Shown here in pieces: positions 1 through 64,000 of a stretch of 64,000 bases of DNA. This DNA is from Petroclostridium xylanilyticum. Lineage in GTDB: Bacteria; Bacillota; Clostridia; SK-Y3. Location: the NCBI RefSeq assembly GCF_002252565.1, contig NZ_NPML01000019.1:372001-436000 (forward strand), read 5' to 3'. Made by a program: the position numbers and the translations under genes. The notes below the pieces were generated by a model. That model did not search any database. It was not told the origin of the DNA and saw only the letters and a list, made by a program, of their open reading frames with translations. Positions within the stretch are counted from its first letter, which is position 1; each line of letters starts with the position of its first letter.

Positions 1-1042
1 TAGGATAAACCACTGTTGTGTCCAATACCTTCCCGGTTTCGTCTACCACTGCAATCTTACACCCGGTCCTGTAAGCAGGGTCCAACCCCAATACCACTTT
101 CCCTTTTACCGGAGGCTGCAGGAGTAAATTTTTCAGGTTAGCTGCAAAGACTTTTATTGCCTGTTCCTGGGCTGCTTCTGTTAATTCGTTTCTTATTTCC
201 CTCTCAATAGACGGTTCTATCAACCTCTTATAGGCGTCTTCTACAGCTCTTTCCACATATTCTGTTGTGATGGATCTCTTCTCCGGTGTTGTTTCCTTTA
301 ATAGATATTTTATAATTTCTTCTTCAGATATATCTATGGAAACGGTCAAATAACCTTCTTTCTCCCCCCGATCAATGGCAAGCACACGATGCTTTGCAAT
401 TTTGGCAACCGGTTCTTTAAAATCGTAGTACATATTGTAAACCGAATCCTCTTCTTTGGCAGCTTTGGATACCAGTATTCCATTGCGGAAAGTCATATTC
501 CTTATTGCCTTTCGATATTCAGCATTATCTGATATAATTTCTGCAATAATGTCCATAGCACCATTTAGCGCATCTTCTACGGTGTTGACTTCTTTTTCCG
601 GATCAACATACGGTTGGGCCAAGCTCTCGACGTCACCCTGATAAATATTCTGTGCCAATAAAATCTCGGCAAGAGGTTCAAGGCCTTTCTCTTTCGCAAC
701 AGTAGCCCTTGTCCTTCTTTTGGGCCTAAAGGGTCTATAGATATCTTCGATCTCCTGCAATGTCTCCGATTTTGCGATATTCTCAGCAATTTCATCGGTA
801 AGCTTACCCTGTTCTTCAATGAGCCTCTTTACTTCTTCCTTTCTTGCTTCGAGACTCCTTAAATACATGAGTCTGTCATACAGTTCTCTTAATGTCTGGT
901 CATTTAGCTCTCCGGTCATTTCTTTTCTGTATCTTGCAATAAATGGGATGGTATTGCCATCATCAATTAATTTTACTGTGTTTTCTACCTGAAAAGTTTT
1001 TAAGTTAAATTCTTCCTGCAACCTCTGCACTATAGCGTCCAT
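1..1042 (-). CDS. tex: Tex-family RNA-binding transcription accessory protein (3' part missing)
   Basis: The leftward reading frame opens at an ATG at 1042 and stays open to the window edge, giving about 347 residues; the rest lies outside. The N-terminus (MDAIVQRLQEEFNL, then IPFIARYRKEMTGELND) is the typical Tex start. The segment around 690-730 holds the RPKRRTRATVAKEKGLEPLA stretch of the Tex helical domain, and the part nearest the edge (VLGLDPAYRTGCKIAVVDE) is the start of the YqgF/RNase H-like domain. Tex proteins are cytoplasmic, about 720 residues, and end in an S1 domain, which would be off the window. The start has the ribosome site CGGAGG about 8 nt upstream. Identification is confident; only the N-terminal half is visible. 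Confidence 0.93.
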   Translation of the reverse strand, partial: MDAIVQRLQEEFNLKTFQVENTVKLIDDGNTIPFIARYRKEMTGELNDQTLRELYDRLMYLRSLEARKEEVKRLIEEQGKLTDEIAENIAKSETLQEIEDIYRPFRPKRRTRATVAKEKGLEPLAEILLAQNIYQGDVESLAQPYVDPEKEVNTVEDALNGAMDIIAEIISDNAEYRKAIRNMTFRNGILVSKAAKEEDSVYNMYYDFKEPVAKIAKHRVLAIDRGEKEGYLTVSIDISEEEIIKYLLKETTPEKRSITTEYVERAVEDAYKRLIEPSIEREIRNELTEAAQEQAIKVFAANLKNLLLQPPVKGKVVLGLDPAYRTGCKIAVVDETGKVLDTTVVYP

Positions 1043-1073
1043 ATTTTGCCTCCGTTTCGTCTATAATACCTAT

Positions 1074-1103
1074 ATTATACTAATACACGGAAAGCAATTG
1101 CAA
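1074..1103 (-). promoter_or_regulatory. Probable sigma-A promoter of tex
   Basis: On the minus strand TTGCAA (1103-1098) and TATAAT (1079-1074) are separated by 18 nt and lie about 30 nt upstream of the tex ATG. The -35 abuts the terminator of the upstream GH1 gene, so transcription of the two genes is likely separated here. Confidence 0.5.
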
Positions 1104-1134
1104 GAAAAAAGTGGGCACCAAGTTACCTCAGGCC

Positions 1135-1137
<3 letters not shown>
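1104..1137 (-). terminator. Rho-independent terminator of the GH1 gene
   Basis: On the minus strand GTGGGC (1137-1132) pairs with GCCCAC (1116-1111) and is followed by six T residues. It lies about 45 nt after the stop of the beta-glucosidase gene. Its upstream arm starts inside the last unit of the 12-bp tandem repeat. Confidence 0.75.
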
Positions 1138-2568
<1,431 letters not shown>

Positions 2569-2680
2569 TTATTTTATTATAAACGGTACATAACTATTTT
2601 ACTATTCAAAATATTATTTATTCTTTCAAAATCTTATGATAGAATAGTGGAGAGTCAACAGTGGGGAGTGGGAAGTAAAA

Positions 2681-3571
2681 ATGAATACAAAAATCAGGAG
2701 AGTCAAAATAACTGCAGAAGAGTTTTCACCCAAAGTGCTGAAAAGTTCTCTTTTTACCCAGGGTATGACTTATCCCGTAGGTTATAAGCTAAACAAACGG
2801 TATATCTATGATTATGAAATAGAATTCTTTTTGGAAAGTTCCGGTGCTATGTTTATTGATGATAAGTTGTATCCGATTCATAAGGGCGATATTGTTTTTA
2901 GAAAACCAGGGCAAACAACGCAGGGAATTATGCCTTACTGCTGCTACCTGATCTGTTTTGACCTTTTGGGAAATACCCATAAAGACCCTGAAACTTATGA
3001 CTTTGATAGAGAGCAGGAGTTTCAAAATTACTATCTCAATCCGGTACTTGATTGCATACCGCCTTTATTTCATCCTGCTTCCGGTGAAAAATACCACCAT
3101 CTGTTTGACGCTGTGTTAAAAAAATTCATTAACCCCGGAGAGGGATCCCCGCTGCTGCTTAAAGCACATGTACTACAAATTCTATACCATCTGCATGAAG
3201 ATATTCGAAATCCTTTGATGAATACCGGCATGCCTTTGTCACCCCATTATATGACTCTAAAAAAAGTAGTAGAATATGCCCAAAAAAACATACAAGATAA
3301 AATTAACCTCCAAAAACTGGCAGAGCTAGCTGGCTTAAGCCCTAACCATTTTCATAAGATTTTCAGTGAAACAATGGGTATTACGCCAAATAACTTTATT
3401 ACGAAATTAAGGTTGGACAAAGCTAAAGAACTTCTGGTAAAAACAAATCAGCCAATCTCTGAGGTTGCACTTGAATGCGGTTTTGAGAATATACCCTATT
3501 TCAGTTTCCTCTTTAAAAAGCACTTAAATATTTCACCAGGAGAATTCAGGAGAAAGCATAGTTCAATATAA
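2681..3571 (+). CDS. AraC-family transcriptional regulator (cupin + double HTH)
   Basis: 296 residues. The N-terminal half looks like an AraC sugar-sensing cupin domain (YEIEFFLESSGAMFIDD, KGDIVFRKPGQ). The C-terminal hundred residues carry two helix-turn-helix motifs (LQKLAELAGLSPNHFHKIF and ISEVALECGFENIPYFSFLF), ending in the usual SPGEFRR. It is divergent from the GH1 gene across a 148-bp gap, so it probably controls that gene in response to a sugar. The ATG is preceded by a GTGGGGAGTGGGAAG sequence that is one copy of a short G-rich repeat seen elsewhere in the window, and this copy may serve as ribosome site. The ligand is unknown. Confidence 0.88.
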   Translation: MNTKIRRVKITAEEFSPKVLKSSLFTQGMTYPVGYKLNKRYIYDYEIEFFLESSGAMFIDDKLYPIHKGDIVFRKPGQTTQGIMPYCCYLICFDLLGNTHKDPETYDFDREQEFQNYYLNPVLDCIPPLFHPASGEKYHHLFDAVLKKFINPGEGSPLLLKAHVLQILYHLHEDIRNPLMNTGMPLSPHYMTLKKVVEYAQKNIQDKINLQKLAELAGLSPNHFHKIFSETMGITPNNFITKLRLDKAKELLVKTNQPISEVALECGFENIPYFSFLFKKHLNISPGEFRRKHSSI

Positions 3572-3587
3572 AAAAGTAGGTGGTTTC

Positions 3588-4409
3588 TTATAGTGCCTTT
3601 CTATACTCTCTGGGAGGAAATCCTTTTACTTTCTTGAACATTTTTGAAAACAGCAAAGGGTCGTCATATCCTACTGAACGAGATATATTAGCTATGGAAA
3701 GATTTTTATTCTTCATCAATTCACATGCTTTATTAATCCTAAAATTAATCAAAAACTCCTGTGGAGAAATACCAAGATGCTCTTTAAAAATAGAACAGAG
3801 GTAGCTCCTGTCCAGTGCAATATAGTGGGCAATCTCATGAACCCTTATCTTTCTTGAATAATTCATTTCAACGAATTCTATTGCCTTCTTAATATACAAT
3901 TCCTGTCTATCCCCCTCTGCATCTAAGAATCGATCTTTGGCAGCTATTTCTATCAACTGGGATAAAAAGAGATAAAGCAGCCCCAATAACCGAAGTTCTC
4001 TGCTTTTAATGAATCGTTTTGTGGCAATCATTTGCATAAAACAGTCTTTTATAAAATCGTCTTTATCATATTTAAATATCGGGTTATCAGCCGTAAGATT
4101 AGCGTGCTTTAGATAGGCCTCCGCTTTAAGACCATGAAAGCCCACCCATGCATAATGCCAGGGGTCTTCCCTATCTGCCTGGTAATATGTAATAATATCG
4201 GGGCAAATCAGAAAGCCATATCCCTCTGTTAAATGGTAGGTAGTATCCCCTACCTGAAAAAACCCTTTTCCTTTGAGAATATAATGAATTAAATAATGGT
4301 CCCTGATGGCCGGACCATAATGATGTCCCGGCGCACAATCTTCCATACCACATTGATACATATTTAAATCCGTGTGATTCAATCTATTAATCAAGATATT
4401 TTCAAGCAT
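3588..4409 (-). CDS. AraC-family transcriptional regulator
   Basis: 273 residues with an AraC-type cupin domain (HYILKGKGFFQVGDTTYHL) and two C-terminal HTH motifs (VHEIAHYIALDRSYLCSIF and IANISRSVGYDDPLLFSKMF), ending FPPREYRKAL. A longer frame reaches 4472, but ATG 4409 (MLENILINRL) is chosen because GAGGTG lies 4 nt upstream and the longer start has no ribosome site. It is divergent from the GH4 alpha-galactosidase at 4541 with about 130 bp between, and convergent with the AraC gene that ends at 3571. The obvious candidate target is the GH4 gene. The inducer cannot be read from sequence. Confidence 0.87.
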   Translation of the reverse strand: MLENILINRLNHTDLNMYQCGMEDCAPGHHYGPAIRDHYLIHYILKGKGFFQVGDTTYHLTEGYGFLICPDIITYYQADREDPWHYAWVGFHGLKAEAYLKHANLTADNPIFKYDKDDFIKDCFMQMIATKRFIKSRELRLLGLLYLFLSQLIEIAAKDRFLDAEGDRQELYIKKAIEFVEMNYSRKIRVHEIAHYIALDRSYLCSIFKEHLGISPQEFLINFRINKACELMKNKNLSIANISRSVGYDDPLLFSKMFKKVKGFPPREYRKAL

Positions 4410-4540
4410 ACAACACCTCATATTAATTAACCTCATTCTACTATCCAACATTATACCATATTTATTTAACATATTTCCATTTACTTTATACAGGAATGGA
4501 TTAAAATAAAGGTATAAATGATTGCAAAGGAGAGATTATA

Positions 4541-5836
4541 ATGCCTAAAATTACTTTTATGGGTGCCGGAAGCACAATCTTTGCCAAGAATGTATTAGGA
4601 GACTGCATGCTGACACCTGCATTAAAAGATTCCCACATCGCCCTGTATGATATTGACCTTCAGAGACTGAAAGACTCTGAAAATATGCTTAACAACATTA
4701 ATAAAAATAACGGCGGACATGCAAAAATTGCCGCCTACACCGATAGAAAGAAGGCCCTGGAAGGTGCGGATTACGTAGTAAATGCCATCCAGGTGGGCGG
4801 ATATGAACCCTGCACCGTAACTGATTTTGAGATTCCTAAAAAGTATGGCTTGCGTCAGACTATTGCAGATACATTAGGGATTGGCGGCATTTTTAGAGCT
4901 CTTAGAACCATTCCGGTTATGCTTGATTTTGCAAGGGACATGGAAGAAGTTTGCCCCGACGCATGGTTTTTGAACTATACCAACCCTATGGCCATCCTGA
5001 CAGGCGCCATGCTAAGAGCTACCGGTATAAAAACCGTTGGATTATGTCACAGTGTACAGGTATGTGCCCCACATCTCCTGGAAGGACTGGGAATGAGTAC
5101 AGAAAATATTCAGTATAAAATTGCAGGAATTAACCACATGGCATGGCTGCTGGAAATTACACGGAATGGAAAAGATCTCTATCCGGAAATTAAGGAAAGG
5201 GCATTAAAGAGAGAAACCCCCCATAACGATATGGTACGTTATGAAATCATGAAGCAGTTCGGCTACTACGTCACTGAGTCCAGTGAACATAATGCTGAAT
5301 ACATGCCTTATTTCATTAAGAGTAAATACCCTGAACTGATTGAACGGTTTAATATTCCGCTGGATGAATATCCACGCCGCTGCATAAAACAAATCAAAGA
5401 TTGGGAAACCATGAGAGAAAAACTGGTTAATAATAAGGACATAGAACATAAACGTTCCCATGAATATGCTTCATATATCATGGAAGCAATGGAAACCGAT
5501 ATACCTTATAAAATAGGCGGAAATGTATTAAATACCGGCCTGATTACCAACCTGCCCAAGGAGGCATGTGTCGAAGTTCCGTGTTTGGTAGACAGGAGCG
5601 GCGTAACTCCTTGCTATGTAGGTGCATTGCCACCACAGTTAGCTGCCCTCAACATGACCAATATCAATGTGCAATTGTTGACCATTGAAGCGGCTTTAAC
5701 CTTAAAGAAAGAATATATTTACTATGCAGCGATGCTTGACCCGCATACATCTTCCGAATTATCGATTGATGATATTAAAGCGCTGTGTGATGATTTAATC
5801 GAAGCACATGGGGATTGGCTACCGCGATTTAAGTAA
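4541..5836 (+). CDS. melA: GH4 family alpha-galactosidase (CHSV type)
   Basis: A 431-residue family 4 glycosidase. These enzymes use NAD+ and a divalent metal and act by an oxidation-elimination mechanism in the cytoplasm. The Rossmann start ITFMGAGSTIFAKN binds NAD. The specificity motif is CHSV at residues 169-172, which in GH4 marks alpha-galactosidases of the MelA type, and INHMAW follows near residue 195. The ribosome site GGAGAG sits 8 nt before the ATG. It is divergent from an AraC regulator. A second GH4 gene at 28582 has the different motif CHEV, so the two are not functional duplicates. The alpha-galactosidase call follows from family knowledge and the motif, not from a test. Confidence 0.88.
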   Translation: MPKITFMGAGSTIFAKNVLGDCMLTPALKDSHIALYDIDLQRLKDSENMLNNINKNNGGHAKIAAYTDRKKALEGADYVVNAIQVGGYEPCTVTDFEIPKKYGLRQTIADTLGIGGIFRALRTIPVMLDFARDMEEVCPDAWFLNYTNPMAILTGAMLRATGIKTVGLCHSVQVCAPHLLEGLGMSTENIQYKIAGINHMAWLLEITRNGKDLYPEIKERALKRETPHNDMVRYEIMKQFGYYVTESSEHNAEYMPYFIKSKYPELIERFNIPLDEYPRRCIKQIKDWETMREKLVNNKDIEHKRSHEYASYIMEAMETDIPYKIGGNVLNTGLITNLPKEACVEVPCLVDRSGVTPCYVGALPPQLAALNMTNINVQLLTIEAALTLKKEYIYYAAMLDPHTSSELSIDDIKALCDDLIEAHGDWLPRFK

Positions 5837-5920
5837 GGTAGGTATTACCCAAATCCATTTTATATAAATTTTGTAAATTTAATTGATTTCTGCAAAAGCA
5901 TCTAGCTATTTATAGTATAT

Positions 5921-5949
5921 GGCCGTGAAAATATTTCACGGCTATTTTA
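5921..5949 (+). terminator. Hairpin terminator after the GH4 gene
   Basis: GGCCGTGAAA (5921-5930) pairs with TTTCACGGCT (5934-5943) around a tight loop and is followed by ATTTTATT on the plus strand. It lies between two convergent genes and could stop both, but the T-rich tail favours the plus strand. Confidence 0.6.
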
Positions 5950-6672
5950 TTAACTTTTTCTAAGCTGCATGAGTTCTTCATCAGTTAGTTCCCTGCATTG
6001 CCCCAACTCCAAGACTTGGTCCAATTCTAGGAAGCCCATTTTTATTCTTTTCAGATATTTTACTTTCTTTCCCACAGCTTCAAACATTCTTTTTACTTGA
6101 TGGAATTTTCCCTCTACAATGGTAAGTTCTATTTGTGACTGTTTATCCGATTTTAGTATAACTAATTGCGCCGGAAGGGTTTTATATCCGTCATCAAGGA
6201 TTACCCCCTGCGCAAATGCCATACCGTCTTCTTCTGTAACTTTCCCTTCTATTTCAGCATAATAGGTTTTAGGAACATGTTTCCTGGGGGACAGCAAATC
6301 ATGAGCTAGTTGTCCGTCATTGGTTAGAAGAAGCAGTCCCTCCGTATCCCTGTCCAACCTTCCTACAGGGAAAATATTGAAGTACCTATATTCATCCGGT
6401 ACGATATCAACTACCGTTTTAAACTTGTTATCCCAGGTAGCCGATACAACTCCGGCAGGCTTATTCATCATCAAATATATGAATTGCTTATACTCTAATT
6501 TTTTCCCATTAACAATAACCTCATTTTTATCAGGGTTGATATGCATCCCGCTATCCTTTACAACTTTGCCGTCTACCACAACCTGTCCTGCTTTCACCAT
6601 CTGCTTTATTTCTTTTCTTGTCCCAAACCCGCTGTTTGCCAGTACCTTGTCCAACCTTTGTGTGTCTGCCAT
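5950..6672 (-). CDS. rsuA: Pseudouridine synthase, RsuA/RluB family
   Basis: 240 residues: an N-terminal S4 RNA-binding domain (QRLDKVLANSGFGTRKEIKQ) followed by the RsuA-type catalytic domain with the aspartate motif GRLDRDTEGLLLLTNDG. It isomerises a uridine in rRNA; length and motifs fit the 16S rRNA U516 enzyme better than the longer 23S RluB type, though the exact site is inferred. GGGAGG is positioned before the ATG. It follows the rRNA methyltransferase gene with only 13 nt between, so the two rRNA modification genes are probably cotranscribed. Confidence 0.88.
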   Translation of the reverse strand: MADTQRLDKVLANSGFGTRKEIKQMVKAGQVVVDGKVVKDSGMHINPDKNEVIVNGKKLEYKQFIYLMMNKPAGVVSATWDNKFKTVVDIVPDEYRYFNIFPVGRLDRDTEGLLLLTNDGQLAHDLLSPRKHVPKTYYAEIEGKVTEEDGMAFAQGVILDDGYKTLPAQLVILKSDKQSQIELTIVEGKFHQVKRMFEAVGKKVKYLKRIKMGFLELDQVLELGQCRELTDEELMQLRKS

Positions 6673-6685
6673 AATATCCTCCCTA

Positions 6686-8053
6686 CTATCCCATCTTCCT
6701 CCATGCCTTAGGATATCCGTTTTTCAACATTCCATCGCCCTGCTTGCCCCATCCTAATGGGTAGCCATCCACGCATACTGCAGTCCAACCCTTTTTCCCT
6801 TCTATCATCAGCGTTTCCCCTTTAAGATATTTAAATACCTCTTGAGATTGCATATCCAAATTAAGAATATTCTTAAAATGCTGCATAGGCAGTGCCATTG
6901 CCAGAGCTTGTGAGGGTTCAAACCTATCTTTCTCTACACTTCCCAGTTGCAAACCTGTCCTTACAACGTTTAATCCTCTCATATCAGGCAAATCCTCAGG
7001 TATCAGATAGATGTTGCTGCCATATACCTGGACAATGCCTTCTGGAGGAATATATGCAAGATTTTCCTGTACAAAATCCTCCCATAGTTTTTTAACTTTC
7101 TTATCCACTGCTTGTACCATATATTTGGTAGGAACAGGTTTTAACAGTTCTTTTTTCTGTAAGAGAGCAACAAAATGTCCTTCCCCTTTTGCCTTATGCG
7201 GCCAAAAACGCACACATTTGCTAAGATCATCCCTTGCATTTATCCAATGCGGCTGTCCCCGATCCATCCCTTCCATCTTCTCTATATCCAGCACTTCATA
7301 ATTCGGGTACTTATCTAAAAACCACTCTATACTTCCTTCATTTTCCTCTGGTGAAAAAGTACATGTGGAATAACACAGTACACCTCCATCTCTAAGCATC
7401 CTGTCAGCATATCTTAATATATCTCTCTGCATGATGCAACAGGTTTGTATGTCAAATTTTTCCCAGCTTTTTGCGGCATGTTCATCTTTCCTCATCATAC
7501 CCTCTCCGGAACAGGGAGCATCTACCAATATTTTATCAAAATAACCGACAAACTTGTCCGCAAGGTGCTGTGGTGTTTCATTTGTGACTACTGCATTTCG
7601 TATACCATATAGTTCAATATTTTTTACCAGCGCTTTTACCCTGCTGGTATTGATATCATTGGTTACCAGCACGCCCTGTCCATTTAATCCTGCTGCAATT
7701 TGAACTGTTTTCCCTCCCGGAGCAGCACACAGGTCAAGTATCTTTTCCCCGGGCTTTGCTTCAATGATTGCCCCCGGCGCCATCGCACTGGGTTCCTGTA
7801 TATAATAAAGTCCGGCATGATAATAGGGATGCTTTCCGGGAGCATCACCTTCCTTATAATAAAAACCATCCTTTGTCCAGGGCACCGGTTCCAGTTCAAA
7901 AGGCGAGATTTTTGCAAAATCTTCTACGCTGATTTTTAAGGTATTCACTCTTAATCCATAATACCGTTCTTCATCATAGGATTTTAAAAAATCTTCATAT
8001 TCGTCTTGCAATAATTCTTTCATTCTATTTAAAAATTTCTGCGGTAATTTCAT
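6686..8053 (-). CDS. rsmF: RsmB/NOP family 16S rRNA cytosine-C5 methyltransferase (RsmF-like)
   Basis: 455 residues. SAM-binding motif LDLCAAPGGKT, the cysteine motif DAPCSGEGMMRKDE and the second catalytic cysteine in YSTCTFSPEENEGS are all present, so it should methylate C5 of cytosine in rRNA. The C-terminal 130 residues match the extra PUA-like domain seen in RsmF-type proteins of Firmicutes. The frame begins at a GTG at 8062, but ATG 8053 (MKLPQKFLNRM) is the natural N-terminus; ribosome spacing does not decide between them. It lies 8 nt or 17 nt, depending on start, after the small gene ending at 8071. Confidence 0.88.
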   Translation of the reverse strand: MKLPQKFLNRMKELLQDEYEDFLKSYDEERYYGLRVNTLKISVEDFAKISPFELEPVPWTKDGFYYKEGDAPGKHPYYHAGLYYIQEPSAMAPGAIIEAKPGEKILDLCAAPGGKTVQIAAGLNGQGVLVTNDINTSRVKALVKNIELYGIRNAVVTNETPQHLADKFVGYFDKILVDAPCSGEGMMRKDEHAAKSWEKFDIQTCCIMQRDILRYADRMLRDGGVLCYSTCTFSPEENEGSIEWFLDKYPNYEVLDIEKMEGMDRGQPHWINARDDLSKCVRFWPHKAKGEGHFVALLQKKELLKPVPTKYMVQAVDKKVKKLWEDFVQENLAYIPPEGIVQVYGSNIYLIPEDLPDMRGLNVVRTGLQLGSVEKDRFEPSQALAMALPMQHFKNILNLDMQSQEVFKYLKGETLMIEGKKGWTAVCVDGYPLGWGKQGDGMLKNGYPKAWRKMG

Positions 8054-8070
8054 GCAATTCACTCTTCTCC

Positions 8071-8298
8071 TTAATTAGCAGGAACATATCCATAATCCTC
8101 CATTACCTGACCTATCGCGTCCACTGCTGCCAGTTTTTCATATTTATCCCTGCACAAATCCATCGCATCAGAAATATATTCTATCACTTCTTGAACACTG
8201 TCAAAAGCCGGAGGAATCATATACAGAATTCTGCTCATTTTTGCCCTTCGAATGTCGTTTGGCATTTGCCTGATATGCTCGTCAATAAAATCAACCAA
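8071..8298 (-). CDS. Small protein of unknown function, start uncertain
   Basis: 75 codons from a TTG at 8298; the protein is largely helical and not recognised (motif-poor; ends VMEDYGYVPAN). It sits directly before the rRNA methyltransferase gene, which supports a real gene in the same operon. The start is poor: no ribosome site precedes the TTG, and an in-frame ATG at 8337 (MNEWII) is separated from it by a TAA at codon 7. Internal ATG at 8239 (MSRILYMIPPAF) is another option. Either the N-terminus has been damaged by a nonsense mutation or the true start is internal. Confidence 0.45.
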   Translation of the reverse strand: MVDFIDEHIRQMPNDIRRAKMSRILYMIPPAFDSVQEVIEYISDAMDLCRDKYEKLAAVDAIGQVMEDYGYVPAN

Positions 8299-8433
8299 CT
8301 GCTGTGCTATTGACTGTTATATTATCCACTCGTTCATGGTTATTATAATCAGTTATATGCTTATCGTTTTTATGACCTCTCTCCCATCTTTTGTCAACCT
8401 TAATCCGAATCTTTACTAAATGTATTATACCAC

Positions 8434-8477
8434 AAGAAAAAAATTTAAACACCAACTTCATCCGGCTGGTGTTTAAA
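8434..8477 (-). terminator. Rho-independent terminator of the DUF4830 gene
   Basis: A perfect 11-bp stem: TTTAAACACCA (8444-8454) with TGGTGTTTAAA (8467-8477). On the minus strand it is followed by a run of seven T. It lies 14 bp after the stop codon at 8491. Confidence 0.8.
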
Positions 8478-8490
8478 TATGTTTTTATTC

Positions 8491-8988
8491 TTAATTATTT
8501 ACCTTATAAAGCAGGGAGTGCATAAACCCATGAATAGAGGTGGTCATAATATCTCCGGCAACTACTCTGTCTTTATAAACCAATATATTGGCTCTGACTT
8601 CATCATTCTTATTCGTTGGATGGTTTAGAACCTTATATGTATATCTTTTTACTCTTTTTCCTTTATACTTTTCTAGATCCAATCCTATCTCTTTCTGAAT
8701 TTCATTATAATTTGAATATACCTGGTCAAATTCTTTCGGAATCTGCAACTCCATAATTTCAATAGGTTTCTCTTCTATTTCCCATCCAAATTGTTTTAGA
8801 AAATTAATACGGTCTTCATTGGTTTTGATATTCGAAAAATTATATGTAATTTCTTTTTGCAGGGTGTTTAGTATACCTGCTTCTCTCGTTTTTACAAGGA
8901 TTGAAACTGCTAGTACAATAAGCAATACAATTATAAGTATAACAATTGCTAATTTCTTACGGTTTAATTTGAAGGAAACTATAAACAT
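8491..8988 (-). CDS. Membrane-anchored DUF4830-like protein
   Basis: 165 residues. One N-terminal transmembrane helix (residues about 12-34, LAIVILIIVLLIVLAVSIL) is followed by an outward domain of about 130 residues that contains INFLKQFGWEIEEKPIE and ends in ILVYKDRVVAGDIMT, the layout of the DUF4830 family of Firmicutes. Function is unknown. A GTG at 8997 opens the frame, but ATG 8988 has AAGGAA 9 nt upstream. It is a single-gene unit with its own terminator. Family assignment is from memory of its conserved pattern and is moderately sure. Confidence 0.65.
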   Translation of the reverse strand: MFIVSFKLNRKKLAIVILIIVLLIVLAVSILVKTREAGILNTLQKEITYNFSNIKTNEDRINFLKQFGWEIEEKPIEIMELQIPKEFDQVYSNYNEIQKEIGLDLEKYKGKRVKRYTYKVLNHPTNKNDEVRANILVYKDRVVAGDIMTTSIHGFMHSLLYKVNN

Positions 8989-9055
8989 AGTATACACTTC
9001 CTTAAAAATATTCTTACTACATCATATTTTTGAAGGAAGTAAAATATGCTTATAA

Positions 9056-9152
9056 TTAACCAACTTTAAAACTAAATATTGTGATTTTAAAGTTGGTTAA
9101 TTTCATCGATAACTATATTAATTTATTTTTAAATTTAATATTGGTTATCGAT
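9056..9152 (-). terminator. Two consecutive long hairpins after the EF-G-like gene
   Basis: Hairpin one: ATCGATAAC (9105-9113) pairs with GTTATCGAT (9144-9152), extended by an AT-rich imperfect stem to about 18 bp. Hairpin two: a perfect 16-bp stem, 9056-9071 with 9085-9100. On the minus strand hairpin one begins 1 nt after the stop codon. Neither has a strong T tract, so they may protect the mRNA end as well as terminate. Confidence 0.55.
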
Positions 9153-9153
9153 A

Positions 9154-11229
9154 TTATTCTTCATTATTATTCTTTGCTTCTTCTATCACCTTTTGGGCAA
9201 CATTAGGAGGCGCCTCTTCATATCTTTCAAATTTTGAAGTAAAGCTTCCCCTGCCCTGGGTCATCGACCTTAAATCAGTAGCATATTTAAACATCTCCGC
9301 TATTGGTACCTCAGCAACAACCTGTTGCATTCCCCCCGCTTGAGGGTTCATACCTAATATTCTTCCTCTTCTCTTATTAAGATCTCCTATTACATCACCC
9401 ATGTAGTCATCCGGCACAATAACCTCCACGTGTGCAATAGGCTCTAGGAGCACAGGACTTGCCTGCTCCAATCCCTTTTTATATGCCAGCGAGGCAGCCA
9501 CCTTAAATGCCATTTCTGAAGAGTCAACCGGGTGGTATGAACCATCTACCAATGTTGCCTTCAGGTTAACTACCGGATAACCTGCCAGCACGCCATGCAA
9601 CATACTTTCTCTTAACCCTTTTTCAACAGCAGGAAAATAGTTTTTCGGTACAGCCCCACCAAATATTTTTTCTTCAAAAATGAGATCTTCTGTTTCCCCT
9701 GGTTCAAATTCAATCCAAACATGACCATATTGACCATGCCCACCGGATTGTTTTTTATGCTTCCCTTCAACCTTAACCTTCTTTCGGATAGTTTCTCTAT
9801 AAGGAACCTTAGGAATGCTCAGGTCTACTGATACTCCAAATTTAGATTTCAGTTTGCTTACTACAATGTCCAGATGCTGCTCCCCCAAACCGGAAATAAG
9901 CATCTGGTGCGTTTCGGTATTAAGTTCAATCTTGAGTGTCGGATCTTCTTCAGTAAGTCTGTGGAGTCCTGCGCTTATCTTTTCTTCATCTCCTTTTGCC
10001 TTGGGTGCAATGGCAAGCGAAATAACCGACTCAGGGAAGTCAATTCCTTCTAATACTATAGGATTGAAAGGATCGCATAAGGTATCTCCTGTATTGGTAT
10101 TTACCAGCTTTGTGACAGCTCCTATGTCACCAGCTGTGATCTTGTCTACTTCTATTTGTTTTTTACCTCTTAACACATATAAATGTCCTATTCTTTCGTT
10201 TGTATCGGTATTGGGGTTATATACGGTTGAATCAGCCGTCAATGTACCGGAGAAAACCCTGAAGAGCGACAATTTACCTACATATGGGTCTGCAATGGTC
10301 TTAAATACCAATGCCGATAAAGGCTCTTTCCCATCCGGTTTTCTTTCTGCCGTATCATCCGAGCCAGGTTTTGTTCCTATAATATTACCCATTTCATCAG
10401 GAGCCGGGAAGTATTCAACAATTGCGTCCATTAATACCTGCACTCCTGTGTTTGTCAATGCCGAACCGCATAAGACAGGTACAATGCTGCCTTCTTCTAC
10501 TCCTACCCTTAAAGCATGATGAATTTCTTCTACTGTAAATTCTTCTCCGACAAAATACTTTTCCATTAATTCTTCGCTGGATTCTGCAACCGATTCCAGG
10601 ATCATTTGCCTTACAGGTTCAACCCTATCTTCCATTCCGGCAGGGATAGGAATATCTACAACCTTTTGTCCATCAAATTTTCTTGCCTGCATATCTACTA
10701 CATTTACAAAGCCGACAAAATGCTCTCCTTCTTTGATTGGGACCTGGAAAGGAGCAATGGCTTTGCCAAACTTTTCTCTTAACTGGTCCAACACTGCATA
10801 AAAATTTGCATTGTCTTCGTCCATCTTATTTACAAATACAATTCTGGGGATTTTTCTATCACTTGCATACTTCCACGCTTTTTCAGTTCCTACTGCAACT
10901 CCGGATTTTCCACTTACTACAATTACTGCTGCATCTGCTACTCTAACACCTTCCATTACCTCTCCAACAAAGTCAAAATAACCTGGTGTATCAATGATAT
11001 TTAATTTATTACCTTTCCATTCACAGGGTGCCATTGCAGTGCTGATAGAAATTTTTCTCTTAATTTCTTCCGGGTCATAATCAGTGGTGGTTGTACCGTC
11101 AGCCACTTTGCCGAATCTATCCAATACTCCTGTATTATATAATATGGCTTCCGCCAATGATGTTTTACCTGCTCCGCCGTGAGACATCAGGCACACATTT
11201 CTAATTTTTGATATTGGATACTGCTTCAT
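9154..11229 (-). CDS. fusA: Elongation factor G-like translational GTPase (EF-G paralogue)
   Basis: 691 residues with the EF-G domain order: G domain, domain II, and domains III-V. The P-loop reads SHGGAGKTS (residues 16-24) where canonical EF-G has AHIDAGKT, G3 is DTPGYFDFVGE and G4 is NKMD. The SHGGAGKT variant marks the second EF-G-like paralogue of Firmicutes rather than the main EF-G, which normally sits in the str operon with rpsL, rpsG and tuf; none of these is nearby. The C-terminal motif MTQGRGSFTSKFERYEEAP is typical. GGGGGAAAGTAT precedes the ATG. It is single-gene with hairpins at its end. Its exact role in translocation or recycling is not established. Confidence 0.85.
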   Translation of the reverse strand: MKQYPISKIRNVCLMSHGGAGKTSLAEAILYNTGVLDRFGKVADGTTTTDYDPEEIKRKISISTAMAPCEWKGNKLNIIDTPGYFDFVGEVMEGVRVADAAVIVVSGKSGVAVGTEKAWKYASDRKIPRIVFVNKMDEDNANFYAVLDQLREKFGKAIAPFQVPIKEGEHFVGFVNVVDMQARKFDGQKVVDIPIPAGMEDRVEPVRQMILESVAESSEELMEKYFVGEEFTVEEIHHALRVGVEEGSIVPVLCGSALTNTGVQVLMDAIVEYFPAPDEMGNIIGTKPGSDDTAERKPDGKEPLSALVFKTIADPYVGKLSLFRVFSGTLTADSTVYNPNTDTNERIGHLYVLRGKKQIEVDKITAGDIGAVTKLVNTNTGDTLCDPFNPIVLEGIDFPESVISLAIAPKAKGDEEKISAGLHRLTEEDPTLKIELNTETHQMLISGLGEQHLDIVVSKLKSKFGVSVDLSIPKVPYRETIRKKVKVEGKHKKQSGGHGQYGHVWIEFEPGETEDLIFEEKIFGGAVPKNYFPAVEKGLRESMLHGVLAGYPVVNLKATLVDGSYHPVDSSEMAFKVAASLAYKKGLEQASPVLLEPIAHVEVIVPDDYMGDVIGDLNKRRGRILGMNPQAGGMQQVVAEVPIAEMFKYATDLRSMTQGRGSFTSKFERYEEAPPNVAQKVIEEAKNNNEE

Positions 11230-11826
11230 ATACTTTCCCCCTTAGACTGTAATTTTTAGGTTAAGAGAATATTAAATCCATATTAATATTATTCGCTATC
11301 TTTTCCAATTTTCCTTTTTTTATTTTGATTTTTCAAGAAATATTTTTAATCTTTTATATATATTTTATATAAAACCTTGAAATTTTACCTTGTTAATTTC
11401 GTAACTAATATACTATTTTACTGTAATATTTTTCATATAATTGTATGTATATACATGGAAACATCCCAGAGTTTGAAAACCCACTTCACTAAGATTTCTC
11501 CGAAAATTAAAAGACAGGTTCCTAATTTTTTATTTAGATATATTCCTTTTTTTAATATAATCCTGTATAATAATATGAAAATAGTGGGGAGTGGAGAGTG
11601 GGGAGTAAAACCGAAACCACAGAAACAGTCCGGTTTAGCAGGAAGAAGGGGTGCGACTTGGGGACGGTTCGTCTGTCGAATGCGCTTTTCATGCGACTGA
11701 GGAACCGTCCCCATGTCGAAGCCCTGAGCAATTAAGCATATTTTCATCATTATTTGTGCCGAGTTTGCCCGGCGTGGCAGTTAATATGAAAATAGTGAGG
11801 AGTTTTTTGAATTGAGAGTTGATTCT
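11230..11826. other. Long intergenic region made mostly of repeats
   Basis: About 600 bp without a supported gene. The first 330 bp are very AT-rich; the rest is a palindromic repeat unit described separately. Short open frames on both strands here are by-products of the repeat and have no ribosome site. Confidence 0.7.
11569..11800 (+). repeat. Palindromic repeat unit, copy 1 (inverse copy at 47343-47572)
   Basis: The order is: G-rich segment (GTGGGGAGTGGAGAGTGGGG), a segment ending AGCAGGAAGAAGG, a hairpin with arms GGGGACGGTTC and GAACCGTCCCC, then TGTGCCGAGTTTGCCCGGCG and TGGCAGTTAATATGAAAATAGTGAGGAG. The same blocks occur in the same order on the other strand at 47.4 kb. The left hairpin arm here has decayed relative to that copy. 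The end of the unit lies just before hisC and contributes a possible ribosome site (GAGGAG). Confidence 0.85.
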
Positions 11827-12915
11827 ATGAAAATACAGATTAGAAATGTACTGAATGACATTGCACCCTATATTCCCGGTAAGCCTATAGAAGATGTCAA
11901 AAGAGAATTAGGACTTGAAAGGGTAATAAAACTGGCATCTAATGAAAATCCTTTAGGCTGTTCATCTAAAGCTAAAGAAGCGATGGTTGATGCTATCAAT
12001 AAATCTGCCCTTTATCCCGACGGTAATTGTACTGACCTTCGCAATGCATTGGCAGAGAAAATGGGTTTAAAGCCCACTCAGTTTTTCTTTGGTGCAGGTT
12101 CTGACGGGATTATAGAAATGATTCCCAAGGCATTTATTGAGCCTGGTGATGAATCCATTATGGCTTTTCCCAGCTTTCCTCTTTATGAAACAAGCATCAA
12201 GCTGGCAGGCGGGATATGTGTGCAGGTTCCATTAGATAAAAATTATTGTTTTGATTTAGATGCTATGGCAGAGAAAATTAATAAACGAACAAAAGTTATA
12301 TGGCTTTGCAATCCCAATAATCCTACCGGAACAATGTATACTAGAGAACAGCAGGACGCTTTCCTTCAAAAAGTTCCGGAAAATATCGTAGTTGTGCTGG
12401 ATGAAGCCTATTATGAATATGTTACCCGTGAAGATTATCCTGAATCGTTAGCGCTGCTTGATAAATATCCTAATATTATCATTTTAAGAACTTTCTCTAA
12501 AATTTACGGCCTTGCTTCTGCCAGAATAGGATATGCCATCTCTAATGAAACAATGATTGGCTATTTAGAACGGGTTCGTAGTCCTTTTAATGTATGTACC
12601 TACGCCCAGGTGGCAGCAACTGCAAGTCTGGACGATGAAGAATTTAAAATGTTAAGCTATTCGACTAATAAAGAAAACAAGGAATTCCTTTATAATGAGT
12701 TTAATAAGATAGGTTTAAGATATTTACCCTCTGAAACCAATTTTATTATGGTAGATACAGCAAAAGACAGCAAAGAAGTATTTCAGGCACTTCTTCGTAA
12801 AGGCATCATTGTAAGACCTGGATATGTCTTTGGAATGAATACGTGGCTGCGGGTGACAATAGGAACAAAAGAGGAATGTGAAGAATTTGTAGAGGCGCTG
12901 AAAGAAGTAATATGA
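11827..12915 (+). CDS. hisC: Histidinol-phosphate/aromatic aminotransferase (HisC family)
   Basis: 362 residues, class-I PLP aminotransferase fold. The PLP lysine is K225 in RTFSKIYGLASARIGY; ASNENPLG and NPNNPTG are HisC-family signatures. It catalyses transfer of an amino group to imidazole-acetol phosphate and, in many Firmicutes, also to aromatic keto acids. It heads a run with aroF, tyrA and aroA rather than his genes, so its main job here is probably making tyrosine and phenylalanine. A TTG at 11812 opens the frame and has AGGAG 9 nt upstream; ATG 11827 is chosen because MKIQIRNVLNDIAPYIPGKP is the conserved N-terminus. The TTG start is a real alternative. Confidence 0.85.
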   Translation: MKIQIRNVLNDIAPYIPGKPIEDVKRELGLERVIKLASNENPLGCSSKAKEAMVDAINKSALYPDGNCTDLRNALAEKMGLKPTQFFFGAGSDGIIEMIPKAFIEPGDESIMAFPSFPLYETSIKLAGGICVQVPLDKNYCFDLDAMAEKINKRTKVIWLCNPNNPTGTMYTREQQDAFLQKVPENIVVVLDEAYYEYVTREDYPESLALLDKYPNIIILRTFSKIYGLASARIGYAISNETMIGYLERVRSPFNVCTYAQVAATASLDDEEFKMLSYSTNKENKEFLYNEFNKIGLRYLPSETNFIMVDTAKDSKEVFQALLRKGIIVRPGYVFGMNTWLRVTIGTKEECEEFVEALKEVI

Positions 12916-12924
12916 AAGTAGCGT

Positions 12925-12973
12925 ATTTTCATTATTTTTTGTGCCGGGTATGCCCGGCGTGGCAGTTAATATA
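12925..12973 (+). repeat. Short copy of the GCCCGGCG palindrome repeat
   Basis: TATTTTCATTATTTTTTGTG, then a CCGGG-loop-CCCGG hairpin and GTGGCAGTTAATAT. It matches the 3' portion of the unit at 11743-11786 and its inverse at 47347-47392, making three copies in the window. It lies between hisC and aroF. Confidence 0.75.
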
Positions 12974-13047
12974 AAAGAAGTAGTATGGAAGTATGGTAGA
13001 ATGCAATACTAAAAAAAGCAGGAATGTAGAAAGGAAGGAATGGTATC

Positions 13048-14076
13048 ATGATTATTGTTATGAAGCCAAATTCAAAAGAAGAACAAGTCAAAGAAGTATG
13101 CAACGTATTGGAATCCTTAGGCCTAGGGGTACATATTTCTCAAGGTAAGCAAGTAACAATTATAGGCGTTATTGGAGATAAGACAGTACTTAATGACGTA
13201 CCCCTTGAGCTCATGCCCGGGGTAGATAAGTTAGTCCCCATTATGGAATCCTATAAACTGGCAAGCAAAACCTTTAAGCCGGAATCATCCATAGTAGATG
13301 TAGATGGCGTTAAAATCGGTGGTAAAGAAATAGTAATTATGGCTGGCCCCTGTGCTGTAGAGAGCAAAGAACAGCTGTTTGAAGCTGCTGACGCAATTAG
13401 AAAAGCTGGTGCTCAATTTTTAAGGGGTGGAGCATACAAACCCAGAACATCACCTTATTCTTTCCAGGGCCTGGAAGAAGAAGGTTTAAAATATATGGCT
13501 GAAGCAAAAGAAAGAACCGGTATGAAAATCGTAACTGAAGTAATCAGCCAAAAATCTGTTGAAATTGCAGACAAATACGTGGATATGTTCCAGATAGGTG
13601 CAAGAAATATGCAAAACTTTTATTTGTTAAGAGAGGTTGGTAAGACCAAAAAGCCGGTACTTCTCAAAAGAGGCCTCTCTGCAACCATTGAAGAATGGTT
13701 GAATGCAGCCGAGTATATTATGAGTGAAGGAAACTACAATGTAGTTCTCTGCGAAAGAGGTATCCGTACTTTTGAAACTGCCACCAGAAATACGCTGGAT
13801 ATCAGTGCTGTCCCTGTGATTAAAAGCAAGACGCATTTGCCTGTAATCGTTGATCCCAGCCATGCCACAGGTAAGTGGGAGTACGTGCTGCCATTAAGCC
13901 GTGCAGCTATTGCTGCAGGAGCCGATGGGCTCATGATAGAAGTTCATCCCAATCCGCGCTGCGCACTATCTGACGGTCCACAATCCCTTACACCGGAAAA
14001 ATTCTCTGAACTGTGCGACAGTATAAGTAAAATTGCCTCCCTGCTTGATCGTGAGTATAAGATGCATTTAATTTAA
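13048..14076 (+). CDS. aroF: 3-deoxy-7-phosphoheptulonate synthase (DAHP synthase, type I beta)
   Basis: 342 residues. Residues 1-70 form a ferredoxin-like regulatory domain (MIIVMKPNSKEEQVKEV), followed by the KDO8P/DAHP synthase barrel (MAGPCAVESKEQL, RGGAYKPRTSPYSFQG, PVIVDPSHATGKWEYV). It condenses phosphoenolpyruvate and erythrose 4-phosphate, the first step of aromatic synthesis. The N-terminal domain is the site of feedback control by aromatic amino acids in related Thermotoga-type enzymes, so the enzyme is likely allosterically regulated. AAGGAAGG lies upstream of the ATG. The next pathway genes in the run are tyrA and aroA. Confidence 0.94.
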   Translation: MIIVMKPNSKEEQVKEVCNVLESLGLGVHISQGKQVTIIGVIGDKTVLNDVPLELMPGVDKLVPIMESYKLASKTFKPESSIVDVDGVKIGGKEIVIMAGPCAVESKEQLFEAADAIRKAGAQFLRGGAYKPRTSPYSFQGLEEEGLKYMAEAKERTGMKIVTEVISQKSVEIADKYVDMFQIGARNMQNFYLLREVGKTKKPVLLKRGLSATIEEWLNAAEYIMSEGNYNVVLCERGIRTFETATRNTLDISAVPVIKSKTHLPVIVDPSHATGKWEYVLPLSRAAIAAGADGLMIEVHPNPRCALSDGPQSLTPEKFSELCDSISKIASLLDREYKMHLI

Positions 14077-14111
14077 TTGATGAATATTATTTCATAATAT
14101 TCATCAATTAA
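14073..14111 (+). terminator. Perfect 17-bp hairpin overlapping the aroF stop codon
   Basis: Arm 14073-14089 pairs perfectly with 14095-14111 around TTTCA. The aroF stop is inside the left arm. There is no T tract, so it may stabilise the mRNA end rather than terminate. Confidence 0.5.
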
Positions 14112-14153
14112 ACAATATACAACAATAAATATATTAACAATTTATATAAAAAA

Positions 14154-14315
14154 CACTAAATATATTACGGCAAGTCGCATCATGTATGGAATGTTGCAGC
14201 CGGAAAATCACCATGGATGGTGATTTTAGGCTCATCCCGGCACGGATGCCGGTATAAGCCGACGGCAAAACATGGAATATATGATGCGACTTGCCCCAAC
14301 GTAACATATTAAGTG
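14154..14315. repeat. Highly structured palindromic element with terminal inverted repeats
   Basis: The ends CACTAAATATATTAC (14154-14168) and GTAACATATTAAGTG (14301-14315) are near-perfect inverted repeats. Inside, a 19-bp stem (14169-14187 with 14277-14295, one G-U) leads through AUGUU/AACAU and GCCG/CGGC pairs to a junction with two hairpins: AAAATCACCAT/ATGGTGATTTT and a GGCT...AGCC stem topped by CCGGCA/TGCCGG. The ends are shared with the element at 35382-35503, which suggests a MITE-like family; the three-way fold could also act as RNA in the leader of tyrA. Confidence 0.7.
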
Positions 14316-14365
14316 TATTATATATAGAATAGAGAGTTTTTTGATTTGTTTATTTGGAGGTAATT

Positions 14366-15466
14366 ATGAACGTTAAATGTGTAGCAATCATCGGACTGGG
14401 TCTAATAGGTGGTTCTATCGCCAAAGCCTTGAAGGAGAGGTCCGGTATAAAGAACATAATAGGGATAGATTTCAACCAGGATACATTAACACAAGCATTG
14501 AACGAAGGGATAATATCCTTAGGCTCTAAAGATATTGTCCCTGAAATATATAATTCAGATATTGTTTTTATATGTACTCCTGTTAGCAAAACATTGGAAT
14601 GGATAAAAAAAGTAATTCCTGCAGTCCGCCCGGATTGTATTATCACTGATGTAGGAAGTACAAAATCCCAGCTGGTTAGCGAAATCGAACAAATACCCGG
14701 GGAATTTCATTTTGTAGGGGGCCATCCTATGGCGGGTTCTGAAAGATCAGGCTTTTCAGCCAGTAAAAGCCACCTGTTTGAAAATGCCTACTATATCCTC
14801 ACCCCCTGCTCAAAATCAACCCAGGAGGATATAGAAATATTAATCAATGTAGTTAAAAATCTTGGGAGTATTCCCGTTGAACTTTCTCCGCAATTACATG
14901 ATAAAGTAACCGGAGCTATCAGCCATGTTCCCCATATTATCTCTGCTGCCCTGGTAAATATCGTAAAGAATTCCGATACTGATGGACAATATATGCAAAA
15001 GCTTGCAGCCGGAGGTTTTAAGGATATTACCCGTATTTCCTCCTCTAATCCGGAAATGTGGCATAATATATGCTTTAGCAATAAAGATGCTATTATACAA
15101 ATACTGGACAACTATATTGTTATGCTCTCTAAATTTAAACTTTTCTTGGAGTCCAGAAATGATAATGAAGTATATAACTTTTTTAGCAGTGCAAAGGAAT
15201 TTCGCGATTCTTTAGCGTCAAGAGTTACCAGTCTTATTCCCGGAACCTATGAGTTAATCATTGATGTGGTTGACAAGCCCGGAATTATTGGAGAAGTTGC
15301 AACCATCCTTGGTAAAAACAATATTAATATCAAAAACATCAACGTTAATAATAACAGAGAATTTGAAGGCGGCGTGCTTATTATCAGTCTTCCTGATATC
15401 CAAAGCCTGCAAAAAGCTGATGAAATACTAACCGGTCACGGTTACCGGGTTGTCCATAGAAAGTGA
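14366..15466 (+). CDS. tyrA: Prephenate dehydrogenase with C-terminal ACT domain
   Basis: 366 residues. NAD-binding start VAIIGLGLIGGSIAKAL, catalytic region VGGHPMAGSERSGF with the conserved histidine, SHVPHIISAAL, and an ACT domain over the last 70 residues (YELIIDVVDKPGIIGEVATIL) that would bind tyrosine as a feedback inhibitor. It oxidatively decarboxylates prephenate to 4-hydroxyphenylpyruvate, which the adjacent aminotransferase can convert to tyrosine. ATG 14366 is preceded by TTGGAGG with 5 nt spacing; the frame opens 12 nt earlier at a TTG that lies inside the ribosome site and cannot be the start. It overlaps the region of the aroA leader by a few bases only. Confidence 0.93.
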   Translation: MNVKCVAIIGLGLIGGSIAKALKERSGIKNIIGIDFNQDTLTQALNEGIISLGSKDIVPEIYNSDIVFICTPVSKTLEWIKKVIPAVRPDCIITDVGSTKSQLVSEIEQIPGEFHFVGGHPMAGSERSGFSASKSHLFENAYYILTPCSKSTQEDIEILINVVKNLGSIPVELSPQLHDKVTGAISHVPHIISAALVNIVKNSDTDGQYMQKLAAGGFKDITRISSSNPEMWHNICFSNKDAIIQILDNYIVMLSKFKLFLESRNDNEVYNFFSSAKEFRDSLASRVTSLIPGTYELIIDVVDKPGIIGEVATILGKNNINIKNINVNNNREFEGGVLIISLPDIQSLQKADEILTGHGYRVVHRK

Positions 15467-15476
15467 GGTGTATTGT

Positions 15477-16757
15477 ATGATAATCAGTCCGGCAAAGTCC
15501 TTAAAAGGTGAAATAACTGTTCCCGGGGATAAATCCATTTCCCATAGGGCAGTAATGTTTGGTTCCATCGCCAACGGAATAACAGAAATTGATGGTTTCT
15601 TAATGGGTGAAGACTGTCTGAGCACTATTGACTGTTTTAGAAAATTAGGAATACACATTGAAATCTTACCGGGTAACAAAGTAAAAGTGCATGGAAAAGG
15701 TATGTATGGACTACAACCGCCTTCCGATATTTTGTACACCGGTAATTCAGGAACAACCACCCGGCTGCTGCTTGGACTACTTGCAGGGCAAAACTTTGAG
15801 TGCACGATTGACGGGGATGAGTCTATCAGGAGACGCCCAATGGGAAGAGTAATTAAGCCCCTAAAGCTGATGGGTGCAGACATCTCCGGACAAAAGGACG
15901 ACAACCTCTGCCCTCTTGCTGTAAAAGGCCAACCGTTGCACGGAATCAGGTATGAACTGCCTATTGCCAGTGCCCAGCTAAAATCCGCCTTGCTTTTGGC
16001 AAGCTTATATGCTGAAGGAAATACTTTTTTGATAGAACCTGAAAAGTCCCGGGATCATTCAGAATTGATGCTGAACTATTTTGGTGCAAATATTATTACA
16101 CATGAGCTTGGCATACATAGCACACCTGTTTCAGAACTATACCCGCAGCATATTACTGTCCCGGGTGATATTTCTTCTGCTGCTTATTTTATAGTTGCAG
16201 GATTGATTGTACCCAATTCCGAAATAACAATTAAAAATGTAGGGATCAACCCAACCAGGACAGGTATTATTGATGTGCTTATCTCAATGGGCGGAAAAAT
16301 TGATATCTCAAATACGAAAACATTAAATAATGAACCGGTCGCCGATATTACCGTAAAATCATCTTCCTTAGCCGGTACTACTGTTGAGGGAGCAATTATT
16401 CCAAGATTAATTGATGAAATACCTGTTATTGCCGTAGCCGCTGCTGCAGCAAAGGGTACTACTGTTATCAAGGACGCGCAGGAACTGAAAGTAAAAGAGT
16501 CCAATAGAATCAAAACCGTAGTGACCGAATTATCCAAAGCTGGTGTGGACATACAGGAAACGGCGGATGGTATGATTATAAATGGAGGTAATCCTATTAC
16601 AGGTGCTCAGTTTGAATCCTACAACGACCACCGCATCGCAATGTCCATGGCTGTAGCCGCATTAATAGCAGAATCTGAATCTACTGTTAACGGTGCAGAA
16701 GCTGTCAATATATCTTTCCCCGGATACTTTGAGATATTAAAAAGCTTACGGGTGTAA
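15477..16757 (+). CDS. aroA: 3-phosphoshikimate 1-carboxyvinyltransferase (EPSP synthase)
   Basis: 426 residues with two-lobed EPSP synthase motifs: VPGDKSISHRAVMFGSIANG, the glycine motif LYTGNSGTTTRLLLGLLAGQ, RRPMGRVIKPL, and KVKESNRIKTV plus YNDHRIAMSMAVAAL. It transfers the enolpyruvyl group of PEP to shikimate 3-phosphate. ATG 15477 follows GTGAGGTG with 6 nt spacing, and is 10 nt after the tyrA stop, so the two are cotranslated from one message. The lobe motif LLAGQNF resembles the glyphosate-tolerant class II pattern only loosely; class is not assigned. A hairpin overlaps the stop codon. Confidence 0.94.
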   Translation: MIISPAKSLKGEITVPGDKSISHRAVMFGSIANGITEIDGFLMGEDCLSTIDCFRKLGIHIEILPGNKVKVHGKGMYGLQPPSDILYTGNSGTTTRLLLGLLAGQNFECTIDGDESIRRRPMGRVIKPLKLMGADISGQKDDNLCPLAVKGQPLHGIRYELPIASAQLKSALLLASLYAEGNTFLIEPEKSRDHSELMLNYFGANIITHELGIHSTPVSELYPQHITVPGDISSAAYFIVAGLIVPNSEITIKNVGINPTRTGIIDVLISMGGKIDISNTKTLNNEPVADITVKSSSLAGTTVEGAIIPRLIDEIPVIAVAAAAAKGTTVIKDAQELKVKESNRIKTVVTELSKAGVDIQETADGMIINGGNPITGAQFESYNDHRIAMSMAVAALIAESESTVNGAEAVNISFPGYFEILKSLRV

Positions 16758-16780
16758 TCCGTAAGCTTTTATCGTTTTAT
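16740..16780 (+). terminator. Rho-independent terminator of the aromatic operon
   Basis: Perfect 12-bp stem AAAAGCTTACGG (16740-16751) with CCGTAAGCTTTT (16759-16770), followed by ATCGTTTTAT. The aroA stop codon sits in the loop. Confidence 0.8.
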
Positions 16781-16785
16781 CAGAG

Positions 16786-16902
16786 TCAATTTTTTATCAG
16801 AGTCAATTTTGCATAGGCACTATTTATAGCTGTATCAGCATGTACGCGATATATTGCTCCGCATCCTATAATGGCAACCCTTAGTTTCCTCACAGCATCC
16901 AC
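16786..16902 (-). pseudogene. Remnant of a Gfo/Idh/MocA dehydrogenase N-terminus
   Basis: A 39-codon leftward frame reads VRKLRVAIIGCGAIYRVHAD and continues to a TGA at 16788-16786. It is the NAD-binding GxGxxxxxH start of the Gfo/Idh/MocA family, after which the sequence breaks into direct repeats of CAGAGTCAATTTT and stops. The complete relatives are the genes at 17087 and 20011; this is a third, almost wholly deleted member on the same strand. Confidence 0.65.
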
Positions 16903-16974
16903 CTTCTCGTATATTTCACGCTGCGCTAATCTTTATCCTACTAACTACTATGACCTGCCTCAACAGGTCACAAA

Positions 16975-17075
16975 TGATGATGAAAATAGCTTGGGCAGCG
17001 GTTGCATGGGTTTTACTCCTTACTCCCCACTATTTTCATGCTAATCCTCATTCTCCATTCTCAATTGCCAATTGC
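16975..17075 (-). repeat. Partial copies of short G-rich and AATTGAGAA repeats
   Basis: On the minus strand this holds the GTGGGGAGTAAGGAGTAAAA block also found at 11583, 2655 and 47525, next to GAATGGAGAATGAGGATTAG and TTGAGAATGG-type short repeats. It lies between the aroA terminator and the Gfo/Idh gene; no coding signal. Confidence 0.6.
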
Positions 17076-17086
17076 AGCATTGCCGC

Positions 17087-18247
17087 CTAGTACGTTCCAT
17101 CCACATTTAAGGTTTTGTTTTCTATAGCCTTTTTCTTAAAGGTAGAGCTCTTAATCTTTTCCTGAAGCTTTTCATAAAAAAGGTCTTCATCTATAGGGAG
17201 TTCTACCCAGGCATCGGTCCATGCAGAAAGATGCATTGCATTAGAGATAGTTAAACCTTTGATGCCTTCAACTCCTGGTGCAAGAAGTTTGGTACCCTTC
17301 AGAATGGCTTCCACCCAGTTTGTCATAATACCAACATGGGCTGTTTCTTTACCAGTGATGGGGATTTCGCACTTCCAACATTCAGGTTCACCAAAACCTC
17401 CCGTATATTCTCTGTTAAATTGTCTTTCTCCTATTCTTGTACGCCAAAAAGTAAGTTTTCCATCTTCAACAACAATCTTGCCTCTATCTCCGGCAATTTC
17501 AAAACGGTTGGTTCCCGGTGTCTCCCCGGTAGATGTAATAAAGACCCCGGTTGCTCCATTTTCATATTCTACATAAGCCGTCACATCATCTTCCACTTCT
17601 ATATCGTGGTACTTGCCAAAAGCACAGAATGCACGTACTCGCTTTGGCATTCCACAAATCCACTGCCAGAGGTCAAGCTGATGCGGGTCCTGGTTTAGCA
17701 ATACACCGCCGCCTTCTCCTGCCCAGGTGGCGCGCCACCCACCGGAGTTGTAATAGCTTTGCGAGCGGTACCATGTGGTGATAATCCAATTTGTTCGTTT
17801 AATCTCTCCAAGCTCACCAGATTCTATCAAATCCTTTAATTTCTGATATAAAGGATTTGTTCGCTGATTGTACATGATTCCAAAAACCTTACCGCTCTTT
17901 TCAGCTGCTTCGTTCATCTCCCGGACCTGCTTTGTATAAACCCCTGCCGGTTTTTCAATTAATACGTGCAGCCCATATTCAAAAGCTTTTATAGCAAGGG
18001 GTGGATGGTCATAATGAGGTGTAGCAACTAATACAGCATCTACACTATTAGAATTAAAAAATGTATGGGCATTATCAAATAACTGGATATCCTCTCCCAA
18101 GTTTTCTCTTGCCCATTTCAATCTTTCAGGGTTGCTATCGCATACCGCAACCAGCTCTCCTCCTGGAACTTCCCCTTTTACCAGGTTTTTGGCATGAGCA
18201 CTACCCATATTTCCTATACCTATAATACCTATACGTACTTTATCCAT
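17087..18247 (-). CDS. Gfo/Idh/MocA family NAD(P)-dependent sugar dehydrogenase
   Basis: 386 residues: Rossmann domain VRIGIIGIGNMGSAHAKNL, the EKPAG motif with its catalytic lysine (HVLIEKPAGVYTKQ), then a C-terminal alpha/beta substrate domain containing GGVLLNQDPHQLDLWQW. Such enzymes oxidise or reduce hydroxyl groups on sugars, inositols or glycosides. It is last in a leftward run with two isomerase-like genes and a second family member, and downstream of an ABC sugar importer. The substrate cannot be assigned from sequence; a pair of such enzymes can act as oxidation and re-reduction steps around an epimerisation or glycoside cleavage. GGAGGTCAGCAT precedes the ATG. Confidence 0.88.
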   Translation of the reverse strand: MDKVRIGIIGIGNMGSAHAKNLVKGEVPGGELVAVCDSNPERLKWARENLGEDIQLFDNAHTFFNSNSVDAVLVATPHYDHPPLAIKAFEYGLHVLIEKPAGVYTKQVREMNEAAEKSGKVFGIMYNQRTNPLYQKLKDLIESGELGEIKRTNWIITTWYRSQSYYNSGGWRATWAGEGGGVLLNQDPHQLDLWQWICGMPKRVRAFCAFGKYHDIEVEDDVTAYVEYENGATGVFITSTGETPGTNRFEIAGDRGKIVVEDGKLTFWRTRIGERQFNREYTGGFGEPECWKCEIPITGKETAHVGIMTNWVEAILKGTKLLAPGVEGIKGLTISNAMHLSAWTDAWVELPIDEDLFYEKLQEKIKSSTFKKKAIENKTLNVDGTY

Positions 18248-18268
18248 ATGCTGACCTCCTTCATTAGT

Positions 18269-19126
18269 TCATTTTTCAATCCCAGCAAGTATCTTTTTCA
18301 ATGCTTGCGCAGCAATTGCAAATTGTTTTGGACCACCTTCAGGAAGACTTTGAATTTTAGGATCCAGTTCCAATGCTGCCAGACCAGCAAATGCTCCGAG
18401 GTGAGGTTCCAAGGATAGGAAACCTTCAAATCCTCTATTATGAAGTGCAGTTAAAATTTCTTTTACTTTTCCGTCTCCTTCCCCAGCCGGTACCACGTGA
18501 TGATCACTATACACAGCATCCTTAATATGCACGTAAACCACAAAATCCTTTAGCAATTCATAAGCCTTAGGATATGTCTCTTCATCACATTGTATAAAAT
18601 TGGCAGGATCAAAAGTAGCTTTTAAATAATTGCAGTTCATAGTTTGTAATAAATCCAGACATCTTTCTGCAGTGTCTCCATAGATATCCTTTTCATTTTC
18701 ATGCAAAAGTACCAATCCGGTACCTTCTGCTGCTTTTATAAACTGATTCCATCTATTCATCACTTCATCTCTATACTTTGCAGGATCTTCTCCTTTTGGC
18801 ATAAAAAAACTGAACATTCGGATATATTTTGCTTCCATAACTGTTGCAATCTCCAATGTATGTTTAAAAAGCTCAAGATGAGGTGCAAAATCATCAGTAA
18901 TCTTAATCTTTCCTATAGGCGACCCGATGGCAGAAAGCTTAAATCCCCTGGCATCCAGCTGTTTTTTAATTTCTCTTACTTCATCTAATGAGTATTCTAC
19001 AAGGTTCTTCCCATTAACTCCTCTCATCTCAATATAACCAATACCATGCTGCTCCAATACGTCCATCTGGGTTTTTAAATCCATGTCAATCTCATCTGCA
19101 AAGGCAGATAAAATAAATTTGCTCAT
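18269..19126 (-). CDS. Sugar phosphate isomerase/epimerase-like TIM barrel protein
   Basis: 285 residues of the AP endonuclease family 2/xylose isomerase-like barrel. Metal-binding positions are recognisable in GLVLLHENEKDIYGDT, LKATFDPANFIQ, VYVHIKDAVYSDHHVVPAGEGDG and FLSLEPHL. Members include sugar epimerases, inosose dehydratases and 3-keto-glycoside processing enzymes. It is 21 nt upstream of the Gfo/Idh gene ending the run, and 76 nt downstream of a second barrel protein. Role inferred: epimerisation or dehydration of an oxidised sugar made by a neighbouring dehydrogenase. AAGGGGGAAC serves as ribosome site. Confidence 0.82.
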   Translation of the reverse strand: MSKFILSAFADEIDMDLKTQMDVLEQHGIGYIEMRGVNGKNLVEYSLDEVREIKKQLDARGFKLSAIGSPIGKIKITDDFAPHLELFKHTLEIATVMEAKYIRMFSFFMPKGEDPAKYRDEVMNRWNQFIKAAEGTGLVLLHENEKDIYGDTAERCLDLLQTMNCNYLKATFDPANFIQCDEETYPKAYELLKDFVVYVHIKDAVYSDHHVVPAGEGDGKVKEILTALHNRGFEGFLSLEPHLGAFAGLAALELDPKIQSLPEGGPKQFAIAAQALKKILAGIEK

Positions 19127-19202
19127 TATAAGTTCCCCCTTACGGTATTTATGTAATTTTATTATAGCTTAATATTTATACATATTCTTTGGTTTTATTG
19201 CT

Positions 19203-20003
19203 TTAAATATTGCAAATATTGCGCACATACTCTATTGACTTGCATGTCGCTTCCCGCTTTGGTTCACAATGGGTTTCTATTACTATATTTCCCTTATATC
19301 CATCAGTGTTTAAATCTTTAAGCTGATTTTTCCAGTCGATCTCTCCATAACCTACCGGTACAAAGATATTTCCACCATCAGTCTTTTTTACATCCTTTAC
19401 GTGAACATTGTCGATATATTTTCTAAGTAACTGATATCCTGCACAATAACTTTCTTCGCCTGCATTAAATAAATTTCCTACATCCCAATTCAACTTTAGC
19501 CCTGAACCTTCCAGATCTTTTAACATTCTATAAACATTCTCACTGGTATCCGCCCACCATCCCGGTTCATTTTCCAGATTAACGTTGAACCCTTTGCTCA
19601 CTGCCTTCAAACTGCTCTCCCCCAAAACGTCAAGGACTCTTTCATAGTCAGCAGGTTGATCTGCATCCGAACGTTTTACTCCAAAAATAATAATTCTTTT
19701 CACCTCGAGTTCTTCTGCTAAAAAGAGAGTTTTTTCCAGTAAGCTGCCTCTATGTTCTTTCATCTCATCAGTGTCTAATGGTACCTTAAATAAACCGGGA
19801 GAAACTGCTGTAAATTCTATATTATAATCTTTCTTTATTCTTTTAATGCACTCAATCTGTTCATTAGAAAACAGCGGAAACCGGCTGCCCCACCCACTTC
19901 TTAATTCATACCGGAATACTCCCAACCGTATGCCAAATTTTACTGCTGATTCTAAATCCTGGTCAATTTCATCAGTTACAACTGTCAGTTTCAAAGTACT
20001 CAT
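19203..20003 (-). CDS. Sugar phosphate isomerase/epimerase-like TIM barrel protein
   Basis: 266 residues, same superfamily as its neighbour but diverged: metal-ligand regions are FNVNLENEPGWWADT, LKLNWDVGNLFNAG, YIDNVHVKDVKKTDG and GNIVIETHCEPKRE. The gap of 7 nt to the Gfo/Idh gene at 20011 shows operon organisation. Two barrels plus two dehydrogenases suggest a multi-step conversion of a sugar acid or cyclitol. Substrate unknown. The ATG follows AAGGAGGAATG with good spacing. Confidence 0.82.
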   Translation of the reverse strand: MSTLKLTVVTDEIDQDLESAVKFGIRLGVFRYELRSGWGSRFPLFSNEQIECIKRIKKDYNIEFTAVSPGLFKVPLDTDEMKEHRGSLLEKTLFLAEELEVKRIIIFGVKRSDADQPADYERVLDVLGESSLKAVSKGFNVNLENEPGWWADTSENVYRMLKDLEGSGLKLNWDVGNLFNAGEESYCAGYQLLRKYIDNVHVKDVKKTDGGNIFVPVGYGEIDWKNQLKDLNTDGYKGNIVIETHCEPKREATCKSIEYVRNICNI

Positions 20004-20010
20004 TCCTCCT

Positions 20011-21225
20011 TCACAAAAATAGATTGAAGCAATTATATCCCTTCATCGGGAATGGCTTTGTTGTTGAAGCCCATGCCGCAGAAACTTCTGAAAACAGTTT
20101 GCCAGTAGAACATGCTTTTTGAAAGATTTCTTCAATATCTTTAATATACGTTGCAACCGTATCATTTTCTTGTGAAATGATTAAGTGTTCTTCCGGTATT
20201 TTTATCGTTCTACCGCATGACTCAAAGGCTCCATTGGAAGCCAGTATAAAGCTGCGGCATGATTCTATGGAACTAAATAATTGTTTATTGTTGTCTCCAA
20301 GAACATCTATCAGATTATCATAAATATTTTTAAATAGATTTTCTTGCCCAAACAAATAATTTTCTTTATTCCCTTCTTCATCGGTAATTTGTAACAAATT
20401 ATTAAAATTCCAATAGGCTTTTCCTTTACTACCCTGCACTGATATATACGGAATATCATCAAACTTATTACATAAAGTGGCAAAAAATCTTATCTCAACT
20501 CCATTTATTGTATAAATTCTCACGCACGAAGTATCTTCGCCTGCAATGTTATGTGCCTTATATAATTCTGCTTGTACCCAATGGGGTGCAGCATTTGTTG
20601 TATTACCATAACCTGCAATGATAAGGCAATTGTTCAAAAGGTGTGCAAATGGATTATTGATAGTTCCATCCAATATATATTTACCGTTCACTACTAATTT
20701 ACCCGCCCATGCTGTCCTACTATAATAGGCTTGTGTCCTTTTCCACATCCCGACACCGGTGATACTCTGTATTTCTCCGAGAATGCCTTGTTTTACCTTT
20801 TCTAATAACATTTGAAAGGCTTTCCCGGAAGTATTTTGAAAATTTACTGCACATAGTTTTCCACTTAGGCGCTGCACCTGTATAATAGCATCTATATCCT
20901 GGATGGTAACTGCAGGGGGTTTCTCGAGAAGTACGTTAAATCCTTTTTCCATTACTGCAATACTCATATCCTTATGCAGGTGGATAGGAGTAGCAATGGT
21001 TATAAAATCAATATCAGGGTGGCTTTGCAGCATATCATTATAATCACTGTAATGTCTGGCTCCTGCCGAAATTAGTTTATCATAAGTTGCTTTACTTAAA
21101 TGAATATAAGGTTCTGCAAAGGCTGTTAGTTCCAGATATCCTTCTGCTGCTAAATCCATAATAGTATCCGCATGAACCCGCCCAAATCCACCAATACCAA
21201 TTAACCCAACCTTGTACTTTCTCAT
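20011..21225 (-). CDS. Gfo/Idh/MocA family NAD(P)-dependent dehydrogenase
   Basis: 404 residues. N-terminal VGLIGIGGFGRVHADTI and the EKPPA motif (FNVLLEKPPAVTIQD) identify the family; the C-terminal half is longer than in the gene at 17087 and the pair share only the family core. It is the first gene of the four-gene dehydrogenase/isomerase run, 330 bp after the permease gene of the ABC importer. The intervening gap contains a terminator and a structured repeat, so the run may have its own promoter. Substrate unknown. Confidence 0.86.
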   Translation of the reverse strand: MRKYKVGLIGIGGFGRVHADTIMDLAAEGYLELTAFAEPYIHLSKATYDKLISAGARHYSDYNDMLQSHPDIDFITIATPIHLHKDMSIAVMEKGFNVLLEKPPAVTIQDIDAIIQVQRLSGKLCAVNFQNTSGKAFQMLLEKVKQGILGEIQSITGVGMWKRTQAYYSRTAWAGKLVVNGKYILDGTINNPFAHLLNNCLIIAGYGNTTNAAPHWVQAELYKAHNIAGEDTSCVRIYTINGVEIRFFATLCNKFDDIPYISVQGSKGKAYWNFNNLLQITDEEGNKENYLFGQENLFKNIYDNLIDVLGDNNKQLFSSIESCRSFILASNGAFESCGRTIKIPEEHLIISQENDTVATYIKDIEEIFQKACSTGKLFSEVSAAWASTTKPFPMKGYNCFNLFL

Positions 21226-21262
21226 TTCTATCCTTCTTTCATAGATAATTTAACCTGTTGTT

Positions 21263-21432
21263 CTAGTTAAATTAATATGGAAAGAATATAATGAAAAGGC
21301 TTAGAGCTTGTTAATGCAGCGAAGGAGAAGTCGCATCACCTGTTTGAGCTAAGCGTACTTGATGCGACCCGGAGCAAATTTACAAGCTCTTAGCCTTGGA
21401 ACTCCTTGATTCTTGGAATATAATTTAACTAG
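21263..21432. repeat. 170-bp MITE-like element with nested inverted repeats
   Basis: Outer ends CTAGTTAAATTAATAT (21263-21278) and ATATAATTTAACTAG (21418-21432) are inverted repeats. A second stem joins 21297-21316 with 21379-21396 (AGGCTTAGAGCTTGT type), and an inner hairpin has arms GTCGCATCA (21330-21338) and TGATGCGAC (21360-21368). The inner GTCGCATCA/TGATGCGAC pair also occurs in the element at 14169-14295. It occupies most of the gap between the permease and dehydrogenase runs. Confidence 0.7.
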
Positions 21433-21485
21433 CACAATGCGTTAATGTATAAAGAATTATAGTTATTATAATAAATTAAAATTAA

Positions 21486-21515
21486 GAGTCCGAAATACTT
21501 TAGTATCCCGAACTC
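21486..21515 (-). terminator. Terminator of the ABC importer operon
   Basis: 13-nt arms 21486-21498 and 21503-21515 pair with G-U tolerance (GAGTTCGGGATAC read leftward), followed on the minus strand by TTAATTTTAATTT. It lies 40 bp past the permease stop. Confidence 0.65.
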
Positions 21516-21554
21516 CCAATATTACCAATTAGCATTCATTTAAATTATCACAAA

Positions 21555-22400
21555 CTATCCTTTTAAACCACTCGTACTAATACCTTCAACAAGATATTTC
21601 TGGAACATGATAAATATTATAAATACGGGTACAAGTGATGCAACAGACATCGCAAACATGGCTCCCCAGTTGGTAACAGCAGCCGGATCGGCAAACATTT
21701 TTAAAGCCAGCGATACCGGATATAACTTTGTTTTCTGCAAATACAACAAAGGTCCGAAAAAGTCTTCCCATTTCCAATAGAAAGAGAATATTGCTGACGT
21801 AATAAGTGCCGGTACAATTAAAGGCAATATAATTCTAAAAAATATTGCATACTTTCCACAGCCATCTATCTTCGCCGACTCGTCCAATTCGTTTGGAATT
21901 CCCCTTATAAATTGCATGATTAAGAAGATAAAAAACGGGACTCCAAAAAAGGACGGAACAATTAAAGGTTTAAAGGAATTTAGCCAACCCAGTTTATTAA
22001 ATAAAATATATTGTGGAACAATCAATACCTGCTGCGGCAGCATTAGTGTTGTTATCATACAAACAAACCAAAATTTCCTTCCAAAAAACTTAACCCTTGA
22101 AAACCCATAGGCAACCAGCGCAGAAGACGTAACCTGCCCTATTGTGGAAAGTATAACAATAAATAATGAATTTTTGAAAAAAGTTGCAAACGTTACTCCT
22201 CCAAATCCCTTCCATCCTTGAACATAATTCTCAAAGTTTAGGCGCTTAGGTATAAGGGAATAGGAATTTTTAAATATTTCCGAATGTTCTTTCAGTGAAC
22301 TTGCTATCAACCATAGAACAGGGTAAACCATTAAAAAAGCTGCCAGCGATACAAAAAAATAGTATAAAAATGTATTAGTAGCTTTTTTTGATATTTTCAT
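21555..22400 (-). CDS. Carbohydrate ABC transporter permease (MalG family)
   Basis: 281 residues with six predicted membrane helices, starting [20 protein letters not shown], and the permease EAA loop [24 protein letters not shown] that contacts the ATPase. It pairs with the MalF-type permease immediately upstream (coding regions adjoin). The frame extends to 22424, overlapping the upstream stop, but ATG 22400 is chosen because AAGGAG lies 10 nt before it. No ATPase gene is present in the cluster, so a shared MsmX-type ATPase encoded elsewhere must energise it, as is usual in Firmicutes. Confidence 0.88.
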
Positions 22401-22404
22401 TTTA

Positions 22405-23349
22405 CTAGTTCTCCTTTGACTCATAATAAACCCAGTAAGATGAAGACTTAAATATAATTCCGGTAAAAATAGCGACTATTACAAGTAAAATCCATGCTAA
22501 TGCAGAACCATAACCCATTTCATAATAGCTAAATGTTTTCTGGAATAGATATACTGCATAAAAGAGAGTACTATCAAAAGGTCCTCCCTCAGTAATAACA
22601 AAACATTGCGTGAACGCCATAAATCCGTTAATTGTCTGCATAATAAAATTAAAAAATATAATTGGGGTAAGTGATGGAATTGTAATATTCGTAAACTTCC
22701 TCCACCTGTTGGCACCATCAATAGAAGCTGCTTCATATAAGCTGTTTGGTATTTGTTTTAACCCAGCGAGGAAAATCAGCATTGGTGAACCGAACTGCCA
22801 AACTGCCAGAAGGATAAGTGTCCAGATCGCCGTTCTTGGATCGCCGATCCAACCGAATCCTTTCTCGATTATTCCCAAAGCCACAAGAATAGAGTTCAAT
22901 GCCCCTTCTACACCAAACAATTGACGCCACATTACCGCTACAGCAACGCTACCGCCGATAACAGATGGTATATAGAATATAGTCCTATACAAACCTACCA
23001 TAGGCCGATTAACTCTAAACAGCATGGCCACCGCAAGTGCAAAAGAAAGTCTGATAGGAACATGGACAAATACATAAAAAAATGTTACCTTTAATGCCTT
23101 CCAAAACCTTTCATCTTTTAAGAAAATCGTTTTATAGTTCTCCAATCCTATCCATACCGGTGCAGATAAAATGTCATAACGAGTAAATGACAAATATAGC
23201 GACGCAATGATCGGGATAATGGTAAATACAAAAAAGCCAATAAGCCAGGGAGATATGAAGACATATCCTGCAGCATGGTCAAATTCTCCCCTATATTTTC
23301 TTTTTTTTAGTATAGGTGGTTTTTCAGGAATTGTTTTTGCAATTTCCAA
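22405..23349 (-). CDS. Carbohydrate ABC transporter permease (MalF/UgpA family)
   Basis: 314 residues; a cytoplasmic N-terminal tail of about 25 residues is followed by six helices (first: [20 protein letters not shown]) and the EAA loop [24 protein letters not shown]. It forms the heterodimeric channel with the MalG-type protein. The start is a TTG at 23349 with GAGGTG 5 nt upstream. It is 141 nt downstream of the binding-protein gene; a small GGGCAGG/CCTGCCC hairpin lies in that gap. Confidence 0.87.
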
Positions 23350-23454
23350 TTTAACACCTCATTCCGATTAGAGTTTTCCAAATTAAGACCTAAATTTTAA
23401 ATCGCAAAATTGTGGAGGTAATCCTTTATGGTTACTCAGTAAAAAGGTTAGCAC

Positions 23455-23475
23455 GGGCAGGCACAAGACCTGCCC
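23455..23475 (-). repeat. GC-rich hairpin between binding-protein and permease genes
   Basis: GGGCAGG (23455-23461) and CCTGCCC (23469-23475) with loop CACAAGA. Similar GGGCAGC/GCTGCCC hairpin lies between bioB and bioY (56295-56315). In the importer message it could protect the abundant binding-protein transcript and lower permease expression. Confidence 0.5.
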
Positions 23476-23490
23476 CTACAGCTTCATAAA

Positions 23491-24852
23491 CTATTTCTTA
23501 TTTTTTGCTAAAATTTCATTAGCTCCCTGTCTGAATTTTTTGGCAGCTTCTTCTACAGTGATTTTTTCATACAATATTTCCTGTTCGATGTTTTTCAGCA
23601 ACTTATCCACTTCAGGGTGTCCTGCAGGGTCAGGAGGATCGATCGGACTGCTGTTCTTGATAACAAGATCAATATAATCAAACATTACTTTCTGAGAATC
23701 ACTCAACAATGGTTTTAATGCTTCCCTAACTTTTGAAGAAATTGGTACACCACGTTCTGCTAGTAACACTTTGTTAGCTTCAATATCATTCGTAAAATAG
23801 TTTATAAATTTTACTGCTTCATCTGCATTCTTAGAAGATTTTGCTACTGAGAAAAACTGTGAAGGTTTCAAATAATGACCGGGTTTCTTCTCACCCTTGG
23901 CTGTAGGCAGAAGTGCCAATTTCAACGGTCTGTTTGCCGCCTTGGTCATTGCAACAATCAGGTTGCTATGCATAGCACTAAGCATTGCTGCTTTTTGAGT
24001 AACAATCAGTTCGTTTTCTACACTCTTGATTTCCAGTCTCACGTCAGGTTTTGGAAGGACTCCGGCTTTTACCAATTGTAATTCTTTCTCAAAGAACTCT
24101 ATAAAGTATTTGTCATCTTCATAGCCAAGTTTTGTTCCATCCTCTGCATAGAAAACCTCTCCATGCTGTCTTAGATAATGCTTAAGGCCATGGAAATATC
24201 CTCCGGGGAAATTGCCATCAGCATAAATTCCTAAAGCTTTATGGAGCTTGGCAGCTGTATCCATATAATCATCCCATGTCCAGCCTGGTTGTGGTTCAGG
24301 TACACCGGCTTTCTTAAACAATTCAGGGTCATACGCAATGTTTAATGCATTGGTTCCTAAATTAACCGCATAGAGCCCGCCTTTAACAACTCCACCGGAA
24401 TAACTGTTTTCAGCCGCATCTCTTAAGTCCAGTCTATTATCTTTAACAAAGTCGTTTAAGTTTAACAATAATCCCTTATCCACGTACTGCTTCAAATACT
24501 GATAGTCCTGCTGGAATATATCTGGAAGGTTATTGGCAGCTGCCTGAGCAGCAATCTTTTCCCAATAGCCATCCCAACTGGTGAATTCCGGCTCAAGGGT
24601 AATCCCCGGATTATTTTTCTGATACATGTCTATAACCTTTAATGTACGGTCATGACGGTCCTGTGAACCCCACCACATTATTCTTAATACCGCTTTTTTA
24701 GCAGGTGCCTGTGTCTTGGGTGCTTCTTTCGCCTGTTCCTTGGTTGCCTCGCTTTTCGGAGTTCCCTTGGTTTCAGTCTTTGCACCACACCCAACCAGCA
24801 GTGCCGATATAGCTAGCACTACGACTAGTAATAATGCTAAAGCTTTTTTCAT
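23491..24852 (-). CDS. Extracellular sugar-binding lipoprotein of an ABC importer
   Basis: 453 residues. A signal peptide with lipobox LLVGC (cysteine about residue 22) is followed by a Lys/Ala/Pro/Thr-rich linker and a solute-binding protein family 1 fold (VLRIMWWGSQDRHDRTLKVIDMY). Tryptophans near PQPGWTWDDYMDTAAKL are typical sugar-contact residues. It is the first gene of the importer operon and should deliver oligosaccharides to the permeases downstream. With the YesMN pair upstream and the GH4 CHEV enzyme beyond, it resembles the lplABC-D layout of Bacillus. Ligand inferred as pectin- or galacturonate-derived, not shown. Confidence 0.87.
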   Translation of the reverse strand: MKKALALLLVVVLAISALLVGCGAKTETKGTPKSEATKEQAKEAPKTQAPAKKAVLRIMWWGSQDRHDRTLKVIDMYQKNNPGITLEPEFTSWDGYWEKIAAQAAANNLPDIFQQDYQYLKQYVDKGLLLNLNDFVKDNRLDLRDAAENSYSGGVVKGGLYAVNLGTNALNIAYDPELFKKAGVPEPQPGWTWDDYMDTAAKLHKALGIYADGNFPGGYFHGLKHYLRQHGEVFYAEDGTKLGYEDDKYFIEFFEKELQLVKAGVLPKPDVRLEIKSVENELIVTQKAAMLSAMHSNLIVAMTKAANRPLKLALLPTAKGEKKPGHYLKPSQFFSVAKSSKNADEAVKFINYFTNDIEANKVLLAERGVPISSKVREALKPLLSDSQKVMFDYIDLVIKNSSPIDPPDPAGHPEVDKLLKNIEQEILYEKITVEEAAKKFRQGANEILAKNKK

Positions 24853-24997
24853 TTTGCCACTCTCCCCTTGAAATATTTTTTAAGATTATATTTGTATTGT
24901 ACCGGATTAAACAAAGGATAAGAATAAAAAAAACCGATTTGTTTGTGCAAAAAACCGACTTTTCATATAAAATTCTATTATAATTTGTTCACTTTAT

Positions 24998-25870
24998 CTA
25001 TTCAAATAACTTTTTATATTCTGTTGGAGTATATCCTGTGTATTTCTTAAATATCTGCGCAAAGTATTGAGGATTGCTACCACAGCCCACCTGTTCCGCA
25101 ACTTCACAAATTTTGCAGTCCTTTACCTCTTCTATCAGTTTTTTTGCTTTTTCCATTCTTACCCTTTTAACATAGTGACAAAAGTTTTCATTCATCTCCT
25201 TTTTAAAAAGTTTTCCCAGATAATCCTCATTCATATATAATATCTCTTTTGCAATCCACGATAAGGACAACTGTTCATTTTGTATATTCTCATCTATGCA
25301 CTTTAAGATGGAATCAATTAATACGCTGTTTCTTCGAGCATTATGCTCATAATTGGCCTGTGCAATTTCCGTTCCTATCTGATCTTCTTGATAAAATCTA
25401 TTCATTAAGCCGTCTCGTAAAAACTGCTCCTTTACTTGAGGCATAACTTTCTCCAGCTTACTTTTTATACTGTTGATAAATTCTTCTTTCTCTATTTTCT
25501 CCTTTAATTCAGCAATAACCTTTATCAAAACATCTGTAATTTCATTCTCATTGGATGGTTTCAGAAGGTAATATTTAACACCATACTGCATCGCTTTACT
25601 TGCAAAATCAAACTCTCCGTATCCGGATAAAATAACAAAAACGATATCCGGAAATCTCTCTTTTGTCTTTTCAATTAATTCCAACCCATTTAAACCCGGC
25701 ATCTTTATATCCGTCAACACAATATGAGGTATTTCATTTACAATCATATCATAAGCTTCCAGTCCGTTCTTTGCTTCCTGTATACTAATTCCCAGGCCGG
25801 TCCAATCTACCATGCATTTTATTCCTTCTCGAATAATTCTTTCATCATCTACGAGTAAAAGCTTATACAT
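24998..25870 (-). CDS. YesN-type response regulator with AraC DNA-binding domain
   Basis: 290 residues: a receiver domain (LLVDDERIIREGIKCM, phospho-acceptor D54 in LTDIKMPGLNG, conserved K in YYLLKPSNENE) joined by a short linker to an AraC double HTH (LSWIAKEILYMNEDYLGKLF, CEVAEQVGCGSNPQYFAQIF). Typical YesN proteins are near 500 residues, so this one lacks the long central region. Its ATG overlaps the stop of the sensor kinase gene (TGATG), so the pair is translationally coupled. It most likely activates the importer operon 145 bp downstream. Confidence 0.9.
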   Translation of the reverse strand: MYKLLLVDDERIIREGIKCMVDWTGLGISIQEAKNGLEAYDMIVNEIPHIVLTDIKMPGLNGLELIEKTKERFPDIVFVILSGYGEFDFASKAMQYGVKYYLLKPSNENEITDVLIKVIAELKEKIEKEEFINSIKSKLEKVMPQVKEQFLRDGLMNRFYQEDQIGTEIAQANYEHNARRNSVLIDSILKCIDENIQNEQLSLSWIAKEILYMNEDYLGKLFKKEMNENFCHYVKRVRMEKAKKLIEEVKDCKICEVAEQVGCGSNPQYFAQIFKKYTGYTPTEYKKLFE

Positions 25871-27615
25871 CAGCAGACCTCCTTCTTATAGGGCAAATAA
25901 ATACTTACCCTTGTACCTTCGTTTACTTTACTATTAATACACAAACCGTATTGTTCACCAAATAAAATTTTTATTCTTTCATTGATATTTTTTAATCCGA
26001 TTCCGGAACCCCTTGGATTGATTTCACCCTTCCGGAGCTTTTCAAGAAACTCATCATCCATTCCGGGTCCATTATCTTCAACGGTAATCTCCAGCTTATC
26101 AGGGTATAAATGTGTGCAAATATTTATTTTACAAACCTCGGGCAGTTGTTCCAGACCGTAGTTTATCGAATTTTCCACAATCGGTTGAAGCGTCAGTTTC
26201 GGAATCATATATTCGTTCAGTCCTTCGTCTATGGTCATTTTAAATTCCAACCGTTCTTCATACCGGATTTTTTGAATAGCGATATAGTCCTCTAAAAGCC
26301 GTGTTTCTTCCTCAATGGTGATTACATAGTCTTTCTTACTGATCGAGTTCCTTAATAAATTTCCCAGTGACTTTACCATTGTAGCAATTTCATACTGCTT
26401 ATTTAACTTGGCCTGCCAGTTTATAGAATCAAGTGTATTATATAAAAAGTGCGGGTTAATCTGCGCATGCAGCGCTTTTAATTCAGATTCTTTTATCATG
26501 ATCTGCTTTGTATAATTTTCATTAATAAGAGTGTTAATTTTATCAACCATCAGCCTGAAATCATATTCAAGACTTTCTACCTCATCTTTCCGATTGCTGG
26601 ATGTAAGATTTACATTTTGAATTTCTTCAAAATTTCCGTTCTCTACCTTTTTCATCTCTTCGGTTAGTCTCTCAAGGGGTTTGGTGATTCCCCGTGCAAA
26701 GTTAACACCAAGGTACTGGATTACTATAAAAATACATAAAAACAAAACCGTCATTATAATCCTTATATTCGATGTCTGCTTGGATATGGCTTTATACGGT
26801 ATAACATTCAGGTATGTCCAATTTGTGTAGTCCGAAGTGGTATAGGCAATCAGATATTTTTTTCCATCAACTTGGGTAATAAGATAACCCTGTTCCCGGC
26901 CTTTAGGCAGCAGCAATCGTTTTATGGGAAATGCCTTATAGCCTTCAAATATAATATTATCCCCCGAAAGAATCACTATATCAGGGTCATACCTTGACGA
27001 TAAGCTTGAGGATTTATCAATTAGTTTTTCTGGATTAATAATAATTATAAGCGTCCCGAGGGACTCCAGTGATAATTCAGGTATGGCACGCACAACTCTT
27101 GCAGATATGATGGCCTTGTCCTGTCCATAAGGTTCAATCCATAAATCTTTCCCTTCTGCTCGACTGGCCTTATCTACAATATCGTTTAACCGCGCCTTGT
27201 CTATTTTTAGTGAATCTATTCCCCCTTCATACCTGTTTCCATTAGTATCAATAACCTGTATGGAAAAAATATATTTTTCTGATAATGCCCACGCCAATAG
27301 TTTATCATCCAGCTTATCACCTGCAACAACTTTATTATACATTGAAGGGTCGTTCTTTATAGTCATTAAATATTGCTGTACTTCCATGTTTGAGATGATG
27401 TTATAAGATAGTTTGCTGACTTGCTTAAGTTTGTTTTCCACATTTGTTGACCACAGGTTAAGCACTTCAACAGCTTGATTATATAGCTGCTCATCATATA
27501 TATAAAATGAAATTTGCAGCGCTATAATGCTCAATAAACTAAGAATGAGAGTTTCCGCCAGAAATATGACAAATAGTTTGTTCTTTATTTTTAGATTTTT
27601 GTAGAAATTTCTCAT
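25870..27615 (-). CDS. YesM-type sensor histidine kinase
   Basis: 581 residues. Helix one (LFVIFLAETLILSLLSIIALQ) and a second near residue 280 enclose an extracytoplasmic sensor domain of about 240 residues; a HAMP domain (FARGITKPLERLTEEMKKV) follows, then the His_kinase domain (ALHAQINPHFLYNTLDSINW, phospho-histidine in NPHFLYN) and an HATPase domain (VEDNGPGMDDEF, GSGIGLKNINERI). It should sense an extracellular sugar or binding-protein complex and phosphorylate the YesN partner. The frame opens upstream at 27630, but ATG 27615 has TGGAG 6 nt before it. Confidence 0.88.
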   Translation of the reverse strand: MRNFYKNLKIKNKLFVIFLAETLILSLLSIIALQISFYIYDEQLYNQAVEVLNLWSTNVENKLKQVSKLSYNIISNMEVQQYLMTIKNDPSMYNKVVAGDKLDDKLLAWALSEKYIFSIQVIDTNGNRYEGGIDSLKIDKARLNDIVDKASRAEGKDLWIEPYGQDKAIISARVVRAIPELSLESLGTLIIIINPEKLIDKSSSLSSRYDPDIVILSGDNIIFEGYKAFPIKRLLLPKGREQGYLITQVDGKKYLIAYTTSDYTNWTYLNVIPYKAISKQTSNIRIIMTVLFLCIFIVIQYLGVNFARGITKPLERLTEEMKKVENGNFEEIQNVNLTSSNRKDEVESLEYDFRLMVDKINTLINENYTKQIMIKESELKALHAQINPHFLYNTLDSINWQAKLNKQYEIATMVKSLGNLLRNSISKKDYVITIEEETRLLEDYIAIQKIRYEERLEFKMTIDEGLNEYMIPKLTLQPIVENSINYGLEQLPEVCKINICTHLYPDKLEITVEDNGPGMDDEFLEKLRKGEINPRGSGIGLKNINERIKILFGEQYGLCINSKVNEGTRVSIYLPYKKEVC

Positions 27616-27744
27616 AAATTTCTCCATCAAAAAATAATTTTTATGAATAATATATAATTATTTTAGCATAAAAGTGAAGTCTTGAGAACTTTTTATATGA
27701 TACTTTGTAAGAGTATGTGCCAAGGGGACGGGGTTGTTGACAAC

Positions 27745-28506
27745 CTACGCTTTTAAAACAACTCCTCTATTAATACCTGTTAATCTTTCAAGCTGTCTTA
27801 CCGATAAACAATATTTTTCTTTTAATTCTTTGAGATATTTATCTCTTGTTAAAATATCAAAAGTTTGCATTTCTGTTACATTCCTTATATTACACACTTT
27901 TTTTATTATAGTCCTTGCCTCTTCATCCGTTATTCGATTCTTTTCACTCATGTCTAAACATACATCATTATTCAACTCATGGTTATATTTGATAAAAATT
28001 TTTATCGCTTTTCCCCGGTCTTCATTCAACATTTCAAGAACATAATCAATATTAACTAATTTTACTTTCTCCACGTATTCACTATAGCTGCTCCATTTAT
28101 ATTTTTCAATGTCTTTCACCAAGCCAGCTGTAAGTGGATTTTGATGTATATATCTTAGAACAGTTAAAAGATATGCCTCATCTTCTACCGGCTCACTTTT
28201 AAATCTATCCTGAAACAGACTCCCTATCCTATCATATTTCAGATTATACCAATATACATAGCTACCACATATCCTACGCATCACTTGTTCTAATGGTTCT
28301 TCACCAACTTTTAGCAATAAATGTACATGATTTCCCATCAGACAATATGCATATATTTCATATCCACATTTATCTTTATATTGTTCCAATACCCGCAAAA
28401 ATTTTGTGCAGTCTTCTTCATCTTCAAATATGCACTGTCGGTTTATTCCTCTCATCATGATATGATATATTCCGCTTTTGCTCTTCTCTCTCGCTTTCCT
28501 TGACAT
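27745..28506 (-). CDS. REP-associated tyrosine transposase (Y1/HUH family)
   Basis: 253 residues. The HUH motif is present in MGNHVHLLL and the catalytic tyrosine in LRYIHQNPLTAGLV, both diagnostic of the Y1_Tnp/RAYT family. GIYHIMMRGINRQ near the N-terminus is also typical. The C-terminal 60 residues carry an HTH-like segment (SVRQLERLTGINRG) of the kind added in clostridial members. The frame begins at a GTG, but ATG 28506 with AGGAGG 8 nt upstream is the start. It nicks and rejoins single-stranded DNA at palindromes; here the palindromes flank the gene. All catalytic residues are intact, so it may be active. Confidence 0.9.
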   Translation of the reverse strand: MSRKAREKSKSGIYHIMMRGINRQCIFEDEEDCTKFLRVLEQYKDKCGYEIYAYCLMGNHVHLLLKVGEEPLEQVMRRICGSYVYWYNLKYDRIGSLFQDRFKSEPVEDEAYLLTVLRYIHQNPLTAGLVKDIEKYKWSSYSEYVEKVKLVNIDYVLEMLNEDRGKAIKIFIKYNHELNNDVCLDMSEKNRITDEEARTIIKKVCNIRNVTEMQTFDILTRDKYLKELKEKYCLSVRQLERLTGINRGVVLKA

Positions 28507-28510
28507 ACGA

Positions 28511-28550
28511 AACACCTCCTAACCTACATTATCATAGATTAGGAGGTGTT
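28511..28550 (-). promoter_or_regulatory. Leader hairpin that would hide the transposase ribosome site
   Basis: In the transposase mRNA AACACCTCCTAA (28550-28539) pairs perfectly with TTAGGAGGTGTT (28522-28511), which contains the AGGAGG ribosome site used by ATG 28506. Such sequestering protects transposons from translation of read-through transcripts. The right-end 24-bp repeat overlaps the distal arm by 3 nt. Confidence 0.7.
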
Positions 28551-28581
28551 GTCAACAACCCCGTCCCCTTGACATTAAAAG

Positions 28582-29970
28582 TTAAATATCCCATCCGGGC
28601 AGATATTCTTTTGTATTTTCAAGCATCTGATTAAATAACTCTTCTGCCTCCTTAACAGGAATGTTTACCAGTGGATCGTTAATGAAGGCTCTAAAAGCTA
28701 AAGACTTATTTTTTGTTAAGGCAGCTTTTAAGACTGTTTCCTGGTTAAGCACATGCCTCATTACTAAATTCTGCACATCATCAGGAAGTTTTCCTGCCAT
28801 CACCGGCCTTATGCTGTCCCTGCTAAATAACGCATTTGTTTCTACAACAGCCCCTATAGGAATTCCCTGCATTTGTCCTTGATTCGGCAGGTTTACATTT
28901 GTTACAAATTCTTCTAATCCTACCAATGCTTTTATTTGACGAATTCCTTCTTCTCCTGATGCTTTTAATTCAACCTGTTCTTCTCCTTTCGCCAGCCTTT
29001 TACCCTTTTGTATCAATTCTTCCCTATGTTCTACCCGCCAACTCACTGGTGTCAGGCTAAATTTCCATTTTCTCACCGTTTCAGGATCCTTGAGGTACCA
29101 AGGAGGCATGAACTCTGCCAGGTGCCTGTCTCCGGCGGCAGCAATCAAACCGTATCTTCTAAAAAGGTCAAACTTCACCCGATTGGCAGAAGCAAAATAG
29201 CTGTTCATCCAATGTCCTTTTTCACCATCTTCAAATCCATCTTCATAATACTTATCAGCAAATTCCCTGTACAATGGCATAAGATCTATGTTCTTATAGC
29301 TTGCCTTATCAATCCATGTAAAGTGATTAATCCCTAATACATTTACTTTTATCTCACTTCTTTTTACATTTTCAATACCCTTTAGATCTTTCAGCATGGA
29401 AGCTAACAGTTTCTGGGTCCCAAAAACTTCGTGGCAACAGCCAAAAGCTTTTATCTGCGGGAAAATTTCATAAAGTGTCCTTGTGCAAAGTGTCATTGGG
29501 TTGGTATAATTGATCACCCATGCATTAGGCGAATACCTCTTGATACTTTCTGCAATCTCAACATACATCGGAATGGCTCTTAACGCTCTTACCAGTCCTC
29601 CCGGGCCAACCGTATCCCCTACTGACTGATAGATGCCATATTTTTCAGGTAAATGTACATCTGAAGCCATTTCTTTAAAAGTACCCGGTACGATAGAAAT
29701 GACAACAAAATCTGCTCCCGTTAAGGCCTCTTCCAATGTTTTCACTGCTGCATATTGCCACTTGCCTTTTACATCTTCACGTTTTGATAAGCTGTTACCA
29801 ATGATTTCATTATTGTACGCTGTCTGGAAGTCTACGTCATATAACTTTACAGTCCCTGACAGCTGTTCTTCCAGAGCAAGGTCGCTCATCAAATTCCATG
29901 CCCATCCTCTTGAGCCTCCCCCAATATAGGCAATATTTAACCCAAGCACTTTGTTATCTACATATTGCAT
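28582..29970 (-). CDS. lplD: GH4 family glycosidase with CHEV motif, probable alpha-galacturonidase
   Basis: 462 residues. NAD-binding start LNIAYIGGGSRGWAWNLMSD; specificity motif CHEV at residues 179-182 (GCCHEVFGTQ); metal-site NH in INHFTW. Among GH4 enzymes CHEV is reported for alpha-galacturonidases such as Bacillus LplD, against CHSV for alpha-galactosidases. It would release galacturonate from short oligomers inside the cell using NAD+ and Mn2+. Downstream lie the RAYT element and the importer genes; upstream it is divergent from an AraC regulator at 30171. The presence of KDG kinase and KDPG aldolase 4-6 kb away fits galacturonate catabolism. The specificity is inferred from the motif. 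Confidence 0.82.
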   Translation of the reverse strand: MQYVDNKVLGLNIAYIGGGSRGWAWNLMSDLALEEQLSGTVKLYDVDFQTAYNNEIIGNSLSKREDVKGKWQYAAVKTLEEALTGADFVVISIVPGTFKEMASDVHLPEKYGIYQSVGDTVGPGGLVRALRAIPMYVEIAESIKRYSPNAWVINYTNPMTLCTRTLYEIFPQIKAFGCCHEVFGTQKLLASMLKDLKGIENVKRSEIKVNVLGINHFTWIDKASYKNIDLMPLYREFADKYYEDGFEDGEKGHWMNSYFASANRVKFDLFRRYGLIAAAGDRHLAEFMPPWYLKDPETVRKWKFSLTPVSWRVEHREELIQKGKRLAKGEEQVELKASGEEGIRQIKALVGLEEFVTNVNLPNQGQMQGIPIGAVVETNALFSRDSIRPVMAGKLPDDVQNLVMRHVLNQETVLKAALTKNKSLAFRAFINDPLVNIPVKEAEELFNQMLENTKEYLPGWDI

Positions 29971-30170
29971 ATTTTATCCTCCTCATTGATTTATATAAAT
30001 TTTAAAAACAATATATCCATAGACTGGCTCCTTAACTCTTTTATCTGTATTTTATAATACAGCAAAAATTAATGATATTCAGCACATTTATTGCACATTT
30101 TCTTTATTTTCTACATATTTTGCTTTTTTTTATCCAGGAAACATAGTAAAATATGATTGAGGTGGTTTTG

Positions 30171-31031
30171 ATGAATAAAAAAGATATAAATGAAGCTTCA
30201 GATCTTTTTATGGTTGAATACCGCAAAAGAACAGATATTTTTAATATGCCTGCCAATCACTATCATGATCGGTATGAAATCTACTATATGCTATCCGGGG
30301 AACGCTATTACTTTATTAAAGACAGAACTTATCATGTCGTAAAAGGTGACCTTGTAATAATCAACAAGAATGAAATTCACAAAACTACCCATGTGGACAG
30401 TAGCAACACCATGCATGAAAGAATTCTGATTGAATTTAAAAAGGAGTTTTTAGGCAGTACGATTGACGATATAAATGATACTGATTTATTTTCCTGTTTT
30501 CATCAAAATATCAATGTTTTAAGGCTGAATATTACTGAACAAAGTTTTATAGAAAACCTGCTTTTTAAAATGGTTAGTGAAAATAAAAGGCAATCGGAAG
30601 GCTTTAAGACTTATTTAAAAGTTTCACTGGTAGAATTGCTATTATTTATCACCAGATGTGTTGCCAAGGTATCTACTAATCATTTTGAATATCCTAATGC
30701 TGTGCACAAAAAAATATCTGATATTGTAAAGCACATTAATAATCATTACATGGAAAATCTTACTTTAACTTCTATTTCTAAAAAATTCTTTATCAGCCCG
30801 TACTATTTCAGCAGAACTTTTAAAGAAGTAACCGGCTTTACATTTGTGGAATATGTAAATAGCGTACGGATAAAGGAAGCACAAAGGTTGTTAAAAGAAT
30901 CAAAGTTAAATGTTACGCAGATAGCAGAAAAAGTGGGCTATGAAAATATAACCCACTTTGGAAGAGTTTTTAAAGCTATAACAGGCTTTTCACCATTAAA
31001 ATATAAAAAAAACAACAAAGAATTAAGCTAA
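30171..31031 (+). CDS. AraC-family transcriptional regulator
   Basis: 286 residues: cupin domain with HYHDRYEIYYMLSGERYYFI and a C-terminal double HTH (LTSISKKFFISPYYFSRTF, VTQIAEKVGYENITHFGRVF) ending FSPLKYKKNNKELS. Of two in-frame ATGs, 30171 is chosen because TGAGGTGG precedes it at normal spacing while the upstream ATG (30153) lies before that site. It is divergent from the GH4 CHEV gene across 200 bp and is likely its regulator. This is the third AraC gene placed next to a glycosidase in the window. Confidence 0.88.
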   Translation: MNKKDINEASDLFMVEYRKRTDIFNMPANHYHDRYEIYYMLSGERYYFIKDRTYHVVKGDLVIINKNEIHKTTHVDSSNTMHERILIEFKKEFLGSTIDDINDTDLFSCFHQNINVLRLNITEQSFIENLLFKMVSENKRQSEGFKTYLKVSLVELLLFITRCVAKVSTNHFEYPNAVHKKISDIVKHINNHYMENLTLTSISKKFFISPYYFSRTFKEVTGFTFVEYVNSVRIKEAQRLLKESKLNVTQIAEKVGYENITHFGRVFKAITGFSPLKYKKNNKELS

Positions 31032-31034
31032 AAT

Positions 31035-33137
31035 TTATTTCAATAATGAATTATGCAATACGAACGCTGCAAATACAATAGATACCATTGAAAGCAGCTT
31101 GATCAATATATTGATGGCAGGTCCGGAAGTATCTTTGAACGGGTCACCTACCGTGTCACCAACTACTGCAGCTTTATGACTGTCGGAACCTTTGCCGCCG
31201 TGGTTGCCTGCTTCAATATATTTCTTTGCGTTATCCCATGCACCACCGGAGTTTGCCATCATGATGGCAAGCACAAATCCGGTTACCGTTGCCCCGGCGA
31301 GCATACCTGCTACACCATTTACCCCTAAGATCAGTCCTACTACGATAGGAGCAATTACCGCCAATAGTGCCGGAGCCAACATTTCTTTTTGTGCTGCCCT
31401 GGTGCAGATATCAACACAGGTTGCATAATCTGCCTGAGCAGTACCTTCCATGAGACCTTTTATTTCTCTAAACTGCCTTCTAACCTCCACAACAATCATT
31501 TGTGCTGCCCTGCCAACAGCTTCCATCGTCAACGAAGCAAAGACGAAAGGAAGCATTCCGCCAATAAACAGCCCAATTAATACCGGAGGATTAATAATTG
31601 TCAGGTCAAAAGCAAATTGTAAATTTTCCTTTTTAACAATTAGTTCTACTTCTTCCTTATAGGCTGCAATTAATGCAAGAGCAGTTAAAGCTGCAGAGCC
31701 AATCGCAAATCCTTTGCCGGTTGCTGCTGTAGTATTGCCTAAAGAATCCAGTGCGTCGGTACGTCTTCTGACTTCAGGACCTAAGTGGGACATCTCCGCT
31801 ATACCACCGGCATTATCAGCAACCGGACCATAGGCATCCGTCGCCAGCGTAATTCCTAACGTACTCAACATACCTACTGCAGAGATACCTACGCCGTATA
31901 AGCCCATACTAAAACTCTGGGCACCACCTGCCAGATAGTAGCTTGCAAGTACAGCGATACCTACAATCACTACAGGAATTGCTGTAGAAAACATTCCTAA
32001 GGAAATACCGCCAATAATGACTGTTGCGGGACCGGTAAGGGAAGTTCCGGAAAGTTTTTGCGTTGGTTTATATGTGTCTGAGGTGTAATACTCTGTGAAA
32101 AATCCAATCAGGATACCTGCCAGTAATCCACTGAGAATCGCATAATAAACGCCGATATGAGCAGTACCCAGTACTGCAGTTACAAGGAAATAAGAAATAA
32201 TTGCAATTAATCCACCGCTTACATAAGTACCATTTCTTAAAGCGGCAAGAAGGACCTTCTGTTCTGCCTGCTCTCCAGAACGGACAAAGAAAGTACCGAT
32301 AATAGAAGCAAGGACACCTATAGCTGCCATTGTCATGGGTATGGTTACACCACTAAAACCTAACCCTGCTGCAACTGCCAATGCGCTGGTAGAAACGATA
32401 GATCCAACATAGGATTCATAAAGGTCGGCACCCATCCCGGCAACGTCTCCCACATTATCCCCGACATTATCTGCAATAACAGCCGGGTTTCTTGGGTCGT
32501 CTTCAGGAATACCTGCCTCCACCTTACCTACCAGGTCAGCACCTACGTCAGCAGCCTTGGTAAATATGCCTCCTCCAACACGGGCAAACAAGGCCATGGA
32601 GCTTGCCCCCATACCGAAAGTGAGCATGGCACTTGTAATATTCTGAATCTGTTGCGCTTCATCCAAGTTTCTAAAAATCCATTTCAGGAAATAAAACCAT
32701 ACGCTTAAATCCAGAAGTCCTAAGCCAACAACTACAAAGCCCATTACCGCACCACTGGAAAATGCAACTCTCAAACCGCTGTTAAGGCTGTTTTTAGCTG
32801 CATTTGCTGTTCTTGCATTTGCACTTGTGGCAATTTTCATACCAAAATACCCTGATAACCCTGAAAAGAATCCACCCGTTAAGAAAGCAAAAGGAACAAA
32901 CGGATTTAGATAGCCAAGAAATGCTAAAATAGAAAGAATAACAACCATTACTGCGAAAAAGATGGCCACACCGGTGTACTGCCTCTTGAGATAGGCATTG
33001 GCGCCCTCACGGACTGCGGCAGCAATTTTTTTCATTTGCTCCGTGCCTTCGCTTTGCTTGAGGACAGAATAAGCCAGGTAGCCGGCAAAAGCAAGAGCAA
33101 TGATTGCTCCTATTGGAGCTAACAACAATAAATCCAT
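31035..33137 (-). CDS. hppA: Membrane-bound K+-dependent ion-pumping pyrophosphatase
   Basis: 700 residues with about 16 membrane helices. The pyrophosphate-binding loop DVGADLVGKVEAGIPEDD, IADNVGDNVGDVAGMGADLYESY and the C-terminal GGAWDNAKKYIE and GDTVGDPFKDTSGP are signature motifs. The segment GNTTAATGKGFAIGSAAL has alanine where potassium-independent enzymes have lysine, so this is the K+-dependent class, which includes both H+ and Na+ pumps; which ion is moved cannot be decided by eye. It couples pyrophosphate hydrolysis to ion export and saves energy in anaerobes. It is a single-gene unit convergent with the AraC gene. The ATG has a ribosome-like GGGGGTTTTTGT. Confidence 0.93.
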   Translation of the reverse strand: MDLLLLAPIGAIIALAFAGYLAYSVLKQSEGTEQMKKIAAAVREGANAYLKRQYTGVAIFFAVMVVILSILAFLGYLNPFVPFAFLTGGFFSGLSGYFGMKIATSANARTANAAKNSLNSGLRVAFSSGAVMGFVVVGLGLLDLSVWFYFLKWIFRNLDEAQQIQNITSAMLTFGMGASSMALFARVGGGIFTKAADVGADLVGKVEAGIPEDDPRNPAVIADNVGDNVGDVAGMGADLYESYVGSIVSTSALAVAAGLGFSGVTIPMTMAAIGVLASIIGTFFVRSGEQAEQKVLLAALRNGTYVSGGLIAIISYFLVTAVLGTAHIGVYYAILSGLLAGILIGFFTEYYTSDTYKPTQKLSGTSLTGPATVIIGGISLGMFSTAIPVVIVGIAVLASYYLAGGAQSFSMGLYGVGISAVGMLSTLGITLATDAYGPVADNAGGIAEMSHLGPEVRRRTDALDSLGNTTAATGKGFAIGSAALTALALIAAYKEEVELIVKKENLQFAFDLTIINPPVLIGLFIGGMLPFVFASLTMEAVGRAAQMIVVEVRRQFREIKGLMEGTAQADYATCVDICTRAAQKEMLAPALLAVIAPIVVGLILGVNGVAGMLAGATVTGFVLAIMMANSGGAWDNAKKYIEAGNHGGKGSDSHKAAVVGDTVGDPFKDTSGPAINILIKLLSMVSIVFAAFVLHNSLLK

Positions 33138-33453
33138 ACAAAAACCCCCTATTTTATTTATATATTTTTTTTAATAGCTATATACTTACTGATAATGATT
33201 TTACATGGCAGATAAAGTAAATAAGTTCACAGTTCACGGTTCACAGTAAAAGCTATTAAATCGTTTACTACTGTGAACTGAGAACTGTTAACTGTGAACT
33301 ATATAGATTGCAACTATTAAAAATCCACACTAATTATACATGCTTATGAATAAAATTACAATAATTGTGTTTTATTTAACAATGTCCAGACCTGAAATAA
33401 GGCCCTGGAATAGCTCCAGAGCCAATATTTAGGAAGTAGAATAAACTATATGA
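33138..33453. other. Intergenic region with palindromic repeat, no gene
   Basis: 316 bp between hppA and kdgK. It carries the GTTCACAG-type hairpin listed separately and a GATAATGATTTTACAT segment whose inverse occurs at 41669-41684. No open frame with a ribosome site. Confidence 0.6.
33224..33300. repeat. GTTCACAG/CTGTGAAC hairpin repeat, copy 1
   Basis: Left arm 33224-33250 (AGTTCACAGTTCACGG...) pairs imperfectly with right arm 33264-33300 (ACTGTGAACTGAGAACTG...). The same repeat is at 35407-35475, and a decayed form is at 45190-45250. The arms themselves are made of tandem GTTCAC(A/G) units. Confidence 0.8.
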
Positions 33454-34479
33454 TCATCTTTGAACCCTGCCGGACCCATCACCCTTCATAAGGTTCTTAA
33501 CTTCATCAACGCTTACAAGGTTAACATCACCTTCAATGGTATGCTTCAAGCATGAAGCTGCTACGGCAAATTCGATGGTATCCTGCATGCTGAAACCATT
33601 CATTAACGAATAGATCAGGCCGGCACCAAAGGAATCTCCTCCACCAACCCTATCAACAATTGTTATGTTGTATTTCTTGGATTTATAGAATCCCTGTCCG
33701 TCGTAGAGAAGCCCGGACCAGTTATTAACCGAAGCTGACAAGCTTTCTCTTAACGTAATGGCCACCTTCTTAAACCCGAATTTTTCAACAAGCTGCTTGC
33801 AAACATCCTTATATCCTTCATCACTTAAATGTCCGGAAGTAATATCTGTTTCCTTTGCTTTAATTCCGAATACTGTCTCTGCATCTTCTTCATTTGCAAT
33901 TACTACATCCACATAAGGCATCAAACCGGACATAACCCTATTTGCTTTTTCAGAAGTCCAGAGTTTCTTTCTGAAATTCAAATCACAGCTTACAGTAACA
34001 CCAGCTTCCTTGGCAGCCTTACAAGCTTCAAGGCAAAGTTCCGCAGCACTATCGCTGATCGCCGGAGTAATTCCGGTAAAGTGAAACCATTCTGCACCTT
34101 CAAAAATTTTCTTCCAGTCAAAATCTCCTGATTTTGCTGTAGCAATTGAAGAATTTGCCCTGTCATATATAACATTGGAAGCCCGCTGGGAAGCACCTTT
34201 TTCAACAAAGTATATCCCCAATCTTTCCCCGCCTCTAGCTATGTATTGTGTATCTACCCCATATTTTCTTATTTCATTGCGGCAGGCATCTCCAATGAGA
34301 TTTTTAGGTAGTTTGGTAACAAACACCGCATCCAAACCAAAATTTGCAAGAGAAATGGCAACATTTGCTTCTCCTCCGCCATATACTACATCAAAGCTCT
34401 TTGCCTGTACAAATCTCTGGTAATCAGGCGTCTGCAATCTCATCATGATTTCCCCAAAAGTAACAACCTTTTTGCTCAT
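33454..34479 (-). CDS. kdgK: 2-dehydro-3-deoxygluconokinase (PfkB family sugar kinase)
   Basis: 341 residues. PfkB signatures: GGGEANVAISLANFG near the N-terminus and DRVGGGDSFGAGLIYSLM with the catalytic aspartate near residue 280. It is followed 40 nt downstream... on the same strand it comes after the KDPG aldolase gene (34522), forming a two-gene operon, which is the usual kdgK-kdgA pair. Product 2-keto-3-deoxy-6-phosphogluconate is then cleaved by the aldolase. Fructokinase or other PfkB activity is possible by sequence alone, but context supports KDG. The IclR regulator upstream fits control by KDG or a related uronate intermediate. Confidence 0.87.
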   Translation of the reverse strand: MSKKVVTFGEIMMRLQTPDYQRFVQAKSFDVVYGGGEANVAISLANFGLDAVFVTKLPKNLIGDACRNEIRKYGVDTQYIARGGERLGIYFVEKGASQRASNVIYDRANSSIATAKSGDFDWKKIFEGAEWFHFTGITPAISDSAAELCLEACKAAKEAGVTVSCDLNFRKKLWTSEKANRVMSGLMPYVDVVIANEEDAETVFGIKAKETDITSGHLSDEGYKDVCKQLVEKFGFKKVAITLRESLSASVNNWSGLLYDGQGFYKSKKYNITIVDRVGGGDSFGAGLIYSLMNGFSMQDTIEFAVAASCLKHTIEGDVNLVSVDEVKNLMKGDGSGRVQR

Positions 34480-34521
34480 TTAATCCATCCTTTCTTTTTT
34501 CTTCACCTCAATCTTAATGTT

Positions 34522-35169
34522 TTATTGTCCCCTTGCTTCTTTTATTTTTTCAACAAATTCCCTGCCTATTCTTGTGATGGATGCATAATCTCCGGTCTTA
34601 GCTCCGGCAGTAAGTGCTCCTCCTGCTCCTACAGCAACAGCACCGGCTTTAATCCATTCAGCAACGTTATTTACATCCACTCCGCCGGTAGGCATCATCT
34701 TTGCATATGGAATTGGGCCTTTGATTGCTTTGATAATCTTTGGTCCAAAAGCTTCCCCAGGGAATACCTTAAGGATATCTGCCCCTGCTTCCATCGCCTC
34801 AACCACTTCCCTAATGGTCATAACCCCGGGCATAACCGGTATTCTGTACCTATTACACAGTTTAACGGTATCCAGATTAAAATATGGACTTACTACATAT
34901 TGTGCTCCAGAAAGAATAGCAATTCTTGCAGTTTCCGAATCCATTACTGTTCCTGCGCCAAGGATGATTTCTCCTTTGGTATAGGTCTTGGCCAGTTCTT
35001 CAATAACCCTGTGTGCCGCAGGTACAGTAAAGGTTAACTCTATAGCTGCAACCCCTCCTTCAATACAGGCATCAGCAATTTTAAGAGCCTGCTCACTGCT
35101 TTCAGCCCTCACCACTGCTACAATCCCTGCTTCACAAATCCTTGTAATTACTTTTTCTTTGTCCATCAT
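34522..35169 (-). CDS. eda: 2-dehydro-3-deoxyphosphogluconate/4-hydroxy-2-oxoglutarate aldolase
   Basis: 215 residues, class I KDPG aldolase. The glutamate motif GVAAIELTFTVPAA, the Schiff-base lysine in ADILKVFPGEAFG and MMPTGGVDVNNVAEW are conserved. It splits KDPG to pyruvate and glyceraldehyde 3-phosphate, the last step of uronate and Entner-Doudoroff routes. Two ATGs occur in tandem at 35169 and 35166, with GGGAGG 8 nt upstream. It is the first gene of the eda-kdgK operon; a KdgR-like operator sits about 120 bp upstream. Confidence 0.92.
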   Translation of the reverse strand: MMDKEKVITRICEAGIVAVVRAESSEQALKIADACIEGGVAAIELTFTVPAAHRVIEELAKTYTKGEIILGAGTVMDSETARIAILSGAQYVVSPYFNLDTVKLCNRYRIPVMPGVMTIREVVEAMEAGADILKVFPGEAFGPKIIKAIKGPIPYAKMMPTGGVDVNNVAEWIKAGAVAVGAGGALTAGAKTGDYASITRIGREFVEKIKEARGQ

Positions 35170-35285
35170 GTAAAAAACCTCCCATTTTTTAATTGAGAAT
35201 TGAGAATTGAGAATGGTGAATTAATTAAATAAGCACCGATAACCTATTTACAATTCCAATTCTCAGAATATACTATTGGTTTTAC

Positions 35286-35306
35286 TATATGAAACATCGT
35301 TTTAAT
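35286..35306. promoter_or_regulatory. KdgR-like operator upstream of eda-kdgK
   Basis: ATATGAAACATCGTTTTAAT: one perfect TATGAAAC half and one degenerate GTTTTAAT half around ATC. It has the same core as the strong palindrome upstream of the IclR gene (36318-36340), so the IclR protein probably controls both units. Confidence 0.6.
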
Positions 35307-35381
35307 AAAGATTATATTTTGATATCCCATTTAAGGGATATGCCTACTCATAAACTATTTAATTTTACTATATAAGTATTA

Positions 35382-35503
35382 CTAAGTACTTTACATTGTC
35401 TATTTTAGTTCACAGTTCACGGTTCACAGGATTTTCTTGGTTAATTTCTGTGAACTGAGAACTGTGAACCGTGAAAAAAATAACAATAATGTAACATACT
35501 TAG
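35382..35503. repeat. MITE-like element containing the GTTCACAG hairpin, copy 2
   Basis: Ends CTAAGTACTTTACATT (35382-35397) and AATGTAACATACTTAG (35488-35503) are inverted repeats with two mismatches and resemble the ends of the element at 14154-14315. Inside lies the GTTCACAG hairpin (arms 35407-35429 and 35448-35475). The 365-bp gap between eda and the IclR gene is otherwise free of genes. Confidence 0.7.
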
Positions 35504-35534
35504 TGTTATATATATAATAGAATATTTTAAATTC

Positions 35535-36302
35535 TCAATTCGCGGTGTGTCCCATTCTTTTAGATATCTCCCTGGCTGCTTTGACTACATACTCGCTTAT
35601 CTCCTGGTCTCTTTCCGGTGTGAAAATATTACTTGAGCCCGATGTGCTTACTGCCGCTATAACTTTGCCCCTGTAATCATAAATAGGTGCTGCTATGCAC
35701 CGAATACCCTCTTCATGCTCCTCGTTGTCAACAGCCCAACCTCTTTTTCTGGCTTCCTGGACTTGCTTTAATATCTGTTCTATATTATTCATGGTTTTAG
35801 AGGTATATAACTTTAAATCATATTTTTTTAGCATTTCTTCAACTTCATTATCGGGCAATCCAGTTAGCAGTGCCTTTCCAACAGCTGAGCAATGCATCGG
35901 AACACGTTTTCCTATCTGAGAATACATACGAATGCTATTCAGTGTTTCAACCTTTTCGATATAAGTAACTTCACCATCTACAAAAGTTGCAAGGTGTACA
36001 GGTTGCGTACTCTCCGCCGCAAGCTTTCTAAGATACGGTGCTGCTTCTGTTTTTAATTCAATACTATTCAGATGAAGACTGCTGATTTCAACTAGTTTCA
36101 TACCCAGTTGATAGGTACCAAAATCAGCATTTTTCTCCACATATCCTCTTTCACCAAGAGCACTGAGCAATCTATGAACTGTACTTTTATGAAGTCCAAC
36201 ACGGTTACCAATCTCAGTAACCCCAAGACCCCTTTTTTCTGTTGCAAGCAATTCTAGTATATCTAATGCCCTATCTAATGCCTGAACTCCTTTTTCCGCC
36301 AT
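35535..36302 (-). CDS. kdgR: IclR-family transcriptional regulator (KdgR-like)
   Basis: 255 residues: winged HTH (GVQALDRALDILELLATEK, GVTEIGNRVGLHKSTVHRLL) and IclR effector domain (HLATFVDGEVTYIEKVE, HCSAVGKALLTGLP, GIRCIAAPIYDYRGKVIAA). IclR proteins next to KDG kinase and KDPG aldolase act as KdgR repressors sensing KDG. A frame reaching 36362 exists, but ATG 36302 (MAEKGVQAL) is chosen since the upstream part overlaps a perfect operator palindrome and has no ribosome site. Autoregulation is likely through that palindrome. Confidence 0.87.
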   Translation of the reverse strand: MAEKGVQALDRALDILELLATEKRGLGVTEIGNRVGLHKSTVHRLLSALGERGYVEKNADFGTYQLGMKLVEISSLHLNSIELKTEAAPYLRKLAAESTQPVHLATFVDGEVTYIEKVETLNSIRMYSQIGKRVPMHCSAVGKALLTGLPDNEVEEMLKKYDLKLYTSKTMNNIEQILKQVQEARKRGWAVDNEEHEEGIRCIAAPIYDYRGKVIAAVSTSGSSNIFTPERDQEISEYVVKAAREISKRMGHTAN

Positions 36303-36317
36303 TTCACCACGTCCCAC

Positions 36318-36340
36318 TTTATGAAACATCGTTTCATAAA
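36318..36340. promoter_or_regulatory. KdgR/IclR-type operator palindrome
   Basis: Perfect 10-bp arms TTTATGAAAC and GTTTCATAAA around ATC, 16 bp upstream of the IclR start codon. The TGAAAC...GTTTCA core is the known style of KdgR boxes. A degenerate copy precedes eda. Confidence 0.75.
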
Positions 36341-36349
36341 TATTATAAC

Positions 36350-36415
36350 ATAACAGCTGCATTAATTCAAGATCTATTGTTTATGGACATACCCCATTTT
36401 TTTCTTTTAATAAAA
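36350..36415 (+). repeat. 66-bp target duplication, left copy
   Basis: Identical over 66 bp to 36697-36762. It flanks the 281-bp IS1634-like MITE and includes a stranded copy of the IS4-family left inverted repeat (ATGGACATACCCC). Long, variable target duplications are characteristic of IS1634. Confidence 0.9.
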
Positions 36416-36696
36416 CGGGTCTTTGACAGTTGCAACTTTTCAAACAGTGCTCAAAGCCTTAAAAATAGCACATTTTTGTGTCAAATTTGATTTTCTAAAA
36501 GTGCGTACTTTCTAGTGATTTTATTATTTTAATCTTAATTTTCAAATCATATCTGCCGATTTATTAAATGACAGCAAATGCAGCATTAGCAAGGATTTTA
36601 AAAAAGTACGCAAATTTTTTATTTAATCAAAAGCCTGAAACCCTTTAATATCAAGCCTTATCAGGCTTTTTGTATTCGCCAAGTGTCAAACTTGGG
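36416..36696. mobile_element. 281-bp non-autonomous IS1634-like element (MITE)
   Basis: The left end CGGGTCTTTGACAGTTG is identical to that of the full IS1634-like element at 38296, and the right end CAAGTGTCAAACTTGGG matches that element's CAAGTGTCAAATATGGG. Inside there is no transposase; a terminator-like hairpin (AAGCCTGA/TCAGGCTT) near the right end parallels the one in the full element. It is flanked by 66-bp direct repeats and sits inside the left end of the IS4-family element. Confidence 0.85.
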
Positions 36697-36762
36697 ATAA
36701 CAGCTGCATTAATTCAAGATCTATTGTTTATGGACATACCCCATTTTTTTCTTTTAATAAAA
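36697..36762 (+). repeat. 66-bp target duplication, right copy
   Basis: Exact copy of 36350-36415. This copy carries the functional left end of the IS4-family element (36730 onward). Confidence 0.9.
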
Positions 36763-38227
36763 TTATCCACAAAAAGAAGCTGAAAATGAGAAGTTATCAG
36801 GAGATTTGAGAAATTTGTCCACAGATTTGTAAAAACACGAGAAAAGCCCCCAAATTTATGGTATTGTTAAGATATCGAAAAAAAACACATAAACCACATA
36901 GAAAGGGGCTTTCCTACATGTTTGATTATAGCAAAACAGCATATGATTTGAAAAGAAGTATTTGTAATTTTTGTTCCAGATTGGCTCAGGGTCTCCCTGT
37001 TCCCTTTAAGAAATTCTTATCCTGCATGGTCTTTGGCATACTCGCATCCAAAACAGTAATACTGGCTGAAATATCCCGTTCTTTAAATGAGGAGATAAAG
37101 TTAAAAAAGACTATAGAACGCCTTTCCCGAAACCTTGAAAAATTCTCCTATACTGATGATGTACTTAAGAACCTCTCTTCTGAAGTTAAAAGGTATATTC
37201 ACCATGATACGCCTATCATTATCGACTTAAGTGATATTGTTAAAAAGTACGGCGTAGTCTTTGAAAATATGGGCAAGATCAGGGATGGAAGCACAAAAGA
37301 AACCAATATGGACGGGTACTATCTACTTGAAGCACTTATATATAACCACGGAGACAAGCTTCTTGTCCCAATATATTCAGATTTATTCTCTCCAAGTGAA
37401 CCGGGATTTAAAAGTGAAAATGAAGAAATCATAAAGTGTTTAGACAAGCTCCGACGCTTATACGGGACCAAGGGCATTTACACCATGGATAGAGGTATGG
37501 ACAATGTACTGTTCTTTAATTATTTTGAAAACAACTCTCAAAAGTTTGTCATAAGGCTTAAGAAAAACCGCAATGTCATTTTCAAAGGTAAGGAAATAAA
37601 TATTGTCGACCTTGTTAAACAATATAAGGGTAAATATTCAACAATCATAAAGAAAAAGAACGGTAAGCAAAGAAAAATTCAGTTCGGTTTTCTGCCTATA
37701 GAGTTGCCTGAGAGTACTGGCAAAGTATGTAACCTTGTCTTTGTAATAGTGTATGCCAGAAAAGGGCTTATGCTTTTAACTAACCTTGATATAAAAGATG
37801 GTAAAGACTGTTTAAGACCTATACTTTGCTACATATCCAGATGGAATGTAGAAGAGTTCATAAGATTTAAGAAAAATCAATACAAGCTTGAAGATGTAAG
37901 AGTCCAGTCCTATCAAAGGCTTAAAAACATAAACTTTTTATTAACCATGGCAATGAGCTATATTTCTCTTACTTCAAAATCCATAAGTAGCAGGCAGATG
38001 ATTTTTATTTTGCAGGAGATATCCAAAAGAGTACATGGCATACCACCTTTCCCTTACTACAGTACCGCGGATGGAATTTATGAAGTGCTTAAGAAACACA
38101 AAACTGGTATTGCTGAATTTTTGAACTATACAAAAAAGAAGCCCAAATCGCAGCAGCTGAGTCTCTTCGAACTCAGATACTGCAAGAGCTTGCTGGTTTC
38201 TTAAATTAAATTTTGGGGTATGTCCAT
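36730..38227 (+). mobile_element. IS4-family insertion sequence
   Basis: 1498 bp. Inverted ends ATGGACATACCCCA at 36730-36743 and TGGGGTATGTCCAT at 38214-38227; the flanking 9-bp direct repeats CTATTGTTT lie at 36721-36729 and 38228-38236. One transposase gene fills it. The leader has AAAGCCCC and GGGGCTTT segments that could pair over the ribosome site. The insertion predates the MITE, because the MITE's target duplication includes the IS4 end. Confidence 0.92.
36918..38204 (+). CDS. IS4-family DDE transposase
   Basis: 428 residues. Catalytic residues: first D in PIIIDLSDIVKKYG, second D in YTMDRGMDN, and the E in ISRWNVEEFIRFKKNQY, which fits the Y-(2)-R-(3)-E-(6)-K signature of the IS4 family exactly. 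An in-frame ATG occurs at 36858, but ATG 36918 (MFDYSKTAYDL) follows AAAGGGG at usable spacing. The frame is uninterrupted and its IS ends are intact, so it may be functional. The gene is only loosely similar to its neighbour at 38444. Confidence 0.88.
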   Translation: MFDYSKTAYDLKRSICNFCSRLAQGLPVPFKKFLSCMVFGILASKTVILAEISRSLNEEIKLKKTIERLSRNLEKFSYTDDVLKNLSSEVKRYIHHDTPIIIDLSDIVKKYGVVFENMGKIRDGSTKETNMDGYYLLEALIYNHGDKLLVPIYSDLFSPSEPGFKSENEEIIKCLDKLRRLYGTKGIYTMDRGMDNVLFFNYFENNSQKFVIRLKKNRNVIFKGKEINIVDLVKQYKGKYSTIIKKKNGKQRKIQFGFLPIELPESTGKVCNLVFVIVYARKGLMLLTNLDIKDGKDCLRPILCYISRWNVEEFIRFKKNQYKLEDVRVQSYQRLKNINFLLTMAMSYISLTSKSISSRQMIFILQEISKRVHGIPPFPYYSTADGIYEVLKKHKTGIAEFLNYTKKKPKSQQLSLFELRYCKSLLVS

Positions 38228-38390
38228 CTATTGTTTATAAATTTCGTTCCACCCTTTGCAGCCTGTTTATTGTTATAATAAAATCCAAGAGCACTCGGGT
38301 CTTTGACAGTTGAATAAAGTACAAGTTTTCTGAAAGCCTTAGTAATAGGGCTTTTTTTATTGTTTTTTTGTCAATTTTTTGTGTTTTAAC

Positions 38391-38425
38391 TTGCGTAGTT
38401 TTGCGTTATTTGGTATAATATAGGT
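38391..38425 (+). promoter_or_regulatory. Promoter of the IS1634-like transposase
   Basis: TTGCGT and TATAAT separated by 17 nt, ending about 20 nt before the GGAGG ribosome site of the transposase gene. Confidence 0.5.
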
Positions 38426-38443
38426 GTTTGGAGGAATATTGCC

Positions 38444-40186
38444 ATGAGATTACAGATATCTAGATCAAAAAATGCAGCTTCATTTTATGTTATAAAAACT
38501 ATATATACCAATGGAAAAGAGCATACACAAATTGTTGAAAAACTCGGGACTTATAATGAACTTCTTAAGAAACTAAACGGCCAAGACCCCATCGAATGGG
38601 CAAAGAAATATATTGAAGAACTTAATAAGAAAGAAAAAGAAGAGAAGCGAGAAGTACTTGTAAAGTATTCGCCTACAAAACTTGTCAACAAAGGAGAACA
38701 GCGTACCTTTAATGGCGGGTACCTATTCCTGCAAAAAATATACCATGAACTCGGACTCCATAAGATTTGCAAAGAAATTTCACAGAAATATAAATTCGAT
38801 TTTGACATGAATTCCATTCTTTCAAGATTGATTTACGCAAGAGTGATCTTCCCTTCTTCCAAGCTTGCAACCTGTGAGCTTTCCAAAAAATTTTTAGAAC
38901 AGCCGAATTTTGATTTGCATCAAATATACAGGGCTCTTGAAATCCTTGCTAAGGAGACAGATTTTATCCAGTCCTCCTTGTATGAAAACAGCCTGAAGGT
39001 TTCCAAAAGAAATACCGGTATTCTTTACTATGATTGCACCAATTACTTTTTTGAAATTGAACAGGAGGATGGCAACAAGCAATATGGTCCTTCTAAAGAT
39101 CACAAACCCAATCCGATCATTCAAATGGGACTGTTTATGGACGGAGATGGAATCCCTCTGGCTTTCAGCATTAACAAAGGGAATATGAATGAACAACTGA
39201 CTTTAAAGCCATTAGAAAAGAAAATTATTTCTGACTTTGAACTTTCTAAGTTTATTGTTTGCACAGATGCAGGCCTTGCTTCTGAAGATAATCGAAAGTT
39301 TAACGACAAGGATGGCCGGGCATTTATTACAACACAGTCTATCAAAAAATTAAAGGAACATTTAAAAAAATGGGCTCTTGCTCCAAATGGCTGGAAACTC
39401 CCGGGCAGCGATAAAACCTATGACATTTCCAAACTTGATGAAATGGTAGATAAAGCTTCTCCTGAAGATAAAACGAAAATAAGGGCAAAAGTATTTTATA
39501 AGGAGCGCTGGATTAAAGAAAAAGATTTTGAACAAAGGCTGATTATAACGTATTCTATCAAATACAGGGATTATCAGCGTAAAATCCGCAACTCTCAAAT
39601 AGAAAGAGCTCAAAAGGCAATAGAAAACAACCCGACAAAAATCAAGAAATGCAATGCTAACGATTACAAAAGGTTTATTACCAAAACAAGCTGTACTGCT
39701 GATGGAGAAGTTGCAGAAAACGAGATATACAGCATTGATTCTGCTCTAATCCAGAAGGAAGAAGCCTTTGATGGTTTTTATGGGGTTTGCACAAACCTTG
39801 AGGATGATGTATCTGAAATAATCAAGGTGAATCACAGAAGATGGGAGATTGAAGAATGCTTTAGGATTATGAAAAGTGAATTCAAAGCAAGACCCGTGTA
39901 CTTAAGCAACGATGACAGGATAGAAGCACATTTTATCACTTGCTTTATATCATTGATTATTTACAGGCTGCTCGAAAAAAAGCTCGAAGAAAAATTCACA
40001 TGTCATGAGATTATTGGCGGGCTGAGAGATATGGATTTTTTAGAAGTTAAAGGCGAAGGCTATGTTCCAACCTACACAAGAACAGATTTTACCGATGCGC
40101 TTCATGATGTTTTTAACTTTCGTACCGACTACCAGATTGTTACTACGAGTATGATGAAAAAAATTTTTAAAGAAACGAAAAAATAA
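38444..40186 (+). CDS. IS1634-family DDE transposase
   Basis: 580 residues, the length of the IS1634 group. Catalytic segments: ILYYDCTNYFFE, IVCTDAGLASEDNRKF and NHRRWEIEECFRIMKSEFKA, followed by HFITCFISLIIYRLLEKKL. The N-terminal 100 residues (SFYVIKTIYTNGKEHTQIVEKLG) are typical. It has its own promoter, ribosome site GGAGG 9 nt before ATG 38444, and a terminator. Intact frame. It is the probable helper for the 281-bp MITE at 36416. Confidence 0.9.
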   Translation: MRLQISRSKNAASFYVIKTIYTNGKEHTQIVEKLGTYNELLKKLNGQDPIEWAKKYIEELNKKEKEEKREVLVKYSPTKLVNKGEQRTFNGGYLFLQKIYHELGLHKICKEISQKYKFDFDMNSILSRLIYARVIFPSSKLATCELSKKFLEQPNFDLHQIYRALEILAKETDFIQSSLYENSLKVSKRNTGILYYDCTNYFFEIEQEDGNKQYGPSKDHKPNPIIQMGLFMDGDGIPLAFSINKGNMNEQLTLKPLEKKIISDFELSKFIVCTDAGLASEDNRKFNDKDGRAFITTQSIKKLKEHLKKWALAPNGWKLPGSDKTYDISKLDEMVDKASPEDKTKIRAKVFYKERWIKEKDFEQRLIITYSIKYRDYQRKIRNSQIERAQKAIENNPTKIKKCNANDYKRFITKTSCTADGEVAENEIYSIDSALIQKEEAFDGFYGVCTNLEDDVSEIIKVNHRRWEIEECFRIMKSEFKARPVYLSNDDRIEAHFITCFISLIIYRLLEKKLEEKFTCHEIIGGLRDMDFLEVKGEGYVPTYTRTDFTDALHDVFNFRTDYQIVTTSMMKKIFKETKK

Positions 40187-40379
40187 AAACATTACGCACT
40201 TTTTATAACAATAAGAAATCCTGCAAAACCTTTTAAATCAAGGCTTTCCAGGATTTTTGTTTTGTTCAAGTGTCAAATATGGGATTATATCACAAAATGG
40301 TATAAATAGTCAATATATTGAATAGAATAAACAGAATTTTTTTGTGTATTTCCATACGCCCTGCCGTCTTCATGGTGAA

Positions 40380-41561
40380 TCATTCTTTTCGTTCATATAC
40401 AATTTTCCCATTAATTAATACATACTCCGCCCTTGTTCTAAAATCGAGAGGATGCCCGTTAAAAATGGTAATGTCAGCATCTTTTCCTGCTTTTATAGAT
40501 CCGACTCTATCATCTATACCGCAGTTATTTGCTGCATTAATGGTGATTGCTTTTAAAGCTTCATATTCATCCATGCCTTCCCGTACTGCCAGGGCGGCAC
40601 ATAGAGGCAAGTATTGTATGGGCGTTACCGGGTGGTCAGTGATAATGGCTACACTCAAGCCTTCCTTTGCCAGTATTCCCGGTGTTTTAAATGTAAGGTG
40701 TTTAAGCTCTACTTTTGAACGGTCAGATAGCGAAGGACCTACATTTACCGGTATAGCCTCTTCTTTAAGATAATCTGCTATAAGGTGCCCTTCTGTACAA
40801 TGTTCAAGAGTAATGTTTAGATTAAATTCCCTGGCAATCCTGAGAGCCGTAAAAATGTCATCAGCCCTATGGGCATGGGCTTTTAAAGGTATTTCCTTAT
40901 TTAATACCTTTAACAAACTCTCCATTTTAAAGTCAAAATCCGGCTTGTCATTTTCTTCAGGATCTGCGTTATACTCATCCATCGTCCTCTTATAATCCCT
41001 TGCTTTCATCAAACTTTCTCTAAGTATGGCCGCTGTAGCCATTCGTGTCACGGGTGACTGGTTTTTCTGGTGATAGACTGTTTTGGGATTTTCACCAAAA
41101 GCAACCTTCATTGCAATAGGTTCCTTTAAAATCATTTCATCGATTCTTCTGCCATAAGTTTTAATGGCAGCAAACTGTCCGCCTATTACATTGGCACTTC
41201 CCGGCCCGGTTACAACGGTGGTTACCCCTGTTTCCCTCGCCTCTTCAAAAGCCCTGTCGTTAGGATTGATGGCATCTATCGCACGAAGGTGAGGCGTTAC
41301 CGGATCGGTATCTTCGTTTCCGTCATCCCCTTCAAAGCCAACTGAATCTTCCCACATTCCCACATGACAATGTGCATCAATAAATCCTGGAAGAACATAC
41401 CCACCTTGAGCATCTATTATTTTATCTATACTGAATTGACTTTCATCAAAAGTATCTGCACTCCCAACTCCTGCAATTTTCCCATTGTCTATTAGTACAT
41501 ATCCATTTTCATAATCTGTTCCATCCATAGTCAGAATCTTACCATTTTTTATAAGCAGCAA
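40380..41561 (-). CDS. Amidohydrolase (imidazolonepropionase-like metal-dependent hydrolase)
   Basis: 393 residues. The N-terminal small beta domain (LLIKNGKILTMDGTDYENGYVLIDNGKIAGVG) precedes the metal motif GFIDAHCHVG; later histidines in HAHRADDIFTALR and LEHCTEG, and the aspartate in IITDHPVTP complete the binuclear-site pattern. C-terminal GSIKAGKDADITIFNG is family-typical. Members hydrolyse cyclic amides, dipeptides or related bonds; the substrate is not predictable here. Start is TTG 41561, with GGGGGG 7 nt upstream. It stands alone. Confidence 0.85.
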   Translation of the reverse strand: MLLIKNGKILTMDGTDYENGYVLIDNGKIAGVGSADTFDESQFSIDKIIDAQGGYVLPGFIDAHCHVGMWEDSVGFEGDDGNEDTDPVTPHLRAIDAINPNDRAFEEARETGVTTVVTGPGSANVIGGQFAAIKTYGRRIDEMILKEPIAMKVAFGENPKTVYHQKNQSPVTRMATAAILRESLMKARDYKRTMDEYNADPEENDKPDFDFKMESLLKVLNKEIPLKAHAHRADDIFTALRIAREFNLNITLEHCTEGHLIADYLKEEAIPVNVGPSLSDRSKVELKHLTFKTPGILAKEGLSVAIITDHPVTPIQYLPLCAALAVREGMDEYEALKAITINAANNCGIDDRVGSIKAGKDADITIFNGHPLDFRTRAEYVLINGKIVYERKE

Positions 41562-41800
41562 GATATTTCCCCCCCCGTTTTTTGAAGTAAGAATTATTCT
41601 ATATTGAACGCATTAAAGATTTTACATTAACTTTTGTATTTTGCATATGCGTAGCAATTGTAACTCCAATGTAAAATCATTATCGCTTTATATATAAATA
41701 AACCTCTTCAAGGATTTAATATTCAGGATATCGGCAATCCATTATGTCATTCCTGCATTTATAGTTCATAATTCTCAATAGTCAATTCTCAATTCATTTA
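41562..41800. other. Intergenic hairpin region before trxB
   Basis: About 240 bp without a gene. ATTTTACATT (41619-41628) and AATGTAAAAT (41668-41677) form a stem; ATGTAAAATCATTATC (41669-41684) is the inverse of a segment at 33190-33207. Short CAATTCTCAATT repeats occur near 41775. These look like decayed members of the TTACATT-ended palindrome family. Confidence 0.5.
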
Positions 41801-42718
41801 TTACCATCTATTCTCATTAATATATCTCTCCGCCGCATAGGTGGCTATGGCTCCGTCCGCAGCAGCTGTTACGATTTGGCGAAGAATTTTTTCTCTAATA
41901 TCTCCTGCTGCAAATACGCCAAATTTATTTGTCTGCATGTTTTCATCAGTAATAATATAACCTGCTTCATTGGTTTCCACTTTCCCTTTAACCAAATCGC
42001 TGTTGGGAACTACACCTATTGCAATAAATAAGCCATCTACGTTTAAATCTTTTACTTCGTTTGTCTTTACATTTTTTATGGTGATTCCTTCTACACTTTC
42101 TTCACCCAGTATTTTTTCTATTGTTGTATTCCAAATAAATTCAATTTTATCATTAGCCATGGCTGCATCTTGTAAAACTTTTACTGCTCTCAATGAATCT
42201 CTCCTGTGAATAAGATAGACTTTAGGGCAAAATCTGGAAAGGAATAGTGCATCTTCAACAGCAGTATCTCCTCCACCCACAACTGCAACTACCTTATCAC
42301 GATAAAAAGCACCGTCACAGGTCGCACAGTAGGATACTCCTGCTCCTCTAAACTTTCTTTCTTTTTCCAATCCTAATTCTTTAGGATTTGCCCCCATTGC
42401 TAAAATAAGCGCTTTGGCCTGATAAGTGTTTTTGTTAGTTTTAACCGTCTTTTTTATTCCTTCTACATCAACTTCAATCACGTCTTCATATACAATTTCA
42501 GTACCAAACTTTTTGGCATGGGCTTCCATCTTCATCATTAGGTCCGGACCGCTAATCCGTTCACTAAAACCGGGGTAATTATCTACCTCATATGTAGTAG
42601 CAGCTTGCCCGCCAACAAACATTTTTTCGATAATCAGTGCCTTTAAGCCACCTCGTCCTGCATATAATCCTGCTGTAAGCCCGGCAGCTCCTCCACCAAT
42701 AATGATAATGTCATACAT
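41801..42718 (-). CDS. trxB: Thioredoxin reductase
   Basis: 305 residues. FAD-binding IIIGGGAAGLTAGLYAGR, redox-active CATC (C131 and C134) in SYCATCDGAF, NAD(P)-binding VVGGGDTAVEDALFLSR, and the C-terminal GVFAAGDIREK flavin motif. It reduces thioredoxin in the cytoplasm. AAAGGAG precedes the ATG. It lies in front of an amidohydrolase and after an ABC importer on the same strand, but the gaps suggest its own transcription. Whether it uses NADPH or reduced ferredoxin/flavin as some clostridial homologues do is not clear; the HRRD segment (IHRRDSLRAVK) supports NADPH. Confidence 0.93.
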   Translation of the reverse strand: MYDIIIIGGGAAGLTAGLYAGRGGLKALIIEKMFVGGQAATTYEVDNYPGFSERISGPDLMMKMEAHAKKFGTEIVYEDVIEVDVEGIKKTVKTNKNTYQAKALILAMGANPKELGLEKERKFRGAGVSYCATCDGAFYRDKVVAVVGGGDTAVEDALFLSRFCPKVYLIHRRDSLRAVKVLQDAAMANDKIEFIWNTTIEKILGEESVEGITIKNVKTNEVKDLNVDGLFIAIGVVPNSDLVKGKVETNEAGYIITDENMQTNKFGVFAAGDIREKILRQIVTAAADGAIATYAAERYINENRW

Positions 42719-42748
42719 AAATTTTGTCTCCTTTCTTTTATTAGCGCT

Positions 42749-43486
42749 TTATATATTTTTCCATTTACATATGCGTTTTTCCAATAAATCTACAATAGCA
42801 TATAAGATAAGACCTATCAAGCTTAATCCTATAATTCCTGCAAACATTTCCTCATAGACAATCCGCGTCCATGCATCAATGATAAAGAAACCTACACCAT
42901 AATTGGTAGCAAAGGTTTCTGAAAAAAACAAAACAGCAATGGCAGTGCCGATGCTCAACCGGAGAATGGTAAATACCGCCGGCATTACCGCCGGAATGAC
43001 CACATGCTGATAAATTTGCAGTTCACTTGCTCCCATTGAAACTAACGAATAATATATCTGTTTATCAATATTTTTCCCTGCATCTCTTGCAGTTATGAAT
43101 ACCAGGAAAAAAACAATCATTGCAATAGTAAATATTTTTGCCAAATCTCCCAATCCAAACAACAACATTATTACGGGAAGAAATGCAATTTTAGGAATGG
43201 GATGCAGCAAATAAATAACCGGAGAAATCATTTTATCCATTTCTCTATTGCGTCCAATCAACAGTCCTAAAGGCAATCCCAACAATAATGCAAGCCCCAT
43301 CGCACTTACCACTCTATACAGGCTTACCAACATATGCCGCCAAAGCTGTTTGGGAAGAATTTTAAAAAATTGCACAATGGCTTTATGCGGAACAGGCAAC
43401 ACCGGCCTATCGATCAAAATTGCTCCAAGCCACCACGTTATATATACCACTAATACAGGAATTACAAACTTTTTTACAGTTTTCAT
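42749..43486 (-). CDS. ABC transporter permease (SsuC/TauC/nitrate type)
   Basis: 245 residues with six predicted helices and the permease motif ELQIYQHVVIPAVMPAVFTILR. It belongs to the BPD transporter family of sulfonate, taurine, nitrate and pyrimidine-precursor importers. It is the last gene of an SBP-ATPase-permease operon (45164 to 42749) with 21 nt to the ATPase. The ribosome site is weak (GGTGAT). The substrate is unknown. Confidence 0.85.
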   Translation of the reverse strand: MKTVKKFVIPVLVVYITWWLGAILIDRPVLPVPHKAIVQFFKILPKQLWRHMLVSLYRVVSAMGLALLLGLPLGLLIGRNREMDKMISPVIYLLHPIPKIAFLPVIMLLFGLGDLAKIFTIAMIVFFLVFITARDAGKNIDKQIYYSLVSMGASELQIYQHVVIPAVMPAVFTILRLSIGTAIAVLFFSETFATNYGVGFFIIDAWTRIVYEEMFAGIIGLSLIGLILYAIVDLLEKRICKWKNI

Positions 43487-43507
43487 ACTATCACCATATT
43501 GTATTGA

Positions 43508-44251
43508 TCACTTTTTTAATTTTCTTCGAATCTCTGAACACATTTCGTAAAATTCGGGACTATTTCTTAAATTTATATTTCCTTGGTAAGGATTTTGAAT
43601 CTCATGTAAAACCCTTCCCGGTGAAGGTGACATGATGACAATCCTATTTCCCAGGTATACGGCTTCTTCGATGTTGTGGGTCACGAGTACCACTGTCATA
43701 CCGGATCTGGCCCACAGGTTGAGAAATGTTTCCTGGGCTTCTTCCCTTGTAATGGCATCCAGGGCAGAAAAGGGTTCATCCATTAATAAAATGTTGGCAT
43801 CCATACTCAGTGCCCGTGCAATTGCAACCCTCTGTTTCTGTCCTCCACTCAGCTGGGAAGGATAGGCATATTTGTAATCCAACAGGCCAACCTGATGAAG
43901 CGCCTGTTCTCCACGTTCTTTTTGTTCTTTCTTACTTAGTCTTTTTATTTCCAATCCCAGTACAACATTTTGCCATACTGTTTTCCATGGTAAAAGCCCA
44001 TAATCCTGTAAAATTAGGCTTACATTAGCAGGTTTATTTTTTATTGGCTGTTTATCAATATATATATTACCTTCATAATCTTCAATAATTCCTGCAAGGA
44101 TATATAGCAATGTTGTTTTCCCGCAACCTGAAGGCCCAATAATAGAGCAAATTTCACCTTTGTTGATAATAAGGTCCAAATGCTCTATTGCCGTTAATTG
44201 TGTACCGTTATGAACATACCGCTTTATTAAGTCAAAAACCTCTATCATCAT
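43508..44251 (-). CDS. ABC transporter ATP-binding protein (SsuB/TauB type)
   Basis: 247 residues: Walker A GPSGCGKTTLLYILAG, Q-loop, signature LSGGQKQRVAIARAL and Walker B ILLMDEPFSALDAITR. Start ATG 44251, with AAAAGGG 5 nt upstream; the gene overlaps the end of the SBP gene by 20 nt, so translation is coupled. It powers the permease that follows. Confidence 0.88.
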   Translation of the reverse strand: MMIEVFDLIKRYVHNGTQLTAIEHLDLIINKGEICSIIGPSGCGKTTLLYILAGIIEDYEGNIYIDKQPIKNKPANVSLILQDYGLLPWKTVWQNVVLGLEIKRLSKKEQKERGEQALHQVGLLDYKYAYPSQLSGGQKQRVAIARALSMDANILLMDEPFSALDAITREEAQETFLNLWARSGMTVVLVTHNIEEAVYLGNRIVIMSPSPGRVLHEIQNPYQGNINLRNSPEFYEMCSEIRRKLKK

Positions 44252-45164
44252 AAAGACCCTTTTCAACCATATTTTTATACTGTAATTCCTGTTTTAACAA
44301 TCCCTTTTCCTTCATCCAATTCAATACATCTTGTACATCTTCTTCCTTGGGAAGCTTTGCGTTCTCATAATGAGGCAGTTGAAATATATCTTTCACTTCC
44401 GCTGGAAACTTTGCCTTTTCTATGGTTAACTCCACAAAAGATGCCGGGCTGCTGTTGATTAGTTCTACAGCCTTATTATATGCCTTGTAAATCTTCTTAA
44501 GTTCCTGTTTCTTTTGTCCTAATGCTTTACTGCTAAAAACCATCACACTGGGTGCCAGCCCTTGCTGGCTGCTGGCGGCAATGACTTTTGCACCTTTTGA
44601 CTGCGCAAGGGCAGCGAAAGGCTGTGGAAGACATGCCCCCTTAAGCTTTCCATTTTCCAGCATCTCCAGCCTTATTGGAATTTTGGGTACAGCCACTTTA
44701 TTTATTTCATTTTCTTTTATACTATTTTTCTCAAAAATTGAGTCTACAGTATACTCAATAACAGTATTGGTAGATAAACCGATATCGGCAGCTTTAAATT
44801 GTTGTATGCTGCTTATACCTGAATCTTTAGAGGCCAACAATATGTAATCTCCATCAGTTACCGAGGTTATCTTTACATCAAATCCTCCCTGTATGGAAAA
44901 GACAGCAGCAAGAATATCCGATACACATCCGTCTATTTTCCCTGCCTGTAAGGCAGTATCCCTTTCCACGGCACTCATAAATAACTGTACATCAACATCT
45001 ACATCCTGTTCATCAAACAGTCCTTTTTCTGCTGCAATAATAAAAGGCACTGAATTTACATCCGGCATTACACCGATAACAACTTCTTGTTTTTTGGATT
45101 GACCACAACTAGAAAAAGTTAATAATAGTATAAAAAATAGAATAATGGTAAGCAACCTTTTCAT
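44232..45164 (-). CDS. ABC transporter substrate-binding lipoprotein (NMT1/SsuA-like)
   Basis: 310 residues. Signal peptide with lipobox FSSC (cysteine about residue 19), followed by a type-II periplasmic-binding fold (VVIGVMPDVNSVPFIIAAEKGLFDEQDVDV). The GLFDEQ motif and PFIIA region are typical of NMT1/THI5-like and sulfonate-binding proteins. ATG 45164 is chosen over a TTG six bases upstream; AAGGAG precedes both. Ligand not identifiable; no thiamine riboswitch precedes the gene, which argues against a thiamine precursor. Confidence 0.83.
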   Translation of the reverse strand: MKRLLTIILFFILLLTFSSCGQSKKQEVVIGVMPDVNSVPFIIAAEKGLFDEQDVDVDVQLFMSAVERDTALQAGKIDGCVSDILAAVFSIQGGFDVKITSVTDGDYILLASKDSGISSIQQFKAADIGLSTNTVIEYTVDSIFEKNSIKENEINKVAVPKIPIRLEMLENGKLKGACLPQPFAALAQSKGAKVIAASSQQGLAPSVMVFSSKALGQKKQELKKIYKAYNKAVELINSSPASFVELTIEKAKFPAEVKDIFQLPHYENAKLPKEEDVQDVLNWMKEKGLLKQELQYKNMVEKGLYDDRGF

Positions 45165-45179
45165 ATACAATGCACTCCT

Positions 45180-45289
45180 TTATAAAATAACTCTCAGTTC
45201 ACAAATTTTATACCTGCGGAAAAATTACTGTTAACTGTAAACCATGAACTTAGTACTTTTATTAAGTTTAGACTAATCTCCACTCCTCA
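45180..45289. repeat. Decayed short repeats between the importer and ubiX
   Basis: Contains AGTTCACA and ACTGTTAACTGTAAACCATG segments, a worn form of the GTTCACAG hairpin, and CTCCACTCCTCACTATCCAC, a worn copy of the GTGGGGAGTG repeat. Confidence 0.5.
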
Positions 45290-45856
45290 CTATCCACTAT
45301 ATTGAACATAAAGCTCATGCTCGATTTCCAACTGGTCGAGAACCTTGCCTACTATAAAATTCACTATATCGTCTACAGTAGCAGGCCTAGTATAAAACGC
45401 CGGAATGGGGGGGATAATGATTGCACCTGCTTGTGCAACGTGCAGCATGTTATTTAAATGAATGGTACTTAGTGGTGTTTCCCTCGGCACCAAAATTAAT
45501 TTACGCCTTTCTTTAATTGTAACATCTGCTGCCCTTTGCAGCAAGTTGGAAGAGATACCGTTTGCAATGCTTGCCAGTGTACCCATACTGCATGGAATGA
45601 TAATCATGCCATGAGTCTTCACTGAGCCGCTGGCAATCGGAGCGGCAATATTATCTATATCATAAATACTAAGTCCGGGTTGCTTCTTTATTTCTGATAA
45701 TCCCAATTCATCCTGAAGCACTTTGCATCCGGCACCGGTAATAATCAAATCTACTTTACACTCTTTATGCAGGAGTTCTTCAACCAACCGATGCCCCAAA
45801 ACAGCACCACTGGCTCCAGTTATCCCTACTACGTAACGTCTATGATTCCCGTTCAA
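45290..45856 (-). CDS. ubiX: Flavin prenyltransferase UbiX
   Basis: 188 residues. FMN-binding N-terminus VVGITGASGAVLGHRLVEEL and the conserved IIPCSMGTLASIANGI, LILVPRETPLSTIHLNNML and IIPPIPAFYTRP segments. It adds a dimethylallyl group to FMN to make prenyl-FMN, the cofactor of the UbiD decarboxylase encoded at 48578. Start is TTG 45856 with AGAAGGA upstream. Together with ubiD, ubiA and the prenyl synthase it fits quinone synthesis, most likely the decarboxylation step of a (demethyl)menaquinone pathway; other UbiD substrates are possible. Confidence 0.9.
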   Translation of the reverse strand: MNGNHRRYVVGITGASGAVLGHRLVEELLHKECKVDLIITGAGCKVLQDELGLSEIKKQPGLSIYDIDNIAAPIASGSVKTHGMIIIPCSMGTLASIANGISSNLLQRAADVTIKERRKLILVPRETPLSTIHLNNMLHVAQAGAIIIPPIPAFYTRPATVDDIVNFIVGKVLDQLEIEHELYVQYSG

Positions 45857-46059
45857 TTTTAATCCTTCTTTCTGCCATAAAACTTACCTAGTCCATCATA
45901 CATTAATTCTATTCCGATTTCCAGTACTATTTCATTTTTTAATTTTAGTTTTTGGAACATCTTATCCTGATTCAGAATAACATAGCTAGTGTAGAAATAA
46001 ACTTTATTAGCTATTGTACGGAATTTAGCTTTTATAAAATGGGAAAGGAGCAAGATGTT

Positions 46060-46893
46060 ATGTCAGAATCAGAAGTTAAAAGCATAGAAAACTACTTTAT
46101 ACCCGGGCTGTTTTTCTTTGCAATCATTCTGCTGTTCGTCGGCAAAAGCACTTATGCATACGCCGTGAAGGGTTCAGATAAGAATGTAGAGAAAGAAGTA
46201 GAAAAACCTATTGAAAAAGATATAGATATAGATACAGATAAAGATAGAGATAAAGAAATTAGAATACAACCGGAAGTAAAAAAGGATATAGTGCAAGCTG
46301 AAGAAATTACTGCACAAATCATTGAAAGAAGGATAAGAAGACGGGGGCTTGATATTAGTTATCCTCAAATCGCTGGATTAAAAGATTCAGAAATCCAGGA
46401 TAAAATAAATGGATTGATTGTAGATCAGGTACAGCAGTTGGTCTATGATCAGATAAGAAATGCGTCGGAAATCAAGGGAGGCTATAAGGTAAAACTTAAC
46501 CAAAAAGGTATACTGAGCCTGGTATTGGAACAATATTCATATGCGACAGGAGCGGCTCATGGCACAACTCAAATGAAGTCTGTGACAGTTGATCTGGAAA
46601 CAGCTAAAGTATATGAGTTGAAAGATTTATTTGACCCGAACAGCAACTATATAGAAAGAATTAATAGGACCATCAAGAAGGAAATAAGAGAAAAGAATAT
46701 TCCATTGCTGGTAGATTTTCAAGGCATCAAAGATAACCAAAAATTCTATTTAACAGAAAAAGATATAGTTCTTTATTATCAATTATATGAATATACCCCT
46801 TATGCGTACGGAATTCCAGAATTCAACATTTCCTTTGCCTCCATATCAGACACCTTTGCTGCAAATGGTCCTTTAGCAAGATTTCGAACATAA
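46060..46893 (+). CDS. Exported DUF3298-domain protein with charged linker
   Basis: 277 residues. A membrane helix (IPGLFFFAIILLFVGKSTYAYA) near residues 14-36 is followed by a 50-residue Lys/Glu/Asp-rich linker (VEKEVEKPIEKDIDIDTDKD) and then a domain with LDISYPQIAGL, YATGAAHGTTQMKSVTVDL and a C-terminal YTPYAYGIPEFNISF, matching the DUF3298 pattern of cell-envelope proteins such as PdaC and RsiV. Function unknown; probable extracytoplasmic anchored protein. The frame extends to 45952, but ATG 46060 with AAAGGAG is chosen. It ends at a bidirectional terminator. Confidence 0.7.
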   Translation: MSESEVKSIENYFIPGLFFFAIILLFVGKSTYAYAVKGSDKNVEKEVEKPIEKDIDIDTDKDRDKEIRIQPEVKKDIVQAEEITAQIIERRIRRRGLDISYPQIAGLKDSEIQDKINGLIVDQVQQLVYDQIRNASEIKGGYKVKLNQKGILSLVLEQYSYATGAAHGTTQMKSVTVDLETAKVYELKDLFDPNSNYIERINRTIKKEIREKNIPLLVDFQGIKDNQKFYLTEKDIVLYYQLYEYTPYAYGIPEFNISFASISDTFAANGPLARFRT

Positions 46894-46910
46894 TATGTGA
46901 TAAAACAAAA

Positions 46911-46931
46911 GCAACCGGAAAATCCGGTTGC
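46911..46931. terminator. Bidirectional terminator between convergent genes
   Basis: GCAACCGGA (46911-46919) pairs with TCCGGTTGC (46923-46931). The plus strand continues TTGCTTGTTTTT and the minus strand TTTTGTTTTATC, so it can end both the DUF3298 and the zinc-ribbon transcripts. Confidence 0.8.
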
Positions 46932-46941
46932 TTGCTTGTTT

Positions 46942-47148
46942 TTAGTATCTTGATATTCTTGGGCTATTAAACGCACCGCTACGATTGTTACCAAAAGGTC
47001 TTCTACTTTGAGCTTTCTTTGTCGCTCTACAGTCTCTACATCTTGTAGGCTGATTTGTAAAACCCTTTTCAGCGTAAAATTGCTGTTCACCTTCTGTGAA
47101 AACAAATTCGCTTCCGCAATCCTTACATGTCAAATTGATATCTGCCAT
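46942..47148 (-). CDS. Small zinc-ribbon protein
   Basis: 68 residues with two CxxC pairs: C8/C11 and C37/C40 (LTCKDCGSEF and RCRDCRATKK), separated by FTEGEQQFYAEKGFTNQPT. This is the probable zinc-ribbon (zf-trcl) family of small clostridial proteins. The C-terminal 25 residues are basic and disordered, suggesting nucleic acid binding. GGAGGTATGTATA is its ribosome region. Role unknown. Confidence 0.78.
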   Translation of the reverse strand: MADINLTCKDCGSEFVFTEGEQQFYAEKGFTNQPTRCRDCRATKKAQSRRPFGNNRSGAFNSPRISRY

Positions 47149-47588
47149 TATACATACCTCCTTTTTTAAAGACTTGGACCTTCTTATTGTAAAATAGTAT
47201 GTTTCATTATGACTCCAAGCAAAAAGGAGATATAATATATACTTATTTACTATAGAAAGACTCGCACATTTAATATATCATAGCATTATATGTTTGTCAA
47301 TGAAAATATTTTCTATTTTTTTCTATTCACAAAAAATTTTTATCATATTAACTGCCACGCCGGGCGCACCCGGCACAAATAATGATGAAAATATGCTTGA
47401 TTGCTCAGGGCTTCGACATGGGGACGGTTCCTCAGTCGCATGAAAAGCGCATTCGACAGACGAACCGTCCCCATGTCGAAGCCCTTCTTCCTGCTAAAAC
47501 GGATTTTTTTGTGCTTTCGGTTTTACTCCCCACTGTCCACTCCCCACTATTTTCATACTATTAGTTTTCAAATATTTATATAATACTG
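47149..47588. other. Intergenic region with palindromic repeat
   Basis: 440 bp without a supported gene; roughly half is AT-rich leader of the zinc-ribbon gene and the rest is repeat copy 2. Two 60-codon frames here are inside the repeat and are not genes. Confidence 0.65.
47343..47572 (-). repeat. Palindromic repeat unit, copy 2 (inverse of 11569-11800)
   Basis: Same blocks as copy 1 on the opposite strand. The central hairpin is better kept here: 23-nt arms at 47408-47430 and 47462-47484 are perfect inverses (GGGCTTCGACATGGGGACGG...). The core GGGGACGG is also the core of the RAYT element ends, so the hairpins may be non-autonomous substrates of that transposase type. Confidence 0.85.
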
Positions 47589-48488
47589 TCAGCCAAAAAT
47601 AACATCAATAAATACTCCTATTAAAATCACAATACCTACCAATTCATTCACATTATATGAGGCAATTTGGACATTTGTAAGGTTTTCAGGCGATACAATC
47701 CTGTGCTCATAAATTAACATGGCTGTTACGATGGCAACAGCTATATAGTAAGCCCAACCCATTGTATAAAACAGAGGCACTATACACAGTAAAATAAGCG
47801 CAGCCAAATGGCATAGCGCAGAAATTTTCAAAGCCCCTTTTATACCAAAACGAGCCGGAACGGAATGAATTCCATGCCTGGTATCAAATTCATAATCCAG
47901 TGTCCCATAGATAATATCAAAACCAGCTACCCATAAAGCAACTACAGCCCAAAATATGAACGGCGTAATAATTTCAGGAAAAATTAATTGTCCTTTGACT
48001 GCAAGCCAACCGCCCATAGGCGCTCCCCCTACAGCTGCTCCCAGGACAAAGTGGCAAAGCCAGGTAAACCGCTTTGTATAAGAATATATAATAAATAAAA
48101 ATAACGGTATAGGTAGTAAGTATACGCAGATAGGGTTAAGCATAAACGCTGAAACAATAAACAATATAAAGCAGCCTATGATAAATAACAGCACTTCCCA
48201 TTTTTTTAATATTCCCCTGGGAATATGCCGGACCGCTGTCCTTGGGTTTGCCGCATCTATATCGCTATCCACCAGACGATTCAAGGCATTTGCCCCGTTC
48301 CTGGCTCCCAGCAGGGCAAGTAATATCCATATTAATTTTGAAATTGACGGTATCCCATCCTGTGCCACCAATACCCCTATAAAAACAAAAGGCAGGGCAA
48401 ACAGGGTATGCCGGAAAATTACCATGTCACTGAAATGTTTAACTTTTGTTATTATCTTACTACCATACTGTAATATTCCCACATCCAT
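47589..48488 (-). CDS. ubiA: UbiA-family aromatic prenyltransferase
   Basis: 299 residues, about eight membrane helices. The Mg-diphosphate motifs are NRLVDSDIDAANPRT and, later, DYEFDTRHGIHS (second Asp-rich). It attaches a polyprenyl chain to an aromatic ring precursor in quinone synthesis. Order of the leftward operon is prenyl diphosphate synthase, UbiD, UbiA; this corresponds to mqnP/mqnL in the futalosine pathway or to the dmkA/dmkB pair of Listeria-type EET loci. The substrate ring cannot be told from the sequence. AAAGGAGATATGG provides the start. Confidence 0.86.
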   Translation of the reverse strand: MDVGILQYGSKIITKVKHFSDMVIFRHTLFALPFVFIGVLVAQDGIPSISKLIWILLALLGARNGANALNRLVDSDIDAANPRTAVRHIPRGILKKWEVLLFIIGCFILFIVSAFMLNPICVYLLPIPLFLFIIYSYTKRFTWLCHFVLGAAVGGAPMGGWLAVKGQLIFPEIITPFIFWAVVALWVAGFDIIYGTLDYEFDTRHGIHSVPARFGIKGALKISALCHLAALILLCIVPLFYTMGWAYYIAVAIVTAMLIYEHRIVSPENLTNVQIASYNVNELVGIVILIGVFIDVIFG

Positions 48489-48577
48489 ATCTCCTTTAAT
48501 TTTTGCATTTCACTTCCCATAGGGCCACCCCTACATAAAACTAATTCTGCATTATGCATTCTCAATTTTCAATTGAA

Positions 48578-50017
48578 TTAGTCTATCTCATACTCTTTCC
48601 ACTTTTTATCCACCAATTCCTTGATCTCTTTACTCATCTCTACATCCTCCGGCCACTCGCGATTGTGTCCTTCTTCCGGCCATTTTTTTGTGGCATCTAT
48701 TCCCATTTTATGTCCGTAATGAGGCAGAGGTGATGAATGGTCTAAAGCATCGAGCGGTCCATCTACAATGAGCACGTCTCTTTTCGCATCTATATTGTTA
48801 AAAACCTTCCAGGCAACCGTGGATAGGTCGTGAGGATTTACGGTATGGTCTACTACAATAACCATTTTTGTAAACATCATCTGCCCCATGCCCCAGACAG
48901 TATTCATTATCTTCTTTGCATGCCCGGGATAGCTTTTTTTGATAGAAATAATGACACAGTTATGAAAAACACCTTCCAACGGCATGTTAATATCCACGAT
49001 TTCCGGATTTTGCATCTGCAAAACCGGAAGGAAAATCCGCTCAGTCGCCTTGGCTATATAACAGTCTTCCATGGGAGGTTTTCCCACGATCGTGGCAGGA
49101 TATATCGGATTCTTCTTATGGGTGATACATGTCACATGAAAAACAGGGTATTTATCCTTTAAGGAATAATATCCTGTGTGGTCCCCAAAAGGCCCTTCCA
49201 CCCTCAATTCATTCAGGTCTACATAACCCTCCAGAACGAATTCTGCATGAGCGGGTACTTCAATATCATTTGTGATGCATTTTACTACTTCCACCGGCTT
49301 CTTTCTTAAAAATCCGGCAAACAAGTATTCACTGATTTCTTTAGGCAATGGCGCTGTAGCAGAATATATAACGGCAGGGTCCGCCCCTATCGCTACCGAA
49401 ACAGGCATCCTGTTTCCCTTTTCTTTATAACGGTTGAAATTTTCCCGGCCATCTTTATGCAGGTGCCAGTGCATTCCGGTAGTTTTTTGATCATAAACCT
49501 GCATCCTGTACATTCCCATATTGATATTTCCACTCTCAGGGTCCCTGGTAAATACAAGAGGCAATGTAATAAACCGGCCGCCGTCCCCCGGCCAACATTT
49601 CAAAACAGGAAGGGTATCCAGGTTAGGTTCCTCCACAACCTCCTGGCAGGGCGCCTTGCTTACCTTCTTAGGAAAAATATTTACCAGTTGCAGCAATTTA
49701 GGAGCAGCTTTTACTTTATTGACAAAGCCTATATAGTTTGAAGGTTTTATCAATTCCCGAATTTCCTGTGCGATATCATCAAGATTATTTACACCCAGGG
49801 CAAGATTCATTCTTTCATAAGAACCCATCGCATTCATTAATACAGGGTACTTTGAACCTTTTACCTTTTCAAACAGTAAAGCCGGTCCTCCTTTTTTGCA
49901 AACTCTATCTGTAATTTCTGTAATTTCCAACTCAGCATCTACTTCTACCTTTATCCTCTTTAATAAACCCTTTTTTTCAAGAATTTGAACAAATTCCTGA
50001 AGATCTTTATATGACAT
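48578..50017 (-). CDS. ubiD: UbiD-family prenyl-FMN-dependent decarboxylase
   Basis: 479 residues. UbiD signatures: NINMGMYRMQVYD, HAEFVLEGYVDLNELRVEGP with the conserved Glu-Arg-Glu acid/base network, FGDHTGYYSLKDKYP, and VDHTVNPHDLSTVAWKVFNN. It decarboxylates an aromatic acid during quinone head-group synthesis and needs the cofactor made by UbiX. ATG 50017 is preceded by GGAGGG with 7 nt spacing; the frame opens at 50044, overlapping the prenyl synthase gene, and the coupled arrangement favours one operon. Confidence 0.9.
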   Translation of the reverse strand: MSYKDLQEFVQILEKKGLLKRIKVEVDAELEITEITDRVCKKGGPALLFEKVKGSKYPVLMNAMGSYERMNLALGVNNLDDIAQEIRELIKPSNYIGFVNKVKAAPKLLQLVNIFPKKVSKAPCQEVVEEPNLDTLPVLKCWPGDGGRFITLPLVFTRDPESGNINMGMYRMQVYDQKTTGMHWHLHKDGRENFNRYKEKGNRMPVSVAIGADPAVIYSATAPLPKEISEYLFAGFLRKKPVEVVKCITNDIEVPAHAEFVLEGYVDLNELRVEGPFGDHTGYYSLKDKYPVFHVTCITHKKNPIYPATIVGKPPMEDCYIAKATERIFLPVLQMQNPEIVDINMPLEGVFHNCVIISIKKSYPGHAKKIMNTVWGMGQMMFTKMVIVVDHTVNPHDLSTVAWKVFNNIDAKRDVLIVDGPLDALDHSSPLPHYGHKMGIDATKKWPEEGHNREWPEDVEMSKEIKELVDKKWKEYEID

Positions 50018-50036
50018 TGATAAGCCCTCCAGTAAT

Positions 50037-51005
50037 TCAAGCATTCCTATTAATTAACCTATCCAACACATCCTGCATAATATCCCGGCTTGCTCCTTCT
50101 GGTAATGCTTTTAAATTGCGCTGTGCTTTATCAAGATATTTTTTTGCCAGCTTTCGTGCATAATCTACGCCTCCCGATTGAAAGGCAATATTGGAAATCT
50201 GTATGAATGTCTCGTCAGTATGCTGCTCTTTTAAAAGATATTCTTTCAGCATTTTGCTATAATCCCCGTTTTGCAGCGCATATATGATAGGTAATGTATA
50301 AATCCCCTGGGTATAATCGTTACTTGCCGGTTTACCCATTAAAACATTTTCACCGGTAAAATCCAAGATATCGTCAGTAATCTGAAACGCCATTCCCATA
50401 TTCATTCCAAAATTCGCTAAAGCATTAACCAGTTTTCTATTACATTTTGCCTCATAAGCTCCAATATAGCAGCTTACGCTAAATAGAATGGCTGTTTTAG
50501 CAGCTATCCTTTTAAGGTAGCCAATCACACTTAAATCAGTTCTATATCTATAGTGGTACTGCTGGATTTCGCCCTCACATACCACCCTGATTGCACGGGC
50601 CAATTTTTTTGTATTTTCTATATCATTATAGCCTGAAATCAACAAAAATGCTTTGCAAAACAAAAAGTCCCCTGTAAATACCGCAATGTCCTTTCCCCAT
50701 TTGGACTGTATGGTTGGAGAACCTCTGCGCAGATGTGCATCGTCAATAATATCATCATGTATCAATGTTGCCATATGCAGGATCTCAATTGCTGCAGCTA
50801 AAGGAATAATCTTTTTTCTATCGTACTCTCCCTGCATAGCAGAAAGTACCATGAGTAACGGCCTTAATCTTTTTCCACCTGACTTTAATAAATCCTGAGT
50901 AGCTTTGGTAACTAAAGGCTGCTTGGACCGAATGCTGCGAAGCAGTGTCTCCTCTATTAAGTTCATTTCTTCTATTATTTGCGGATAGTTGGATAATATA
51001 TTCAT
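50037..51005 (-). CDS. hepT: Long-chain polyprenyl diphosphate synthase
   Basis: 322 residues of the trans-prenyltransferase family. First Asp-rich motif LIHDDIIDDAHLRRG and second ITDDILDFTGE, with GGKRLRPLLMVLSAM near the N-terminus. It makes the C35-C45 side chain of menaquinone (heptaprenyl-type). It starts the hepT-ubiD-ubiA operon. The equivalent gene in the Listeria EET locus is dmkB. Chain length cannot be read without modelling. Confidence 0.88.
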   Translation of the reverse strand: MNILSNYPQIIEEMNLIEETLLRSIRSKQPLVTKATQDLLKSGGKRLRPLLMVLSAMQGEYDRKKIIPLAAAIEILHMATLIHDDIIDDAHLRRGSPTIQSKWGKDIAVFTGDFLFCKAFLLISGYNDIENTKKLARAIRVVCEGEIQQYHYRYRTDLSVIGYLKRIAAKTAILFSVSCYIGAYEAKCNRKLVNALANFGMNMGMAFQITDDILDFTGENVLMGKPASNDYTQGIYTLPIIYALQNGDYSKMLKEYLLKEQHTDETFIQISNIAFQSGGVDYARKLAKKYLDKAQRNLKALPEGASRDIMQDVLDRLINRNA

Positions 51006-51054
51006 AACTCACCTACATATCTATGTAAATTGCACTTAATACATTACATCATAC

Positions 51055-51149
51055 GGGCGTATATTTTATTTTTGAAAAATATTATTCTAGGCTCTAAGCC
51101 TTTTCGCAACGTTCTTTCCATAATATTCTTCAAAAATATTAAATGCGCC
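51055..51149. repeat. 95-bp MITE with 10-bp target duplication
   Basis: Flanked on both sides by TACATCATAC (51045-51054 and 51150-51159). Inverted arms run from GGGCGTATATTTTATTTT inward and from ATGCGCC outward, meeting around ACGTTCTTTCCATAA. A relative with the same centre (ACGTTCTTTCCATAA) and GGTGCATTT ends lies at 56971-57058. The right duplication overlaps the apbE stop codon. Confidence 0.75.
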
Positions 51150-51158
51150 TACATCATA

Positions 51159-52253
51159 CTATTTTAGTTGATATTCTTTATCGGTTATTCTTATTTTCCC
51201 TTCCAATCCCTTTGTTATCCGTACCTGCTTATACTGATTAATGGTGATAGCTTCAATTCCCGGCTGTGATTCAATAAGCTGCAGCCCTTTTTCCTCCCCC
51301 AATAGAAATAGGCTGGTGGATAGCGCATCAGCGTCTGTAGAGTTATCAGCAATAATTGTAGCACTTACCAAACCACTTGCAGAAGGGTATCCGGTATAGG
51401 GGCTTAGAATGTGATGATACAGTTTTCCGTCTTTTTCAAAATTTCTTTCATAAGGGCCTGAAGTTACAACCGCCTTATCCGAGACTTCTACTATCGCCAT
51501 ATATAAGCCCCTGCCTTTAAAGGGATCCTGAATACCTATCTTCCAGTCCTGTTCCCTAGGAACTTTTTTACCCCTGATCCAGGAAGTAATATATTCCATC
51601 AATCCGATCTTTTTCTTCCCCAGGACTATTACATTTCCACCTAGATCTGCATAGGCCCTTTTAATTCCATGTTCCCTTAAAACTCTAATTACTTCATCGG
51701 CAGCATATCCCTTTGCAATTCCACCGAGGTCAATGCCGGCTCCTTCCTGTAATAATTTAATAGTCCCCTGCTTCTCATCTATCTGCACTTTTTGGTATCC
51801 TATCTTTTTGATTGCCTCATTAACTTGTTGAGGCTCAGGTACCCTCGGGCGCTCGGTATTGATTGCCCATAAGTCTACCAGGGGCTTAATGGTGATATCA
51901 AAATTTCCTCCTGTAAGCCGGGAATAATATAATCCTCTCTTCACAACCTGAAGGGTATCCGGCTTAACTTTTACAGCTTCTTTAGATCCGCTGTGATTCA
52001 CATTCCATACATCGCTGCCCTCTATGTAAGCGCTCATCCTATTCTCTATCTCTTGAATCCTGTCCATAGCTGCCTCTACGGCTTTCTCCGAATTGTTCCC
52101 AAATGCTTTGATACTTATCACTGTTGATAGCGCGAAATTTGTCTTAGAAAATGATTTTTCTTCTAAGGGATTAACCAGGGTAAATCCTGAAAAAATAATA
52201 GCAATGAACAATATTGTTAATATCGGCTTTAAATGTCTCAAAATAAATTTCAC
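51159..52253 (-). CDS. apbE: FAD:protein FMN transferase (ApbE family)
   Basis: 364 residues. N-terminal membrane anchor or signal (ILTILFIAIIFSGFTLVNP), then the ApbE fold with AGIDLGGIAKGYAADEV, KRAYADLGGNVIVLG, and the metal-binding DADALSTSLFLLG. It transfers FMN from FAD onto threonine in the S/T-G-A-T motif of exported flavoproteins. Two such targets are encoded next to it (52449 and 54249). In Listeria the equivalent EET gene is fmnB. Start GTG 52253 follows GGGGG with 8 nt spacing; a longer TTG-started frame to 52295 is less likely. Confidence 0.9.
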   Translation of the reverse strand: MKFILRHLKPILTILFIAIIFSGFTLVNPLEEKSFSKTNFALSTVISIKAFGNNSEKAVEAAMDRIQEIENRMSAYIEGSDVWNVNHSGSKEAVKVKPDTLQVVKRGLYYSRLTGGNFDITIKPLVDLWAINTERPRVPEPQQVNEAIKKIGYQKVQIDEKQGTIKLLQEGAGIDLGGIAKGYAADEVIRVLREHGIKRAYADLGGNVIVLGKKKIGLMEYITSWIRGKKVPREQDWKIGIQDPFKGRGLYMAIVEVSDKAVVTSGPYERNFEKDGKLYHHILSPYTGYPSASGLVSATIIADNSTDADALSTSLFLLGEEKGLQLIESQPGIEAITINQYKQVRITKGLEGKIRITDKEYQLK

Positions 52254-52400
52254 GTAAGCTTCCCCCAGATCTAAGTTTATGATTTTACAGTGCAAACAAA
52301 TATTATAAACCTAACAACTGTAAAACTCACCTGTTTGTAAATTATCCGTTAAAATAATAGCACATAAAACACTTTATTTAAAGTATTATCTTCATAAAAA

Positions 52401-52438
52401 ATATAACAGGGATATGTTTTCGATCATCCCTGTTATAT
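52401..52438 (-). terminator. Terminator after the small FMN-binding lipoprotein gene
   Basis: Perfect 12-bp stem ATATAACAGGGA (52401-52412) with TCCCTGTTATAT (52427-52438), followed on the minus strand by TTTTTTATG. It lies 11 bp past the stop codon. Confidence 0.8.
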
Positions 52439-52448
52439 TTAAGTATCA

Positions 52449-52937
52449 TTATTTTGCTGCCTGTTGCCTGATTTTTCCTATGATTTCCTGAAATGCGTTA
52501 TAAGTAGTTGTTGCACCTGAAATTTTATCAACTTTTGAAGCATCCTGGACTTCTATAAACTTTTTTGGATATGTTTGAACTGCTTCCACTCCTTGTGGAT
52601 ATTTGTACTGCGTTAAGTCCACCTTTTCACCCTCGCTGTCATATTTTGTAAATTCCATGACAGTAAATTTACCATCTTTAATAGTGACTTTGCCTTTATA
52701 CCATCCTTTTTCACTGCGGGTAGACTCAGCCTCGTAAGTACCATCCTTTAAACCTTGAGCAGTTCCGGCAGCCGGTGGTACCGGTGTTGGCGATGCTGTC
52801 GGTGATGGTACCGGTGTTGGCGATGCTGCCGGAGTTGGCGATGGTGCTGGCGAAGGTTGTGTACCTGCCCTTGCGCAACCAATTACTGTACCAACAATTA
52901 GTAATGTACATAGCATGATTACGAATAGTTTCTTCAT
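52449..52937 (-). CDS. FMN-binding lipoprotein with Pro-rich stalk
   Basis: 162 residues: a signal peptide with lipobox VIGC (cysteine at about 21), a stalk of Ser/Pro/Thr/Ala repeats (SPAPSPTPAASPTPVPSPTA) and one FMN-binding domain with the ApbE acceptor motif SGATTT (VDKISGATTTYNAF) near residue 140. It would hold covalent FMN outside the membrane. The stalk is encoded by a 30-bp direct repeat (52777-52806 and 52807-52836), so its length can vary by slippage. It sits beside apbE and the FMN lipoprotein at 54249. Confidence 0.88.
   Translation of the reverse strand: MKKLFVIMLCTLLIVGTVIGCARAGTQPSPAPSPTPAASPTPVPSPTASPTPVPPAAGTAQGLKDGTYEAESTRSEKGWYKGKVTIKDGKFTVMEFTKYDSEGEKVDLTQYKYPQGVEAVQTYPKKFIEVQDASKVDKISGATTTYNAFQEIIGKIRQQAAK
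52764..52860. repeat. 30-bp direct repeat coding the Pro-rich stalk
   Basis: Two consecutive 30-bp copies starting GGTACCGGTGTTGGCGATGC, followed by a partial third copy. They encode SPTPVPSPTASPTPV-type units within the lipoprotein. Confidence 0.8.
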
Positions 52938-53090
52938 ACTCTCACCTCTCTATTTATAGATTTTGGGCTATTAGCAGTTGATTAGTACTGCATGCTAATA
53001 ACTTGTGCTAATTTCATAGATAAGTATTTACTTTTTTAGAAGTTTATATGCATCATTTTACCTCATGCTGCTTTTTTATACTCTGCGTAG

Positions 53091-54200
53091 ATTAATAAAA
53101 AAGGGGTAAACTATCTTACCAAAAATGGGGTTGAAATTATCACCAATGCTGCTATTACCGAAGTTACTCCAAACTCTGTTACCCTCAAGACTGGAGAAAC
53201 CATTAAGACTCAAACGGTAATATGGACTTCCGGTGTACAGGCAAATAGCATCGTAAAAGAAATTGGATTAAAATTAACAAAAAGAAATAGAATAGAAGTA
53301 AACAAATATCTTCAGGCCGTAAACCATCCGGAAGTATATGCAATCGGCGATAACGCCTATTCTACTGATGAAAAGGGTAATGGAGTTCCTCCTTTTGTTG
53401 AGGCAGCTTTACAAACTGCTGATGTTGCTGCTCACAACCTTGCTAATGATATTAAAGGTCTCAAAGAAAAGAAGGAATTTAAACCCAAATTCCACGGTAT
53501 AATGGTATCCATCGGCAGCATTTATGCTGTGGCAGATATCATGGGTGTTGGAATGTCATGGCTGTTTGCAACTGCTATGAAGCACATGGTAAATCTGCAT
53601 TATTTATTCGAAGTGGGCGGAATTGAAAGTTGCATAGAATATTTACAGCACCACTTTCTATCCAGGACAAGGCGCAAACCGCTGCTTCTAGAAACATTGA
53701 TTGATCACTTTAATGCACGTTCAAGGTCTTACTGGCTGGCCATCACCAGAATTGCTTTAGGCTTTGTATGGTTATTTTCTGCTATTGATAAGGTATCTCA
53801 TGGTTGGCTGTCAGTTGGAGACAAACTGGTATCCGGAGCTTCATTACAGCTTATAGGTCCAAATTCACCAGCATTTTATATCTGGTTTGTGGAAAATATA
53901 ATATATGCAAACCCACTGCTGTTCCAGATTACCATTACTTTAACCGAACTATTTATTGCAGCGGCTTTCTTAAGTGGAGCCTTCACCTTCTTGGGTGCCG
54001 TCGCAGCTATATTTATGAATATTAATTTCTTCCTGTCCGGAACAGGACAGCTTTATTTACTGCTTGCCCATATTCCTATGTTAGGAGGCGCGGGAAGAGC
54101 TTTCGGATTAGACCACTATATTATGCCATATTTGATGAGACAGTTAAGGTTCTGGCAGAGAAATGAAACAATCAAATTAAAATATCATTTCCACCCATGA
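53091..54200 (+). pseudogene. ndh2: 5'-truncated type II NADH dehydrogenase with DoxX-like C-terminal domain
   Basis: The frame is open from just after a TAG at 53088 to 54200 (369 codons). It begins inside the NDH-2 fold (GVEIITNAAITEVTPNS, TVIWTSGVQANSIVKEIGL), keeps the FAD-contact VYAIGDNAYSTD and VEAALQTADVAAHNL, and ends in a membrane domain of about four helices (ARSRSYWLAITRIALGFVWLFS, LGAVAAIFMNINFFLSG) resembling DoxX. The first 160-200 residues, with the FAD- and NADH-binding glycine motifs, are absent, and there is no start codon before ATG 53502. As it stands it can at most make the membrane part. It lies between the two FMN lipoprotein genes. Confidence 0.8.
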
Positions 54201-54203
54201 AAA

Positions 54204-54236
54204 TAAGGAGCCTGGTTATTATTCCCGTGCTCCTTA
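54204..54236 (+). terminator. Hairpin after the NDH-2 frame
   Basis: TAAGGAGC (54204-54211) pairs with GCTCCTTA (54229-54236), followed loosely by CTCTTAG and later ATTTTTT. Weak terminator in a convergent gap. Confidence 0.5.
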
Positions 54237-54248
54237 CTCTTAGAACTA

Positions 54249-55109
54249 TTATTTTTTATATTCTACCCTTTGAGCAGCAATCTGTTTTGCCAACTCTTGA
54301 AATCTCTTGGAAGTACTAGTTGCACCTGTTACAACATCAACCTTTTCAAGATCCTGACTCTTCATCAACGCATTTTCTAAAGCAGCCTGGGCATCTGCTG
54401 CAGTGATGCCAGATTTTTCTTTCATCTTATCATTATATTCTTTACTTTCTCTTTTCTTTTCACCTTTGTCGTTCACTTCATTATAAACCACTTTCTCAAT
54501 TTTACCATCTTTGAAAGTAACAGCAAGCTCAGCTTTCCAGCCGCGTTCGTCAGGTTTATCAGCTGCTTTATAAGTATCATTCATAGGCAATACTGTTTCG
54601 GTAGTATCACCGGTTTTTGCTTTTTCCAAAGCCTTAGCAACTAGTTCTTTAAAAAATTCAGATGAACTGGTAGCACCTGTAACTACATCAACTTTAGCAA
54701 TATCTTGCTTTGCTACTAGGTCCTCATTCATTTTCGCATAAGCTTCTGCTGGAGTAATACCGGATTTAGCTTTCATATTTTTAGCATAGTCAGCATCGTC
54801 AGATTTTAATTTTCCATCAGGTTTAGCATAGTTCATAGCAGCTTTTGTAATTTTACCGCCACTGATAGTAACTTCTACTAACGGTCTCCAACCATGACTA
54901 TCTAAATGGCTGTAAGTTGCTTTATATGTACCGTCTTTATAACTTACACCTGATTCCGATTGCTGTGTTTTCTTTGGTGTCTCCTTAGTTGCTTCTTTTG
55001 CTGGTTCCTGGGCTGCATTTTTAGGTGCTTCTGCCTGCTTAGTACCGCAACCAGCCAGCATGGATAATACTAAGAGAGATGTAACACCCATGAGTAATAC
55101 TTTTTTCAC
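54249..55109 (-). CDS. Lipoprotein with two FMN-binding domains (PplA-like)
   Basis: 286 residues. A signal peptide with lipobox LAGC, a Lys/Thr/Ala linker and two homologous FMN-binding domains. Each ends in a strong ApbE acceptor site: VVTGATSSSEFF (about residue 150) and VVTGATSTSKRF (about 265). A lipoprotein with exactly two FMNylated domains is the layout of PplA, the extracellular electron carrier of the Listeria EET system. Start is GTG 55109 with GGGGAGAG upstream. The membrane-outside location and flavin load are inferred from the motif. Confidence 0.87.
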   Translation of the reverse strand: MKKVLLMGVTSLLVLSMLAGCGTKQAEAPKNAAQEPAKEATKETPKKTQQSESGVSYKDGTYKATYSHLDSHGWRPLVEVTISGGKITKAAMNYAKPDGKLKSDDADYAKNMKAKSGITPAEAYAKMNEDLVAKQDIAKVDVVTGATSSSEFFKELVAKALEKAKTGDTTETVLPMNDTYKAADKPDERGWKAELAVTFKDGKIEKVVYNEVNDKGEKKRESKEYNDKMKEKSGITAADAQAALENALMKSQDLEKVDVVTGATSTSKRFQELAKQIAAQRVEYKK

Positions 55110-55288
55110 AAGAACTCTCCCCCTCTGAACTTAATTTTTGCTACATTCCTGCAGCTTGAAAGTAAAATAAGTCAAATTTTTAACAAGAAAAATTTTACAT
55201 TTTGAGAATAACATAGTTTTAAAAGTATGTCAATAAAAATAGTTGACTTTTCTACACGTTAAATTGAAATTAACTGCCTTAGTCTCAC

Positions 55289-56242
55289 TCAAACTTCCAA
55301 ACCCTCTTCTTTTATCATTCTAATATCTTCAGATATTACATTTCCTACAGTAGTCAAATAATTTCCCACCAGAGCTGCATTCACCCCGGCTTTAAACCCT
55401 AGTCTTTGGAGTTCCCCTAGTGCATTTCTGCCTCCGGCATATCTTATAAACCCATCAGGAATGATAAACCGGAACACAGCCATAGTCTTTAAAATTTCTA
55501 TAGGAGTTAGCCTTTCTGCATTTTCCAGAGGAGTTCCTTTTATTGGATTGAGCACGTTAACAGGAATGGATTTAACACCTAATCCTCTTATTTCTAAAGC
55601 CATTTTTATCCTGTCCTCCATACTTTCCCCCATCCCGATGATACCACCGCAGCACACATCCAGGCCTGCAGCCATTACATTTTTGATAGTGTCTATCCTG
55701 TCTTGATAGGAGTGGGTGTCACAAATCTTATCAAAATAATCACGGCTTGTCTCAATGTTGTGGTGATACATGGTTACTCCCGCTTCTCTAAGCCTTACTG
55801 CTTGTTCATAAGATATGATCCCATGAGAAGCACATAATTGTAGTTTTGTTTCCCTTTTCAAAACTTTATAGATCTCAATTACTTTATCAAAATCTTCACC
55901 CGAAAGGTCTCTTCCGCTGGTGACTAATGAAAAGCGGTGAGCACCGTCTTTTTCATTTTCCTTAGCCATTTTGATAGCTTCTTCTATGCTCACAAGCGGA
56001 TATTCCGGCACTCCTGTGTGATAATGGCCCGACTGTGCACAGTATTTGCAGTTTTCAGAACATTTTCCAGATTTTGCATTCATAATGGTGCACAAATCCA
56101 CCTTGTTGCCCTTAAATTTCTCACGTATCCTGTTTGCAGCTGTGAACAGCCTTTCCACGTCGTCAGTTTGCATCAGCATAATAGCTTCTTCAAAGCTTAT
56201 TGGCTGACCATTCATGACTTTCTCTTCCATTGCTTTGATCAT
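55289..56242 (-). CDS. bioB: Biotin synthase
   Basis: 317 residues. Radical SAM cluster C61, C65, C68 in GKCSENCKYCAQS; other conserved points are LQLCASHGI, YHHNIETSRDYF, CCGGIIGMGESMEDR and NVLNPIKGTPL. It inserts sulfur into dethiobiotin. It follows bioY on the same strand with a 102-bp gap that has a small hairpin (56295-56315). No bioA/D genes are in the window, so the cell may import biotin or dethiobiotin through BioY or hold the other genes elsewhere. The ATG follows AAAGGGG. Confidence 0.93.
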   Translation of the reverse strand: MIKAMEEKVMNGQPISFEEAIMLMQTDDVERLFTAANRIREKFKGNKVDLCTIMNAKSGKCSENCKYCAQSGHYHTGVPEYPLVSIEEAIKMAKENEKDGAHRFSLVTSGRDLSGEDFDKVIEIYKVLKRETKLQLCASHGIISYEQAVRLREAGVTMYHHNIETSRDYFDKICDTHSYQDRIDTIKNVMAAGLDVCCGGIIGMGESMEDRIKMALEIRGLGVKSIPVNVLNPIKGTPLENAERLTPIEILKTMAVFRFIIPDGFIRYAGGRNALGELQRLGFKAGVNAALVGNYLTTVGNVISEDIRMIKEEGLEV

Positions 56243-56294
56243 GTTACTTTCCCCTTTGCTTTAAAAATTCACAGTTCGCATTTTACAATTTTAA

Positions 56295-56315
56295 GGGCAG
56301 CCCAATGTGCTGCCC
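56295..56315 (-). repeat. GGGCAGC hairpin between bioY and bioB
   Basis: GGGCAGC (56295-56301) and GCTGCCC (56309-56315). Same style as the hairpin at 23455-23475. No T tract on the minus strand. Confidence 0.5.
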
Positions 56316-56344
56316 CCACAAAGAAAACTATGCAATATAAAATT

Positions 56345-56920
56345 TTAAGCACTTATTTTTTTGGGTGCCGGAACTATTCCGGTACTTCTTAATATAGGAA
56401 GTACTCTCCATGCTGTTAGCGCAACAACAAAAGCTAATATCAAATCTTTAACCATATAAGGTGTCATCATGGTTATACTCTTTAGAAAAGGTAAAGATTT
56501 GCCAAGGTAGAAGTTATATATAGCATAAAAATATGGAATTCCAATTGCATAAGCTATAACAAATCCTGTCATTACAGAAATAATCATGCTTATAAAGCTT
56601 AGTTCCTTGAAGGTTTCAACAATTTTACCCATCACATAAGCTGCAACAATAAATCCTATTAAATATCCAAAAGTCGGATTAAGCACATATGCCGGTCCAC
56701 CTCCGTATACAAATACGGGAATTCCTATTAATCCTACCATTACATAAATTAGCTGAGACATCATTCCGAGTCTTGCGCCTAGCAAAATACCTGCAAAGGA
56801 ACAAAAAAACAGTTGCAGTGTTAAGGGAACTGCGTATACTTTGATATTAATAAAACCTCCTATGGCTGTCAATGCAGCAAATAATGCCACTAAAATCATA
56901 TCCTTTGTCTTGAAATTCAT
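56345..56920 (-). CDS. bioY: BioY family biotin transporter S component
   Basis: 191 residues with six predicted helices: MILVALFAALTAIGGFINIK, LFFCSFAGILLGARLGMMSQLIY, the BioY glycine-rich FVYGGGPAYVLNPTFGYLIGF and later helices. It binds biotin and works with ECF energy-coupling proteins encoded elsewhere, or alone at lower affinity. First gene of the bioY-bioB pair; a BirA-like operator lies 215 bp upstream, past a MITE-like hairpin in the leader. Confidence 0.92.
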   Translation of the reverse strand: MNFKTKDMILVALFAALTAIGGFINIKVYAVPLTLQLFFCSFAGILLGARLGMMSQLIYVMVGLIGIPVFVYGGGPAYVLNPTFGYLIGFIVAAYVMGKIVETFKELSFISMIISVMTGFVIAYAIGIPYFYAIYNFYLGKSLPFLKSITMMTPYMVKDLILAFVVALTAWRVLPILRSTGIVPAPKKISA

Positions 56921-56970
56921 TTGATTGACCTCACTTTCTTATTCTATTTTAATTATGTAACTTACACTAA

Positions 56971-57058
56971 GGTGCATTTTTTTATTTTGAAGAGTATTAT
57001 GGATGTATATTTTTTTACGTTCTTTCCATAACATTCATCAACTAGATTAAATGCACCC
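56971..57058. repeat. MITE-like hairpin in the bioY leader, relative of 51055-51149
   Basis: GGTGCATTTTTTTATTTTGA and its inverse ending TTAAATGCACC form the outer arms; inner arms AGTATTATGGA and TCCATAACATT face each other around ACGTTCTTTCC. The centre and arm order match the 95-bp element before apbE. No target duplication is visible here. Confidence 0.65.
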
Positions 57059-57134
57059 AAGTATTATTCAAATATTGTTTTCATAATATTCTTCAAATAT
57101 ACTTCCCTTATACTAAATAGAATAAATGAAAAAA

Positions 57135-57178
57135 AAACAATTGTCAACCCAATTTATAAAATAAGTTAACAATTGTTT
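57135..57178. promoter_or_regulatory. BirA-type biotin operator
   Basis: AAACAATTGTCAAC (57135-57148) and GTTAACAATTGTTT (57165-57178), one mismatch, 16-nt spacer. TTGTTAAC-N(14-16)-GTTAACAA is the known Firmicutes BirA box. It lies in the gap before bioY and also just downstream of the coat gene, where the same palindrome could act as a terminator. Confidence 0.68.
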
Positions 57179-57206
57179 CTATTATAAATTTACGTCCCTG
57201 CTTCCC

Positions 57207-57485
57207 TTACTGGATATTATCCGGATTGATACTTGTAGATTTCCGTACATCTTTTGCGGGCTCTACCTTATACCACCCTTTTTGGCTCATAACTTTATAT
57301 ATCAAGCCGGCATCTCTTACCTTTTCCCGTGCCAGTTTTGCAAGGGATTCTCTTGTTACATCATTGCTGCATTCCAGTGCTGCATTTATATAGCAAGCAG
57401 CCATATGCTTTGCCCCTTGCAGCATATCGGTTAAAATCTCTTTTTCATTCAATTGCGTATCACTGGACATGCCTAAAGAATACAT
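57207..57485 (-). CDS. CotF-like spore coat protein
   Basis: 92 residues: MSSDTQLNEKEILTDMLQGAKHMAACYINAALECSNDV.. type sequence with LTDML and the C-terminal VMSQKGWYKVEPA, the features of the CotF family of spore coat proteins and of many clostridial homologues. It is 12 nt after another small protein of the same kind, forming a two-gene coat operon. GGAGGG precedes the ATG. It indicates an endospore former. Confidence 0.78.
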   Translation of the reverse strand: MYSLGMSSDTQLNEKEILTDMLQGAKHMAACYINAALECSNDVTRESLAKLAREKVRDAGLIYKVMSQKGWYKVEPAKDVRKSTSINPDNIQ

Positions 57486-57497
57486 GTTTTCCCTCCA

Positions 57498-57722
57498 TTA
57501 CTGTATTAATTCATCGGTAGATATACCATTTTCCTGCATTACCAAAGATAAGTTATATATGTGCCCTTCATTCCTGCTTGTTAAAATCTCCAGTACCTGT
57601 TTGATCTCTGTATCCTGAGCTTGGTTTGCGTACATCTTAGCCTTCTTTAAACACAAAGCCTGCGTTTTCATCAATTCCTGCATCTGCAGTTTTTCCATTT
57701 GTGATAATGTTTTGTTGTCCAA
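57498..57722 (-). CDS. Small spore-coat-associated helical protein
   Basis: 74 residues, all helical by composition (MEKLQMQELMKTQALCLKKA). It resembles the short partner proteins of CotF-type pairs, with the ferritin-like LxxLxxRNEGHIYNL pattern. TTG 57722 is the start with GGAGGTGGTGAAGG in front. It is upstream of the CotF-like gene in the same operon. Function is inferred from context only. Confidence 0.68.
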   Translation of the reverse strand: MDNKTLSQMEKLQMQELMKTQALCLKKAKMYANQAQDTEIKQVLEILTSRNEGHIYNLSLVMQENGISTDELIQ

Positions 57723-57849
57723 CCTTCACCACCTCCATTACATATTGTTTACTGATATGGAGATATTATTACTTAAGATGGACATTTAATTCATCAATAA
57801 GTTTATAGTTATGGTTAACAATTTATAGAAATCAAAATGAATCTTAAAA

Positions 57850-58668
57850 TCAATGCCTTGTAAATAATGGACTGTTAAAAATATTTCTTATCTCTCTTTC
57901 TGCTTCCTTTAAATTCTTTATGTCTGTTTTTTTATTAATGTATGAAAATGCATCCAACGCTTTGATGAACTGAACATAATTACAATTCCCTGCTCTTTCC
58001 CCGATTCCTCCAATAGTACAATCAACATATTTTGCCCCACCCTGTACTGCAGCAATGGAATTTGCTACCGCCATTCCAAAATCATTGTGCACATGTATTC
58101 CCACATCTACATCTACCGTTGTGCATATTTGCTTCACTTCTTCAAATATCCTTTGTGGATGTAATATACCTACCGTGTCTGCATATCTTATCCGCCGAAC
58201 CCCCAGACTCAACGCTATTTCACAGATATGAATTAAAAACATAAAATCAGCCCTGGAAGCATCCTCAAGTCCAATTGTTACTTCAAAGCCTTTTTCTTTA
58301 GCAAAGCAAATACACCTTTTCATATTATTCACTACCCAGATCCTATCTTTATTCAATTTTGACTTGATATGAATATCCGACGACGGTACCGAAATGTGGA
58401 TAATATCCACACCACATTCCACTGACTGTTCAATGTCTTTAAGGTTCATCCTGTTCCATGCAGATATCTTACTTTTCAAATTGAGTTCCATCATTTTTTC
58501 TATACTTTTTTTCTCGTCCCCACCCATAGCCGGTGTACCTGCTTCAATTTGATAGACACCTATTCTGTCGAGGATTTTAGCAATTTCAATTTTGTCCTTG
58601 CTTCCAAGCGCCAACCCGGCCTTCTGCTCTCCATCACGCAGCGTAGTATCTACAATGTAAACCTCCAT
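57850..58668 (-). CDS. nifV-alpha: Homocitrate synthase, NifV-alpha (catalytic barrel)
   Basis: 272 residues making the HMGL-like TIM barrel of a homocitrate synthase: VDTTLRDGEQKAGLAL at the start, the metal-binding HVHNDFGMAVANSIAAVQGG and DCTIGGIGERAGN. It lacks the C-terminal region found in full NifV and is complemented by the next-upstream gene. Homocitrate is an organic ligand of the FeMo-cofactor. Start at ATG 58668 with GGTG 6 nt upstream; a frame reaching 58713 has a slightly weaker site and codes 15 extra residues with no family match. Confidence 0.86.
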   Translation of the reverse strand: MEVYIVDTTLRDGEQKAGLALGSKDKIEIAKILDRIGVYQIEAGTPAMGGDEKKSIEKMMELNLKSKISAWNRMNLKDIEQSVECGVDIIHISVPSSDIHIKSKLNKDRIWVVNNMKRCICFAKEKGFEVTIGLEDASRADFMFLIHICEIALSLGVRRIRYADTVGILHPQRIFEEVKQICTTVDVDVGIHVHNDFGMAVANSIAAVQGGAKYVDCTIGGIGERAGNCNYVQFIKALDAFSYINKKTDIKNLKEAEREIRNIFNSPLFTRH

Positions 58669-58714
58669 ACATTTCACCGTCTTCCATTGGTATTCATGGG
58701 AACAAAGGCGCATT

Positions 58715-59788
58715 CTAAATTGCCTTTTTTAATCTGCCGAATGAATTATCTTCACAAATCTGAATTAATTCATGGTCAAAAATTTCCCGCTTCAGTTCAA
58801 TGCTTTTTTCTCTAATTTTCCCTAACACACGGGATATATCTATATTTTCGTGATTAACCCCGAGTTCTCTTAACTTACTTACTACCGCCCTTGTTCCTGA
58901 ATGTTTTCCCAGGACCAGCCTCCTCTTTTGCCCGACTTTATCCGGCTCATAAGGCTCGTAGTTACAAGGGTTCTTTTCTATACCATCTGCATGAATTCCT
59001 GACTCATATTTAAAAATGTCTTCACCTAAAATTGGCTTCATTTTTGGTATATCTATCCCTGTGAGTCCTCTATATAGTTTACATACTTGAGGGAATAGTC
59101 CGGTATCTCCATCTATTTTCAAGCTATCTATTATTTGCAGTGCTAACAGTACTTCCTCCAGAGCAGCAAATCCATATCTGCCTCCATACCCTGCAAAAGC
59201 AGTAGTTATAAAATCTGCATCATGCCTTATCCCTTCCACTGCTATTGCCGTAGCCATAAAATATTTGTTTTCAGGGCAAACATCCACTTTCACATTCAGG
59301 CTTTCTTTGATTTTCTTAGCCATACTTATCCCTTCAGGTAATATGAATTTGTTTAACCCGTAAATTCTTAGGCAGTATATATTGCTAAAATCTATAAAGC
59401 TTCTTAAACGGGTCAATTTGTATCCCCGGCTTATATCATTCAGATTAATTTCGATGGTTATATTGGCAGCTTTTAGCCTTTGTACAAGCTCAAACTGACT
59501 ATATAAAAATTGTTTGCAATTCACTACACAATGTTTAAAATGGTTATCGGCACATATTGCTATATCCTTCTCATCTTCAATTCTATAAATAAATTCCATA
59601 CCCCGGAGCAGAACTTCTATCTTTTCAAAAGCATCCCTGTTGATCTCTATAAAATCAACACCCAGTTTGCCAAGCATGATACAAAACTTTAACAAATCTT
59701 TTTTTCTAATATTTCTGTTAAATTTTAAAATTTCAGGAATTGTCCTGTCAGTAATAAATTTTAATTTTTCGTCTAAAACAACAGCCAT
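58715..59788 (-). CDS. nifV-omega: Homocitrate synthase, NifV-omega subunit
   Basis: 357 residues. The N-terminal half looks like a degenerate barrel (LLKFCIMLGKLGVDFIEINR, YCLRIYGLNKFILPEG), and the C-terminal half has ESGIHADGIEKNP, RLVLGKHSGTRAVVSKL, the region conserved in the C-terminal part of NifV/LeuA enzymes. In Clostridium pasteurianum NifV is divided into omega and alpha parts in this order; the same arrangement is seen here with the omega gene upstream and 46 nt or less between them. ATG 59788 with GGAG 8 nt upstream; a GTG 9 nt earlier overlaps the modA remnant's stop. Confidence 0.82.
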   Translation of the reverse strand: MAVVLDEKLKFITDRTIPEILKFNRNIRKKDLLKFCIMLGKLGVDFIEINRDAFEKIEVLLRGMEFIYRIEDEKDIAICADNHFKHCVVNCKQFLYSQFELVQRLKAANITIEINLNDISRGYKLTRLRSFIDFSNIYCLRIYGLNKFILPEGISMAKKIKESLNVKVDVCPENKYFMATAIAVEGIRHDADFITTAFAGYGGRYGFAALEEVLLALQIIDSLKIDGDTGLFPQVCKLYRGLTGIDIPKMKPILGEDIFKYESGIHADGIEKNPCNYEPYEPDKVGQKRRLVLGKHSGTRAVVSKLRELGVNHENIDISRVLGKIREKSIELKREIFDHELIQICEDNSFGRLKKAI

Positions 59789-59793
59789 GTAAT

Positions 59794-60050
59794 TCACTCC
59801 TGTATCCAGCCTTTAAGTACCATAATATCCAGTATTTTGTTGAAGCAGAATTCTTTATTTACATTTTTCTTTTCTTTAAACTTTTCTCCAATCTCTTCGA
59901 AACTTTCGGTTAAGCTTGCTGCAGCAAATACCATGATTTCTTCAGGTTGTGCTGACACAACCCTTTTTTAGATTCACAGCCTGAAACCAAAGTAATTGCC
60001 ACTGCTAAACTAATTATGATCGCTTTCATTTTTTTATATTCATTTCTCAT
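59794..60050 (-). pseudogene. modA: Decayed modA (molybdate-binding protein) between ferredoxin and nifV
   Basis: On the minus strand an ATG at 60050 overlaps the ferredoxin stop (TAATG). The frame codes a lipoprotein signal (MKAIIISLAVAITLVSGC) and then, after a break at an A6G3 tract, continues in another frame with SAQPEEIMVFAAASLTESFE, the exact N-terminus style of ModA. About 20 codons on it jumps to NKILDIMVLKGWIQE and a stop at 59794. Frameshift and a large internal deletion leave about 80 of 250 codons. In C. pasteurianum mod genes sit at this point of the nif cluster, which supports the identity. Confidence 0.75.
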
Positions 60051-60358
60051 TATATCTCCAATCTTTCTACTTTTTGATTATTTTCAATATGAGACTCAAC
60101 AATCTCTTGTACATCGTTAGGAGATACATTGCCATACCAGGTCCCTTCCGGGTATATTACCACAATAGGGCCTTTATTGCATATTCCGAAACATCCCGTA
60201 TTGGTAACCATTACTTCATCACTTAACTCCCGTTCTTCAATTTCCTCCATAAATCTGCTCACAATCTCAACGCCAGCTTTGGAATGGCAAAATCCCTTCT
60301 GCTGACCATTAGGTCTTGAACTTGTACAAACAAAAATATGATATTTTGGCTTTACCAC
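60050..60358 (-). CDS. Thioredoxin-like 2Fe-2S ferredoxin
   Basis: 102 residues. Cysteines in IFVCTSSRPNGQQKGFC and TNTGCFGICNKGP give the four-cysteine pattern of the thioredoxin-fold 2Fe-2S ferredoxins found in clostridial and other nif clusters. It likely supplies electrons in cofactor assembly or to nitrogenase. Start GTG 60358 follows GGAGG with 8 nt spacing; a longer frame to 60391 overlaps nifN-B. Its stop overlaps the start of the modA remnant. Confidence 0.85.
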   Translation of the reverse strand: MVKPKYHIFVCTSSRPNGQQKGFCHSKAGVEIVSRFMEEIEERELSDEVMVTNTGCFGICNKGPIVVIYPEGTWYGNVSPNDVQEIVESHIENNQKVERLEI

Positions 60359-60375
60359 GATAAATTCCTCCTTCA

Positions 60376-63060
60376 TTAATTTACAGCACAAACCTCTTCA
60401 GTCTCCATCTGTTCTACTGCACGTACAATTCCCTTATTAATCTCCTCATACATCTGTATAACTTTAATTCCCCGCTGCTTTAGTTTTTTTATAGGTTCAT
60501 AGCCTGCTCTTAAAGCAAGTACTCCATTACAATCCTTAATTGTCCGGATGATTTTTTGAATCTTATCCTCATGTATATCGCAATCTTCTGTTCCTGTACA
60601 ATATTTATTTACGCTTCTCTTTTCTATAAATGTGATTTCACCGTTTCTATATTCATAAATATAGAATTCTTCTGCATGACCGAAATGCTGGTCAATAAGC
60701 ATTCCGCTTTTGGAAGCCACAGCAAACCTGTATTTATATTTTGCCGGTATCTCATTTTCCTTTTTTTGAGAAATACATCCTGATGCATTACAGGATTTGT
60801 TTCTAAAATGAATGGAACAATCATTTGCTAATGTGCCAATTGCATCAGCCCGGCACTGCCGGCAGTGGTACATCTGCTTTAAATCAACCTCGCATTTTTT
60901 CCTCATCTCATTTAATTCTATATTGCTTACCAAGGGCATGCTTTCAAAAACACTCCCCGGTGCCGGAATCATTTGCATGATGTTGGTCATAAATGCTCCG
61001 CATTCTTTTGCTTTCCTGACTACTTCCTGAATATGATGGTCATTGATTCCTTTGATCATAACAATATTAACCTTACATATAACCCCTCTGTCAGCTAGAT
61101 ATTTAAGCCCTGACAGTTGATTGTACCTTAGAATCCAAGCCGCTTCTTCACCTTCTAATCTATTTCCTAGATAGTCAACATATTTATATATTTTTGCACC
61201 AATTTTCGGGTCTACTGCGTTAATGGTAATGGTTACATGGGATACTCCCAATTGAATTAAATCATTAGCATAAAACGGCAGCATTAAACCATTAGTAGAT
61301 AAACAAAAAGTTATTTCCGGATCTATCTGTCTTATAAGCTCCAATGCCCTTTTGGTCTTGTCAAAATTGGCAAGAGCGTCTCCCGGTCCTGCAATTCCCA
61401 CTACTGTCAAGTTTTCCAGCTTACTTTTTACTTCAATAAATTTTTCAAGAGCCTGTTCCGGGGTTAATACTTCACTTGTTACCCCAGGTCTGCTTTCATT
61501 GGGGCAATCGTACTTTCGGCTGCAATAATTACAGCTGATGTTACACTTTGGAGCTACCGGGATATGCATTCTGGCACAATCATGTGATTCCTGATTGTAA
61601 CAGGGGTGAGTGGCAGTTTTCCCGTCATTACTCTTTATTTCAAGATCTGGTCTGACAACCTGTACCATGTTTCTCATTGTCCTTTCTTCCCCCTTTCCGC
61701 CATCCTTATAATATTTTTGGTACATACTCTTTCTATATTTCTTTTCTTTATCCTCTAAAAGAGTGTTTGTAATATCGTCCAGGAACCGCATAGACCCATC
61801 ATATCCTGTATTGACTTTCCTCTGGGCGCCTACCCGGTCATGTACAGGAAAGCCGATTCTAACCAAGCTGATTCCATCTTTTTCTTCAATCCATTTTCCA
61901 TCAGAATTTCCAATAAGAAGGTTAGCATGAAAAGCTTTTGCGTATTTCTGTATGGTTTCAAAGTCAGTATCATCCAGAATTAAACAGGGTTCTCCAACAC
62001 TGTCAAGGTCTTCTTTTAAATAACTGTTCAATAATTCACTTTTGGTTCCGGTTGCAATCAACAAAGGCTTGATTCCATTTTCACAACACAGCCGGGTTAC
62101 TGCATACACCTGTTCCGGTTCTCCAAATACAACTGCTCTGCCTTCCGCGTTATATTTATGGGAATCAATCATTCCGTCCAAGTATCTTCCTCTTTCTTCT
62201 TTTAACTGCTGTGGAATGGGTCTGCCGCAGATTTGTGAGATAAGGTTCATAAATTCGTCAGTGTTTCTTAATCCCATTGGGATTGAACATTTATACAATG
62301 GTACACCAAAGGTTTCTTCAAGATATTTACCAGGTGAATATCTGTCATCAATTGTAATACTCATTTCAATAGTCGCTATCGAACCTGCCATGCTTTCAAT
62401 GTCAGAAATCTTTGTCCCCCCTTCCGGTATTCTTCTGTATTCTTTTGAATAGGGTGCATCCAATGTTGTGGATATGTCCGGTAAAAGTATATATTCGATG
62501 TTGAAAAGCTTCAATATTTCTTTGATGTGTCTAATATCTGCCGGATTTAGATTGGCCGCAATGATGTTAATTTTATTATTCTTTGTAGTGTCTCTAGCAA
62601 TAGATTTTATAATCTCTTTGAGTGCACTATAATATCCTTCGAACTGGGTCCCACCGTATCCGGGTGTAGAAACGGGAATAACAGTTACATCGCGTATATT
62701 TTCCTGTTGCAGAAATTCTGTAACAATACGTGATATGTCTTCGCCTATTGTCTCCGCAAGACATGTGGTAGCAACGCCAATAATTTGCGGGTTGTAAAGC
62801 TTCATCACATTTTTAATGCCCTTTTTTAGATTTTCTGCTCCTCCATATACTGTCCCCTGCTCGGTAAGTGATGAAGAAGCAATATCAATAGGCTCATTGT
62901 AATGAGTGGCCATATGTCTTCTAATATATGTGCTGCAGCCCTGGGAACCGTGAAGAATCATCATACTGTTCTCTATTCCCTTAAAAGCCATTACCGCCCC
63001 CATAGGCATACACATTTTACATGGGTTTATATTAAGATTTACAAAATTTCGATTCTTCAT
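60376..63060 (-). CDS. nifN-B: NifN-NifB fusion protein with NifX-like tail
   Basis: 894 residues in three parts. Residues 1-440: NifN scaffold fold (NLNINPCKMCMPMGAVMAFKG, ILHGSQGCSTYIRRH). Residues about 460-745: NifB radical SAM enzyme with C506, C510, C513 in PKCNISCNYCSRKYDC and further cysteine motifs (HCRQCRADAIG). Residues about 775-890: a NifX/NafY-type domain with QHFGHAEEFYIYEY. It builds NifB-co and serves as half of the NifEN scaffold on which FeMo-co is assembled. NifN-NifB fusions are known in C. pasteurianum and relatives. It follows nifE with 15 nt between. Confidence 0.95.
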   Translation of the reverse strand: MKNRNFVNLNINPCKMCMPMGAVMAFKGIENSMMILHGSQGCSTYIRRHMATHYNEPIDIASSSLTEQGTVYGGAENLKKGIKNVMKLYNPQIIGVATTCLAETIGEDISRIVTEFLQQENIRDVTVIPVSTPGYGGTQFEGYYSALKEIIKSIARDTTKNNKINIIAANLNPADIRHIKEILKLFNIEYILLPDISTTLDAPYSKEYRRIPEGGTKISDIESMAGSIATIEMSITIDDRYSPGKYLEETFGVPLYKCSIPMGLRNTDEFMNLISQICGRPIPQQLKEERGRYLDGMIDSHKYNAEGRAVVFGEPEQVYAVTRLCCENGIKPLLIATGTKSELLNSYLKEDLDSVGEPCLILDDTDFETIQKYAKAFHANLLIGNSDGKWIEEKDGISLVRIGFPVHDRVGAQRKVNTGYDGSMRFLDDITNTLLEDKEKKYRKSMYQKYYKDGGKGEERTMRNMVQVVRPDLEIKSNDGKTATHPCYNQESHDCARMHIPVAPKCNISCNYCSRKYDCPNESRPGVTSEVLTPEQALEKFIEVKSKLENLTVVGIAGPGDALANFDKTKRALELIRQIDPEITFCLSTNGLMLPFYANDLIQLGVSHVTITINAVDPKIGAKIYKYVDYLGNRLEGEEAAWILRYNQLSGLKYLADRGVICKVNIVMIKGINDHHIQEVVRKAKECGAFMTNIMQMIPAPGSVFESMPLVSNIELNEMRKKCEVDLKQMYHCRQCRADAIGTLANDCSIHFRNKSCNASGCISQKKENEIPAKYKYRFAVASKSGMLIDQHFGHAEEFYIYEYRNGEITFIEKRSVNKYCTGTEDCDIHEDKIQKIIRTIKDCNGVLALRAGYEPIKKLKQRGIKVIQMYEEINKGIVRAVEQMETEEVCAVN

Positions 63061-63075
63061 TTTGATACCCCCGAT

Positions 63076-64000
63076 TTAATTGACAATTGAGATAAGTTTC
63101 CACACCGGGCTGTTGATTGTCAGATCAATCTCTTTGGCAAAATTCACTGCTCCCTCGAATCCGGCAAGAGGGTGCTTCCGTTCATGGTTATGGTCACAAA
63201 ATGCGATCCCCAATTTATATGCAAGCGGTCTTTCCTTGACACCTCCGACAAGGATATCCGCACCTTTTTCCAAAATAAATTTTTCCAATTCGTAGGGATT
63301 GGTATCATCTAAAATGACAGTACCAACATCCGATATATTTTTAATCATTTCATAGTCTTCTTCCTTCCCGGTCTGAGTTCCTACCATTACTGTCTTCATA
63401 CCGAGGTCATTAAACTGTTTAATGAGAGAAATGGCTTTAAATCCGCCACCTACATATATTGCAGCCTTTTTGCCTTTTAATCTGCTGCGGTAATAATTCA
63501 GTTTGGGCTGCACTGTCTGTTCCTGTTCATAAATAAATTGTCTTGTCTTTTGAATAATTTCCTTATTTCCTATTGCTTGTGCAATCCTCATTAATGAAAG
63601 TTTAGTATCCTCTATTCCAAAAAAACTGATTTTGATAAAAGGAATATCATAAAGTCGTTCCATCTGTTTGGCAAGATAAGTCATAGAACCCGCACATTGT
63701 ACAATATTTAATGTTGCTTTTGGTGCCTGCATAATTTCTTCACATGTTCCGTCTCCTGTAATTTTTGAAACAACCTTCAGACCGATTTGTTTGAGATAAT
63801 TGATGAGAATCCACATCTCACCTGCCAGATTAAAGTCTCCCAAAAAGTTGATGCCTTCTATCTTTTCGTCAGGTTTATTTTCTCCCATTAAGTTGATGAG
63901 TGCATGACACGCAGCTTTGTAACCCATAGATTTATTTCCTGCAAACCCCGGAGATTTTACAGGAATGACCCTGATATTGTATTTCCTTTCTGCTGCTTTG
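63076..64000 (-). CDS. nifE: NifE, FeMo-cofactor scaffold alpha subunit (5' part off the window)
   Basis: The leftward frame is open from the right edge to 63076, giving the C-terminal 308 residues. Visible features: VIPVKSPGFAGNKSMGYKAAC, NFLGDFNLAGEMWILINYL, the catalytic-pocket-like QCAGSMTYLAKQMERL and KKAAIYVGGGFKAISLI. It forms the NifEN complex with the N-terminal part of the fusion protein. nifH, nifD and nifK are expected upstream off the right edge. Confidence 0.93.
   Translation of the reverse strand, partial: KAAERKYNIRVIPVKSPGFAGNKSMGYKAACHALINLMGENKPDEKIEGINFLGDFNLAGEMWILINYLKQIGLKVVSKITGDGTCEEIMQAPKATLNIVQCAGSMTYLAKQMERLYDIPFIKISFFGIEDTKLSLMRIAQAIGNKEIIQKTRQFIYEQEQTVQPKLNYYRSRLKGKKAAIYVGGGFKAISLIKQFNDLGMKTVMVGTQTGKEEDYEMIKNISDVGTVILDDTNPYELEKFILEKGADILVGGVKERPLAYKLGIAFCDHNHERKHPLAGFEGAVNFAKEIDLTINSPVWKLISIVN

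Follow-up and report, generated by a model that had tools for sequence, protein, structure and literature searches.

A probable young 5′-deletion pseudogene of NDH-2 in a presumed extracellular-electron-transfer locus of Petroclostridium xylanilyticum

Introduction

In Listeria monocytogenes and Lactiplantibacillus plantarum, the ndh2 gene of the FLEET locus lies beside genes for quinone synthesis, an FMN transferase and a PplA-like lipoprotein (PMC9888254), and the same kinds of neighbours surround the gene described here. In L. plantarum, ndh2 was required for all tested routes of extracellular electron transfer (EET), and the second NDH-2 (Ndh1) was not involved (PMC9888254). We found no relevant literature on a truncated ndh2 in an EET locus.

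The DNA analysed here, called the window, is a stretch of 64,000 nucleotides from P. xylanilyticum (C19:372001-436000, C19 being contig NZ_NPML01000019.1) in an assembly of 41 contigs and 3.86 Mb that is 99% complete. A first-pass annotation of the window had pointed to an NDH-2 gene that seemed to have lost its front part. For comparison, orthologues were taken from X23 (Petroclostridium sp.) and from G001 and G003, two genomes of the same family.

Results

The cluster is a presumed EET locus, in which the FLEET gene set of a PplA-like lipoprotein with FMN sites, ApbE, UbiA and a polyprenyl synthase occurs together (Table 1). A functional ndh2 is not part of it, the start and the FAD and NADH motifs being deleted. 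The 286-aa lipoprotein, which has two domains, matches PplA over its full length at 211.8 bits, which does not reach the curated cut-off of 325, and the other five family genomes yielded no FMN_bind gene with a pair of such domains. Genes like eetA/eetB were not found in the cluster; the one NusG_II and Gx-transporter-like pair found lies at C7:417 kb, with dut, maf and mreB-type genes as neighbours, in a place that is conserved in the family. Between apbE and the shorter lipoprotein gene lies a terminator-like inverted repeat (AATATAACAGGGAT/ATCCCTGTTATATT, 52383-52438), which is kept in X23 and G003. The locus is eroding in relatives too, in other ways: in G003 the neighbouring FMN-binding lipoprotein gene, 5′ of ndh2, is broken, with an internal deletion and a disrupted frame (L056:10350-11066), and X23 has no such gene at the corresponding place.

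Table 1 Features of the truncated NDH-2/DoxD-like gene, its junction and its neighbours (positions in the window)
Feature	Position	Strand	Remark
UbiA prenyltransferase (MqnP/DmkA-like)	47589..48488	-	
UbiD-type menaquinone biosynthesis decarboxylase	48578..50044	-	
Polyprenyl diphosphate synthase (DmkB-like)	50037..51005	-	
ApbE-type FAD:protein FMN transferase (FmnB-like)	51159..52295	-	intact
FMN-binding lipoprotein, 162 aa	52449..52937	-	intact; one FMN-attachment motif, lipobox
Block conserved 5′ of intact ndh2	53014..53052	.	X23, G001 and G003, 80-88% over 33-40 nt; retained
Left half of small palindromic intergenic element	53060..53101	.	three fuller copies in genome; right arm GCAGAGTA missing here
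In-frame TAG immediately 5′ of remnant	53088..53090	+	within left-flank sequence
Deletion junction	53094..53101	.	left-flank homology to ~53101, gene homology from ~53094; overlap AATAAAAA
5′-truncated NDH-2/DoxD-like remnant	53094..54200	+	residues 216 onward of intact protein; 368 codons and stop; 53091-53093 also open
Longest ATG-initiated ORF in remnant	53502..54200	+	232 aa: end of NDH-2 domain and membrane domain; without ribosome-binding site
C-terminal membrane domain, DoxD/DoxX/MauE-like	53739..54197	+	Pfam below cut-off here; DoxD above cut-off in homologue L010
PplA-like lipoprotein, 286 aa	54249..55109	-	intact; two FMN-attachment motifs, lipobox

The remnant frame (53091-54200) is open for 369 codons after the TAG and ends with its stop at 54200, and its first ATG, GTG or TTG is the ATG at 53502, so the earlier statements of an uninterrupted frame and of no start codon before residue 138 are both correct. 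Family motifs are kept, as had also been said: the second FAD contact (YAIGDNA, with its G-D pair) and the C-terminal membrane-anchor region, conserved up to the equivalent of residue 402, are retained, along with most of the residues that are invariant among 12 full-length homologues. In the alignment the remnant begins opposite residue 216 of the X23 protein, whose GxGxxG motifs lie at residues 10-15 and 166-171. Neither is in the remnant; the N-terminal FAD-binding motif, absent from 53091-54200, is present in X23 and in an intact paralogue described below, and the NADH-binding motif of the second Rossmann domain (166-171) falls in the deleted part. The reported absence of the FAD and NADH glycine motifs thus holds for both GxGxxG sequences, but one FAD contact survives. 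Likewise, the loss of an "N-terminal half" describes the NDH-2 part, of which about half is gone, but not the whole protein, in which residues 1-215 of 579 make up 37%. Only the last third of the Pfam profile Pyr_redox_2 is matched in the remnant (profile positions 192-290 of 291, against 2-290 in the intact orthologue), and the membrane domain scores 11-13 bits in the window, below the cut-off, against 34.7 bits for DoxD, above it, in the homologue L010. The structure model of the remnant reached a pLDDT of 61 and a pTM of 0.37, compared with 82 and 0.67 for the intact protein. Since no canonical start precedes residue 137 and the FAD and NADH GxGxxG motifs are missing, the remnant is predicted to be unable to oxidise NADH; by homology, it is the headless piece of a fusion protein in which an NDH-2 is followed by a C-terminal DoxD/DoxX-like membrane domain.

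X23 (579 aa, L009:5329-7068), G001 and G003 have complete orthologues of 579-581 aa, each preceded by a ribosome-binding site and containing the two glycine motifs; these orthologues carry the same membrane domain and provide the comparison with an intact ndh2-DoxX gene that had been proposed. The remnant shares 82% amino acid identity with X23 and 78% nucleotide identity with G003 over 1061 nt, and identity over the shared part with the intact orthologues is 79-81% at the amino acid level. Judged from these alignments, its homology to the intact relatives is far beyond chance. The neighbours of ndh2 in X23 match those in the window, with UbiA, UbiD, the polyprenyl synthase and ApbE on one side and BioY on the other, and the shared neighbourhood is the same in X23 and G003 and partly so in G001. 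Because of the same neighbours and the 79-81% identity, we regard the remnant as orthologous to intact NDH-2. Residues 1-402 of the intact orthologue match the NDH-2 of Caldalkalibacillus thermarum (PDB 4nwz; E 1.7e-75), and superposing the orthologue's model on 4nwz gives a TM-score of 0.94, normalised by 4nwz. NDH-2-bearing homologues at related loci are all complete unless a contig edge cuts them.

The assembly lacks the ribosome-binding site and start codon of the gene as well as 215 codons, in which both glycine motifs lie. Relative to the relatives, and counted from the conserved block upstream, which is a probable regulatory region, the loss would be about 0.7-0.8 kb. The junction lies in an A-rich stretch; homology on either side confines it to about 8 nt, and the overlap there reads as microhomology. 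The palindromic element has the form TGCTGCTTTTTTnTACyCTGC, a spacer and GCAGAGTATA. Its match ends at 53100-53101, where gene homology is already under way from 53094, which places the left breakpoint inside the element, with the right arm lost. Fuller copies of about 65 nt occur at C13:363773-363853, C12:123007-123076 and C12:14420-14483, one of them between purR and murC, and the copies are 72-83% alike; with 2 mismatches allowed, neither X23 nor G001 contained the first 21 nt. The element may have been a mobile cause of the deletion, but three fuller copies are too few to tell. Three transposase-like genes recognised by eye upstream in the window (27745-28515, 36858-38204 and 38444-40186) indicate that mobile elements are present in the region. 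No sigma-70 promoter or terminator match was found near the junction, and no Rfam family scored above threshold.

The missing part was sought in the adjoining DNA and in the whole genome. Nothing upstream resembles it, in line with the first-pass annotation, and this lack of homology excludes a frameshift or a hidden upstream exon. Left-flank sequence, rather than remains of the gene, better accounts for a protein match that could be extended across one TAG to 53046. Relocation was rejected as well, since a genome-wide search with the N-terminal 217 aa of the X23 protein returned paralogues only, with 46% identity to a 646-codon frame (C19:231.8-232.5 kb) and 29% to general family members. An intact upstream part restorable by correcting a frameshift, which had been named as grounds for giving up the deletion, is therefore not there; the missing part is represented in the genome only by paralogues.

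One paralogue is intact. It is a complete NDH-2/DoxD-like protein of 642 aa (C19:230.6-232.5 kb) with both glycine motifs and 46% identity over the missing part, so a second complete ndh2 does exist elsewhere in the genome; its neighbour is an FMN-binding lipoprotein gene, and the X23 counterpart of the paralogue has one beside it too. At L057:8012-10467 (C19:230.0-232.5 kb), the paralogue is followed by the small FMN-binding lipoprotein and a two-component system, an arrangement also seen in X23 (L070), and this module is possibly a second EET-like one. As it is complete, has both glycine motifs and adjoins an FMN-binding lipoprotein gene, the paralogue is a plausible second electron entry point. 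The earlier suggestion that the electron entry point had been killed therefore finds only partial support, given this complete gene beside its own lipoprotein gene. Compensation by the paralogue is not to be assumed, because Ndh1 of L. plantarum is not involved in EET (PMC9888254).

The remnant shows no decay: it contains no stop and no frameshift. Among the four orthologues its lineage-specific changes are the fewest, 7 in 242 columns invariant in the other three, compared with 25, 23 and 20 of 255-260 in the relatives. This also applies to the 136 codons before the first ATG, with 3 of 78 compared with 12, 12 and 8 of 83-87. Were all 7 changes to post-date the loss, the neutral divergence accumulated after it would not exceed about 0.0125 per site (95% upper limit 0.024). 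With frameshifting indels assumed to be 8% of substitutions, the probability of finding no stop or frameshift is about 0.06-0.08 at a divergence of 0.02 and about 0.02 at 0.03. If the deletion is real, neutral divergence since it occurred would be below about 0.02-0.03 per site. A branch test of dN/dS rejected neither a common omega nor a neutral omega on the window branch, synonymous sites being near saturation (third-position identity among the orthologues is 46-54%).

Discussion

The locus probably carries a young pseudogene made by a 5′ deletion, an ordinary kind of event; such pseudogenes are common in bacterial genomes. The recent 5′ deletion first proposed is well backed: three relatives have the gene intact, the junction can be narrowed to about 8 nt, and the remnant is undecayed. 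The ancestor would have had an intact NDH-2/DoxD-like fusion of about 580 aa with the conserved block in front, and a deletion of about 0.7-0.8 kb would have taken away 215 codons with the start, the ribosome-binding site and what else there was of the leader, leaving the gene from codon 216 onward. The two stretches that it joined were probably both A-rich, the left one lying within the small repeated intergenic element. The remnant would then be unable to oxidise NADH amid still intact genes for quinone synthesis, the FMN transferase and the lipoproteins, and NADH-to-quinone transfer may fall to the 642-aa paralogue or other dehydrogenases, or else EET from this locus may be off. Pseudogene status would rest on the missing start and active site, as no decay is visible.

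The absence of decay means that the deletion is either very recent or an assembly error. In the latter case, the full gene would be in the genome and some 0.7 kb would have been dropped or collapsed at the A-rich junction in the consensus. The resemblance of the remnant to part of a normally constrained gene and an A-rich junction within a repeated element fit such an error. However, the junction lies in the middle of a 640-kb contig and no other contig of this 99%-complete assembly carries the missing part; moreover, the repeated element, at only ~65 bp and with copies 72-83% alike, is too short and too dissimilar to collapse, and we consider an error unlikely. It is very unlikely that a functional 232-aa protein is made from the ATG at 53502 as a DoxD/DoxX-like membrane subunit that works unaided or alongside another dehydrogenase. 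The open frame, the largely kept invariant residues and the existence of a stand-alone DoxD-like protein elsewhere (L024) would suit this protein, but its ATG has no ribosome-binding site, with a predicted binding strength of -3.1 kcal/mol (background median -3.3) against -12.4 to -13.0 for the intact genes. At the position of its Met, which is internal in the intact relatives, X23 has Leu, and no fetched homologue is similarly truncated, apart from contig-edge cases. In addition, the 136 upstream codons, which would be untranslated, are equally conserved, and their undecayed state disfavours long-standing use of a shortened protein. These points count against the separate role from ATG 53502 that the first-pass annotation had offered as an alternative. 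We give even less credence to the idea that the truncated gene yields a DoxD-like membrane subunit standing alone, which would handle quinone in partnership with the intact paralogue or another dehydrogenase; if true, a fused NADH dehydrogenase would here have taken a first step towards division into separate subunits. Translation from near residue 216 through a non-canonical start (e.g. ATT 53136), with the product complementing another NDH-2 fragment, is hardly credible. Weak purine-rich matches do precede ATT 53136 and ATT 53202 (-7.6 and -8.5 kcal/mol), but these values barely pass the strong tail of the background (5% quantile -7.0), the genome has no separate N-terminal fragment, and the remnant model shows no sign of folding alone.

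A young 5′-deletion pseudogene, if real, would make this strain a natural ndh2 mutant in which the lipoprotein side is intact. The cluster also calls for caution in predicting EET by gene content alone, since it would score as an EET locus with its dehydrogenase broken in the assembly. Compared with known systems, the locus differs from FLEET in that its ndh2 lacks the FAD/NADH N-terminal part and the start, and in that the EetA/EetB-like genes lie apart on C7. Unlike the remnant, 4nwz has no C-terminal membrane domain, and the remnant lacks the equivalent of 4nwz residues 1 to ~212. The likeness to other pseudogenes formed by 5′ deletion is close: in these, too, the promoter-side flank is kept, the start and the first part are lost, and the rest stays open while the pseudogene is young.
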